Of a DNA stretch of 35,690 nt, positions 1 through 35,690 are shown piece after piece. The notes under the pieces were generated by a model, which was not told the origin of the DNA, made no database searches, and saw nothing but the letters and a program-made list of their open reading frames with translations. Each line of letters starts with the position of its first letter. Positions within the stretch are counted from its first letter, which is position 1. The DNA is from Chitinophagaceae bacterium. Its GTDB lineage: Bacteria > Bacteroidota > Bacteroidia > Chitinophagales > Chitinophagaceae. The stretch covers positions 1-35,690 of the forward strand of contig JAHEMM010000019.1 in assembly GCA_024643655.1 (NCBI GenBank). Reading direction: 5' to 3'. The position numbers and the translations under genes were made by a program.

Positions 1-674
1 GATTAATTGAAGATCATAAGATCAGAACTTATCTTAATGCCCGTATCAATAAAGGCGGTATCTCAAAAATTGTTATTGAGAGAACTTTAGGTAAGCTGAT
101 TGTTACGATTCATACATCAAAGCCAGGTATTATCATTGGTAAAGGTGGTGGAGAAGTAGATCGTATCAAAGAAGAGTTGAAAAAATTAACTGGTAAAGAA
201 GATGTTCAGATTAATATTCTGGAGATCCGCAGACCTGAATTAGATGCTATGATTGTTGGCGATACTATTGCTCGTCAGATTGAAAATCGTATCAATTTCA
301 AAAGAGCTACTAAAATGGCGATAGCTTCTTCATTACGTATGGGTGCTGAAGGTATCAAAGTAAAGTTGAGCGGTCGTTTAGGCGGATCAGAAATTGCCCG
401 TAGCGAAGAATTCAAACAAGGCCGTACCCCTTTACATACATTCCGTATGGATATTGATTATGCCAACGTTTTCGCACAAACTGTATATGGTAAAATTGGT
501 ATCAAGGTTTGGATCTGTAAAGGTGAAGTTTTAGCGAAAAGAGATTTGAATCCTAATATTATTGCTGGCGGTAAGAATGAAGGTCCGGGTGGAGATAGAA
601 GAGAAAGAAGAGATGATCGTCGTGATGACAGAAGAGGCGGCGGTGATAGAAGAGGTGGTGGAAGAAGAAACTAA
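1..674 (+). CDS. rpsC: 30S ribosomal protein S3 (5' end outside window)
   Basis: The frame is open from base 3, so the gene enters from the left and 223 residues are visible. S3 sits at the mRNA entry side of the 30S head. The KH domain is seen early in the fragment, with the GXXG loop in [12 protein letters not shown], and the S3 C-terminal domain follows ([23 protein letters not shown]). The last 30 residues form a low-complexity tail of Arg, Asp and Gly ([13 protein letters not shown]), longer and more charged than in E. coli S3. It is followed by rplP after a 61-base spacer that holds a palindromic repeat. Family identity is certain; the role of the tail is unknown. Confidence 0.98.
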
Positions 675-692
675 TTGAATTAATTAAAAAAT

Positions 693-716
693 CCTGTCTG
701 CCGTTAGGCAGGCTAG
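693..716. repeat. Short palindromic repeat in the rpsC-rplP spacer
   Basis: CCTGTCTGCC and GGCAGG face each other around GTTA, giving a 7-bp stem (696-702 with 707-713, one G-T pair). It resembles the perfect palindrome at 9154-9176 (shared CCTGnCTGCCG and GGCAGG). I read it as a degenerate copy of the same REP-like family. There is no U-tract, so it is not an obvious terminator. Confidence 0.55.
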
Positions 717-735
717 TAACTAGAAATTTTATAAA

Positions 736-1158
736 ATGTTACAACCAAAAAGAGCAAAACACAGGAAAATGCAGAAAGGTCGCATGAAAGGCGACGCTAA
801 GAGAGGTACTACAATTGCTTTTGGATCATTTGCTTTAAAAGCATTGGATCAGCACTGGATTACTGATCGTCAGATTGAAGCTGCTCGTCAGGCATTAACC
901 CGTGAAATGAAAAGAGAGGGTAATGTTTGGATACGCATATTCCCTGACAAACCTATTACCAAAAAACCAGCTGAAGTAAGAATGGGTAAAGGTAAAGGTA
1001 GTTTAGAATATTGGGCAGCTGTAGTAAAACCAGGTCGTATCATCTTCGAAGTAGATGGTGTTGATGAAAAAATAGCCCGTGCTGCGTTAGCGTTAGCTTC
1101 TGGAAAATTGCCAATTAAAACAAAGTTTATAGTGCGCCGTGATCTTGTAACTGCGTAA
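736..1158 (+). CDS. rplP: 50S ribosomal protein L16
   Basis: This 140-residue protein has the usual L16 length (136 in E. coli) and begins [19 protein letters not shown], the standard L16 start. Further family signatures are [18 protein letters not shown] and [22 protein letters not shown], the loop that reaches toward the A-site tRNA near the peptidyl transferase centre. It lies between rpsC and rpmC as in nearly all bacteria. The ATG is chosen because the N-terminus matches the family exactly. Confidence 0.98.
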
Positions 1159-1178
1159 TAATTTATAAATCGAATAAG

Positions 1179-1388
1179 ATGTCAAAAAAAGTTGATTTTG
1201 TAAAAAGCATCCAGGGGATGAATGAGCAGGATCTTAAAGCCAGGATCGAAGAAGATAAATTACGGTTGAAAAAACTGGAATTTGCTCAGGCTATTTCTCC
1301 TTTAGAGAACCCTATGGTAATTCGTGCCGTTCGTAGAGATATTGCACGATTGAAAACAGAATTGAAGTTAAAGCAAACACAAGCATAA
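1179..1388 (+). CDS. rpmC: 50S ribosomal protein L29
   Basis: A 69-residue, highly charged, mainly helical protein in the standard position between rplP and rpsQ. The L29 pattern is visible as a first helix ([20 protein letters not shown]), a middle [19 protein letters not shown] helix and a lysine-rich end. L29 lies near the polypeptide exit tunnel, where it helps to dock trigger factor and SRP. Only 20 bases separate it from rplP and 13 from rpsQ, so co-transcription is expected. Confidence 0.95.
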
Positions 1389-1401
1389 TAAAGCTAGTAT
1401 A

Positions 1402-1659
1402 ATGGAAGCAAGAAATTTAAGAAAGACCAGAATTGGCGTTGTTACCAGCAACAAAATGACTAAAACTATTACAGTTCAAGTTGAAAGAAAGGTAAAGCAC
1501 CCTATTTATGGTAAGTTCGTTAAGAAATCAACCAAATTCCATGCACATGATGATAAAGATGAGTGTAGCATTGGAGATGTGGTTAGAATTATGGAAACCC
1601 GTCCGCTTAGTAAAACAAAGCGTTGGAGATTGGTAGAAGTAGTTGAAAAAGTTAAGTAA
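1402..1659 (+). CDS. rpsQ: 30S ribosomal protein S17
   Basis: An 85-residue primary 16S rRNA-binding protein of normal length. The S17 OB-fold signatures are present: [39 protein letters not shown] and the [22 protein letters not shown] end. It follows rpmC closely. The next gene, rplN, is separated by an unusually long 106-base spacer filled with short direct repeats. Confidence 0.97.
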
Positions 1660-1664
1660 ATAAA

Positions 1665-1763
1665 GAGCTACGAGCAATAAGCTACGAGCTGTTAGGTAAA
1701 ATAGTTAATAACAATATTTAGGCAAAGAGCTCGAAACTCGAAGCTAAAAGCTAAAAGCTAAAA
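1665..1763. repeat. Degenerate AGCT-rich direct repeats in the rpsQ-rplN spacer
   Basis: AGCTACGAGC occurs at 1666-1675 and again at 1680-1689. Farther on, AGCTCGAAACTCGAAGCT (1728-1745) runs into three tandem copies of the 7-mer AAGCTAA (1741-1761). The stretch has no credible ORF and ends next to the rplN start codon. It looks like a simple-sequence or intergenic repeat that has expanded inside an essential operon; the function is unknown. Confidence 0.6.
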
Positions 1764-1765
1764 AG

Positions 1766-2134
1766 ATGATTCAGCAAGAAAGCCGGTTAAAAGTTGCGGA
1801 CAACAGTGGAGCCAAAGAGGTGCTTTGTATCCGTGTACTAGGCAATAGCGGTCAGCGTTATGCAAGAATAGGCGATAAAATAGTAGTTACTGTAAAAGAT
1901 GCAATGCCTGCAGGAGGTATCAAAAAAGGTACTGTAGCAAAAGCTGTTATAGTTCGTACTACTAACAAATTGCGTCGTAAAGATGGTTCTTATATCCGTT
2001 TTGATGACAATGCAGTGGTTATTTTAAATCAGTCTGATGAGCCTAGAGGTACTCGTATTTTTGGGCCAGTAGCCAGAGAGCTTCGTGATAAAGGTTATAT
2101 GAAAATTGTTTCACTGGCTCCAGAAGTATTATAA
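1766..2134 (+). CDS. rplN: 50S ribosomal protein L14
   Basis: A 122-residue protein of family length. It opens [19 protein letters not shown], the L14 hallmark, and carries [27 protein letters not shown] and [21 protein letters not shown]14 lies at the subunit interface, contacts 16S rRNA and is the docking site of the silencing factor RsfS. The gene order rpsQ-rplN-rplX is standard. The ATG follows directly after the AAGCTAA repeats, with no Shine-Dalgarno sequence. Confidence 0.98.
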
Positions 2135-2170
2135 TTGATTAAAAGGGTTAAACCCATTAAGTAAGATAAA

Positions 2171-2515
2171 ATGAAAGCAAGATTTAAACCAAAGTACAAT
2201 ATCCGCAAGGGTGACAATGTAGTGGTTATTACAGGTAATGATAAGGACTTATCAAAGCCTCGTGTTGTAAAAGAAGTATTGGTAGATGAAGCTAAAGTAT
2301 TAGTAGAAGGTGTGAATATTAAAACCAAGCATACTAAACCATCAGCCCAAAATACCAAAGGCGGTATTCTTAAAGTAGAAGCTCCAATTCATATCAGTAA
2401 TGTTATGCTTTGGGATCCGGCTCAAAAAGCTGGAGCAAGAGTTACACGAGTAAGAAAAGAAGGGAAAACAGAAAGAGTTTTCAAAACAAAAAAAGAGCAG
2501 GGAGGTAAAAAATAA
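2171..2515 (+). CDS. rplX: 50S ribosomal protein L24
   Basis: A 114-residue protein, slightly longer than E. coli L24 (104). The KOW motif is clear near the N-terminus ([19 protein letters not shown]), followed by [16 protein letters not shown] and the [10 protein letters not shown] segment typical of L24. It initiates 50S assembly by binding the 5' domain of 23S rRNA. Its TAA stop overlaps the rplE ATG by one base (TAATG), which favours coupled translation of the two genes. Confidence 0.97.
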
Positions 2516-3090
2516 TGAGTACAAAAAGTTATAGTCCAAGATTGGCAGATAAATACACTAAAGAAGTGATACCTGCCCTCGTGAAGAAATTCAGTTATGA
2601 TACTGTAATGCAAGCACCTAAATTGGAAAAGATTTGTTTGAACCGTGGTGTAAACGGAGCAGTTACAGACAAAAAATTGATTGATATCGCTATTGATGAG
2701 TTGACAACAATCTCTGGTCAAAAAGCTGTAGCAACAATGTCTAAAAAAGACATTTCAAACTTTAAGTTGCGTAAGAATATGCCAATTGGCGCAAGAGTTA
2801 CGCTTCGAGGAGTAAAGATGTTTGAATTCTTAGATCGTTTGATTTCTGTAGCACTACCAAGGGTTCGTGACTTTAAAGGCGTTAGCGAAAAATCTTTTGA
2901 TGGTCGTGGTAATTACACAATGGGTGTTACTGAGCAGATCATTTTCCCAGAGATTGATATCGATAAAGTAAATAAAATTACAGGTCTTGATATCACTTTC
3001 GTAACAACAGCGAATTCAGATGAAGAAGCGTATGAGTTATTAAAAGAATTGGGGATGCCTTTTAAGAACGCAAAAAATAATTCTAACTAA
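2515..3090 (+). CDS. rplE: 50S ribosomal protein L5
   Basis: A 191-residue protein, a little longer than E. coli L5 (179) because of a short N-terminal addition and an Asn-rich end. Signatures are [50 protein letters not shown] and [13 protein letters not shown]5 binds 5S rRNA in the central protuberance and contacts P-site tRNA. Translation probably reinitiates at the 1-base overlap with rplX. Confidence 0.98.
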
Positions 3091-3105
3091 AAGAAATAAT
3101 TAAAC

Positions 3106-3375
3106 ATGGCAAAAAATTCGATAACAGCCAGACAGCGTAAGAGAGAGAAGATGGTGGCTCAGCATGCAGAAAAAAGAGCTGAACTTAAAAAGGCCGGCGA
3201 TTGGAAAGCTTTGGACGAAATGCCAAAGAATTCATCAAAGGTCAGGTTAAAAAACCGCTGCCAGATTACAGGTCGCCCAAGAGGGTATGTTAGATACTTT
3301 GGTATCTCCCGTATTATGCTTAGAGATATGGCATTGAATGGTAAAATACCTGGATTGAAAAAAGCAAGCTGGTAA
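3106..3375 (+). CDS. rpsN: 30S ribosomal protein S14 (zinc-independent form)
   Basis: An 89-residue S14 with the conserved C-terminal half ([29 protein letters not shown]). Only one cysteine is present, so this is the C-minus form that does not bind zinc; the zinc-ribbon form would be about 61 residues with two CxxC pairs. It assembles late in the 30S head next to S3 and S10. It lies between rplE and rpsH as usual. Confidence 0.97.
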
Positions 3376-3448
3376 AAAAGTACTATAACTCGGTTGCTCC
3401 GGCAATCAGAATAGCAAACAAAATTTTGAACTGAATAATTGAAATAAA

Positions 3449-3847
3449 ATGGTAACAGATCCTATAGCAGATTTTCTTACAAGAATACGTAACGCACAGA
3501 TGGCAGGTCATCGTGTAGTAGATATTCCTGCTTCTAATTTGAAGAAGCGTATGACAGAGATCTTATATGCGCAGGGTTATATTCTGAAGTATAAGTTTGA
3601 AGATGATAACAAACAAGGCGTTATAAAAATTGCCTTAAAGTATGATCCAACATCTAAAGTGCCGGCAATACAAAGTATGGAAAGAGTTAGTCGTCCGGGT
3701 TTACGTCAGTATGCATCACCAGCTGAATTCCGTAGAGTAAAGAACGGATTAGGTGTAGCGATTCTTTCAACTTCTAAAGGTGTAATGACTGATAAAGAAG
3801 CGAAAGTTCAAAACGTAGGTGGAGAAGTGCTTTGTTATATATATTAA
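3449..3847 (+). CDS. rpsH: 30S ribosomal protein S8
   Basis: A 132-residue protein with S8 signatures: DPIADFLTRIRNAQMAGH at the start, then SRPGLRQYASPAEFRRV and a GLGVAILSTSKGVMTDKEA end that carries the rRNA-binding loop. In E. coli, S8 represses the spc operon by binding mRNA near rplE. Whether this happens here cannot be judged, but the rpsH-rplF spacer downstream holds an inverted repeat. Confidence 0.98.
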   Translation: MVTDPIADFLTRIRNAQMAGHRVVDIPASNLKKRMTEILYAQGYILKYKFEDDNKQGVIKIALKYDPTSKVPAIQSMERVSRPGLRQYASPAEFRRVKNGLGVAILSTSKGVMTDKEAKVQNVGGEVLCYIY

Positions 3848-3856
3848 TAATTAGTA

Positions 3857-3905
3857 TTTACTGATACATTAAGCTGAAACTATACTAAGCTGACCGGTCA
3901 GTAAA
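3857..3905 (+). other. Inverted repeat in the rpsH-rplF spacer
   Basis: TTTACTGA (3857-3864) is matched perfectly by TCAGTAAA (3898-3905), enclosing 33 bases. The right arm overlaps a perfect 12-base palindrome, CTGACCGGTCAG (3890-3901). AAGCTGA also occurs twice between the arms. This could fold in the mRNA just ahead of rplF. There is no U-tract, so it does not look like a terminator. It may be a regulatory or processing site (inference). Confidence 0.4.
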
Positions 3906-3928
3906 AAAACAAAATAAAAATAGAAATT

Positions 3929-4483
3929 ATGTCTCGTATAGGTAAACAACCGATTGTCGCTCCTGCTGGTGTTACAATTTCAATTGGAAAAGATAATGTA
4001 GTGACAGTTAAAGGTCCAAAAGGTGAATTGACTCAGGAAATTGATCGTGACATCACCGTTGAGGTTAAAGATGGTACTATCACTTTTGCTCGTCCAACTG
4101 ATCAGATTCGTCACCGTGCTATGCATGGTTTATATAGATCACTTATTGCCAATATGGTAACTGGGGTTACTAATGGGTTTGAGAGAAAATTAGAATTGAT
4201 TGGTGTAGGTTTTAAAGCTGCTAATCAAGGAAATGTTCTAGATCTTGCTTTAGGATATTCTCATAATATAATTTTTGAAGTTCCTAAAGAATTAAAAGTA
4301 GCAACTGCACAGGAAAAAGGTCAGAATCCAACAATTGCTTTAGAAGGAATCGATAAACAATTGATTGGACAGGTTGCGGCCAAAATTCGTAGTCTGCGTA
4401 AGCCTGAACCATATAAAGGAAAAGGTGTTCGTTATCAAGGTGAAGTTGTTCGCAAGAAAGCTGGTAAAGCGGCTGGTAAATAA
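3929..4483 (+). CDS. rplF: 50S ribosomal protein L6
   Basis: A 184-residue protein built of two L6 repeats. Signatures are MSRIGKQPIVAPAGV, VTVKGPKGELTQ, HGLYRSLIANMVTGV with GFERKLELIGVGF, and a C-terminal RKPEPYKGKGVRYQGEVVRK ahead of a Lys/Ala tail. L6 sits near the GTPase-associated region and the sarcin-ricin loop. It begins with ATG after an 81-base structured spacer, longer than most spacers in this operon. Confidence 0.98.
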   Translation: MSRIGKQPIVAPAGVTISIGKDNVVTVKGPKGELTQEIDRDITVEVKDGTITFARPTDQIRHRAMHGLYRSLIANMVTGVTNGFERKLELIGVGFKAANQGNVLDLALGYSHNIIFEVPKELKVATAQEKGQNPTIALEGIDKQLIGQVAAKIRSLRKPEPYKGKGVRYQGEVVRKKAGKAAGK

Positions 4484-4532
4484 TTAAGCAAAATCTGACT
4501 CTGGCAGCATCAGGGTTGAAAAATAAAATAAG

Positions 4533-4895
4533 ATGAATTCAAAAATTAAGTCGCAAAGAAGAACAAATATCCGCTACAGGATACGTCGCAAAATTGGCGA
4601 AGGATCGGCACAAAAGCCAAGACTGTCTGTTTTCAGAAGTAATACAGATATCTATGTGCAATTGGTTGATGATGCAAATGGAGTTACATTGGCATCTGCT
4701 TCTTCAAAGGATAAGGCAATCAAAGCGCAAAAAGCAAACAAAGTTGATAAGAGTAAAATGGTGGGTGAGGCAATTGCTAAAAAAGCCGTTGAGTTAGGTA
4801 TCAATGATGTTACGTTTGATCGTGGTGGTTACCTCTATCATGGTCGGGTAAAGTCTGTAGCAGAAGGAGCCAGAGAAGGCGGACTTAAATTTTAA
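4533..4895 (+). CDS. rplR: 50S ribosomal protein L18
   Basis: A 120-residue basic protein with an N-terminal RRTNIRYRIRRKIG segment, the PRLSVFRSNTDIYVQLVDD core and the DRGGYLYHGRVKSVAEGARE end that define L18. It binds 5S rRNA together with L5 in the central protuberance. It lies between rplF and rpsE as expected. Confidence 0.98.
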   Translation: MNSKIKSQRRTNIRYRIRRKIGEGSAQKPRLSVFRSNTDIYVQLVDDANGVTLASASSKDKAIKAQKANKVDKSKMVGEAIAKKAVELGINDVTFDRGGYLYHGRVKSVAEGAREGGLKF

Positions 4896-4930
4896 GTAAA
4901 CAACTTTCAAACTTTTAATTACAAGAATAA

Positions 4931-5449
4931 ATGTCAAAGTTTAACGTAAACAAGGTAAAAGCCGGAGACCTGGAACTGAAAGATAAAGTGGTAGCCATTA
5001 ATCGTGTAGTAAAAACTACAAAGGGTGGTCGTGCCTTTAGTTTCTCAGCACTTGTTGTTGTTGGAAATGAAAATGGTATTGTAGGCCATGGTCTTGGTAA
5101 AGCCAAAGAAGTACAGGAAGCCATCGCAAAAGGAATTGATGATGCTAAGAAGAATCTGATTAAAGTTCCGGTTATGAAAGGTACTATACCTCATGATCAG
5201 TGGGCAAAAGAAGGTGCTGCGAAAGTATTGATTAAACCAGCTGCTCATGGTACTGGTGTGATCGCCGGAGGTTCTATGCGTGCTGTACTGGAAAGTGCTG
5301 GAATCACTGACGTATTAGCAAAATCTTTAGGCTCTGCAAATCCTCATAATGTGGTAAAAGCAACTTTCAAAGCGTTGGCTTTGCTTCGTGAACCAATTGC
5401 AGTTGCAAAAACTCGTACAATGGGTTTGAAGAAAGTATTTAACGGTTAA
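4931..5449 (+). CDS. rpsE: 30S ribosomal protein S5
   Basis: A 172-residue protein (167 in E. coli). The double-stranded RNA-binding N-terminal domain shows [20 protein letters not shown] and the glycine-rich loop [17 protein letters not shown]. The C-terminal domain shows [34 protein letters not shown] and [14 protein letters not shown]5 lines the mRNA channel and affects decoding accuracy. Its position before rpmD is standard. Confidence 0.98.
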
Positions 5450-5475
5450 TCCGATTACAATCGAATTGAATAATT

Positions 5476-5658
5476 ATGAAAAAGGTAAAGATAACATTGG
5501 TAAAAAGCCCTATTGACAGATCTGAGCGTCAAAAGCTTACTGTACAGGCATTAGGGTTAGGAAAAATGAATACTTCTAAAGAAGTAGAAGCTACTCCTCA
5601 GATATTAGGAATGATTCGAAAAGTGAATCATTTATTGAAAGTAGAAGAGTTAAACTAA
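5476..5658 (+). CDS. rpmD: 50S ribosomal protein L30
   Basis: A 60-residue protein matching the small bacterial L30 (59 in E. coli): KKVKITLVKSPIDRSERQ, the LGLGKMNTSKEVEATPQI loop and the final IRKVNHLLKVEEL helix. It lies between rpsE and rplO, 26 bases after rpsE. A strong GC-rich hairpin follows in the 97-base spacer before rplO. Confidence 0.96.
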   Translation: MKKVKITLVKSPIDRSERQKLTVQALGLGKMNTSKEVEATPQILGMIRKVNHLLKVEELN

Positions 5659-5708
5659 TTGAAATTGAATGTGGATTTACTTCACATTTAATTCATTATA
5701 AATAGCGA

Positions 5709-5728
5709 GCCCCGAATGCTTTCGGGGC
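5709..5728 (+). other. Perfect hairpin in the rpmD-rplO spacer
   Basis: GCCCCGAA (5709-5716) and TTCGGGGC (5721-5728) form a perfect 8-bp stem with a TGCT loop. The next bases are GTTGAGTAAAA, so no U-run follows. It is the most stable element seen inside the operon before rplO. An RNA processing or attenuation role is inference. Confidence 0.5.
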
Positions 5729-5755
5729 GTTGAGTAAAAAATAAAAGCAACAAAA

Positions 5756-6205
5756 ATGAAACTACACGAATTAAAACCTGCAAAAGGTGCAACTCACAAA
5801 GTAAAACGAATTGGTCGTGGCGATGGTTCCGGACATGGAGGAACTGCTACTAAAGGAACAAAAGGTGCTCAGGCTCGTACTGGTTATAAGAGCAAAATGG
5901 GCCATGAAGGTGGTCAGATGCCTATCCAACGTCGTATTCCAAAACGTGGATTTAAAAATCCAAATCGTATAGAATATAAAGTACTTAATCTTGGTCAGAT
6001 AGAGCAGTTAGCTGCTAAGTATGGTTTTACTGAGTTTAGTCTTGAAAACCTTTACATCAACGGATTAATCGGACAAACTGATCGCATTAAGTTGTTAGGT
6101 AATGGTGAAATTAAAGGCAAGTATACTTTTAAAGTAAATGCAGCTAGTGAAAAAGCTAAAGCAGCGATAGAAGCAGCAGGCGGAACGGTAGAAATTGTAA
6201 AGTAA
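5756..6205 (+). CDS. rplO: 50S ribosomal protein L15
   Basis: A 149-residue protein with L15 signatures: MKLHELKPAKGATHKVKRIG, the glycine-rich stretch GRGDGSGHGGTATKG, and GHEGGQMPIQRRIPKRGFKN. The C-terminal half carries IKGKYTFKVNAASEKAKAAIEAAGG. L15 is a late 50S assembly protein. It is followed by a terminator-like hairpin instead of running straight into secY, which is unusual because the two are normally tightly co-transcribed. Confidence 0.98.
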   Translation: MKLHELKPAKGATHKVKRIGRGDGSGHGGTATKGTKGAQARTGYKSKMGHEGGQMPIQRRIPKRGFKNPNRIEYKVLNLGQIEQLAAKYGFTEFSLENLYINGLIGQTDRIKLLGNGEIKGKYTFKVNAASEKAKAAIEAAGGTVEIVK

Positions 6206-6222
6206 TTTAACTAAATTGCAAC

Positions 6223-6251
6223 GACGCATAATCAGTGCGTCTTTATTTTTC
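6223..6251 (+). terminator. Intrinsic terminator-like hairpin between rplO and secY
   Basis: GACGCA (6223-6228) pairs with TGCGTC (6236-6241) around a 7-base loop, followed directly by TTTATTTTT. The stem is short (6 bp), so partial termination is more likely than a full stop. It lies 17 bases after the rplO stop codon. Confidence 0.6.
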
Positions 6252-6317
6252 TGGGACGTCTCAGTAAAAAAGAAAAAAGTAACATTTTAAATAGGTTTTT
6301 AAATTATTTTATTCCCC

Positions 6318-7655
6318 GTGAAGAAATTAATACAAACACTTAAGAATATCTGGAGCATAGAAGATTTGAGAGGTAAAATTATTTTTACCTTGTTAATGAT
6401 TGCAATCTATCGCTTAGGTTCTCACATAGTACTTCCTGGTATAGATCCTACTAAAATAGATGCTGGTAGTCAGAATAGTACCGGTATACTTGGTTTAATC
6501 GATGCTTTTTCAGGAGGTGCATTTAACAATGCATCCATTTTTGCATTAGGAATTATGCCCTATATCTCAGCTTCGATTTTTATGCAGTTGATGACGGTAT
6601 TAGTTCCAAGTTTTCAAAAAATGCAAAAAGAAGGAGAGAGTGGCCGTAAGAAAATTAACCAGTATACCCGATATCTAACGGTTATAGTTACATTACTTCA
6701 GGCTTCTGCATATGTATCTTATTTGCAGGGAATGTTTGCGCAATCCGGTGCAATTATGCCAGCGTTTTCAGGTTACTTCTGGTTATCTTGTTTGGTAGTA
6801 TTGTCTGCAGGTACCATGTTTGTAATGTGGATTGGAGAAAAAATAACGGATAATGGGTTAGGAAATGGTACATCTTTAATTATCATGATTGGTATCATCG
6901 CCCGTTTACCACAATCATTCCTTCAGGAATTAAGTGCCAAGTCGGTAAGAAATGGACAGATATTAATTTTTATTATTGAAATAGCAGTACTTATCGCTAT
7001 TATATTAGGTTGTGTATTGTTGATCCAAGGTGTACGAAAAGTGCCGGTAAATTATGCAAAGCAAATTGTTGGTAATCGACAATTTGGTGGTGCCAGACAG
7101 TTTTTACCATTAAAAGTAAATGCTGCAGGTGTAATGCCTATCATCTTTGCTCAGGCAATTATTTTTATACCTACCATTTTTGCCAACTTTAGTACAACTG
7201 GTGGCGGATTTTTAAGAGCTATCAGTGACCATAAGAATATTTGGTACATGATTATTTATTCTATTGTTGTTATAGGATTTACATTTCTATACACGGCATT
7301 AATATTTAATCCAAAACAAATCTCTGATAACTTAAAGCAGAACAATGGTTTTATCCCTGGTGTTAAACCTGGTCAACCGACTGCAGATTATATTGGAACA
7401 ATAATGGATAGGATCACATTGCCTGGAGCTTTCTTATTGGCATTTGTTGGCATTTTGCCAGGTATCGTTGCTCGATTTGGCGTTACAGACCAATTCTCTA
7501 CTTTTTTCGGAGGAACTTCATTGTTAATTATGGTAGGTGTTGTATTAGACACTTTGCAGCAAATTGAAACACAATTATTAATGCGTCAGTATGATGGATT
7601 AATGAAAAGTGGAAGATTACAAGGAAGACAATCTGCATCTCCGGTACAGATTTAA
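6318..7655 (+). CDS. secY: Preprotein translocase subunit SecY
   Basis: SecY is the channel subunit of the Sec translocon in the inner membrane. The 445-residue length equals the family norm (443 in E. coli) and about ten hydrophobic segments can be counted. Signatures are DLRGKIIFTLLMIAIYRLGSH at the N-terminus, ALGIMPYISASIFMQL (TM2), GNGTSLIIMIGI, a cytosolic VPVNYAKQ loop, and the family-typical LPLKVNAAGVMPIIFAQ and NPKQISDNLKQNNGFIPGVKPG. I take the GTG at 6318 as start, since it gives the family N-terminus and no ATG lies before this conserved region. A terminator lies on each side, so secY may have its own promoter in the 112-base spacer upstream. Confidence 0.97.
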   Translation: MKKLIQTLKNIWSIEDLRGKIIFTLLMIAIYRLGSHIVLPGIDPTKIDAGSQNSTGILGLIDAFSGGAFNNASIFALGIMPYISASIFMQLMTVLVPSFQKMQKEGESGRKKINQYTRYLTVIVTLLQASAYVSYLQGMFAQSGAIMPAFSGYFWLSCLVVLSAGTMFVMWIGEKITDNGLGNGTSLIIMIGIIARLPQSFLQELSAKSVRNGQILIFIIEIAVLIAIILGCVLLIQGVRKVPVNYAKQIVGNRQFGGARQFLPLKVNAAGVMPIIFAQAIIFIPTIFANFSTTGGGFLRAISDHKNIWYMIIYSIVVIGFTFLYTALIFNPKQISDNLKQNNGFIPGVKPGQPTADYIGTIMDRITLPGAFLLAFVGILPGIVARFGVTDQFSTFFGGTSLLIMVGVVLDTLQQIETQLLMRQYDGLMKSGRLQGRQSASPVQI

Positions 7656-7675
7656 TAAAACTCAAAAAATATATG

Positions 7676-7711
7676 ACCCGGTAAGTTTACACTTGCCGGG
7701 TTTGTTTTTTT
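7676..7711 (+). terminator. Intrinsic terminator after secY
   Basis: ACCCGGTAAG (7676-7685) pairs with CTTGCCGGGT (7692-7701) over 10 bp with a TTTACA loop and one T-G pair, followed by TTGTTTTTTT. It is a strong Rho-independent terminator by appearance, only 16 bases before the map start codon. Confidence 0.85.
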
Positions 7712-7727
7712 AAGATATTTGCAAACT

Positions 7728-8546
7728 ATGATGATTTACAAAACAAATGAACAAGTTGAGTTAATGAGGCAAAGTGCTTTGTTGGTCAGTAAGACACTTG
7801 CTGAAATTGCAAAAATTCTAAAGCCTGGAATCACTACGCTCTCTATAGATAAAATTATAGGTGAGTTTGTAAGAGATCATAATGCTATTCCTTCTTTTTT
7901 ACACTATAAAGGCTATCCCTTTAATTCTTGTATTTCTGTAAATGATGTAGTGGTTCATGGATTTCCAGGGCCTAAAGAATTAGTTGAAAGTGATATTATC
8001 TCTGTTGATATCGGGGTAATTTTAAATGGCTGGCATGGAGATCATGCTTATACATTTGCAATTGGTGATCCTGGCGAAGAAGTAATGCGATTAATAAAGA
8101 TTACAAAAGAGTCTCTATATAAAGGGATTGAAAATGCAGTTGTGGGTAAAAGAGTAGGAGATATTGCCTTTGCAATTCAGGAACACACAGAAAAGAAAAA
8201 TGGTTATGGAGTTGTAAGGGAATTGGTCGGTCATGGCTTAGGTAGAAGCCTGCATGAAGATCCTCAGGTTCCAAATTATGGGAAAAAAGGTAGTGGCCCA
8301 AAGTTGAAGGAAGGATTGGTATTAGCCATTGAACCAATGATTAATCTTGGTAAAAAGGATGTTTATACAGAAGACGATGGATGGACAGTAAGAACTTCTG
8401 ATGGAAAACCTTCTGTTCATTTTGAGCATGATGTGTGTGTAAGAAAAGGAAAAGCAGATATACTTTCTGATTATAGTACAATTGAAAAAGAAGAAGCTGC
8501 AAATCCGAATTTATTTACTAAACAAATTGAATTACCCCTCAGTTGA
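7728..8546 (+). CDS. map: Type I methionine aminopeptidase
   Basis: Map removes the initiator methionine from nascent proteins, using two metal ions. The metal ligands are visible in order: the Asp pair in SVDIGVILNGWHGDHAYTF, His in GHGLGRSLHEDP, Glu in LAIEPMINLG and the last Glu in HFEHDVCV. I start at ATG 7728 (272 residues; ATG 7731 is equally possible), because an upstream TTG would only add residues foreign to the family and lies closer to the terminator. Its UGA stop lies inside the hairpin of the next terminator. Elsewhere map is usually followed by infA and rpmJ, which are missing here. Confidence 0.96.
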   Translation: MMIYKTNEQVELMRQSALLVSKTLAEIAKILKPGITTLSIDKIIGEFVRDHNAIPSFLHYKGYPFNSCISVNDVVVHGFPGPKELVESDIISVDIGVILNGWHGDHAYTFAIGDPGEEVMRLIKITKESLYKGIENAVVGKRVGDIAFAIQEHTEKKNGYGVVRELVGHGLGRSLHEDPQVPNYGKKGSGPKLKEGLVLAIEPMINLGKKDVYTEDDGWTVRTSDGKPSVHFEHDVCVRKGKADILSDYSTIEKEEAANPNLFTKQIELPLS

Positions 8547-8559
8547 GGGGTTTATTTTT
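8534..8559 (+). terminator. Intrinsic terminator overlapping the map stop codon
   Basis: ACCCCTC (8534-8540) pairs with GAGGGGT (8545-8551) around an AGTT loop, followed by TTATTTTT. The map stop codon TGA (8544-8546) is inside the hairpin. It ends the ribosomal protein transcription unit and lies only a few bases before the next start codon. Confidence 0.8.
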
Positions 8560-8564
8560 GTTAA

Positions 8565-9821
8565 ATGCCAAACAAGAAAAAACTAATCGTTATTGGTGGT
8601 GGGGCTGCGGGTTTTTTTTGTGCAGTAAATGCTGCAAAATTAAATCCAGCATTGGAAGTATTGATTTTAGAAAAGACGAATAAACTACTTTCTAAAGTAA
8701 GCATAAGTGGTGGTGGACGTTGTAATGTTACGCATGCTTGTTTTGATATTTTGGACATGAGTAAGAAATATCCAAGAGGGGGGAATTTTGTAAAGAAAAT
8801 GTTTCATCATTTTTTTACTACAGATACAATCAGTTGGTTTGAAGAAAGAGGAGTGAAGTTGAAAACTGAAAATGATGGAAGAATGTTTCCTGTTACTGAT
8901 TCATCACAAACAATAATTAATTGCCTTCTTGATGAAGCTCAGCTATACGGAGTGAAAATTTCGATGAAGACTGAAGTGAAAACTATTGTGAAGGAGGATA
9001 ACCGGTTTAAATTAGAATTATTAAATAGCGAAACACATTCTGCTGATTATATTTGTATTGCCAGTGGTGGTTATCCAAAATCTTCTATGTTTGAATGGCT
9101 TACAAAGTTGGGACATACAATTGAAGAGCCAGTCCCTTCTTTATTTACTTTTAACCTGCCTGCCGGACAGGCAGGTATGCCTAAACATCCCATTACGAAG
9201 CTGATGGGAATAAGTGTGCCAAATGTTACAGTGAAAATTAGCGGTACAAAACTTGTACAATCTGGACCAATTTTAATTACACATTGGGGATTGAGTGGTC
9301 CTGTTATATTAAAACTAAGTGCATGGGGTGCAAGAGAGCTGGCTATGAAGAATTATGATTTTACTATAATAATTAATTGGTTAACTAATTACAACGAACA
9401 ACAATTGGCTCAAAAGTTTCAAACAATCAGGTTTGAGTTGGCATCACAAAAAATAACAAATAGGAATTGTTTTGGATTGCCACAAAGGTTATGGGATTTA
9501 ATGCTGGAATCTTCAGGCATAAAATCCGAATTAAGATGGGCAGATCTTCCTGCAAAAGAGCAGAACAAGTTAATAAAAAATTTATGTGCAGCAGAGTTTC
9601 ATGTGAAGGGCAAAACAACATTTAAAGAGGAATTTGTGACTGCCGGGGGAATTAAACTCATTGAAATTGATCATAACACTATGATGAGTAAAATAGTTTC
9701 AAATATTTTCTTCGCCGGTGAAGTTCTTAATGTAGATGGGGTAACTGGCGGATTTAATTTTCAACATGCCTGGACGAGTGGATTTGTATCTGCAAAACAT
9801 ATTGCTGCTATTTCAGGATAA
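8565..9821 (+). CDS. FAD-dependent oxidoreductase, HI0933/YhiN/BaiN family
   Basis: This 418-residue flavoprotein has an N-terminal dinucleotide-binding fold (KKLIVIGGGAAGFFCAVNAA with the Glu of LILEKTNKLLSK), the family motif VSISGGGRCNVTHAC near residue 50, a central IASGGYPKSS, and the C-terminal FAD signature FAGEVLNVDGVTGGFNFQHAWTSG. Some relatives reduce bile acid intermediates (BaiN) but the native substrate of most members is unknown, so I give no symbol. At residues 198-205 the peptide LPAGQAGM is encoded by a 23-base perfect palindrome lying in frame between PSLFTFN and HPITKLMGISVP, where the family normally has a short loop. Codon use is otherwise uniform. It is convergent with the next gene, with 2 bases between them. 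Confidence 0.9.
   Translation: MPNKKKLIVIGGGAAGFFCAVNAAKLNPALEVLILEKTNKLLSKVSISGGGRCNVTHACFDILDMSKKYPRGGNFVKKMFHHFFTTDTISWFEERGVKLKTENDGRMFPVTDSSQTIINCLLDEAQLYGVKISMKTEVKTIVKEDNRFKLELLNSETHSADYICIASGGYPKSSMFEWLTKLGHTIEEPVPSLFTFNLPAGQAGMPKHPITKLMGISVPNVTVKISGTKLVQSGPILITHWGLSGPVILKLSAWGARELAMKNYDFTIIINWLTNYNEQQLAQKFQTIRFELASQKITNRNCFGLPQRLWDLMLESSGIKSELRWADLPAKEQNKLIKNLCAAEFHVKGKTTFKEEFVTAGGIKLIEIDHNTMMSKIVSNIFFAGEVLNVDGVTGGFNFQHAWTSGFVSAKHIAAISG
9154..9176. repeat. Perfect palindrome inside a coding region
   Basis: ACCTGCCTG (9154-9162) and CAGGCAGGT (9168-9176) are exact inverted arms around CCGGA. The element is read in frame as part of LPAGQAG in the flavoprotein gene. A related, degenerate copy lies at 693-716. 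Short REP-like palindromes that translate as PAGQAG-like peptides fit the look of a mobile intergenic repeat that landed in a tolerant loop (inference). Confidence 0.7.
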
Positions 9822-9823
9822 GC

Positions 9824-10786
9824 TTATTTGTCTAACTGGCCTTTCAATTGAACAAATGACCAGGCAGTAAATGGCCAGATCAGTAAAATAGAAATCACCC
9901 ACCATTTTGAAATAATCATCCAACTTATTATCAATAGTAATAGAAGATAAATTGGATAAATTAACATAAGAATGCCAGCCATTACAGAGTCGAAATGATC
10001 GTTATCAGCAGTCCTTTTCCAAATATATTTTTTAATAGGTACATATAAAGGGTAATGAAATATATACCCGAGAATAGCAGGAAAAGCAAGAAATATTTTT
10101 TTTACTAAAGGTGTATACAATGATAAAATTTTTTGTTGCTTTTTCTTGTCTTCTTTCGGAATTTCAAATACGAGATTTTCTAATTGTAATTGTAGAAGAT
10201 TATTAAAAGACTGATGTTTTTGGCCATCCGATGTATTGAGATTAATATTTTCTTTTAGGATTGGTTCGCCAAAATTGATGAACATGTTTTTCCCAAATCT
10301 TGAAAAGGAACTATAGTTAAGGCCTACAGGAATTACTGTTAATGGAATATTTTCTTCCCATGCTTTAATTGCTAATCTTGCAGTACCTTTTTTTAAGGGG
10401 CGCAAATGCCATTCATTGATACATTTCCCTTCACTAAAAATGGTGATAATGCCTTTTTGTTTGAGTATTTCAATGCAAGCTTCAAAGGTTTTATAGTTTT
10501 CAGAAAGGTTTTCTACTCCTTCACTCGGTCTGTATACAGGCAATATTTTTAATGCATTTAAAATATTAATAAAAGGGGTTTTAAAAGCATCACCTCTTGC
10601 CAATGACCAAACATTCTCTTTGAATATTGTATCAATTATTATTGAATCTAAAAATGAATTTGGATGATTACATGCTAAAAGAATTGGACCTTTTACTTTT
10701 ATTATATCAGGTTTGTTAATAACAATTTTTCTGCAGAAAAAAGGGAGGGCTAGCCGGGCTATTCTCTTAAGTATAAAATATAGCAA
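9824..10786 (-). CDS. PlsC-type lysophospholipid/glycerol acyltransferase
   Basis: Acyltransferase of the PF01553 type, probably acting in phospholipid synthesis at the inner membrane. The catalytic motif appears as NHPNSFLD near residue 40 (His and Asp are five residues apart, not four as in the E. coli motif). The substrate motif is FSEGKCINEWHLRPLKKGTARLA, and IPVGLNYSSF follows as block IV. The C-terminal 90 residues contain hydrophobic segments (IYPIYLLLLLIISWMIISKW), so it is likely membrane-anchored. No in-frame ATG exists upstream. The TTG at 10786 gives the family-like start MLYFILKRIARLA. It is divergent from rpsA, with a 201-base gap between them. Confidence 0.85.
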   Translation of the reverse strand: MLYFILKRIARLALPFFCRKIVINKPDIIKVKGPILLACNHPNSFLDSIIIDTIFKENVWSLARGDAFKTPFINILNALKILPVYRPSEGVENLSENYKTFEACIEILKQKGIITIFSEGKCINEWHLRPLKKGTARLAIKAWEENIPLTVIPVGLNYSSFSRFGKNMFINFGEPILKENINLNTSDGQKHQSFNNLLQLQLENLVFEIPKEDKKKQQKILSLYTPLVKKIFLAFPAILGYIFHYPLYVPIKKYIWKRTADNDHFDSVMAGILMLIYPIYLLLLLIISWMIISKWWVISILLIWPFTAWSFVQLKGQLDK

Positions 10787-10917
10787 GCAGTGTGTTTTTT
10801 GTGAATATATGAATAATAACCAGTTTATAGCGAACAGAACCTTAAATGGAGTGTCACAAAGAACGCTAAATCAAGGCATTACACGAGGGTGTAAAATGCA
10901 AAATTCTCCTTTATACA

Positions 10918-10951
10918 TTGAAGGAAAAACCGGTCTCTTTCTTTATCTTTG
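10918..10951 (+). promoter_or_regulatory. Putative Bacteroidota-type promoter of rpsA
   Basis: TATCTTTG (10944-10951) matches the TAnnTTTG -7 box exactly. A TTG at 10918-10920, 23 bases upstream, can serve as the -33 element. The start codon of rpsA follows 36 bases after the -7 box, leaving room for a short structured leader. Confidence 0.6.
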
Positions 10952-10955
10952 CAAC

Positions 10956-10977
10956 CCCGAAAATAAAACCCTTCGGG
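10956..10977 (+). promoter_or_regulatory. Hairpin in the rpsA leader
   Basis: CCCGAA (10956-10961) pairs with TTCGGG (10972-10977) around a 10-base A-rich loop, 10 bases before the rpsA ATG. In E. coli, S1 represses its own mRNA through a structured leader. A similar role here is an inference from position only. Confidence 0.4.
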
Positions 10978-10987
10978 AATAAAAAAC

Positions 10988-12955
10988 ATGTTTGAAAACA
11001 AGAATTTAAAAAACCTAAACGCTGATGCAGAGGAGAGTGCTGCTGCTGAAAATGCAGCTGATTCTACAGCGACAACAAATGTACCTGATGCACAAACTGA
11101 AACTGCAGTTGAAGAAGTAGCTGTAGCTGCTAAATATGCTGTTGAAACTGCGCATGATGATTTTGACTGGAATGTTGACAAACGTAATGTTACTTCTTAC
11201 TCTGAAGAAGAGAAAGAAAAGTATCATACAGTTTATGACAATACTTTCAAGCAATTGAATGATGGTGAATTATTGAATGGTACTGTGGTTGGTTTAACAA
11301 AAACCGACGTAGTATTAAATATCGGATTTAAAAGTGATGGTTTAATCTCTTTAAACGAATTCCGTGATCTTCCAACTCTTGCAATTGGCGATGAGGTTGA
11401 AGTAATGATCGTTGAAAAAGAAGACAGAGATGGACATTTGAATTTAAGTCGTCGTCAGGCTCGTATTACAAGAGCTTGGGAACGCATTATGGAAGTTCAT
11501 AAGACTGGTGAGGTTATCACTGGTACCGTTACGTCTAAAACTAAAGGTGGTTTGATCGTTGACGTATTTGGAATGGAAACATTTTTACCAGGTTCTCAGA
11601 TTGATGTGAAACCTGTTACAGATTACGATCAGTTTGTAGGAAAGACAATGGAATTTAAAGTAGTTAAGATTAATGAGACTATTAAAAATGCTGTTGTATC
11701 ACACAAAGCACTTATCGAAAGCGATATCGAAGCACAGCGTACGGAAATCATGAGTAAGTTGGAGAAAGGACAAGTATTGGAAGGTACAGTGAAAAATATC
11801 ACTGACTTTGGTGCTTTCATGGATCTTGGTGGCTTGGATGGTCTGTTATATATAACTGATATTTCCTGGGGTCGTATTTCTCATCCTACAGAAGTACTTA
11901 AACTTGATCAAAAGATTAATGTAGTTGTACTTGATTTTGATGATGAGAAAAAACGTATCAGCCTTGGCTTAAAGCAATTAACTCCGCATCCATGGGATGT
12001 TCTTGAGGAAAATATTGTTGAGGGTAATGTTGTAAAAGGTAAAGTAGTCAACATCGAAGACTATGGTGCATTCTTAGAAATTCAGCCAGGTGTTGAAGGT
12101 CTTGTCCACGTTTCTGAAATTACATGGGCTAACACACCGATTAATGCTAAAGAATTCTTTAAGCTGGGTGATGAGCATGAAGCGAAAGTGGTAACACTTG
12201 ATAAGGAAAGTAGAAAAATGAGTTTGTCCATCAAACAACTTTCTGAAGATCCTTGGAATGATATTGAAACAAGATTTGCTGAAAATAGCAAGCATCCTGG
12301 GTTGGTGAAAAATATTACAAACTACGGTGTATTTGTTGAATTATCTGCTGGTATTGGTGGTATGATTCATATCAGTGATCTTAGCTGGTTAAAGCGTTTT
12401 AATCATCCAAGTGAGTATACTAAAGTTGGCGAAACAATTGATGTTGTGATATTGGGAATAGATAAAGAGAATAGAAAATTGCAATTAGGGCATAAGCAAT
12501 TAGAAGAAGACCCTTGGAATACATTGGCAGATACTTTTGCAATCGGAAGTTTGCATGAGGGAACTGTAAGTCGTCGTGATGATAAAGGCGCTACAATTCA
12601 ATTACCTTATGGATTAGAAGGGTTTGCTCCAAATCGTCATCTTGCAAAAGAAGATGGAAAGAGTATAGCAGCAGAAGAAACAGCACAATTTATGGTTATT
12701 GAATTTGACCGTAACGAAAAACGTATCGTTGTATCTCATACTAGAATTTGGGAACAAGGTCAGATTGAAGTAGCAGAAACTGCTAAAAAAGAAGCAAGAG
12801 CAGAGGCTGACAATACCAGAAAAGCTGTGAAAAGTGTTCAGAGTAAAGTTGAAAAAGCAACGCTTGGAGATTTAGGTGTTTTAGCAGATCTAAAGAAGAA
12901 AATGGATAGCGGTGATACAGGTGATACAACAGCGGATGAAGCTAAACCTGAATAA
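10988..12955 (+). CDS. rpsA: 30S ribosomal protein S1
   Basis: A 655-residue S1 with six S1 (OB-fold) domains: about residues 93-160, 177-245, 262-330 (VLEGTVKNITDFGAFMDLGG), 347-420 (VVKGKVVNIEDYGAFLEI), 434-505 (VKNITNYGVFVELSAGIGG) and 519-590. It is longer than E. coli S1 (557) because of an acidic, Ala-rich N-terminal region of about 90 residues and a charged C-terminal tail. S1 feeds mRNA to the 30S subunit, which matters in a group with few Shine-Dalgarno sites. Most neighbours here also lack clear Shine-Dalgarno sequences. It is a single-gene unit with its own promoter and a strong terminator. Confidence 0.96.
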   Translation: MFENKNLKNLNADAEESAAAENAADSTATTNVPDAQTETAVEEVAVAAKYAVETAHDDFDWNVDKRNVTSYSEEEKEKYHTVYDNTFKQLNDGELLNGTVVGLTKTDVVLNIGFKSDGLISLNEFRDLPTLAIGDEVEVMIVEKEDRDGHLNLSRRQARITRAWERIMEVHKTGEVITGTVTSKTKGGLIVDVFGMETFLPGSQIDVKPVTDYDQFVGKTMEFKVVKINETIKNAVVSHKALIESDIEAQRTEIMSKLEKGQVLEGTVKNITDFGAFMDLGGLDGLLYITDISWGRISHPTEVLKLDQKINVVVLDFDDEKKRISLGLKQLTPHPWDVLEENIVEGNVVKGKVVNIEDYGAFLEIQPGVEGLVHVSEITWANTPINAKEFFKLGDEHEAKVVTLDKESRKMSLSIKQLSEDPWNDIETRFAENSKHPGLVKNITNYGVFVELSAGIGGMIHISDLSWLKRFNHPSEYTKVGETIDVVILGIDKENRKLQLGHKQLEEDPWNTLADTFAIGSLHEGTVSRRDDKGATIQLPYGLEGFAPNRHLAKEDGKSIAAEETAQFMVIEFDRNEKRIVVSHTRIWEQGQIEVAETAKKEARAEADNTRKAVKSVQSKVEKATLGDLGVLADLKKKMDSGDTGDTTADEAKPE

Positions 12956-12977
12956 GCTAATATTATTCAATAGTGAA

Positions 12978-13010
12978 ATAGCCCTTCTTTATGAAGGGCT
13001 ATTTTTTTAT
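12978..13010 (+). terminator. Intrinsic terminator after rpsA
   Basis: ATAGCCCTTC (12978-12987) pairs perfectly with GAAGGGCTAT (12993-13002) around TTTAT, followed by a run of T. Confidence 0.9.
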
Positions 13011-13084
13011 TTATAACTTATTATATTGCTATTATCTTAGCATTTAAGAATTTGAATGATTTTAGTATTTTAAGTAAATAAAAT

Positions 13085-13849
13085 ATGGGGCAATTATCAG
13101 AAAGGATTAAAAATTTTCATCCATTAAGAAAAGTAGTTTACTTTTTTGTAGGCTTATTTTCTTACCCTGGACTTGCTATAATTAATAAATTAAAAATTTC
13201 TGGTACGGAGCATTTCAAGAACTTGCCAAGACAAAAAGTTTTATTTGTAAGTAATCATCAAACCTATTTTGCAGATGTAATTACATTCTTACATATTTTC
13301 TGTGCTGTAAAATGGGGTAAGAAAAACAGATTGGGTATCCCTTATTATTTATTGAATCCTTTTACAAGGGTAAATTATGTTGCAGCAGAAGCTACAATGA
13401 AAGGAAGCTTTATTAGTCGGTTGTTTTTATTAGCTGGTGGCATTACTGTAAAAAGAACCTGGAATAAGGAATCTAAAGAAGTGAGGAAAGGATTAGATGT
13501 ATCAGATACAAGAAAAATTCACAGGGCATTAGAAAAAAATTGGGTCATTACATTTCCGCAAGGTACCACCAAACCATTTGCGCCAGGTAGAAAAGGAACA
13601 GCATTATTAATAAAACAAGTTAAGCCAGTTGTAATACCTGTAGTGATAAATGGATTTTGGAGAGCTTTTAATAAAAAAGGGCTGAAATTTAAAAAGAAAG
13701 GAACACTTCTCTCTGTAACTTTTAAGGCTCCTTTGGAAATCAATTATGAAGATTCAACTGATACTATACTTGCCCAGGTAATGGATGCAATAGAACAAAG
13801 CAAAGATTTTATGATGAAAGGGAAGCATCATTGGCAAACTGCAGAATAG
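13085..13849 (+). CDS. 1-acyl-sn-glycerol-3-phosphate acyltransferase-like protein
   Basis: A 254-residue PlsC-family protein. Motif I is SNHQTYFADV near residue 60 (again His and Asp five apart), motif III is FPQGTTKPFAPGRKGTALLI, and block IV is PVVIPVVINGFWRAF. The N-terminal segment VVYFFVGLFSYPGLAIINKL is a likely membrane anchor or amphipathic stretch. It would transfer an acyl chain to a lysophospholipid or a related acceptor; the exact substrate cannot be told from sequence. It differs clearly from the other acyltransferase, at 9824-10786, so the two are not recent duplicates. It is convergent with the thioesterase gene, which also handles acyl-CoA. Confidence 0.85.
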   Translation: MGQLSERIKNFHPLRKVVYFFVGLFSYPGLAIINKLKISGTEHFKNLPRQKVLFVSNHQTYFADVITFLHIFCAVKWGKKNRLGIPYYLLNPFTRVNYVAAEATMKGSFISRLFLLAGGITVKRTWNKESKEVRKGLDVSDTRKIHRALEKNWVITFPQGTTKPFAPGRKGTALLIKQVKPVVIPVVINGFWRAFNKKGLKFKKKGTLLSVTFKAPLEINYEDSTDTILAQVMDAIEQSKDFMMKGKHHWQTAE

Positions 13850-13861
13850 TAAAATATATTA

Positions 13862-14374
13862 TTACTTAATAAATAAAGCTCTTAATTCAGCAGCATCATC
13901 AGGGTTCATCTTTCCGCCTAGTATTAACCTTAATTGTCTTCTACGTAATGCACCGTCAAACAGTTTTTTTTGATCTTCAGTTTCTACTTCCAATTGAGGA
14001 ACAGCTTTTGGTTTGCCATGAGGATCCAAAGCTACAAACGTATAATAAGCTTCGTTACTTTTATATTTGAATTGTTGCGTAAGATCTTCTCCCCAAACAC
14101 TCATATGTACTTCCATCGATGTGGTAAATGCCCGGGTCACTATTGCTTCAATATGTACAACATTTCCAAGTTTAATTGAATTTTCAAAAGAAATGTTATC
14201 AACAGATGCAGTTACGACAGGAGCATTACAATGCTTTTGAGCAGCCAATGCAGATGCAATATCCATCCAGTACATTAGTCTTCCACCCATTAAATTGCCA
14301 AATGTATTGGTGTCATTCGGTAACACCAACTCAGTCATGATGGTAATACTTTCAGAAGCTTTTTTACTGATCAT
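13862..14374 (-). CDS. Acyl-CoA thioesterase, hotdog fold
   Basis: A 170-residue single hotdog-domain protein of the YciA/BFIT-like group that hydrolyses acyl-CoA to free fatty acid and CoA in the cytoplasm. Signatures are ELVLPNDTNTFGNLMGGRLMYWMDIASALAA (the Asn/Gly-rich stretch and the catalytic-region Asp), VTASVDNISFENSIKLGNVV and the beta strand EAYYTFVALDPHGKPKAVP. A basic helix near the end (GALRRRQLRL) is common in these proteins. It starts at ATG 14374. It is 35 bases from the end of the photolyase-like gene upstream on the same strand, so the two may share a transcript. Confidence 0.88.
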   Translation of the reverse strand: MISKKASESITIMTELVLPNDTNTFGNLMGGRLMYWMDIASALAAQKHCNAPVVTASVDNISFENSIKLGNVVHIEAIVTRAFTTSMEVHMSVWGEDLTQQFKYKSNEAYYTFVALDPHGKPKAVPQLEVETEDQKKLFDGALRRRQLRLILGGKMNPDDAAELRALFIK

Positions 14375-14409
14375 TTTTTATTTTCAAAGATAAGCACAGA
14401 AGCATTGAA

Positions 14410-15534
14410 TTATGCTCTTTTCAATTGAGGATTATTGTTTAATTTATTTAATTGACGTAAACATTTTTTCCAATAACTGAAGAATGAATTATGTTGTCCT
14501 TCGATATCAGGAAATAGCCAATCTCTTTTATCTTTATTTCCAGGCAAATGTTTGAATGCTGGGTGCTCTTTGGAATAAATTACTTGAATGTCTTTTAAAA
14601 ATGGGATTTCATTTATTTCTCCAGTAAAGATTTGTATGTCTTTAATATTTTTTGATAAGCCTATAATAAAATCAATTACTTTATTAGAAACAGGATATTG
14701 TTTAAAATGCGATGGCTCTAAAATTAGTACACGGTTCGCCTTCATGTCGCTTCTCCAAAGAGGATCAAGATTATAGCTGTTGTAAATGAGTAGAGGAAGA
14801 GTACTGTCAATTTTAATATTTCTTCTATTAGGTAAATTAGTTGTTAAATGTATTGTTGCTGTCTCTTTGAGTGAATGAGGAATTTCTGAAGTGGTTAACT
14901 CTTCATAACTTTTATCAAGAAATGTGTTTTGTTGAGAACTGTTTGCATACTTATTAATATTTTCCTGATTGCAATAATATTGTTTAGAAGAAAAACTACC
15001 GGCTATCCATTGCCAGCTTAATGTGTTATTTGCAAGATCTCCATCTAGTAAATGGTAATACATCCATTCAGATGGAAGCTTCCAATATGATCTGGCTATA
15101 TTACTGATTATACTGGCAATATACATTCTTAAGTGATTGTGAATATAACCCTTACCAATCATTTCATTAATTGCCTGGTCTATTACATTTATTCCAGTTT
15201 TAGCCGCCAAAATATTTTGCGAAATTTTTCTGTTTTGTACACCGGAGTAATTTATTTTGATATCATCAAATATATAATCTTCATAATGCTGCCATGTTCT
15301 TTGATAATATTCACGCCATGCTAATTGTTGAATAAATTTTTCTGACTCATATATGGAATAACCTCTTGACAAAATACTATCCAATACCTGTTTGGTTGAA
15401 ATAACTCCTCGAGAAATATAAGGAGAAAGCTGTGAAACGGCTCCGTTGGTGTAATTTCTTGTTTGAGCATATTTACCAGGTTGAATTTTCTCAACCATAT
15501 CTAATATCGCTGGGTATGTTAAAGGGAAATCCAT
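14410..15534 (-). CDS. Photolyase/cryptochrome-like flavoprotein with FAD domain first
   Basis: The N-terminal half is a FAD-binding photolyase domain: SQLSPYISRG (residues 34-43), LAWREYYQRTW (71-81), HNHLRM (132-137), DGDLANN (164-170) and WQWIAG (174-179). The usual preceding alpha/beta domain is absent, since this domain begins near residue 25. The last 130 residues instead resemble the N-terminal alpha/beta domain of the PhrB-like protein at 16038-17528: RVLILEPSHFKQYP matches RTVYLVEEYLYFKQYS, and IPFLKDIQVIYSKEH matches IPFLKKQGVTDIYYTHT. So the domain order looks permuted. The canonical N-P-x-x-Q region after the WQW is replaced by SSKQYYCNQENINKYA. The protein could be a DNA repair enzyme or a light sensor; the family is sure, the function is not. 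Confidence 0.8.
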   Translation of the reverse strand: MDFPLTYPAILDMVEKIQPGKYAQTRNYTNGAVSQLSPYISRGVISTKQVLDSILSRGYSIYESEKFIQQLAWREYYQRTWQHYEDYIFDDIKINYSGVQNRKISQNILAAKTGINVIDQAINEMIGKGYIHNHLRMYIASIISNIARSYWKLPSEWMYYHLLDGDLANNTLSWQWIAGSFSSKQYYCNQENINKYANSSQQNTFLDKSYEELTTSEIPHSLKETATIHLTTNLPNRRNIKIDSTLPLLIYNSYNLDPLWRSDMKANRVLILEPSHFKQYPVSNKVIDFIIGLSKNIKDIQIFTGEINEIPFLKDIQVIYSKEHPAFKHLPGNKDKRDWLFPDIEGQHNSFFSYWKKCLRQLNKLNNNPQLKRA

Positions 15535-15622
15535 TGCTTTTATTTTTATAACAATTTCCTTTATTAATAGTTTTACATAGTTGAAATGCTTTTTTCTTTT
15601 GTTTTAAGTTTTATCATTAAAT

Positions 15623-15904
15623 ATGTTTAATCGTTTAACAGAATCGGAAATTGATCGTGTCATTGAAATGGGATGGGAAGACAGAACTCCTTTTGAAGCT
15701 ATTCTATATCAATTTGGATTGCAGGAAAAAGAGGTTATTCAATTAATGCAAAAGGAATTGAAGAAAAGCAGTTTCATTTTGTGGAGAAAGCGGATGGCTG
15801 GTAGGACCACTAAACACAAAATGCTTAGAAATGAAAAAGTAAAAAGATTCAAATGCAGCCGGCAAAGAGGTATTTCTAGCAATAAAATAAGTAAACGATT
15901 ATGA
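15623..15904 (+). CDS. TIGR03643 family protein
   Basis: A 93-residue basic protein. The pattern LTESEIDRVIEMGWEDRTPF, then AILYQFGLQEKEVIQLMQKEL, then SFILWRKRMAGRTTKHK fits the small uncharacterised family TIGR03643, which I know as a frequent neighbour of cryptochromes and photolyases. The first 50 residues look like a helix-turn-helix; the last 35 are strongly basic (MLRNEKVKRFKCSRQRG), suggesting nucleic acid contact (inference). It is transcribed away from the photolyase-like gene across an 88-base gap, and its stop codon overlaps the end of the opposite-strand DUF2256 gene by 6 bases. No biochemical role is known to me. Confidence 0.8.
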   Translation: MFNRLTESEIDRVIEMGWEDRTPFEAILYQFGLQEKEVIQLMQKELKKSSFILWRKRMAGRTTKHKMLRNEKVKRFKCSRQRGISSNKISKRL

Positions 15905-16048
15905 TGATAATTGTCGTCTTAATCGACATTTTTCGCTACAATATTTTACTTCCCCCCAATTTTTTCTCCATTTTTTTCGCCAGTTGAATGATCGGTTACA
16001 GATTAGGCAAATTTTAGAAGGAAGGTCTATTTTTTTTCTAGTTTTCAA
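15899..16048 (-). CDS. DUF2256 small zinc-finger-like protein
   Basis: This 49-residue gene is found by reading the minus strand between the two flanking genes. Two cysteine pairs are visible, CLIC (14-17) and CSEKC (37-41), around a Trp/Lys/Arg-rich segment FNWRKKWRKNWGEVKYC, which is the DUF2256 pattern and likely binds one zinc. There is no ATG in frame; a stop lies two codons upstream. TTG at 16048 is the only plausible start and gives MKTRKKIDLPSKIC. The TTG lies inside the last codons of the PhrB-like gene (11-base overlap), so translation is probably coupled to it. The biochemical role is unknown; the linkage to photolyase genes suggests a partner function. Confidence 0.82.
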   Translation of the reverse strand: MKTRKKIDLPSKICLICNRSFNWRKKWRKNWGEVKYCSEKCRLRRQLSS

Positions 16049-17528
16049 GGTCTATTTTTTTGAGAAATTCATTTGCAATTTTCAAGTGAGTATCTCTTTT
16101 TTCTTCTGGCATTTTGTCAAAAGTTCTTATCAGCATACCTAATCTTGGATTCGTCATAAAGAAAGTACGATGTGTATGCAAAAAGCGCCAGAATAATCCA
16201 TCCCAGGTTTTTTGCCATTCTCCTTTTTCCCAATTGCCCATTTTTAGTAAATAATTACTGCCTGATATATAAGGTTTAGTGGTCATTAGCCCTCCATCAG
16301 CAAATTGTGACATACCATATACATTTGGTACCATCACCCAATCATAACTATCTATATACATTTTCATAAACCAACGATACACTTCATTTGGGTCAAATTC
16401 ACAAAGCAGCATAAAATTACCTAGCACCATCAATCGCTCAATATGATGCGAATATCCAGTTTGTAATAGTCTTTTAATTACCGTATCAACTGGTAAAATA
16501 CCAGTAGTTCCTTGCCAGAAAGAAGTTGGTATTTCTCTGGAAAAGCCCCAATAGTTTTTTGTACGTTGTTGACGACCTTCTCGTTCATATAGTATTCGTA
16601 TAAACTCTCTCCATCCTATAATCTGCCTGATAAAGCCTTCAAGTGAATTTAAAGGTATATTTTTTCTACCAGCGACTTTTAATACTTCATCCAGTACGAT
16701 TTGAGGATTTATTAATCCAATATTTAAAATAGGAGTTAAGATACTATGATATAAGGTATTTTCATTTTGTACCATGGCATCCTCATAAGTACCAAATTTT
16801 GATAACCGGTTTTCGAGAAAATCATTCAACCAAAGAACTGCATCACTTCTCGTTATTGGATAATTAAACGTATTTATCTCTCCGTAATTATTAGTAAAAT
16901 TTTTATTGACATAATTTATAGCTTCAGAAATAAATTTATTTGTTCCAAAGTCTGGTAATTCTGGGATGCTTTCTTTTTTCGGAAACTTCTGTCTATTTTC
17001 TTTATCAAAAGTCCATTTACCTCCAGTTGGTTTATTGTCTTTTTCAATAAGGATTTTCCGTTGTTTCCGTTGTGCTATATAAAAGTCTGTTTGAAAATAC
17101 TTTTTTTTCTGATCAAAGTATCTATTTAGATCATCAGTTGTGTTTAAAAAATTAGGGCTGGTTGAAGGATGTAAATTTAGTTGTAATGACTTGGCAGATT
17201 CAGTTATTCTTTTTTCAAGCCAATAGTCAACAGTATGAGTGTAATAAATGTCGGTAACGCCTTGCTTTTTTAAGAAAGGGATTAGTGATAATATATTTGC
17301 AATCGGCTCATTGGCATCAATATAGTTGACTTCTATATTATTGTCTGCAAGTTCAGCTGCATATGCTTTCATGCTTGACCGGTGAAGAACTAATTTTTGT
17401 TTATGAAAGGAATATTGTTTGAAGTATAAATATTCTTCTACCAGATAAACTGTTCTATTCTTACTCACTGCAGGATGTGCGTCAAATAATTGATGTGGGA
17501 AAATTATCGTAATTGCATGCATAGACAT
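16038..17528 (-). CDS. PhrB/FeS-BCP-type (6-4) photolyase-like protein lacking cluster cysteines
   Basis: A 496-residue cryptochrome/photolyase of the bacterial FeS-BCP (PhrB) group. The N-terminal alpha/beta domain shows FPHQLFDAHPAV, VYLVEEYLYFKQYSFHKQKLVLHR; the FAD domain shows the paired histidines of GYSHHIERLMVLGNF (361-362, the positions critical in (6-4) repair), then WVMVPNVYGMSQFADGG and TKPYISGSNYLLKM (417-430). Members of this group normally bind a 4Fe-4S cluster through four cysteines, three of them in the loop after this last motif. Here that loop reads GNWEKGEWQKTWDGLFWRF (431-449) with no cysteine, and the whole protein has just one (Cys376). It therefore cannot hold a cysteine-ligated cluster by itself. 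The DUF2256 gene is coupled downstream. Confidence 0.88.
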   Translation of the reverse strand: MSMHAITIIFPHQLFDAHPAVSKNRTVYLVEEYLYFKQYSFHKQKLVLHRSSMKAYAAELADNNIEVNYIDANEPIANILSLIPFLKKQGVTDIYYTHTVDYWLEKRITESAKSLQLNLHPSTSPNFLNTTDDLNRYFDQKKKYFQTDFYIAQRKQRKILIEKDNKPTGGKWTFDKENRQKFPKKESIPELPDFGTNKFISEAINYVNKNFTNNYGEINTFNYPITRSDAVLWLNDFLENRLSKFGTYEDAMVQNENTLYHSILTPILNIGLINPQIVLDEVLKVAGRKNIPLNSLEGFIRQIIGWREFIRILYEREGRQQRTKNYWGFSREIPTSFWQGTTGILPVDTVIKRLLQTGYSHHIERLMVLGNFMLLCEFDPNEVYRWFMKMYIDSYDWVMVPNVYGMSQFADGGLMTTKPYISGSNYLLKMGNWEKGEWQKTWDGLFWRFLHTHRTFFMTNPRLGMLIRTFDKMPEEKRDTHLKIANEFLKKIDLEN

Positions 17529-17614
17529 GCAAATAACAATAACGGGTTAGTTTTGTTTAGTAAATTTCTTACCTTTTGAATGGGTTAAGGATAGTGAAAA
17601 ATGACTTTATAATA

Positions 17615-17633
17615 CCCCTAAATACCTAAGGGT
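17615..17633. repeat. CCCCTAAAT-type repeat, degenerate copy
   Basis: CCCCTAAAT is followed by ACCTAAGGGT, a weak hairpin. The arrangement is that of the better copies at 20329-20361 and 23294-23320. It lies in the 184-base spacer between the divergent PhrB-like and proline dehydrogenase genes. Confidence 0.4.
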
Positions 17634-17672
17634 TCTGCATAAAATCATATGCTGTTTTATCTTCCTTTCATT

Positions 17673-17680
17673 TAATTTTG
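17673..17680 (+). promoter_or_regulatory. Putative -7 box for proline dehydrogenase
   Basis: TAATTTTG matches the TAnnTTTG Bacteroidota -7 consensus and lies 32 bases before the start codon. No good -33 TTG is visible at the usual distance. Confidence 0.45.
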
Positions 17681-17712
17681 CGCCAACCGGAATTCGGTAT
17701 TAATAACGCTGT

Positions 17713-18948
17713 ATGGAAAAATTAAATATCAGCCCATCCTTTGACAATACTAAGGTTGCCTTTGAATATAAAAATGATAAACAGTTAAAAAAGGCCAGCT
17801 TCCTGTTCAGTCTTATGGGTAAACCATGGATTGTACGCATGGGCTCAAAACTAGCACCCTGGTCTCTTAAAGTAGGATTGCCTGTAAAAGGAATTATACG
17901 CAGTACAATATTTTCACAGTTTTTAGGTGGTGAAACGCTTGAAGAAACAAAGATTGTTGCTCAAAAATTAGGGGAATATAATGTAAAAGTAATCCTTGAT
18001 TATGGTGTAGAAGGAAAAGAAGGGGAAGAAAATTTCGATCATGCTTGTGATGAGTTTATCAAGGTTATAGCATATGCAGGCACACAACCCATGATTCCTT
18101 TCATGAGTGTAAAAGTAACAGGCTTTGCAAGATTTGCATTATTGGAGAAACTAGATACTTTGATGCACTCAAAAGAAGGAACACTAATGAAGCGGTTTTT
18201 GTCCGCAATTGAAGATTTAAATGCTGTAGAAAAAGAAGAATGGCACAGGGTAAGACATAGAATGATGCGGATTTGTGAAACTGCTGCTCAACAGAAAACC
18301 GGAGTGCTTGTAGATGCTGAAGAAACCTGGATACAGGATCCGGTTGATGCACTTACTATATTAATGATGGACACTTTTAATAAGGATAATTGCGTAGTGT
18401 ATAATACAACTCAACATTATCGTCATGACAGGTTACAATTTCTTAAAGATTCTCATGCAGCTGCAGTAGAAAGAAACTTTGTATTGGGAGCTAAATTGGT
18501 AAGAGGTGCCTATATGGAAAAAGAAAGAAAAAGAGCTGAAGAAAATAACTATCCGTCACCAATAAACCCTGATAAAGAAAGTACTGACAATGAATTTAAT
18601 GAAGGTGTTAAATTTTGCATTGAACATTTAGATAGAATAAGTTTAATTGTTGCATCGCATAATGAGTTTAGTAATCTTTATGCTACACAATTATTGCAAG
18701 AAAAAGGGTTGCCAATGGATCACCCTCATATACATTGGAGCCAATTGTATGGAATGAGTGATAATATAACTTTTAATTTGGCACATGCCGGATGCTCCGT
18801 AAGTAAATACCTTCCATTTGGACCTATAAAAGATGTTGTGCCTTATTTGATGCGAAGAGCACAGGAAAATACTTCCATAAAAGGCCAAACTGGAAGAGAG
18901 TTGAACTTGATAAAAAAGGAATTATTGCGAAGGAAAAATCAAAAATAG
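17713..18948 (+). CDS. Proline dehydrogenase (monofunctional)
   Basis: A 411-residue FAD-dependent enzyme that oxidises proline to pyrroline-5-carboxylate and passes electrons to the quinone pool. The TIM-barrel core carries VLVDAEETWIQDPVD, VVYNTTQHYRHDR, the substrate motif GAKLVRGAYMEKERKRA and VASHNEFS near the end, then YLPFGPIKDVVPYLMRRAQEN. It has no P5C dehydrogenase part, unlike bifunctional PutA, so the second step must be encoded elsewhere. It is preceded by its own -7 box and convergent with the TerB-like gene (17 bases apart), so it looks monocistronic. Confidence 0.93.
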   Translation: MEKLNISPSFDNTKVAFEYKNDKQLKKASFLFSLMGKPWIVRMGSKLAPWSLKVGLPVKGIIRSTIFSQFLGGETLEETKIVAQKLGEYNVKVILDYGVEGKEGEENFDHACDEFIKVIAYAGTQPMIPFMSVKVTGFARFALLEKLDTLMHSKEGTLMKRFLSAIEDLNAVEKEEWHRVRHRMMRICETAAQQKTGVLVDAEETWIQDPVDALTILMMDTFNKDNCVVYNTTQHYRHDRLQFLKDSHAAAVERNFVLGAKLVRGAYMEKERKRAEENNYPSPINPDKESTDNEFNEGVKFCIEHLDRISLIVASHNEFSNLYATQLLQEKGLPMDHPHIHWSQLYGMSDNITFNLAHAGCSVSKYLPFGPIKDVVPYLMRRAQENTSIKGQTGRELNLIKKELLRRKNQK

Positions 18949-18965
18949 TTACTTTTATTACCAGG

Positions 18966-19358
18966 TTAAATGTGTAATATTTTTTTTAATTTTTCAAGGT
19001 AAGCTAACTCTTGCTTATTAATTTTTCTGGCACTTTCCGCAATATGTCTGGCGCTGTAAAAGATTCTGCGTTTGGTATTCACATCAAAATCATGTTCAAA
19101 TTCCTTGAAATAGGTTTCAAATGATTCAAATGCTTCTGAAGAAGACCTTAATTCATCTTCCATGGTTTCAAATTCAAATTGAATCAAAAAAGCCCGATCA
19201 GAACCAAAGCGGTCTTTACTTTCATCATAATGTTTCCATGCAAATTGAATTTCGTCATCTAAAGCTTTTTTTTCTTCATGCCGGATATGTTTATCAGCAG
19301 CAGCAATAGCATAAAAAAGATTGCCTAATTCTTTATATAATCTTCTTGGATCTTTCAT
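18966..19358 (-). CDS. TerB-like helical protein
   Basis: A 130-residue acidic, all-helical protein. The segment GNLFYAIAAADKHIRHEEKKAL resembles the TerB/DjlA N-terminal helical fold (small residues, then a conserved Asp and a Glu pair). The rest (RFGSDRAFLIQFEFETMEDEL, KKFEHDFD-like region and a final helix) is characteristic of small Bacteroidota relatives. It is cytoplasmic, with no signal peptide or membrane segment. No other tellurite-resistance gene is nearby, so the name describes the fold only. The 173-base gap to thyA holds nothing I can identify. Confidence 0.65.
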   Translation of the reverse strand: MKDPRRLYKELGNLFYAIAAADKHIRHEEKKALDDEIQFAWKHYDESKDRFGSDRAFLIQFEFETMEDELRSSSEAFESFETYFKEFEHDFDVNTKRRIFYSARHIAESARKINKQELAYLEKLKKILHI

Positions 19359-19531
19359 ACTTAAAGATATTTTATACGATAATTTTTATAGCTGATTTTA
19401 ATCAGTCAATTAATGTTATTTATCAATGAAATTTTACTATTTCAGTCGTATCTCTACCAATTCATTCCACAGTTTTTTCACATTAGCGTAATTTGAAATA
19501 AAGATTCAAGAAAACAAAGTAATTTGCAGTT

Positions 19532-20326
19532 ATGCAGCAATATCATACGCTACTTCAACATATTCTGATAAACGGAGCACATAAAACTGACAGAACCGGT
19601 ACTGGTACCCAAAGCTGTTTTGGTTACCAGATGCGGTTTAATTTACAGGAAGGATTCCCTTTAGTAACAACTAAAAAAGTGCATCTTAAAAGCATTATAC
19701 ATGAGTTACTTTGGTTTTTAAAAGGCGAAACCAACATTGCTTATTTAAGTGAAAATGGAGTAAAAATTTGGGACGATTGGGCTGACAATAATGGAGATCT
19801 TGGCCCTGTATATGGTAAGCAATGGCGTAGTTGGGAGGGAAAAGGTGGAAAAACAATTGATCAGATTGCTGAATTAATTGATCAGATAAAAAAGAATCCT
19901 GATAGTCGCAGATTAATAGTAAGTGCTTGGAATGTTGGAGAACTATCAGAAATGGCTTTAATGCCATGTCACAATATGTTTCAATTTTATGTAGCAGATG
20001 GTAAATTAAGTTGTCAGTTATACCAACGAAGTGCTGATGTATTTTTAGGCGTTCCATTCAATATTGCTTCTTATGCATTGTTAACGATGATGATTGCGCA
20101 GGTTTGTGATTTAAAGTCTGGAGATTTTGTACATACTTTTGGAGATGTTCATATTTACAGTAATCATGTAGAACAAGTTAAATTGCAATTAAGCCGAACA
20201 CCTTTTGCATTACCAACGATGGTTTTAAATCCGGAAGTAAAAAATATTTTTGAGTTTCAATTTGAAGATTTTGCATTAGAGAATTATCAATGTCATGCTG
20301 CAATAAAAGCCCCGGTTGCAGTATAA
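19532..20326 (+). CDS. thyA: Thymidylate synthase
   Basis: It converts dUMP to dTMP using methylene-tetrahydrofolate. The 264-residue length equals E. coli ThyA, and the catalytic Cys falls on the same number, Cys146, in [12 protein letters not shown]. Other signatures are the folate/phosphate Arg in [43 protein letters not shown], the dUMP-binding [23 protein letters not shown] and the HIYSNHVEQ loop. The usual LPPCH of many homologues is LMPCH here. folA lies downstream on the same strand and regenerates its product dihydrofolate. Confidence 0.98.
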
Positions 20327-20328
20327 AA

Positions 20329-20361
20329 CCCTCTATCTCCCTAAAGGGAGAATTTAGGGGT
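20329..20361. repeat. CCCCTAAAT-type palindromic repeat after thyA
   Basis: TCTCCCT (20336-20342) and AGGGAGA (20345-20351) are perfect arms around AA, followed by ATTTAGGGG. Read on the minus strand this is CCCCTAAAT followed by a hairpin, the same layout as the copy at 23294-23320 but in opposite orientation. It begins 2 bases after the thyA stop codon and may also act as a terminator stem. Confidence 0.65.
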
Positions 20362-20452
20362 GAGCTTCGGTATTATTAATAGAGAAGTGTGAACGAATTA
20401 AAATTTTTTTTTGTATAAATTGGTTTTAGAAAATAATAGATTTTATAAATAT

Positions 20453-20464
20453 CCCCTTTAGGGG
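20453..20464. repeat. CCCCT/AGGGG palindrome before folA
   Basis: CCCCT-TT-AGGGG preceded by AAATAT. It resembles the hairpin core of the CCCCTAAAT repeats and lies 30 bases before the folA start. The 168-base thyA-folA spacer thus carries two such palindromes. Confidence 0.45.
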
Positions 20465-20494
20465 TAGAAGAAAACTTAAACTTTAATACGTCAA

Positions 20495-20995
20495 ATGGGG
20501 GTTTTTATTTCACTCGTAGTTGCAGCAGCAGCAAATAACGGTATCGGAAAAGATGGAAAGATGCCATGGCATTTGCCAAATGATATGAAGCATTTTAAAA
20601 ATGTAACTTGGGGAATGCCGGTTGTGATGGGGCGAAAAACTTTTGAGTCCTTAGGAAAACCATTAGTAGGTAGAAAAAATATTGTCATTACTCATAATCC
20701 TGATTGGAAAGCTGAGGGAGCAGTGGCTGTTCAGAATATTGAGGATGCATTGTTTGTAGCTCAGGCTACCGATGCGAAAGAAATAATGATCATTGGTGGT
20801 GGAGAAATCTATAAATTACTTTTTGCAAAAGCGAAAAGAATTTACATGACAAGAGTAGATGCAGAACCTGAAGCCGACACGTTTTTCCCTTCAATTGGAG
20901 AAAACGAATGGGATTTGATAAGCCAGAAAGATTATGAAGCTGATGAAAAAAATGCGTATAATTATTCTTTTCAGATTTGGGAGCGGAAAGATTAA
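20495..20995 (+). CDS. folA: Dihydrofolate reductase
   Basis: A 166-residue DHFR (159 in E. coli) that reduces dihydrofolate with NADPH. Signatures: SLVVAAAANNGIGKDGKMPWHLPNDMKHF, which includes the catalytic Asp in PNDM, the cofactor loop VVMGRKTFESLGKPLVGRKNIVIT, and EIMIIGGGEIYKLLF. The final PSIGENEWDLISQ and YSFQIWERK strands are complete. It pairs with thyA in dTMP synthesis. ATG 20495 gives the right N-terminal beta strand. Confidence 0.97.
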   Translation: MGVFISLVVAAAANNGIGKDGKMPWHLPNDMKHFKNVTWGMPVVMGRKTFESLGKPLVGRKNIVITHNPDWKAEGAVAVQNIEDALFVAQATDAKEIMIIGGGEIYKLLFAKAKRIYMTRVDAEPEADTFFPSIGENEWDLISQKDYEADEKNAYNYSFQIWERKD

Positions 20996-21014
20996 TCCTA
21001 CTTATTTTTGATTC

Positions 21015-21812
21015 ATGTACTCCCGTTGGCAATTAGCAAAAAAATATCTTAATTATATTCTCACAGCATCTAATAGTAAAGGGCATGGAATGCATTCTCC
21101 TTTCGTCTACCACTTTATTACAAAAGTGCTGAATGACAAAACGCAGTATCCAGCATATAATAAAGTTGAAGCTCATCGGAAACAATTATTAGTAAATGCT
21201 ACTCTTTTAAGTATTGAAGATTTTGGAGCAGGATCTTCCATCAATAAGACTAACAATAGATCAATATCATCTATCACAAAGAATGCAGCTAAACCTAGAA
21301 AATACGGACAGTTGCTTTTCAGAATGGTAAAGGAGTATCAGCCGGATACAATTCTTGAATTGGGTACATCATTAGGAATTACTAGCTCTTATTTATCCTT
21401 AGCAAAGCCTACTGCAAGGATTACTACTTTAGAAGGAGCTAAAGAAGTAGCTGATGTGGCAAAAACGAATTTTGACATTTTAGGTTTGGGAAATATTAAA
21501 TTAGTAAATGGAAATTTTGATTTTATATTAGCTGATGTCCTAGAGGAAATGTCATCTGTTGGCCTTGTCTTTATTGATGGAAATCACCGACAACAACCAA
21601 CCGAGAAATATTTTATTCAGCTATTATCTAAAGTGCATAATGAAACAATCATGATTTTTGATGATATTCATTGGAGTAAGGAAATGGAAGCTGCCTGGCA
21701 AACGATAAAAGAGCATCCGGATGTTAGATGTACAATAGATTTGTTTTTTATTGGTATTGTGTTATTCAGGAAAGAATTTATGACCAAGCAGCATTTTGTT
21801 ATTCGTTTTTAA
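21015..21812 (+). CDS. Class I SAM-dependent methyltransferase
   Basis: A 265-residue protein with a Rossmann methyltransferase fold: motif I ILELGTSLGITSSYLS near residue 117, an acidic strand-2 end (RITTLEGAKEVADVAKTNF), VFIDGNHRQQPTEKYF as strand 4, and IFDDIHWSKEMEAAWQTIKEHP. This resembles the O-methyltransferase/class-I type seen in Bacteroidota, and the N-terminus SNSKGHGMHSPFVYHFITKVLND is distinctive. The substrate is unknown. It begins 19 bases after folA and ends 42 bases before pntAA, so it may belong to the folA transcript. Confidence 0.8.
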   Translation: MYSRWQLAKKYLNYILTASNSKGHGMHSPFVYHFITKVLNDKTQYPAYNKVEAHRKQLLVNATLLSIEDFGAGSSINKTNNRSISSITKNAAKPRKYGQLLFRMVKEYQPDTILELGTSLGITSSYLSLAKPTARITTLEGAKEVADVAKTNFDILGLGNIKLVNGNFDFILADVLEEMSSVGLVFIDGNHRQQPTEKYFIQLLSKVHNETIMIFDDIHWSKEMEAAWQTIKEHPDVRCTIDLFFIGIVLFRKEFMTKQHFVIRF

Positions 21813-21828
21813 TTAATCAGTATCTTTC
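21794..21828 (+). promoter_or_regulatory. Putative promoter of the transhydrogenase operon
   Basis: TTTTG (21794-21798) and, 22 bases later, TATCTTTC (21821-21828; one mismatch from TAnnTTTG) have a spacing close to that of the rpsA promoter. The elements overlap the end of the methyltransferase gene, and the pntAA start lies 26 bases downstream. Confidence 0.4.
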
Positions 21829-21854
21829 CACCAATATAAATACAAGTTGCAATT

Positions 21855-22976
21855 ATGATTATAGGACTGCTGAAAGAACCATCCCACGAAACAAGAGTAT
21901 CCATGTTGCCTGAAGCAGTTGCAACACTTACTAAAAAGGGCATTACGTTTTGGGTAGAAGAAAATGCAGGCGAAAAATCTTATGCCGACAATCAATCTTA
22001 TATTGAGGCTGGGGCTTTAATTAAAAGCAGAGATGAAGTGGTCTCACAATCAGATATTTTATTATCAATTCATCAGCCAGAACCTGCTATTCAGTTAAAA
22101 GACAGTGCTATTTTGATTGGAGTATTTCAGCCATTATTTAATGTTGATCTGGTAAAACAATTTGCAACAGCAGCTATTACCTGTTTCTCAATGGACATGT
22201 TGCCTCGTACAACAAGAGCACAGGCAATGGATGTATTAAGTTCACAGGCCAATATTGCAGGATATAAGGCTGTGTTAACGGCAGCAAATCTATACAGTAG
22301 ATATTTCCCAATGTTTATGACGGCCGCTGGTAGTGTAAAACCTGCAAAGCTATTGATATTAGGTGCAGGTGTTGCTGGTTTACAAGCAATAGCTACCGCA
22401 AAAAGATTAGGAGCCGTTGTTGAAGTGTTTGATACGAGGCCTGCAGTAAAAGAAGAAGTAATGAGTCTGGGTGCAAAATTTGTAGAAGTAGAAGGCGCTG
22501 CTGATGCAAGTGCTGCGGGTGGCTATGCAGTTGAACAATCTGAGGAATATAAAAGAAAACAGCAAGAAAAAATTGCAGAAAGTATTGCAAAAGCAGATAT
22601 TATCATTACAACTGCACAAATTCCAGGAAAGAAAGCTCCCATTTTAATCACAGAAGAAATGTTGAAGACGATGCGGAATGGTTCAGTAATTATTGATCTT
22701 GCTGCTGCAACCGGTGGAAATACCCCTTTTACAAAAAATAACGAAACTATTAGTTATAATGGCGTGACTATTTTTGGTAATAGTAACCTTCAGGGAACGA
22801 TGCCTTCAGATGCCAGTAAATTATATGGTAAAAACATTTTAAATTTTCTACAGTTAATTATTGATAAAGAGAATAATATCAATTTAAATTGGGAAGATGA
22901 CCTGGTGGCTGGAAGTTGTATCACTTTTAATAGTGAGATAAAGAATGAAAGAGTAAAATCTATAATAAATAATTAA
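21855..22976 (+). CDS. pntAA: NAD(P) transhydrogenase alpha-1 subunit (NAD-binding domain I)
   Basis: The 373-residue soluble domain I of the proton-pumping transhydrogenase, which binds NADH. It shows GLLKEPSHETRVSMLPEAVATL, the conserved SMDMLPRTTRAQAMDVLSSQANIAGYKAV, and the nucleotide-binding motif LILGAGVAGLQAIATAKRLGAVVEVFDTRP, followed by IIITTAQIPGKKAPILI and VIIDLAAATGGN. It has no membrane segment; the transmembrane part of the alpha chain is encoded by the next gene. This three-gene split (alpha-1, alpha-2, beta) is as in Rhodospirillum rubrum, unlike the fused E. coli PntA (510 residues). Confidence 0.95.
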   Translation: MIIGLLKEPSHETRVSMLPEAVATLTKKGITFWVEENAGEKSYADNQSYIEAGALIKSRDEVVSQSDILLSIHQPEPAIQLKDSAILIGVFQPLFNVDLVKQFATAAITCFSMDMLPRTTRAQAMDVLSSQANIAGYKAVLTAANLYSRYFPMFMTAAGSVKPAKLLILGAGVAGLQAIATAKRLGAVVEVFDTRPAVKEEVMSLGAKFVEVEGAADASAAGGYAVEQSEEYKRKQQEKIAESIAKADIIITTAQIPGKKAPILITEEMLKTMRNGSVIIDLAAATGGNTPFTKNNETISYNGVTIFGNSNLQGTMPSDASKLYGKNILNFLQLIIDKENNINLNWEDDLVAGSCITFNSEIKNERVKSIINN

Positions 22977-22987
22977 ATCATTATAAT

Positions 22988-23302
22988 ATGGAATCAATTT
23001 TTCATTGGATCAGTGCAAATGAACAAATGGTATATATTCTGATATTGGTCATATTCCTTGGTTTTATTGTTATCAGCCGTGTACCAACAGTTTTGCATAC
23101 GCCTTTAATGAGTCATGCGAATGCTATCAGTGGTGTAGTAATTATGGGTGCTATTATTGTAATGGGTAGGGCTGCTGCTGATAATTATATTGCATTGATA
23201 CTAGGTTTCCTTGCCGTTTTACTTGGAACGATTAATGTTGTTGGAGGTTTTGTTGTTACAGATAGAATGTTAGAAATGTTTAAGAAGAAAAAAGCCCCCT
23301 AA
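22988..23302 (+). CDS. pntAB: NAD(P) transhydrogenase alpha-2 subunit (membrane)
   Basis: A 104-residue membrane protein with three hydrophobic helices (YILILVIFLGFIVIS, ANAISGVVIMGAIIVMG, IALILGFLAVLLGTINVVGG). It carries the typical VPTVLHTPLMSHANAISG segment of the transhydrogenase alpha C-terminal domain. It forms the proton channel with PntB. It starts 11 bases after pntAA. The last residues KKKKAP and the UAA stop come from a palindromic repeat, so the natural C-terminus may have been altered slightly by repeat insertion. Confidence 0.94.
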   Translation: MESIFHWISANEQMVYILILVIFLGFIVISRVPTVLHTPLMSHANAISGVVIMGAIIVMGRAAADNYIALILGFLAVLLGTINVVGGFVVTDRMLEMFKKKKAP

Positions 23303-23320
23303 ATCCCCCGAAGGGGGACT
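23294..23320. repeat. CCCCTAAAT-type palindromic repeat at the end of pntAB
   Basis: GCCCCCTAAAT (23294-23304) is followed by a hairpin TCCCCC-GAA-GGGGGA (23304-23318). The TAA of CCTAAAT is the pntAB stop codon. The opposite-orientation copy lies at 20329-20361. Elements of this form are familiar to me from Bacteroidota intergenic regions, but the family name is not known to me. Confidence 0.7.
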
Positions 23321-23382
23321 TAGCAAAAGTCATTATTGAATAGAATTTTTGATTAATATAATTATTAAATAGTTCAAACAGA

Positions 23383-24795
23383 ATGGGAGTTTCAATACTT
23401 GCTTTAATTTATATCATAGCGGCAGTCACATTTATAATGGGATTAAAAATGATGTCCAATCCGGCGACTGCCAGAAAAGGGAATATGGTAGCTGGTGTGG
23501 GAATGGTAACGGCTATATTAGGGACAATCTTTTTATATCGGAATCCCGATGGAAGTTTATTGCAAAACCATATATGGATATTTGGAGCAATTGCTGTGGG
23601 TACATTGATTGGTATTTTTGCTGCTAAAAAAGTAAAGATGACGGCCATGCCTGAAATGGTCAGTCTTTTTAATGGATTAGGTGGTGCCAGTGCAACGTTG
23701 ATTTCTGTGATAGAATTTAATCATCTGGCTGATCTGGGTTTTCCAGCTGATGCTTCTTCAGTTGGAACGATGGCAATTATTTTTGCCGGAGTAATTTTAG
23801 GTAATATCACATTCTCGGGAAGTTTAATAGCCTGGGGGAAATTAAGTGGTAAAGTAAAAGATTTTGCATTCAAAGGTCAGCATATCATTAATATGATTTT
23901 ATTTGGTGCTGCAATTGCTCTTTCTATATTTATTACTGCCGATTTGCAGGCAAGTGCTACTGTTATTCTTTTTTATATCGTTTTTTTATTGGCTTTGATT
24001 TATGGAATTTTCTTTGTGCTTCCAATTGGAGGTGCTGATATGCCGGTCGTTATCTCACTGTTAAATTCATTAAGTGGATTATCAGCTGCATGTGGCGGCT
24101 TTTTGTATGATAATAAAGTAGTTTTCACAGGAGGTATTTTAGTAGGCGCTGCAGGAACAATTCTTACGGTATTGATGTGTAAAGCCATGAATCGTTCTTT
24201 GGTTAATGTATTAATTGGCTCCTTTGGCGGTGGCGGAAAATTGGCTGCTACAGGAGAGCAGGGGCAGCATAAAGAAATAAGTTTAAATGATGCAGCCGTT
24301 GTGATGAGTTATGCAAATAAAGTATTAATTGTTCCGGGATATGGATTGGCGGTAGCACAGGCACAACACACCTGTCATGAATTGGAAAAACTATTAGAAA
24401 TAAAAGGAGTGCAGGTAAAATATGCAATTCATCCGGTTGCAGGACGTATGCCTGGTCATATGAATGTGTTATTAGCAGAAGCGGATGTGAGTTATGATAA
24501 ATTATTGGAGATGGAAGAAGCCAATGATGAGTTTACAACTACAGATGTTGTTTTAATATTAGGAGCCAACGATGTAGTAAACCCAGCTGCAAAAACAGAT
24601 CCAGGTTCGCCGATTTATGGCATGCCAATTCTGGATGTAGAGCTTGCTAAAAATGTGGTCGTCAATAAAAGAAGTATGAAACCGGGATATGCCGGAATTG
24701 AAAACGGACTTTTCTATAGACCAAAAACCTCAATGTTGTTTGGTGATGCCAAAAAGGTACTACAGGATTTGTGTGGTGAGATAAAGAACTTATAA
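23383..24795 (+). CDS. pntB: NAD(P) transhydrogenase beta subunit
   Basis: A 470-residue protein (462 in E. coli). The first half has about eight to nine membrane segments (LALIYIIAAVTFIMGL, MVAGVGMVTAILGTIFLY and others) and motifs MPEMVSLFNGLGGASATLIS and PVVISLLNSLSGLSAACGGFL. The C-terminal third is the NADP-binding domain III: VMSYANKVLIVPGYGLAVAQAQH, YAIHPVAGRMPGHMNVLLAEA, DVVLILGANDVVNPAA and PIYGMPILDV. With the alpha subunits it couples proton entry to NADPH formation, supplying NADPH for example to DHFR and biosynthesis. It follows pntAB after an 80-base gap occupied partly by the repeat. Confidence 0.97.
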   Translation: MGVSILALIYIIAAVTFIMGLKMMSNPATARKGNMVAGVGMVTAILGTIFLYRNPDGSLLQNHIWIFGAIAVGTLIGIFAAKKVKMTAMPEMVSLFNGLGGASATLISVIEFNHLADLGFPADASSVGTMAIIFAGVILGNITFSGSLIAWGKLSGKVKDFAFKGQHIINMILFGAAIALSIFITADLQASATVILFYIVFLLALIYGIFFVLPIGGADMPVVISLLNSLSGLSAACGGFLYDNKVVFTGGILVGAAGTILTVLMCKAMNRSLVNVLIGSFGGGGKLAATGEQGQHKEISLNDAAVVMSYANKVLIVPGYGLAVAQAQHTCHELEKLLEIKGVQVKYAIHPVAGRMPGHMNVLLAEADVSYDKLLEMEEANDEFTTTDVVLILGANDVVNPAAKTDPGSPIYGMPILDVELAKNVVVNKRSMKPGYAGIENGLFYRPKTSMLFGDAKKVLQDLCGEIKNL

Positions 24796-24819
24796 TTTCT
24801 ATTCATTAAATCAGTTATT

Positions 24820-27063
24820 ATGATCAAAAAATTGTTCAGCGTTTTAGCTGGCTTATTATTTATTTCAGTTAATGCTGCTGCTCAAAAAATAATGGGCTTT
24901 TCTGATATGAGTGCTGCTAAACAAATTGAATGGGAAAAAAAATATGATGCTCTGTTAAATGCAAAGAATCAGGATGCCTGGATGAATTTTTTAACATCAC
25001 ATCCACATCATGTTGGATCTCCGCAGGACAAAGCAAATGCTGAATACATGGCGGGGCTTTTCCGTTCATGGGGATATCAAACTGAATTAGCAACGTATGA
25101 TGTTTTGTTTCCAACACCTAAAATCAGAGTATTAGAATTGCTGGGCGCCAAGCCGTATAAAGCAAAATTGGAAGAGTCAACTTTGAAGGAAGATAAAACC
25201 AGTGGACAAAAAACAGAGCAGTTGCCTTCTTATAATGCCTATTCAGCAGATGGAGATGTAACTGCAGAATTAGTTTTTGTTAACAGAGGTATTCCGGCAG
25301 ATTATGAAGAATTGGAACGGATGGGAATAAGTGTAAAAGGTAAAATTGTAATTGCAAAATATGGCGGATCCTGGAGAGGGATAAAACCAAAAGTAGCCGC
25401 TGAGCATGGTGCTATTGGATGTATTATTTATTCAGATCCTGAAGATGATGGATATACACGGGGTGATGTTTATCCAGAGGGGGCATTTAAGCCAAAGGAT
25501 GGCGTACAAAGAGGTTCTGTAATGGATATGCCTGTTTATCCTGGAGATCCTTTAACGCCAGGAATAGCAGCAACAAAAGATGCAAAACGATTGAATCGAA
25601 ATGATGCAATTACGATAATGAAAATTCCTGTTTTACCAATTTCATATGAAGACGCATTACCATTATTACAATCATTAAAAGGGCCAGTTGTTCCAATGTC
25701 CTGGAATGGTAGTTTACCAATCACCTATCATACCGGGCCATCCAAAGAAAAAGTGCATCTGAAATTGCAGTTTAATTGGGATATTAAAACAATTTATAAT
25801 GTTATAGCGAAATTAGCAGGTTCAGAATTACCAGATGAATGGATTATAAGGGGTAATCATCATGATGGATGGGTAAATGGCGCATCAGATCCTATAAGTG
25901 GAATGGTAGCAGAACTGGATGAAGCTAAAGCTATTGGCGAGTTGGTGAAAAAAGGATTTAAATTAAAACGAACTGTGGTTTATTGTGCCTGGGATGGAGA
26001 AGAACAAGGATTACTCGGTTCTACTGAATGGGCGGAAGATCATCAGGAAGAACTTCGTAAAAAAGCAGTAGCCTATATTAATACGGATGGTAATAGTCGT
26101 GGATTTCTGGGTGCTGCAGGTTCGCATACTTTAGAACCATTTTTTAATGAAATTGCAAGCGAAGTGATAGATCCGCAAACAGGAGTAAGTATAAAGGAAA
26201 GAAGATATGCATCTGATTTTGTAAATGCTGATAAATCTGCGAGATTAAAATTAGCTGGTAATAAAAACATTAAACTAGGAGCATTAGGGGCAGGATCTGA
26301 TTGGTCAGGCTTTTTGCAATTTCTTGGTATTACTTCATTAAATCTAGGTTTTGGTGGAGAAGGACAAGGAGGCGAATATCATTCCATTTATGATTCTTAT
26401 GATCATTTTACAAAGTTTAAAGATCCTGGATTTCAATATGGAGTTACGCTTTCAAAAACAGCTGGCAGAATCACCATGCGTTTAGCAAATGCTGAAATCC
26501 TGCCTTTTGATGTAAATAGTTTTTATAAAACAGTTACTGAATATGTTGATGAATTGAAAACTTTACTCACTACTACCAGAACAGAAACAGAACAAGAAAA
26601 TAAAATGATTCAGGATAAATTATATGTTCTGGCGGCGGATCCAACTAAGGGATTTCAAACGCCCAAAGCCAAAGAGACTGTTCCTTTTTTAAATTTCAGC
26701 AATTTGGAAAATGCTATGATTGATTTAAAAACAAGTACAGAAGAGTTTCAAAAAATGTATAAAGATGCTGCTCAGTTAACACCTGAAAAACAAAATGCTT
26801 TAAATGAAATTCTATTCAAAGTAGAAAGAAGTCTTATCAATGAAGCAGGATTACCTAAAAGATCCTGGTATAAGCATCAGGTATATGCACCCGGCTATTA
26901 TACAGGATATGGTGTAAAAACTTTACCCGGTATCCGTGAAGCTATTGAACAAAGAAATTGGAAAGAAGCTCAGGAGAATATTGAAATCGTTTCTAAAACA
27001 ATGGATGCTTATTCTTCTGAGGTTAAAAAAGCTAAATCAATCATTGAAAAAAAAGCGTTTTAA
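24820..27063 (+). CDS. Secreted M28 family glutamate carboxypeptidase-like zinc peptidase
   Basis: A 747-residue exported protein with a signal peptide (KKLFSVLAGLLFISVNAAAQ). A PA domain lies at about residues 135-260 (GIPADYEELERMGISVKGKIVIAKYGGSWRG). The M28 peptidase domain follows with all metal ligands of glutamate carboxypeptidase II visible: His347 in GNHHDGW, Asp357 in GASDP, Glu394-Glu395 in DGEEQGLLGS, Asp423 in YINTDGN and His521 in GGEYHSIYDSYDHF. A C-terminal helical TfR-dimer-like domain runs to about residue 740. It probably cleaves short peptides in the periplasm or outside the cell, likely removing acidic residues (by family). It has its own gene, 24 bases after pntB, without visible functional link. 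Confidence 0.92.
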   Translation: MIKKLFSVLAGLLFISVNAAAQKIMGFSDMSAAKQIEWEKKYDALLNAKNQDAWMNFLTSHPHHVGSPQDKANAEYMAGLFRSWGYQTELATYDVLFPTPKIRVLELLGAKPYKAKLEESTLKEDKTSGQKTEQLPSYNAYSADGDVTAELVFVNRGIPADYEELERMGISVKGKIVIAKYGGSWRGIKPKVAAEHGAIGCIIYSDPEDDGYTRGDVYPEGAFKPKDGVQRGSVMDMPVYPGDPLTPGIAATKDAKRLNRNDAITIMKIPVLPISYEDALPLLQSLKGPVVPMSWNGSLPITYHTGPSKEKVHLKLQFNWDIKTIYNVIAKLAGSELPDEWIIRGNHHDGWVNGASDPISGMVAELDEAKAIGELVKKGFKLKRTVVYCAWDGEEQGLLGSTEWAEDHQEELRKKAVAYINTDGNSRGFLGAAGSHTLEPFFNEIASEVIDPQTGVSIKERRYASDFVNADKSARLKLAGNKNIKLGALGAGSDWSGFLQFLGITSLNLGFGGEGQGGEYHSIYDSYDHFTKFKDPGFQYGVTLSKTAGRITMRLANAEILPFDVNSFYKTVTEYVDELKTLLTTTRTETEQENKMIQDKLYVLAADPTKGFQTPKAKETVPFLNFSNLENAMIDLKTSTEEFQKMYKDAAQLTPEKQNALNEILFKVERSLINEAGLPKRSWYKHQVYAPGYYTGYGVKTLPGIREAIEQRNWKEAQENIEIVSKTMDAYSSEVKKAKSIIEKKAF

Positions 27064-27097
27064 TTATTCTTTAGTTTGTTGTTATTAGATTTGCTGT

Positions 27098-28453
27098 ATG
27101 CAATTACCTGAAGGATTGATTAACTCTCTCGAATCAATTGAAAGTTTTGATAAAAAAGCATTTGAAGAAATTCATATTTCAGGTGAACTGGTAACTTCTA
27201 TCAGATTAAATAATAATAAACTTTCAAACTCAGCATCTGTTCCTGGTATTCCAATACCCTGGTGTCAAAATGGTTTTTATCTCGATACCAGACCCTCTTT
27301 CACTTTTGATCCGCTGTTTCATGCAGGTACCTATTATGTGCAGGAAGCATCTTCCATGTTTTTGGAGCAAGCATTGAAGCAAACAACTGATTTAACAAAA
27401 TCAATAAAAGTTTTAGACTTATGTGCTGCACCCGGAGGAAAGTCGACTCTTATTCAATCACTCATTTCAAAAGAAAGCTTATTAGTAAGTAATGATGTCA
27501 TTCGTTCCCGGGCCAATATTTTAAAAGATAATATTATTAAATGGGGATGTGAAAACGTAGTTGTAACAAATAATGATCCAAAGGATTTTTCAAGATTAGA
27601 AAATTATTTTGATGTAATAGTTGTCGATGCACCATGCAGTGGCAGTGGATTGTTTCGTAAAGATCCCGCAGCGATAAATGAATGGAGTGAGAATAACGTA
27701 CAATTATGCTCGCAACGTCAGCAGCGGATTCTGGCAGATGTATGGCCGGCTTTAAAAAAGGATGGCATTCTAATTTATTCAACTTGTTCATATTCAAAAG
27801 AAGAAGATGAAGAAATAATGGATTGGTTATTTGAAGAGTTGCCCTCTTCAACTATTCAACTTGTTTTAAAAAATGACTGGGGAATTGCAACGTCAATAAC
27901 TGCCAAAGGAAATTATGGCTACCGGTTCTGGCCTGATAAACTAAAAGGGGAAGGTTTTTTTCTTTCCTGTTTTCAAAAAAAAGAAGGAGAATATGAAAGC
28001 GATATCAGGTATAAAAGAAAGCCGGAAGAAGTAACTCCAAAGGAAATGAAAATGGTTGAAGAATGGGTGATGCCAACAGGAAAACAATTTATCAAGTACA
28101 AAAATACAGTGTATGCATGGCCTTCAATTTTAGGAAAAGATTTTAATATATTATTGGAGCAACTTCATGTTATTTATTCGGGTGTACTAACCGGAGAATT
28201 AATGCGTAATAAAATGGTGCCGGATCATGCATTGGCAATGAGTAATATTCTGTTAGCATCAATCAATAAAACATCGCTGGGATTAGAAAAATCAATTGAA
28301 TACCTTCAACGAAAGGATTTGCAAATCGAAACCCTTCACAAGGGTTGGCAACTAATTACTTATGAAAATCATCCCTTAGGTTGGATTAATAGTTTGCCCA
28401 ATAGAATTAATAATTATTATCCTAAAGAACTGAGAATTTTAAAGGATAAATAA
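27098..28453 (+). CDS. RsmF/NOL1-NOP2-Sun-type rRNA m5C methyltransferase
   Basis: A 451-residue RNA cytosine-C5 methyltransferase. SAM motif I is VLDLCAAPGGKSTLIQSL near residue 107; the catalytic pair of cysteines is Cys180 in DAPCSGSGLFRKDP and Cys230 in STCSYS. The C-terminal part, ending HPLGWINSLPNRINNYYPKELRI, matches the YebU/RsmF-type tail rather than RsmB, so 16S rRNA m5C methylation near position 1407 is the likely job (by family). The start ATG is the first in frame and lies 34 bases after the peptidase. Confidence 0.88.
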   Translation: MQLPEGLINSLESIESFDKKAFEEIHISGELVTSIRLNNNKLSNSASVPGIPIPWCQNGFYLDTRPSFTFDPLFHAGTYYVQEASSMFLEQALKQTTDLTKSIKVLDLCAAPGGKSTLIQSLISKESLLVSNDVIRSRANILKDNIIKWGCENVVVTNNDPKDFSRLENYFDVIVVDAPCSGSGLFRKDPAAINEWSENNVQLCSQRQQRILADVWPALKKDGILIYSTCSYSKEEDEEIMDWLFEELPSSTIQLVLKNDWGIATSITAKGNYGYRFWPDKLKGEGFFLSCFQKKEGEYESDIRYKRKPEEVTPKEMKMVEEWVMPTGKQFIKYKNTVYAWPSILGKDFNILLEQLHVIYSGVLTGELMRNKMVPDHALAMSNILLASINKTSLGLEKSIEYLQRKDLQIETLHKGWQLITYENHPLGWINSLPNRINNYYPKELRILKDK

Positions 28454-28477
28454 ACCCTGAAAAAATCAGAAATTACG

Positions 28478-28485
28478 CATCTTTG
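28478..28485 (+). promoter_or_regulatory. Putative -7 box for the LysM gene
   Basis: CATCTTTG differs by one base from TAnnTTTG and lies 18 bases before ATG 28504. It argues against the upstream TTG at 28483 as start, since that would lie inside the -7 box. Confidence 0.35.
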
Positions 28486-28503
28486 CATTCAAATCTTATG
28501 GTT

Positions 28504-29511
28504 ATGAAGAAGTTTTCATTTTCAATGTTATTTATTTTTGTTGCAGTACTAGTTTCTACTGCACAGAAATCTGAATTACTTGTAAAAAGCAGTGATAAAG
28601 GTTTATACCTTGAACATAAAGTACAACCTAAAGAAAGTTTCTATGCATTGGGCAGGATGTATAATATTGACTATAAAATAATTGCTTCTTTTAATTCGGT
28701 TGATTACAATAAAGGTTTGTTTATAGATCAAAAACTGAGAATTCCATTAACAGCTGACAATTTTGTCCAAACAGGAAATAAAGGAACTCCGGTTTATTAT
28801 AAAGTCAAAGACAAAGAAAGTTTAACATCGATCAGTCAGAAAAATAATAATGTATCAGCATCAAATCTTCGCTGGTGGAATAACCTCGCTACAAATGAGG
28901 TAAAGTCAGACAATAAATTAATTGTGGGTTTTATTCAGAGTACAGTAATGAAATCAATTACAATTGCAGGAAAGCCCAACAATGAGTCAGATATTACTAA
29001 ACAAAAAACTGAACCTGCTAAAGAAAATAAGGAGGAGGCTCCTAAAAATCCTGCTATTAATGAGACAGACCTAACAAAAGGAAATACAAACGATTCCGAT
29101 GTAAAAAGCGAAAAGGTAAAACCAGTGGTAACTAAAGAAGATGTAAAGCCTGCAGTTGTTATTCAAGAAGTAAAAACAAATACAATTGATCAGGGTTATT
29201 TTTCTACTCATTTTAAGCAACAGATTAAAACAAAGCCTGCTGAAAAAGATGAAACGGTGACTGCTGGTATTTTTAAAACAACCAGTGGTTGGGAGGATGC
29301 AAAATATTATTTACTTATCGATAAGGTTGATCCGGGTACTATTATTAAAATAATAAACCCTACTAATAATAAAGCAATATTTGCAAAAGTACTGGGAGAA
29401 ATGAGTGGTATCCGTCAAAACTCCGGATTAGATGTAAGAATAAGCAATGCTGCGGCATCCGCTTTGGATATAAAGGAAGATAATAAGTTTATAGTAAAAA
29501 TAAATTATTAA
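28504..29511 (+). CDS. LysM-domain exported protein with RlpA-like C-terminal domain
   Basis: I start at ATG 28504 (335 residues), which gives a clean signal peptide (MKKFSFSMLFIFVAVLVSTAQ); ATG 28498 is possible. Two LysM-type repeats follow (HKVQPKESFYALGRMYNIDYKI and YYKVKDKESLTSISQKNNNVS), then a Lys/Pro/Thr-rich disordered linker of about 100 residues. The C-terminal 80 residues (TTSGWEDAKYYLLIDKVDPGTIIKIINP, NKAIFAKVLGEM, DVRISNAAASALDIKEDNKF) look like an RlpA/DPBB-type domain. It is probably a periplasmic peptidoglycan-binding protein. It is convergent with fmt, overlapping by 4 bases. Confidence 0.85.
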   Translation: MKKFSFSMLFIFVAVLVSTAQKSELLVKSSDKGLYLEHKVQPKESFYALGRMYNIDYKIIASFNSVDYNKGLFIDQKLRIPLTADNFVQTGNKGTPVYYKVKDKESLTSISQKNNNVSASNLRWWNNLATNEVKSDNKLIVGFIQSTVMKSITIAGKPNNESDITKQKTEPAKENKEEAPKNPAINETDLTKGNTNDSDVKSEKVKPVVTKEDVKPAVVIQEVKTNTIDQGYFSTHFKQQIKTKPAEKDETVTAGIFKTTSGWEDAKYYLLIDKVDPGTIIKIINPTNNKAIFAKVLGEMSGIRQNSGLDVRISNAAASALDIKEDNKFIVKINY

Positions 29512-30452
29512 GCAAACCGATAGCCTCTTAGGAATTCATCTATATTCATTTTTCGTTTTCCTTCCAGTTGAATTTCTTTTAAAAAGATATATCCATTACT
29601 GCCAGCGAATTTTAAAAATGTTTTACCATCTGTGCTGTAGGCGCCGGGTGCAGTTTCAACTTTAGTTGCTTCTTTTGTAACAGTAAAGATTTTCAATTTC
29701 TTTGCATTCAATAAAGTAAATGCAGCAGGATAAGGGCTTAAGCCACGAATAAGATTATAAATATTTTCTATTGGCTGATCCCAATCAATCATACAGGTTT
29801 CCGTATGGATTTTTGGAGCATGTTTAAGAATACCGTTTTTGATATTCGCATATTCAGATTGTGGACTTTCTTTTAGTGACCCATCTGCCAGTCCTTTTAT
29901 TGTTTTTACTAAAAGCTGTGCACCAATCTCTTTCATTTTATCATGTACATCTCCGGCATTTTCATCTGCTGCTATTGGAAAACTCTCCTGTAATAAAATA
30001 TCACCTGTATCAATTTCATGTTTCAACTTAAAAGTAGTAACACCCGTTTCTTTTTCGCCATTGATCACCGCCCAGTTGATGGGTGCAGCGCCACGGTATT
30101 GAGGTAATAAACTTCCGTGCAGATTGACAGTTCCCATCGGTGGCATATTCCATACTATCTCTGGTAACATTCTAAAAGCTACAACGATTTGTAAATCGGC
30201 ATGCAGCGATTTTAACTCTTCTATGAATTCACTGTTTTTTAATTTTTCTGGTTGCAGTATATTTAGATTATGCTCAACGGCATATATTTTTACTGCACTT
30301 TGTTGTAGCTGCATTCCTCTGCCTCCGGGTTTGTCTGGTGCTGTAATAACGCCAACTATATTACAACCTGCTTTTACTAATGCATCTAATGAAGCAACAG
30401 CAAATTCAGGAGTGCCCATAAAAACAATTCGCAGCGAGTTATAATTTTTCAT
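29508..30452 (-). CDS. fmt: Methionyl-tRNA formyltransferase
   Basis: A 314-residue enzyme (315 in E. coli) that formylates initiator Met-tRNA with 10-formyl-tetrahydrofolate. It shows RIVFMGTPEFAVASL, the loop APDKPGGRGMQLQQSAVK, the catalytic NLHGSLLPQYRGAAPINWAVINGE with Asn and His, and VTTFKLKHEIDTGDIL with the Asp. The C-terminal tRNA-binding domain ends LKEIQLEGKRKMNIDEFLRGYRF. def is not nearby. It starts 22 bases after the end of the exported lipocalin-like gene on the same strand, so read-through transcription is possible. Confidence 0.97.
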   Translation of the reverse strand: MKNYNSLRIVFMGTPEFAVASLDALVKAGCNIVGVITAPDKPGGRGMQLQQSAVKIYAVEHNLNILQPEKLKNSEFIEELKSLHADLQIVVAFRMLPEIVWNMPPMGTVNLHGSLLPQYRGAAPINWAVINGEKETGVTTFKLKHEIDTGDILLQESFPIAADENAGDVHDKMKEIGAQLLVKTIKGLADGSLKESPQSEYANIKNGILKHAPKIHTETCMIDWDQPIENIYNLIRGLSPYPAAFTLLNAKKLKIFTVTKEATKVETAPGAYSTDGKTFLKFAGSNGYIFLKEIQLEGKRKMNIDEFLRGYRFA

Positions 30453-30474
30453 TACTGCGAAGGTATTGATTTAC

Positions 30475-31839
30475 CTATTTTACTTTCACCAGGTTATATT
30501 TTTGTCCAGCGTTGTTATTTAAGCTTAATATCCTGCCACCCCTTACTACAATAAAAGATGCGTCAAATTTTTCAGACTTGCCCTGATACCTGTTAGTGGC
30601 AGTAATGGCCCAATTGGCAACTGAATAACTGCCTTTGTATTCCTGTTGATAAGTCTTCATATTTCCAACTCCTCCTGTAGCACCATTATGAATACTTGTA
30701 TAAGAACCACCGTTGTTAAAAATAAATGTAGCACTGGTTGCGGCTAAAGTCATTCCTGCATATCCTTCATAGCCCGAGGGACTAACATAATACCATTGTG
30801 CTGTTTCCGTATTCCCGTTTTGCCATTTGCCTGTAATATCCTTTGCAGCCACTGCAAATTTGTTGTATCGGGTCATGGCTGACAGATCAGAACCAAAAGG
30901 GTCATTTGCTTTTGGAAAAAGTTGGCGAAAAGCTTTTTCATCAGGTGCAGTGCCAATTACTAAGCTTACAGCATTTGGTACTATTACAAGATACATTCCA
31001 ATGAAACATGATCTGCCTGTACGTTTATCAGTTGCATAGCCTTCCATATAAGGTGGTTTAAGTGCCATACTGAATCCGTCGTTATATTGCTTGGTTTTAA
31101 TACTAAATAACCTACTCACATAATTATCCCAATAAAATTCAGCATCCCTTTTGCCTGTACCACTGAATTGACTTGCATTATAAGGAACGGAAAAATTCAA
31201 ATAAACCGAATAGTTGCTTTTTTCTACTAATACATAATCATTTTGCACAGTACTTTTCCAGCCATCATCAAAATTGCTAGTGCTGAAAGTGAAATTACTA
31301 TTGCTAACAGGCTTACTGTTACTATTGTTGACCGGAGGGAGTGTAGTTACAACCGTTGCTTTTTTAAATTGTAAGGAGTTGACTATAGTTTCCATGTCAG
31401 CCATATATTTGTCACTATTTGTTAGAAACACAAGGCTCATTTTATTGCCTTTGCTGATAGCTGTCATGAGTATGACAACAGAGTGCCCACCGTTAAAAGA
31501 AAAGGTGGAAGTACCTGATTTAATCTTCCAGTCATTAGGTAGATCATCTTCTGATAATTCTGGCTCCTGAGTAGACTTATAGGGACTAACAACGAGGTCA
31601 TTCCATTCTTTTTCAAAATCCGTAGTAAGTACTCCGGTGCCAGCAATGCTTTTATAAACAATAAGTTTTGCATATTGCCCGTCTTTCGGATTGGTGATAT
31701 TATAGGCCATTGATCCTTTCCCTAATTCCTTTTTCCACCCTTTTGGAATAGTGTAAGAAGCCAGGTCAAAGTTCTCTTTTGTTTGGCCATTCGAGATTAA
31801 GTATGTCAGTGTAAAAAAACAAATCAAAAACTTTTTCAT
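30475..31839 (-). CDS. Exported two-part protein with lipocalin-like C-terminus
   Basis: A 454-residue protein with a signal peptide (KKFLICFFTLTYLISNGQ). The first half (residues about 30-160) reads like a beta-sandwich surface domain (ASYTIPKGWKKELGKGSMAYNITNPKDGQ, TAISKGNKMSLVFLTNS). A Ser/Asn/Pro-rich linker follows. A second copy of this type is possible at 185-330 (FSTSNFDDGWKSTVQNDYVLVEKSNYSVYLNFSV). The last 120 residues (from ITGKWQNGN) resemble a lipocalin or lipocalin-like barrel: a GxW start, then repeated beta strands. No enzyme motif is seen. It is the last gene of the exported-protein run and its ligand is unknown. Confidence 0.55.
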   Translation of the reverse strand: MKKFLICFFTLTYLISNGQTKENFDLASYTIPKGWKKELGKGSMAYNITNPKDGQYAKLIVYKSIAGTGVLTTDFEKEWNDLVVSPYKSTQEPELSEDDLPNDWKIKSGTSTFSFNGGHSVVILMTAISKGNKMSLVFLTNSDKYMADMETIVNSLQFKKATVVTTLPPVNNSNSKPVSNSNFTFSTSNFDDGWKSTVQNDYVLVEKSNYSVYLNFSVPYNASQFSGTGKRDAEFYWDNYVSRLFSIKTKQYNDGFSMALKPPYMEGYATDKRTGRSCFIGMYLVIVPNAVSLVIGTAPDEKAFRQLFPKANDPFGSDLSAMTRYNKFAVAAKDITGKWQNGNTETAQWYYVSPSGYEGYAGMTLAATSATFIFNNGGSYTSIHNGATGGVGNMKTYQQEYKGSYSVANWAITATNRYQGKSEKFDASFIVVRGGRILSLNNNAGQKYNLVKVK

Positions 31840-31903
31840 ATAATTAGGTTTTGTTTATAATCAAATGTGATAATGTATTGTTTTATTTATTTTTTCTGAT
31901 AAA

Positions 31904-32401
31904 TTAGAAATTGGTCCAAGCCTTTCTTTTGTCTTCATCCCATCCGGTTTTACTGCTGATAGATTGTACACCGCTTCTTGAATTGGAATAATAGGTCCAG
32001 CCTATGCGTGAAGCATGCAATTGAATAGTGGAAATACCATTTGTTGACGAATATTCTTCTACTGCAATATTTTCAATATTAATTTTATATTGTACTAGAC
32101 GTCTGTCAGTATTTAAAAATGTAACAGTAATTTCTCCAGACCTCATTTTTTTATTGGTAAGCATCAGGTTATTAATAATACCTGCTGCACTTTCTGTACC
32201 TATAGTTAAGCGTATAATAGTGCTATTACTTGCCGAATTTGTTTCCAAACTATACAATGGAATCTGTCTTTCGAATAATTTTGTTACGGATGATCCCTTG
32301 ATTAACGATCCATCTTCATTAATAAATTTTGCAAAACTTTCCTCTTTTTGCGCTAGCATTGTAATGGGTATACTTAAAAAAATCAAAATGAGCAGTCGCA
32401 T
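31904..32401 (-). CDS. Exported Hcp-like protein
   Basis: I start at ATG 32401 (165 residues), since an upstream start would run into the preceding gene and would spoil the signal peptide RLLILIFLSIPITMLAQ. After it, the pattern resembles the Hcp family (the ring protein of type VI secretion): IPLYSLETNS, then IRLTIGTESAAGIINNLMLTNKKMRSGEITVTFLN, a YKINIENIAVEEYSS strand, IQLHASRIGWTYYS, and the closing GWDEDKRKAW. Such an Hcp-like fold with a Sec signal would be periplasmic or exported, unlike true Hcp, which is cytoplasmic. No other type VI gene is in the window. The relation is by pattern only and needs a profile search. Its start is 4 bases from the end of the FISUMP gene. Confidence 0.6.
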   Translation of the reverse strand: MRLLILIFLSIPITMLAQKEESFAKFINEDGSLIKGSSVTKLFERQIPLYSLETNSASNSTIIRLTIGTESAAGIINNLMLTNKKMRSGEITVTFLNTDRRLVQYKINIENIAVEEYSSTNGISTIQLHASRIGWTYYSNSRSGVQSISSKTGWDEDKRKAWTNF

Positions 32402-32405
32402 AATA

Positions 32406-34262
32406 TTATTTTTTATTGGTTGATATATTTTCTTTAATACATCGACATGAATAGCCATTATTAGCTAGTGTATAAATTCTTGCTACCGCATTAGTATTAA
32501 AATAAGTATGGTGATTCCACAAATAAAGTAATCCATACCGATCATCATAAACAGTAGATGTCCAGAAATTGCCATATTGTGTGAGGGTAGAATATTCGCC
32601 ATTATCCATTCTTGAACCTGCCGGCATAATAGAAAAACCAGTTGAGTTATTGTTCACATAGGTTGAAGCTTTCCAGCCAGTTATAGTTTTAAGCTTGTCT
32701 GCTATATTGCCTCTTTCACCGGTGCGTTCTAATTCATTCACGGGTATACCAACATTTTGTTCCAGCTCTTTCCAGTCTTTATCTGATGGTATTCGCCAGC
32801 CTTTCGGGCATAATTTTCCGGTGGCAACAGCGTATCCATTGTATAGTTTGCCATAAACATTGTTATACTGTGTCCTATTTTCATAAATAGCGTATGCTCC
32901 ATTCTTGGTTTGTTTCCATTCGTTGTCATTCAGACCAGTTGATATTTCAGTGCTATCATTATATTTTGTTGTGCTAAGATTTTCTTTTAACCAGTATTGG
33001 TTACCGATTTTTAATACAGTGTATTTGTTTTTATCAAGATCATACACTGGCTGACTAGGGTCAAAAGACTCAATTGAAGCGATCGTTTCTGTCGGCTTAT
33101 TTTCTTTTTGACTTGTTGAAACGGCTGGCTTGTTATTATTGGTTGTTACTGTTGGTTTATCAACTATGGGTTTAGTTGGTTGATTATTAATTGGTGTAAC
33201 AGTAGATATATTGGAGGGTTTTATGTTTTTGAAAGGATCAGGATTGCCCAGCATGCTTTTGAGAGCATCAGTGCCAAGTGCTGCCATTACTTTATACATA
33301 TTGTTTAACACTGCTTCATTCTTTTCATTTACTTCAAATTCTACAACAATGAGCTGTGGTGTATGTGGCGGAAGTGTTGATTTGAAATATTGAGGGTTAT
33401 TATCAACCACCCATCCTTTATAATCATCCGTTTCGGAGTAAAAGATCTTGCGGGTAGTTTCATAATCATAGAAGATAGATGTAATGCTACCCCTAACAAT
33501 CGCAGGCTGGTTCAGTTCTTCAGTATTATGACTAGCCAGGTATTCAGTTGCTTGCCTAAGCATTTTATTAAAGTATTCAATTTCTGATTCAACTTTTGTA
33601 TACCGGATTTTCTTTTGGAAATAAACAATCAGCCTGTCAATTACTTCTTTTTGTGAAACGTACCGGAACGGCAACTCAGTATTATAACTGATGATCCATT
33701 TATACCTGGTCATATCTTTTCCAAATCCGCCAATATAATTTTCCTTCAATATCCAAACTCCATTTTTCTGAAATGGTTTTTGGTCAATGTCATATAAACG
33801 GTCTGTATCTGGATCTTCTTCGTCAGTTCTGGACTTCACAAAAAAACTAATTGCTCTTTTTACCGGCATTTTATTAATATCTATATTTATCCAGTAGCCT
33901 GTTTCATGCGGTTCCTTAATTTGGCCGTTCTCACAATAAAGTTGCATCAACGGCATACTTACAGAATACTCATCTGCTTTACGTTTTTTTTCAAGCTCAG
34001 TATAGCCATGTCCATATACACCACTATATATAATATTAAAGCCCTGAAGGTTTAGGTTTTGCTGCAACCGTTTTACAAAATTGGCAACATTCATTTTTTG
34101 TTTGGCAAGGCTTGTTGCAGATACATTACTTATGCTGCCTCCTCTTCCTGGTCTGAATTTTCCGGGATAGTTTATTAACTCTTCATCAGATGTGCAGTTT
34201 TGTGTTTGTGCAGATGCACAAACTGTTAATAGGCTTAATAATATCAATAATTTATTTTTCAT
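32406..34262 (-). CDS. Exported FISUMP-domain protein
   Basis: I start at ATG 34262 (618 residues), giving the signal peptide KNKLLILLSLLTVCASAQ; the ATG overlaps the end of the NHL gene by 11 bases (ATGAAAAATAA), so translation is probably coupled. Residues 1-380 are an unrecognised region, rich in charged strands and helices, followed by a Thr/Asn/Lys/Pro-rich linker (VTPINNQPTKPIVDKPTV and so on). The last 200 residues (from 408) carry the FISUMP (Fibrobacter succinogenes major paralogous) pattern: YTVLKIGNQYWLKENLSTTKYNDS, GKLYNGYAVATGKLCPKGWRIPSDKDWKELE and FWTSTVYDDRYG. FISUMP domains are found in surface proteins of Bacteroidota and Fibrobacter and their ligand is unknown. The paired Cys near the end (YSCRCIKEN) may form disulfides. 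Confidence 0.75.
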   Translation of the reverse strand: MKNKLLILLSLLTVCASAQTQNCTSDEELINYPGKFRPGRGGSISNVSATSLAKQKMNVANFVKRLQQNLNLQGFNIIYSGVYGHGYTELEKKRKADEYSVSMPLMQLYCENGQIKEPHETGYWINIDINKMPVKRAISFFVKSRTDEEDPDTDRLYDIDQKPFQKNGVWILKENYIGGFGKDMTRYKWIISYNTELPFRYVSQKEVIDRLIVYFQKKIRYTKVESEIEYFNKMLRQATEYLASHNTEELNQPAIVRGSITSIFYDYETTRKIFYSETDDYKGWVVDNNPQYFKSTLPPHTPQLIVVEFEVNEKNEAVLNNMYKVMAALGTDALKSMLGNPDPFKNIKPSNISTVTPINNQPTKPIVDKPTVTTNNNKPAVSTSQKENKPTETIASIESFDPSQPVYDLDKNKYTVLKIGNQYWLKENLSTTKYNDSTEISTGLNDNEWKQTKNGAYAIYENRTQYNNVYGKLYNGYAVATGKLCPKGWRIPSDKDWKELEQNVGIPVNELERTGERGNIADKLKTITGWKASTYVNNNSTGFSIMPAGSRMDNGEYSTLTQYGNFWTSTVYDDRYGLLYLWNHHTYFNTNAVARIYTLANNGYSCRCIKENISTNKK

Positions 34263-35313
34263 CTTTATTTTTTGTTTTAGCAATAGTGGTCACAAATCCA
34301 TCTGGAGTTAATTTTCTTACAGCATCGTTTCCTCCATCAATGATATAAATGTTGTCTTTACTATCAATAGCTATGCTTACTCTTTGTGGGAAATTGAATA
34401 AGGCTGTCAATGCCTTCCCATCACTGTAGCCTTCTTTTGAACGACCTCCTATATTCGATCCACAGGGTTGAATAAAACTATTACCTGCAGCAGTTGTTAC
34501 TTTATTATTGACTACTTTAATGATCCGGTTCATCCGTTGATCAGAAAAAAACAATTCACCTTTTTTATTGAAAACGATTTGGCTGGGTTGCACCAATTCG
34601 GCTTTACCAATATCCCCTTGTATATAAACCGGGCAAAAATCCCTTTTACCACATTGACCTGCAATTACAATTACTTCTCCTTTTTGTGTTATTTTTTTTA
34701 TGCAGCGTTCACTCACATTGCTTACATAAAGATTTCCTGCAGAATCGACTCCAATGCCAGTTACTTGTTTTATTTTGATGGTGTCACCATTTTTGTCCCT
34801 GTAGATTTCTTGCTTATTATCGTTATTAAGTCTATAAAAAGAAGATGTGGAGGAATGCTGAATTGGACTGGAAAAATAAATATTATCCATTTTGTCAATG
34901 GCCATAAATTCAATCCTTGCAAGTTCAACCGGCTTTTTTGCTGCATCAGCCCATGCATTCTGATACCGTTCATCTCCCGCACGAATAGAAAATTTTCCAT
35001 CTGGAGTCATTTTCCAGATGCTGCTCATACCATCTTTTGTCATGTAAATATTGTCTTCTGAGTCAACCACCATTATTTCGGCATCTGGTGAAACGGCACC
35101 CCGGAAGCCACTTGCAATATTTTCTGATACATAAGATGATTTGCCATCGGGTGTGATCTTTAATAGCATTTTCTCAAACTCGATGTAAAGGTTGTCTTTA
35201 GAGTCAACGGCAATGGCCCTTGGATTCCAGGGCAGTATGATTGGCTTTTGTTGAGCAGATAGTTTGCTTTGAAAAATTAGCAGTATAGCTATCAGATACA
35301 TTAGATATCGCAT
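34252..35313 (-). CDS. Exported NHL-repeat beta-propeller protein
   Basis: A beta-propeller exported protein. I take ATG 35313 (353 residues, signal peptide RYLMYLIAILLIFQSKLSAQ); an upstream ATG at 35349 would add 12 residues with a basic n-region and is an alternative. NHL-type repeats are obvious: PRAIAVDSKDNLYIEF, IMVVDSEDNIYMTKDG, MAIDKMDNIYFSS, ITGIGVDSAGNLYVSN-like, IVFNKKGELFFSDQRMN and RVSIAIDSKDNIYIIDGG, each followed by ITPDG-type strands. Such propellers bind proteins or ligands, or act as lyases; no catalytic motif is visible. The end is coupled to the FISUMP gene. Confidence 0.85.
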   Translation of the reverse strand: MRYLMYLIAILLIFQSKLSAQQKPIILPWNPRAIAVDSKDNLYIEFEKMLLKITPDGKSSYVSENIASGFRGAVSPDAEIMVVDSEDNIYMTKDGMSSIWKMTPDGKFSIRAGDERYQNAWADAAKKPVELARIEFMAIDKMDNIYFSSPIQHSSTSSFYRLNNDNKQEIYRDKNGDTIKIKQVTGIGVDSAGNLYVSNVSERCIKKITQKGEVIVIAGQCGKRDFCPVYIQGDIGKAELVQPSQIVFNKKGELFFSDQRMNRIIKVVNNKVTTAAGNSFIQPCGSNIGGRSKEGYSDGKALTALFNFPQRVSIAIDSKDNIYIIDGGNDAVRKLTPDGFVTTIAKTKNKDEK

Positions 35314-35364
35314 ATTATTTTTTTTAAGTTTGTATTTTATATTAAACATATCTTAATAATTAAT

Positions 35365-35690
35365 TTAGTCAAATAACCCTTTAACTACATTACTTTTTTG
35401 TCCGGGAACTTGTAATCCATTACTGATGGCAGGTATAGGGCCATTTTTCTCAGCTGAAGATTTCATGCCTGGTACAGGTGATTCGCCTGTCTTCGGGGCA
35501 GCTACTAGTTTGTTGATAAAGTTTTCTCTTTCGGTTGCTTTTTTTTGCAACTCTTTTTTACTGACCAATGGGGCTAGTTCATTATCATTGTTGGTATCTT
35601 CCATTTCGTCTGCTGCTTTTTTCATTTCATCTACTTGCTTTTTAAGTTCCTTTATTTTTCTATTGATATAGTCCTGTTCTTCGAGAATTT
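35365..35690 (-). CDS. Unrecognised coiled-coil protein (5' part outside window)
   Basis: The frame stays open to the window edge, so the start is missing and about 108 residues are visible. The part nearest the edge is coiled-coil-like and charged (EEQDYINRKIKELKKQVDEM and KKAADEMED). An Asn/Lys linker follows, and then a Pro/Gly-rich tail (PKTGESPVPGMKSSAEKNG, ending KGLFD). It resembles no family I know. It ends 51 bases before the start of the NHL gene on the same strand and may open the transcript of the exported-protein run. Confidence 0.5.
   Translation of the reverse strand, partial: ILEEQDYINRKIKELKKQVDEMKKAADEMEDTNNDNELAPLVSKKELQKKATERENFINKLVAAPKTGESPVPGMKSSAEKNGPIPAISNGLQVPGQKSNVVKGLFD

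Follow-up and report, generated by a model that had tools for sequence, protein, structure and literature searches.

The locus described here raises the question of what two different photolyases and two small proteins do together. The window, that is, the whole 35,690-nucleotide stretch of Chitinophagaceae DNA that was analysed (contig JAHEMM010000019.1), contains the four genes between positions 14410 and 17528. All four reading frames are open at the coordinates given in Table 1, and the four-gene grouping proposed by an initial annotation was upheld by assignment of the genes to Pfam and NCBIfam families and by clustering beyond chance. The same annotation described the genes as packed without free space. 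This is correct for two of the junctions, because the DPRP and DUF2256 genes overlap by 11 nt and the DUF2256 and TIGR03643 genes meet tail-to-tail with a 6-nt overlap, but an 88-bp gap remains, from which the TIGR03643 and FAD-first genes point apart. Since TIGR03643 is on the opposite strand, the four genes cannot share one transcript. A promoter scan of the 88-bp divergent region and a terminator scan gave results at chance level, and none of the four proteins matched a PADLOC family.

Table 1. Features of the photolyase locus, with positions in the window
Feature	Position	Strand	Basis
(6-4)-type photolyase, DPRP/PhrB relative, 496 aa, without the four [4Fe-4S] cysteines	16038..17528	-	Pfam DPRP, phmmer
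DUF2256 protein, 49 aa, CxxC...CSxxC zinc-ribbon-like, TTG start	15899..16048	-	Pfam 71.6 bits, curated cut-off 25
TIGR03643/DUF2805 protein, 93 aa	15623..15904	+	TIGR03643 114 bits, cut-off 66.55
FAD-first photolyase (inverted topology, NewPHL/SPL-like), 374 aa	14410..15534	-	FAD_binding_7, AF2, Foldseek
Alpha/beta-like C-terminal domain of the FAD-first photolyase, residues 230-374	14413..14847	-	AF2, hhalign
Intergenic region of 88 bp from which TIGR03643 and the FAD-first gene diverge	15535..15622	.	coordinates

The DPRP domain of the larger photolyase is recognized by Pfam with an E-value of 1.7e-59. The initial annotation called this protein a cluster-less PhrB, and the alignment bears this out: all four FeS cysteines are absent, the cluster loop is shortened, and the protein falls outside the FeS-BCP subtype as defined by these cysteines. 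The four cysteines are missing from 23 of the 65 aligned DPRP members, the window protein counted. Residues H361, H362, Y420 and Y426 align with His365, His366, Tyr424 and Tyr430 of PhrB, which we take to be the (6-4) active-site residues. Equivalents of H366, Y424 and Y430 are found in 65/65 members and that of H365 in 62/65. We infer that the enzyme is of the prokaryotic (6-4) photolyase type; (6-4) repair itself is predicted from its sequence.

The second flavoprotein has an unusual domain order. FAD_binding_7 is located at residues 67-200 of 374 (Pfam, E 7e-22), and the AF2 model (pLDDT 91.4, pTM 0.90) consists of helices at residues 7-213 followed by an alpha/beta part. Neither Pfam nor AF2 places an alpha/beta domain ahead of the catalytic FAD domain, so that the earlier description of a 'permuted partner' holds for the position of this domain. 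The model resembles photolyases over 213 columns (best Foldseek E 2.8e-7). The possibility of a new circular permutation was dropped, because the inverted topology has already been published as NewPHL/SPL, according to excerpts of the literature. Photolyases with the FAD domain first, named NewPHL or short photolyase-like (SPL), were reportedly described by Emmerich in 2020 and Xu in 2021.

The C-terminal domain (pLDDT 95.1) is likely, but not settled, to be the counterpart of the canonical N-terminal alpha/beta antenna domain. In hhalign comparisons, whose P-values are uncorrected for the 23 comparisons made (9 + 14), the domain alone matched the canonical N-terminal domain set with P 8e-4 and full-length canonical proteins with P 2.4e-3, whereas control comparisons with 13 neighbour families gave P 0.11 or worse. 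In the first set the same domain gave P 0.017-0.042 against the third photolyase, 0.11-0.16 against cluster-less DPRP and 0.33 against cluster-bearing DPRP. The C-domains of Deinococcus relatives taken alone matched the window domain with P 0.02 and the canonical N-domain set with P 1e-5; the corresponding values for alphaproteobacterial C-domains were 0.37 and 0.23. Pooling the C-domain with those of its relatives gave P 2.9e-5 against canonical N-terminal domains, a value that presupposes homology of the aligned domains. Of the relatives from outside Bacteroidota chosen for this comparison, an Arthrobacter protein, which is a canonical photolyase, and that of Novosphingobium THN1, the frame of which is partly wrong, were excluded. 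A PF00875 search of the window protein gave no match. Two of three Deinococcus relatives matched PF00875, either at the C-terminus or in the following ORF, with E-values of 7e-4 and 2e-4 that do not reach the Pfam threshold. Foldseek found no match to the C-domain at E 0.001; the best listed photolyase was CRY2, at rank 36 (E 0.88, TMq 0.50).

The catalytic pocket was compared across 95 FAD-first sequences, 93 of them distinct. The search had yielded 96 together with a fragment of the window, and one 318-aa ORF and this fragment were left out. The positions matching W286, N349, W367, N386, W390 and W392 of the A. nidulans photolyase, to which we presume functional roles, are invariant (95/95), and M353 has an equivalent in 92/95. 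The pocket is of the CPD type, with Asn and Met where eukaryotic (6-4) enzymes have two His residues. The window enzyme carries Gln where 91/95 sequences have Glu (E283), presumably the catalytic Glu. W174 and W151 are present in all 95 sequences, and 85 of them have no Trp near the third site, which leaves a Trp dyad. A dyad rather than a triad is also described for D. shibae NewPHL in an excerpt of PMC8948257. An alphaproteobacterial relative annotated as 'FAD-binding domain-containing' shares 29% identity with the window enzyme across residues 3-292 (E 4e-26). The Bacteroidota sequences, of which 14 members were sampled for a tree, form a group of their own (support 100/99). The FAD-first groups are not joined in the best tree, from which the characterised NewPHL is absent, and a single clade is not rejected (p-AU 0.37).

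Judged from these sequences, the four genes quite probably constitute a cassette for light-dependent DNA repair with two complementary photolyases and two accessory proteins. Blue or UV-A light would excite reduced FAD, which would donate an electron to the flipped-out lesion. The FAD-first enzyme is probably the one that acts on CPDs, its class suggesting single-stranded DNA as the likely substrate, and the DPRP enzyme would handle (6-4) photoproducts. The DUF2256 protein, basic and zinc-ribbon-like, would most likely aid the photolyases in reaching or binding damaged nucleic acid, and the TIGR03643 protein would most likely be a DNA-binding regulator or accessory. The initial annotation had proposed a light-dependent repair or sensing complex; a physical complex of these proteins is hypothetical, but light-dependent repair fits the conserved active sites, as both flavoproteins retain most of the residues that line the flavin and lesion pockets in functional photolyases. 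However, RsCryB of the DPRP family acts in signalling and regulates gene expression, as stated in part of PMC9178010, and the Gln replacing Glu in the window FAD-first enzyme also counts against repair. One or both flavoproteins might then be blue-light sensors (cryptochromes) with TIGR03643, a small, basic and conserved protein, as the output regulator and with repair secondary. We consider this unlikely, because lesion-pocket residues are conserved throughout both families and other photolyase types also adjoin DUF2256 and TIGR03643.

The initial annotation noted that TIGR03643, DUF2256 and photolyases co-occur, and this was confirmed in 198 Bacteroidota genomes, of which 65 have a (6-4)-type gene, 56 have other photolyase matches only and 77 have none. 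Weak DUF2256 matches in genomes G082 and G011 were dropped, as was G101, whose partial match to the FAD-first protein covered 79 residues. DUF2256 is present in 58/65, 4/56 and 0/77 of these groups, respectively (DUF2256 with DPRP, Fisher p 5e-37, or 3e-18 by genus; as the genomes are related, the p-values are descriptive). Among 14 control genomes DPRP was found in three and DUF2256 in two of those three and in no other, which speaks for the repair reading. TIGR03643 occurs in 0/14 control genomes, and its orientation in the window is inverted, unlike at 40 of 41 loci, both of which weigh against the repair reading.

The family of the 49-aa protein, which had been called zinc-finger-like, was confirmed by its Pfam score, and C14, C17, C37 and C41 are invariant across 11 aligned DUF2256 members. 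DUF2256 is placed in the TRASH clan in a portion of PMC4047054. The four cysteines, and the presence of both small families beside cluster-less DPRP, are what makes it conceivable that DUF2256 or TIGR03643 provides the metal site that the PhrB-like enzyme lost, as the initial annotation supposed. The idea is nevertheless very improbable. DUF2256 is found in 20/23 cluster-less and 38/42 cluster-bearing genomes (p 0.69), and because it is equally common with both kinds of enzyme, replacement of a metal site is unsupported. Loss of the FeS cysteines tracks TIGR03643 no better (19/23 against 29/42, p 0.38), although on a quick gene tree FeS status changed only once, so that the profile has little power to detect a causal link. 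Furthermore, the cluster loop is partly deleted and not merely deprived of its cysteines, and three of the 23 cluster-less genomes have no DUF2256. The inverted photolyase is found in 14/23 cluster-less and 2/42 cluster-bearing genomes. Correlated FeS loss and FAD-first gain was rejected as a candidate, since one FeS change and seven changes of the FAD-first partner on the tree give too few independent contrasts.

Gene neighbourhoods were counted at 56 of 80 FAD-first loci, each with at least 2.5 kb upstream and at least 4 kb downstream; FeS status was taken from the alignment for the 65 DPRP members and from the cysteine pattern for other loci. Cluster-less DPRP is present at 33 of the 56 loci, cluster-bearing DPRP at 2, DUF2256 at 34, TIGR03643 at 31 and a third photolyase at 16, and at least one of DPRP, DUF2256, TIGR03643 and the third photolyase at 50. 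Two flavin-reductase-like gene clusters, with one member of each scanned, recur within 6 kb at 18/81 and 7/81 loci. Three loci come from metagenome-assembled genomes with labels outside Bacteroidota, namely Rhodobacteraceae (L092), Gammaproteobacteria (L114) and Opitutaceae (L121), which may reflect transfer or mis-binning. An Acinetobacter plasmid shares the TIGR03643/DUF2256/photolyase layout, there with a cluster-bearing enzyme. These recurring neighbourhoods speak for the repair cassette.

The two small proteins could instead belong to light- or UV-stress genes that share the regulation and neighbourhood of photolyases and act elsewhere, e.g. in translation or in post-UV DNA handling, an explanation that we find somewhat doubtful. 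DUF2256 lies less than 5 kb from a photolyase-type gene in 44 of the 61 genomes for which its place was fetched (rough chance expectation 0.01), which speaks for the repair reading, and away from one in 17/61, where some of the fetched stretches stop at contig ends; TIGR03643 is away from a photolyase at 8/25 fetched places. On plasmids an annotated photolyase adjoins DUF2256 at three of the seven loci inspected and not at the other four, among them a Thioclava plasmid where DUF2256 is beside an SOS-response-associated peptidase, and a photolyase is within about 3 kb of TIGR03643 at two of four. These separations, which count against the repair reading, favour a shared stress response, as does a weak likeness between the DUF2256 profile and the L24 ribosomal protein in its zinc ribbon (E 0.08). 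Against it, DUF2256 tracks the (6-4)-type gene and not photolyases generally, and the DPRP and DUF2256 genes overlap or are less than 100 bp apart at 28/32 loci with both.

If the repair reading is correct, two small families are tied to light-dependent DNA repair, with the prokaryotic (6-4) photolyase as the specific partner. We tentatively suggest, as one possibility, that DUF2256 is a dedicated small zinc-ribbon partner of prokaryotic (6-4) photolyases and co-encoded photolyases across phyla, required for damage search or access to single-stranded or structured DNA, that TIGR03643 is a DNA-binding accessory, and that the four genes together make up a photoreactivation unit for two lesions, independent of FeS and moving between Bacteroidota. 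Neither photolyase has the FeS-cluster cysteines found in some relatives, and the cassette would thus not need FeS assembly. It hints at a natural case where cluster-free enzymes would deal with both lesion types, and it bears on the purpose of the [4Fe-4S] cluster in (6-4) photolyases, the role of which is termed still elusive in part of PMC12082625.

As far as the excerpted sources go, both the inverted topology (NewPHL/SPL) and cluster-less (6-4) photolyases are already known, the latter as subgroup M, which includes Prochlorococcus PromaPL (PMC9178010). By its description there, subgroup M resembles the window enzyme in having the DPRP domain and the active-site His and Tyr residues while lacking the four cysteines; the window enzyme differs in being accompanied by DUF2256 and a FAD-first photolyase. 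With the FeS-BCP (6-4) photolyases PhrB, RsCryB and Cc(6-4)PL it shares homology across most of its length (phmmer, 270.9 bits to 4DJA), but not the cluster cysteines or the full loop. The small proteins are members, above curated cut-offs (DUF2805, E 5e-34), of the DUF2256 and TIGR03643/DUF2805 families of unknown function, and a search of the open-access literature found no paper tying DUF2256 or DUF2805 to photolyases. The FAD-first enzyme is short, lacks an N-terminal alpha/beta domain and has a Trp dyad by sequence, like NewPHL/SPL as known by description; unlike these, it belongs to a separate Bacteroidota group, lacks FeS cysteines and has a (6-4)-type photolyase as its cassette partner.

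The gene of the DPRP enzyme, a (6-4)-type photolyase of 496 residues related to PhrB, overlaps by 11 nt that of DUF2256, a zinc-ribbon-like protein of 49 residues. The latter gene meets that of the 93-residue TIGR03643/DUF2805 protein tail to tail, with an overlap of 6 nt. The genes of TIGR03643 and of the FAD-first protein, a 374-residue photolyase of probably inverted topology, are divergent and separated by 88 bp. The reading with the best support is a photoreactivation cassette that pairs an enzyme of CPD type with one of (6-4) type. Its gene content, conservation, co-occurrence and conserved pockets are observed; we infer that the enzymes are active, which lesions they take, that they prefer single strands, and whatever contact the proteins make. 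The source assembly measures 3.17 Mb in 177 contigs, the window being contig 61. The gene cluster of the window's 4HBT thioesterase was seen in 10 of 81 loci, at a median distance of 12 bp. The match of a 130-residue protein of the window to Pfam Colicin (20.1 bits, below the cut-off of 23.4) is probably a chance helical match.

Positions of the cassette genes and of other features mentioned in the text
Sequence	Feature	Position	Strand
Window	DPRP/PhrB-type photolyase	17528-16038	minus
Window	DUF2256	16048-15899	minus
Window	TIGR03643/DUF2805	15623-15904	plus
Window	FAD-domain (FAD-first) protein	15534-14410	minus
Window	FAD-first residue 70	15325-15327	
Window	4HBT thioesterase, adjoining the FAD-first gene	13862-14374	minus
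Window	130-aa protein	18966-19358	
L154, Acinetobacter plasmid	TIGR03643, DUF2256, cluster-bearing photolyase	4998-6928	
L152, Deinococcus sp. QL22 plasmid	FAD-first photolyase	4884-6175	
L070, genome G150	FAD-first protein with insert	5756-6997	
L095	Third photolyase	8083-9558	
L097	Third photolyase	5381-6853	
L104	PF01613 flavin-reductase-like gene	9546-10190	
L081	PF01613 flavin-reductase-like gene	2582-3130	

Among 198 genomes of the phylum, the DPRP enzyme is present in 65, TIGR03643/DUF2805 in 56 and the FAD-first protein, at a threshold of at least 260 bits, in 16; DUF2256 matches were found in 64, two weak ones being dropped. DUF2256 accompanies DPRP in 58 of 65 genomes, occurs in 4 of the 56 with other photolyase matches only and in none of the 77 without any; the corresponding numbers for TIGR03643 are 48, 8 and 0. 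Counted by genus, 33 have both DPRP and DUF2256, 6 DPRP alone, 2 DUF2256 alone and 61 neither. In 14 control genomes DPRP was found three times, twice with DUF2256, and DUF2805 not at all.

Alignment of the 65 DPRP members from these 198 genomes gives a clean split: all four cysteines of the [4Fe-4S] cluster are present in 42 and none in 23, including that of the window. The loop where three of the cysteines normally sit is shorter in the cluster-less members. The initial annotation suggested that a small accessory protein might supply the lost metal sites, and asked whether cysteine loss tracks DUF2256 or TIGR03643. For DUF2256 no preference was found (20 of 23 cluster-less versus 38 of 42 cluster-bearing genomes, p 0.69). 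The FAD-first gene occurs together with a cluster-less DPRP in 14 of 23 genomes and with a cluster-bearing one in 2 of 42 (p 1e-6); since FeS status changes just once on a quick tree of the 65 members, this association is confounded.

Relatives of the FAD-first protein are encoded by at least 579 stretches among named genomes, of which the best 80 were kept; two of these have the same sequence as sampled genomes. The nearest named relatives among the matches listed are Chitinophagaceae MAGs (59-60% identity), from which we assign the window to the phylum Bacteroidota. The best 80 loci contain cluster-less DPRP in 44 cases, cluster-bearing DPRP in 2, DUF2256 in 42 and TIGR03643 in 41, many contigs stopping early. 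A third photolyase, mostly of about 490 residues, lies beside the FAD-first gene in 25 of them and is absent at the window locus; two members scanned reached no NCBIfam subfamily cut-off. Sufficient flank is available in 56 of the 80 loci, and 50 of these carry at least one of DPRP, DUF2256, TIGR03643 and the third photolyase. The usual order, on one strand, is TIGR03643, FAD-first, (third photolyase), DUF2256, DPRP, and in a second set DPRP comes first. Strand agreement with the FAD-first gene is the rule both for DPRP (44 of 46 loci) and for TIGR03643 (40 of 41). On a Persicobacter megaplasmid the FAD-first, third photolyase and cluster-less DPRP genes are consecutive. SDR and flavin-reductase-like genes are repeatedly found near the cassette, the flavin-reductase-like ones (PF01613) inside or beside it.

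A photolyase-type gene lies within 5 kb of DUF2256 in 44 of 61 genomes examined (DASH/class-I-like 26, cluster-less DPRP 15, third type 14, FAD-first 11, cluster-bearing DPRP 10). On plasmids, a photolyase adjoins DUF2256 in three of the seven loci read (Acinetobacter, Tritonibacter, Rhizobium), the other four having no annotated adjoining one (Hirschia, Spirosoma, Agrobacterium, Thioclava). Four plasmid loci of TIGR03643 were read as well: in those of Acinetobacter and Vibrio pelagius a photolyase lies no more than about 3 kb away, and the other two have none in that range. The tail-to-tail layout of the window recurs in L154, where a nudC NAD+ diphosphatase gene comes next; a fusion of DUF2805 to an NADH diphosphatase is on record in an excerpt of PMC6856373.

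In an alignment of 11 DUF2256 members four cysteines never vary, and Trp, Lys and Arg residues are conserved. The family is listed in the TRASH clan in part of PMC4047054, and its likeness to the L24 zinc ribbon is weak (E 0.08). TIGR03643 found no relative at E 1 in a sequence search of solved structures. The open-access papers searched include none on DUF2256 and photolyase together, and the two among them that name DUF2805 lack the word photolyase. The roles of both proteins are guesses.

The sole Pfam domain found in the FAD-first protein is PF03441 (residues 67-200), and PDB sequence searches returned only canonical photolyases and cryptochromes, matching in the FAD domain. In the AlphaFold2 model (16 sequences; pLDDT 91.4, pTM 0.90) an alpha/beta part comes after a helical domain, and Foldseek aligns the model with photolyases over about 200-240 columns (best E 2.8e-7). 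For the C-terminal part (residues 230-374; pLDDT 95.1) Foldseek returned nothing at E 0.001; of the photolyases listed, CRY2 comes first, at rank 36 (E 0.88), with a TM-score of 0.50 that no other of the 50 entries exceeds. Against the N-terminal domains of usual photolyases this part gave P 8e-4 in hhalign, compared to 1.3e-3 for the DPRP N-domain; its further comparisons gave weaker similarity or none. Of three Deinococcus relatives, one matches the Pfam alpha/beta model after the FAD domain (E 7e-4) and another in the next ORF (E 2e-4), both below the curated cut-off, and in the third the model was not found. All three have a cysteine placement like that of FeS enzymes; CxxC occurs nowhere in the 95 Bacteroidota proteins. 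The annotation of L152 divides the FAD-first photolyase between two ORFs that overlap, one being the FAD domain and the other a protein of its own that weakly matches PF00875. A long Gln/Thr/Asn-rich insert separates the two domains in L070.

The CPD-pocket residues W286, N349, M353 and W392 of the A. nidulans photolyase are kept in the FAD-first proteins. The position of its catalytic Glu, E283, is Glu in 91 of 95 relatives and Gln in four (L073, L112, L146 and the window, at residue 70). Among the substrate-side residues of the DPRP enzyme, the equivalents of H366, Y424 and Y430 of PhrB are kept in 65 of 65 members and that of H365 in 62.

The inverted domain order of the FAD-first protein is not new. 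All 95 FAD-first proteins have two invariant chain tryptophans, and in 85 there is no Trp in the stretch where the third would lie; 'a mere Trp dyad' is described for a NewPHL in an excerpt of PMC8948257. The protein is called NewPHL/SPL-like because the inverted order is published and the Trp dyad pattern is shared. In the tree, the Bacteroidota proteins do not join the Deinococcus and alphaproteobacterial groups in one clade, and such a clade is not rejected either (p-AU 0.37). The window DPRP is matched over most of its length by solved prokaryotic (6-4) photolyases (phmmer; 8IJY 273.6 bits, 4DJA 270.9 bits), and its cluster-less form is a known variant because such members, including PromaPL of Prochlorococcus, are already described as subgroup M in part of PMC9178010.

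Follow-up and report, generated by a model that had tools for sequence, protein, structure and literature searches.

The window, by which we mean the whole stretch of 35,690 nucleotides analysed (contig JAHEMM010000019.1 of a Chitinophagaceae bacterium), carries a compact set of four genes between positions 14,410 and 17,528. A photolyase of reversed domain order (374 aa), with the FAD domain predicted N-terminal and an alpha/beta domain C-terminal, is encoded at 14410..15534 on the minus strand. By the ORF coordinates, its start diverges from that of a TIGR03643/DUF2805 gene (15623..15904, plus strand; 93 aa, basic, probably helix-turn-helix) across an 88-bp intergenic region (15535..15622), presumably a promoter region. 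The TIGR03643 gene is convergent with, and overlaps by 6 bp, the gene of a 49-aa DUF2256 protein with a CxxC...CxxxC treble-clef-like zinc finger (15899..16048, minus strand, TTG start). The latter in turn overlaps by 11 bp the end of a DPRP gene (16038..17528, minus strand; 496 aa), of the prokaryotic (6-4) photolyase type but lacking the four Fe-S cysteines. The ORFs and family matches agree with the four genes named in the original prediction, which did not mention the strand split. Since TIGR03643 lies on the strand opposite to the other three genes, a single operon of all four was ruled out. In another genome of the same genus (G115) the order is SDR-DPRP-DUF2256-photolyase, and TIGR03643 had no match anywhere in that genome.

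The 496-aa protein matched PF04244 (E 1.7e-59) and PF03441 in the family profile search, giving the DPRP plus FAD_binding_7 architecture of prokaryotic (6-4) photolyases, and aligned over nearly its full length with PDB relatives including AfPhrB 4dja, SePhrB 8ijy and CryB 3zxs (E 2.5e-80 to 1.8e-72). It keeps His361-His362, which we take to be the catalytic histidine pair of this type, as well as the tyrosine that corresponds to the residue mutated in 5lfa. The four cysteine columns, filled in 42 of 65 DPRPs, read P, gap, gap and K in the window's copy, which bears out the prediction of a 'cluster-less' PhrB-like protein; the four cluster cysteines that mark FeS-BCP are absent from it. The cluster state switches just once on the DPRP tree. 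Of 52 long DPRPs found in the best 80 reverse-order loci, 50 lack every one of the four cysteines and two have all four. The window's gene would encode an Fe-S-free subtype of prokaryotic (6-4) photolyase.

The original prediction also called the partner 'permuted', correctly as to domain order. Judged by sequence and a structure model, the FAD domain of the 374-aa protein (PF03441 at residues 67-200) comes first and a Rossmann-like alpha/beta domain second. The AF model (pLDDT 90.4, pTM 0.90) has a helical N-terminal and an alpha/beta C-terminal part, and each of the 97 aligned reverse-order rows (94 distinct) has both domains, ordered alike. There is no more than moderate support for the second domain being the usual photolyase antenna domain, with hhalign E values of 0.0015 against canonical photolyase N-terminal domains, 0.0002-0.0006 against the Deinococcus reverse-order C-terminal domain, 0.0087 against the class II N-terminal domain and 0.048-0.87 in other comparisons. 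With the C-terminal domain alone, Foldseek gave no match at E <= 0.001, and the best hit of the PDB profile search had E 0.07.

Across the 97 rows, the equivalents of Y228, L243, R287, N349, D380, D382 and N386 are invariant, and so are two of the three positions that we take to be the electron-transfer tryptophans, the third tryptophan being absent. Conservation of the listed FAD-site residues is incomplete, with differences at the equivalents of T240 and W280 and a Tyr at that of T346. The window's protein has two cysteines in total and lacks the four Fe-S cysteines of the Phr4/Phr6 type; no cysteine is invariant among 15 members of the reverse-order clade. The Bacteroidota proteins form a separate clade (support 93/90), which a branch sets apart together with two rows from Deinococcus and four from alphaproteobacteria (support 81 in the quick tree, 72/38 in the careful tree), and descent in common with the known inverted photolyases is not established. 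Among the best 80 reverse-order loci of one scan, 78 bear Bacteroidota names and two are MAGs named as alphaproteobacteria. Ten phage records had a match, always confined to the FAD-domain part (residues 22-180), and none covered 80% of the query.

At position 70 the window's copy has Gln in place of the CPD-site Glu, a replacement compatible with cryptochrome-type signalling, in which one or both flavoproteins would be light sensors and the helix-turn-helix and zinc-finger proteins would relay the signal. We consider this clearly unlikely, since the Glu is kept in 95 of the 97 reverse-order rows and the DPRP retains the His-His and Tyr of the catalytic (6-4) type. Published precedents point both ways: in the available text of PMC9178010, CryB of Rhodobacter, a DPRP, also regulates gene expression, whereas in that of PMC5241685 the same V. 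cholerae genes still responded to blue light in a triple photolyase/cryptochrome knockout.

The 93-aa protein matched DUF2805 and TIGR03643 (E 4.5e-34 and 2.5e-33) over the curated cut-offs (117.1 bits against 22.5 and 114 against 66.55, respectively). Weak helix-turn-helix family matches were obtained for 14 of 35 TIGR03643 members (best E 0.0071), and the best PDB profile hit for TIGR03643 had E 0.36. The 49-aa protein matched DUF2256 (E 5.8e-20; 71.6 against a curated cut-off of 25); cysteines 14, 17, 37 and 41 are invariant in 29 members, weak matches were seen to YacG, zf-HIT and MYND, and the best PDB profile hit had E 0.049. Both small proteins are probably nucleic-acid-binding.

The family co-occurrence supposed in the original prediction was counted in 198 genomes of the phylum and again in 136 further genomes, and the photolyase and small-protein families co-occur far above chance, in counts that are partly corrected for ancestry. 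In the first sample DPRP was found in 65 genomes, DUF2256 in 64 and both in 58; TIGR03643 was found in 56, of which 48 also have DPRP; DASH cryptochrome or the reverse-order photolyase was found in 60, and 55 of these have DPRP. Two partial DUF2256 matches (G011, below the cut-off, and G082) were kept in the counts. Every genome with a reverse-order photolyase has DPRP (16/16 in the first sample, 23/23 in the second, 39/39 overall); a 100-aa reverse-order remnant in a genome with no DPRP match (G101) was left out.

The reverse-order photolyase nearly excludes DASH cryptochrome. Among DPRP genomes of the first sample, the numbers with both, reverse-order only, DASH only and neither were 1, 15, 39 and 10 (p 2e-7), or 1, 10, 22 and 6 by genus (p 1.1e-4), and the split was replicated in the second sample (0, 23, 24 and 6, p 7.7e-10; by genus 0, 15, 18 and 4, p 5e-7). 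The two types occur together in one genome only (G080). Independent contrasts on the DPRP tree gave five pairs, with DASH opposite in 2-3 and the same in 0, too few for a test. A preference of DUF2256 for DASH or reverse-order photolyases over DPRP appeared in the DPRP genomes of the first sample (p 1.7e-5); it was weak in the second (p 0.093) and is therefore not claimed. In the second sample DPRP was the better DUF2256 correlate (OR 57 vs 33).

The same genomes bear on the proposal, also made in the original prediction, of a multi-protein complex with a small subunit, taken here as DUF2256, that might provide the metal sites lost by the DPRP. Such a complex would suit the tight packing in the window and the four-cysteine finger of DUF2256, but DUF2256 is equally frequent with Fe-S-bearing and cluster-less DPRPs (38/42 vs 20/23 genomes, p 0.69), and cysteine loss does not track it by genus either (13/16 cluster-less vs 20/23 others, p 0.67). 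Moreover, DUF2256 directly adjoins four-cysteine DPRPs on each of three plasmid records examined, two from Acinetobacter and one from Rhizobium, and cluster-less prokaryotic (6-4) photolyases are known in Prochlorococcus (available text of PMC9178010). On the genome counts and plasmid neighbours we reject DUF2256 as a metal donor, and regard such a complex as highly improbable. For TIGR03643, cysteine loss showed no association by genome (29/42 cluster-bearing vs 19/23 cluster-less, p 0.38) but did by genus (15/16 cluster-less vs 13/23 others, p 0.014); because the DPRP tree holds one state change, these contrasts for both small families are inseparable from ancestry.

Within four genes of the best 80 reverse-order loci we found a cluster-less-scoring DPRP in 51, a cluster-type DPRP in 2, TIGR03643 in 35 and DUF2256 in 20; any of the three families was present in 69. 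Two plasmid records from Acinetobacter show DPRP-DUF2256 converging on TIGR03643 with a 4-bp overlap, nearly as in the window. The window's arrangement is more than chance, since similar ones are seen again in other families and phyla. Deinococcus plasmids carry reverse-order proteins comparable to Phr4/Phr5/Phr6, one of them split into two overlapping ORFs.

The neighbours in relatives include phytoene synthase and desaturase (the desaturase label comes from sequence reading by eye), an ECF sigma factor, a short-chain dehydrogenase, flavin reductase, TetR and ABC1 kinase. They are consistent with all four genes belonging to one light- or stress-controlled regulon (photo-oxidative stress), in which TIGR03643 and DUF2256 would be either transcription factors or bystanders and would not take part directly in repair. 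The small genes are distant from every photolyase in many genomes, often standing alone, and they still co-occur with photolyases, as regulon members might. The available text of PMC9758184 describes comparable light-induced sets in Pseudomonas that contain phrB and cryB, the conserved region also holding an SDR gene, and that of PMC5241685 blue-light-induced photolyase operons of V. cholerae with the regulators ChrR and MerR. We see here a real possibility, though a doubtful one: the co-occurrence is with photolyases, and 44 of 63 DUF2256 genomes have the gene within 1.5 kb of one, closer than membership of a regulon would require. Promoter scans say little either way; 23 promoter-like matches over 13800-17800 (shuffle mean 19.9) are not above chance, and the -7/-33 consensus, which we assume to be the Bacteroidota-type promoter, had 0 matches in the window.

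As the families co-occur and both photolyases keep most FAD and catalytic residues, the set is most naturally read as a module for light-dependent repair, and this part of the original interpretation stands where the supply of metal sites fell. With gene content, domain order, residues, co-occurrence and the near-exclusion of DASH as its observed basis, we give a probability of about 60% to a module in which an inverted CPD photolyase takes the DASH slot next to a (6-4) photolyase and two small companions act in trans. The 374-aa protein would be a CPD photolyase of inverted topology and would fill the place beside the (6-4) photolyase that DASH cryptochrome holds in relatives. If it behaves like DASH and NewPHL, its preferred substrate may be CPDs in DNA that is single-stranded or unwound. 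The zinc-finger protein DUF2256 and the HTH-like TIGR03643 would serve the whole photolyase set in trans, most simply as nucleic-acid-binding helpers or regulators rather than cofactor donors.

DASH-type photolyases are known to act mainly on single-stranded DNA, and their cellular role is therefore unclear. A tentative and rather unlikely extension is that photolyases have dedicated accessory proteins, of which DUF2256 and TIGR03643 would be the first, opening or presenting DNA so that photolyases confined in vitro to single strands (DASH and inverted) can repair chromosomal CPDs, the inverted type having replaced DASH in this lineage. Beyond that extension, a replicated genomic rule emerges: a (6-4) photolyase usually comes with a second photolyase, DASH or reverse-order, and almost never with both. 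Two small families of unknown function, DUF2256 and TIGR03643, also go with the (6-4) photolyase and gain a likely biological setting from it, and the role of the second photolyase can be studied with concrete genes. The reverse-order clade is spread through Bacteroidota, beyond the picocyanobacteria and alphaproteobacteria named in the available text of published accounts.

Reverse-order photolyases and cluster-less PhrBs are already in print; in the literature searched there was no account of this Bacteroidota clade, of its pairing, or of DUF2256 with photolyases. Compared by the descriptions in the available text of PMC9426592, Phr4/Phr5 and Phr6 of Synechococcus/Cyanobium place the FAD domain first and the alpha/beta domain second like the 374-aa protein, but they have four reported Fe-S cysteines, whereas the Bacteroidota clade has no invariant cysteine and is found with DPRP. 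NewPHL/SPL, of inverted topology and repairing CPDs in single-stranded DNA (available text of PMC13274461; also Phr7 in PMC9426592), resembles the clade by description in topology, absence of Fe-S cysteines and CPD-type residues. Presumed alphaproteobacterial NewPHL-type rows unite with the clade at a support of only 72/38, but their C-terminal domain is not recognisably alike in sequence (E 0.13, no better than controls). DASH cryptochrome (TIGR02765) likewise adjoins DPRP and/or DUF2256 in relatives, but differs in its normal domain order and its near-exclusivity with the reverse-order protein. The window's DPRP differs from its FeS-BCP/PhrB homologues in lacking the cluster cysteines, and by description it resembles the prokaryotic (6-4) photolyases that have no Fe-S cluster (subgroup M, PromaPL), with DPRP and FAD domains, His-His kept and the four cysteines absent (available text of PMC9178010).

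The four open reading frames of the original prediction were present at 14410–17528, and Pfam and NCBIfam returned the same family names. On the minus strand, the gene of the PhrB-like prokaryotic (6-4) photolyase type (DPRP, 496 aa, 16038–17528) is followed by that of DUF2256 (49 aa, 15899–16048), which overlaps its end by 11 bp, and, past TIGR03643, by that of a 374-aa photolyase (14410–15534). TIGR03643 (DUF2805, 93 aa, 15623–15904, plus strand) is convergent with DUF2256 with a 6-bp overlap, and 88 bp separate its start from that of the divergently oriented 374-aa gene. A terminator-like hairpin was located at 15912–15928 (plus strand), just 3′ of the TIGR03643 stop and within antisense DUF2256; the hairpin count was no higher than chance. 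Among the relatives listed, the closest named ones of the 374-aa gene were from Chitinophagaceae. The window is the whole of contig C61 in a genome (G000) of 3.17 Mb and 177 contigs, in which another contig bears an ordinary photolyase of 446 aa with normal domain order (G000:C56:8246-9445), which the tree places together with four more of the ordinary type; thus, the module is not the genome's only photolyase source.

Across 198 genomes of the phylum, DPRP was detected in 65, DUF2256 in 64, TIGR03643 in 56 and the reverse-order photolyase in 16 (matches of E 1.3e-77 or better, excluding a 100-aa remnant in genome G101). DPRP and DUF2256 occurred together in 58 genomes, DPRP alone in 7, DUF2256 alone in 6 and neither in 127 (p 6e-35), and the corresponding numbers for DPRP and TIGR03643 were 48, 17, 8 and 125 (p 4e-23). 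All 16 reverse-order genomes carried DPRP and DUF2256, and 13/16 carried TIGR03643. Of the 14 well-known genomes used as controls, 3 had DPRP, two of these also DUF2256 (Caulobacter and Synechococcus elongatus), and 0 had TIGR03643. The remnant (L066, 1435–1737, minus strand) has an SDR-like gene next to it, and its genome gave no DPRP or DUF2256 match, which fits decay of the reverse-order enzyme after loss of its partner.

DASH cryptochrome (TIGR02765) scored above the curated cut-off in 45/198 genomes. Within the 65 DPRP genomes, the reverse-order enzyme and DASH occurred together in 1, the reverse-order enzyme alone in 15, DASH alone in 39 and neither in 10 (p 2e-7); counted by genus, the split was 1, 10, 22 and 6 (p 1e-4). 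Over all 198 genomes the exclusion was not significant (1, 15, 44, 138; p 0.13), because the majority carry neither enzyme. For replication, with the expectation set beforehand, 149 genomes of the window's order were sampled, incomplete ones included (completeness ≥90% with contamination ≤5% in 112/149), and removing 13 already examined left 136 new genomes; the reverse-order enzyme was searched via its C-terminal domain, and some matches were fragments. In the 53 new genomes with DPRP, both enzymes occurred together in 0, the reverse-order enzyme alone in 23, DASH alone in 24 and neither in 6 (p 7.7e-10), or 0, 15, 18 and 4 by genus (p 5e-7). The expected absence of DUF2256 where both enzymes are missing was borne out weakly (p 0.093 within DPRP genomes of the order sample). 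Independent contrasts on the DPRP tree were too few to test any of the co-occurrence associations.

These proteins probably form a set in which two photolyases would each serve one of the two main UV lesions, with DASH and the inverted enzyme interchangeable in the second slot and the two small proteins as companions of the whole set. Judged from its sequence, DUF2256 is a TRASH/treble-clef type of finger with four cysteines (PMC4047054). TIGR03643 is basic, with a weak HTH likeness in 14/35 members (best E 0.0071). Enzyme loading, lesion binding and gene regulation are candidate roles of both.

The window DPRP showed near full-length homology to solved Fe-S (6-4) photolyases and retained the His pair and the tyrosine mutated in entry 5lfa. 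It had 0/4 cluster cysteines, in agreement with its prediction as cluster-less; such prokaryotic (6-4) photolyases are already known (subgroup M, PromaPL; PMC9178010). Of the 65 DPRPs in the phylum sample, 42 had all four cysteines and 23 none, and one change of state suffices on the DPRP tree. Column 546 of the alignment held cysteine in 91% of the 23 cluster-less and 0/42 of the cluster-bearing DPRPs. The proposed tracking of cluster loss by DUF2256 was not found (20/23 cluster-less vs 38/42 cluster-bearing genomes, p 0.69). That by TIGR03643 failed by genome (19/23 vs 29/42, p 0.38) and appeared weakly by genus (15/16 vs 13/23, p 0.014), a signal resting on a cluster state that changed once only. 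The reverse-order photolyase tracked cluster loss (14/23 vs 2/42), for which common ancestry may account.

Within 1.5 kb of the reverse-order gene in the 16 phylum-sample genomes, DUF2256 was found in 10, a cluster-less DPRP in 9 and TIGR03643 in 8, and 13/23 reverse-order genes of the order sample lay ≤5 kb from DPRP. DUF2256 lay ≤1.5 kb from some photolyase gene in 44/63 phylum-sample genomes. Among 80 reverse-order loci (the best 80 of at least 553 relatives), which are biased to close ones and often on short contigs, 69 had at least one partner within four genes and 42 a same-strand partner overlapping or <30 bp away. Two Acinetobacter plasmid records carried DPRP (4/4 cluster cysteines on both), DUF2256 and convergent TIGR03643, arranged nearly as in the window. 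In a plasmid collection with an incomplete gene table, an annotated photolyase adjoined DUF2256 in 2 of eight further neighbourhoods (Tritonibacter, Salinivibrio), with none within ~4 kb in the other 6, and none was annotated within 5–6 kb of TIGR03643 on three plasmids (Vibrio, Nostoc, Pseudoalteromonas).

A third photolyase class of 474–534 aa (L148, L149, L171, L147, L321, L324) formed its own clade (100*), and its scanned members scored under the DASH cut-off; in 12 genomes it lay ≤1.5 kb from DUF2256. On two plasmids, DUF2256 adjoins photolyases whose family scores are similar. An ABC1/AarF/UbiB-type kinase gene (family 24; e.g. L083, L130) recurred near photolyase or TIGR03643 in 8 Bacteroidota genomes, and three alphaproteobacterial plasmids (L305, L307, L314) carry such a gene near an inverted photolyase. 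At L103, L107, L115, L122, L124 and L297, reverse-order or DPRP genes lay near phytoene synthase (PF00494) genes or genes that we take, from our own reading of the sequence, to encode phytoene desaturase. Some of these loci also had an ECF sigma factor, and such neighbours suggest a light or photo-oxidative regulon.

The 374-aa protein proved to be permuted as predicted, with the FAD domain N-terminal and an alpha/beta domain C-terminal. Its AlphaFold model was confident, and Foldseek aligned it to photolyases over ~200–235 columns, a length that corresponds to the FAD half. The C-terminal domain has a Rossmann-like fold; Foldseek and a PDB profile search gave no convincing structural or sequence match for it, and of the 50 Foldseek matches listed, Arabidopsis CRY2 (rank 36) had the top query-length TM-score, 0.46. 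In profile comparisons, it matched the C-terminal domain of Deinococcus reverse-order proteins (E 0.0002–0.0006), which in turn matched canonical antenna domains (6e-7); directly, it matched canonical antenna domains at E 0.0015 and the class II N-terminal domain at 0.0087, the remaining comparisons giving 0.048–0.87.

Residues were compared in 97 aligned sequences (94 distinct) at the FAD-contact positions listed for the PCC 6301 enzyme (PMC9426592), A385 left out. The equivalents of Y228, L243, R287, N349, D380, D382 and N386 were unchanged in 97/97 and that of S244 in 96/97, that of S241 was Ser/Thr, and those of T240, W280 and T346 were substituted. Of the three electron-transfer tryptophans, two were invariant in the 97 sequences and the third was missing. 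Residue 70 of the window protein corresponds to the CPD-site glutamate, E283 in the A. nidulans enzyme. This position was Glu in 95/97 and Gln in the window protein and L231 only, a change which may lower CPD repair; a same-genus relative has Glu.

The reverse-order clade was supported by an SH-aLRT of 97 in the quick tree and 93/90 in the careful tree, and its grouping with Deinococcus and alphaproteobacterial inverted proteins was unsupported (81 and 72/38). Reverse-order photolyases on two Deinococcus plasmids (L306, 5884–7175; L312, 3881–5251) had a CxxC...C pattern resembling Fe-S types and a C-terminal part similar to PF00875 at E 2e-4 and 7e-4, below the curated cut-off.

A literature text search found no paper naming photolyase together with DUF2256; few of the papers searched name TIGR03643, DUF2805 or DUF2256, in passages that make no link to photolyases, and titles and abstracts on permuted or reverse-order photolyases and Bacteroidota photolyase clusters held none on the present clade or pairing. 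Inverted enzymes are known elsewhere: according to PMC13274461, NewPHL/SPL has inverted topology and repairs CPD in ssDNA, and according to PMC9426592, Phr4/5 and Phr6 are reverse-order photolyases whose domain order is the reverse of all photolyases described before. One Deinococcus reverse-order photolyase is encoded by two overlapping ORFs, as in cyanobacterial phr4/phr5.
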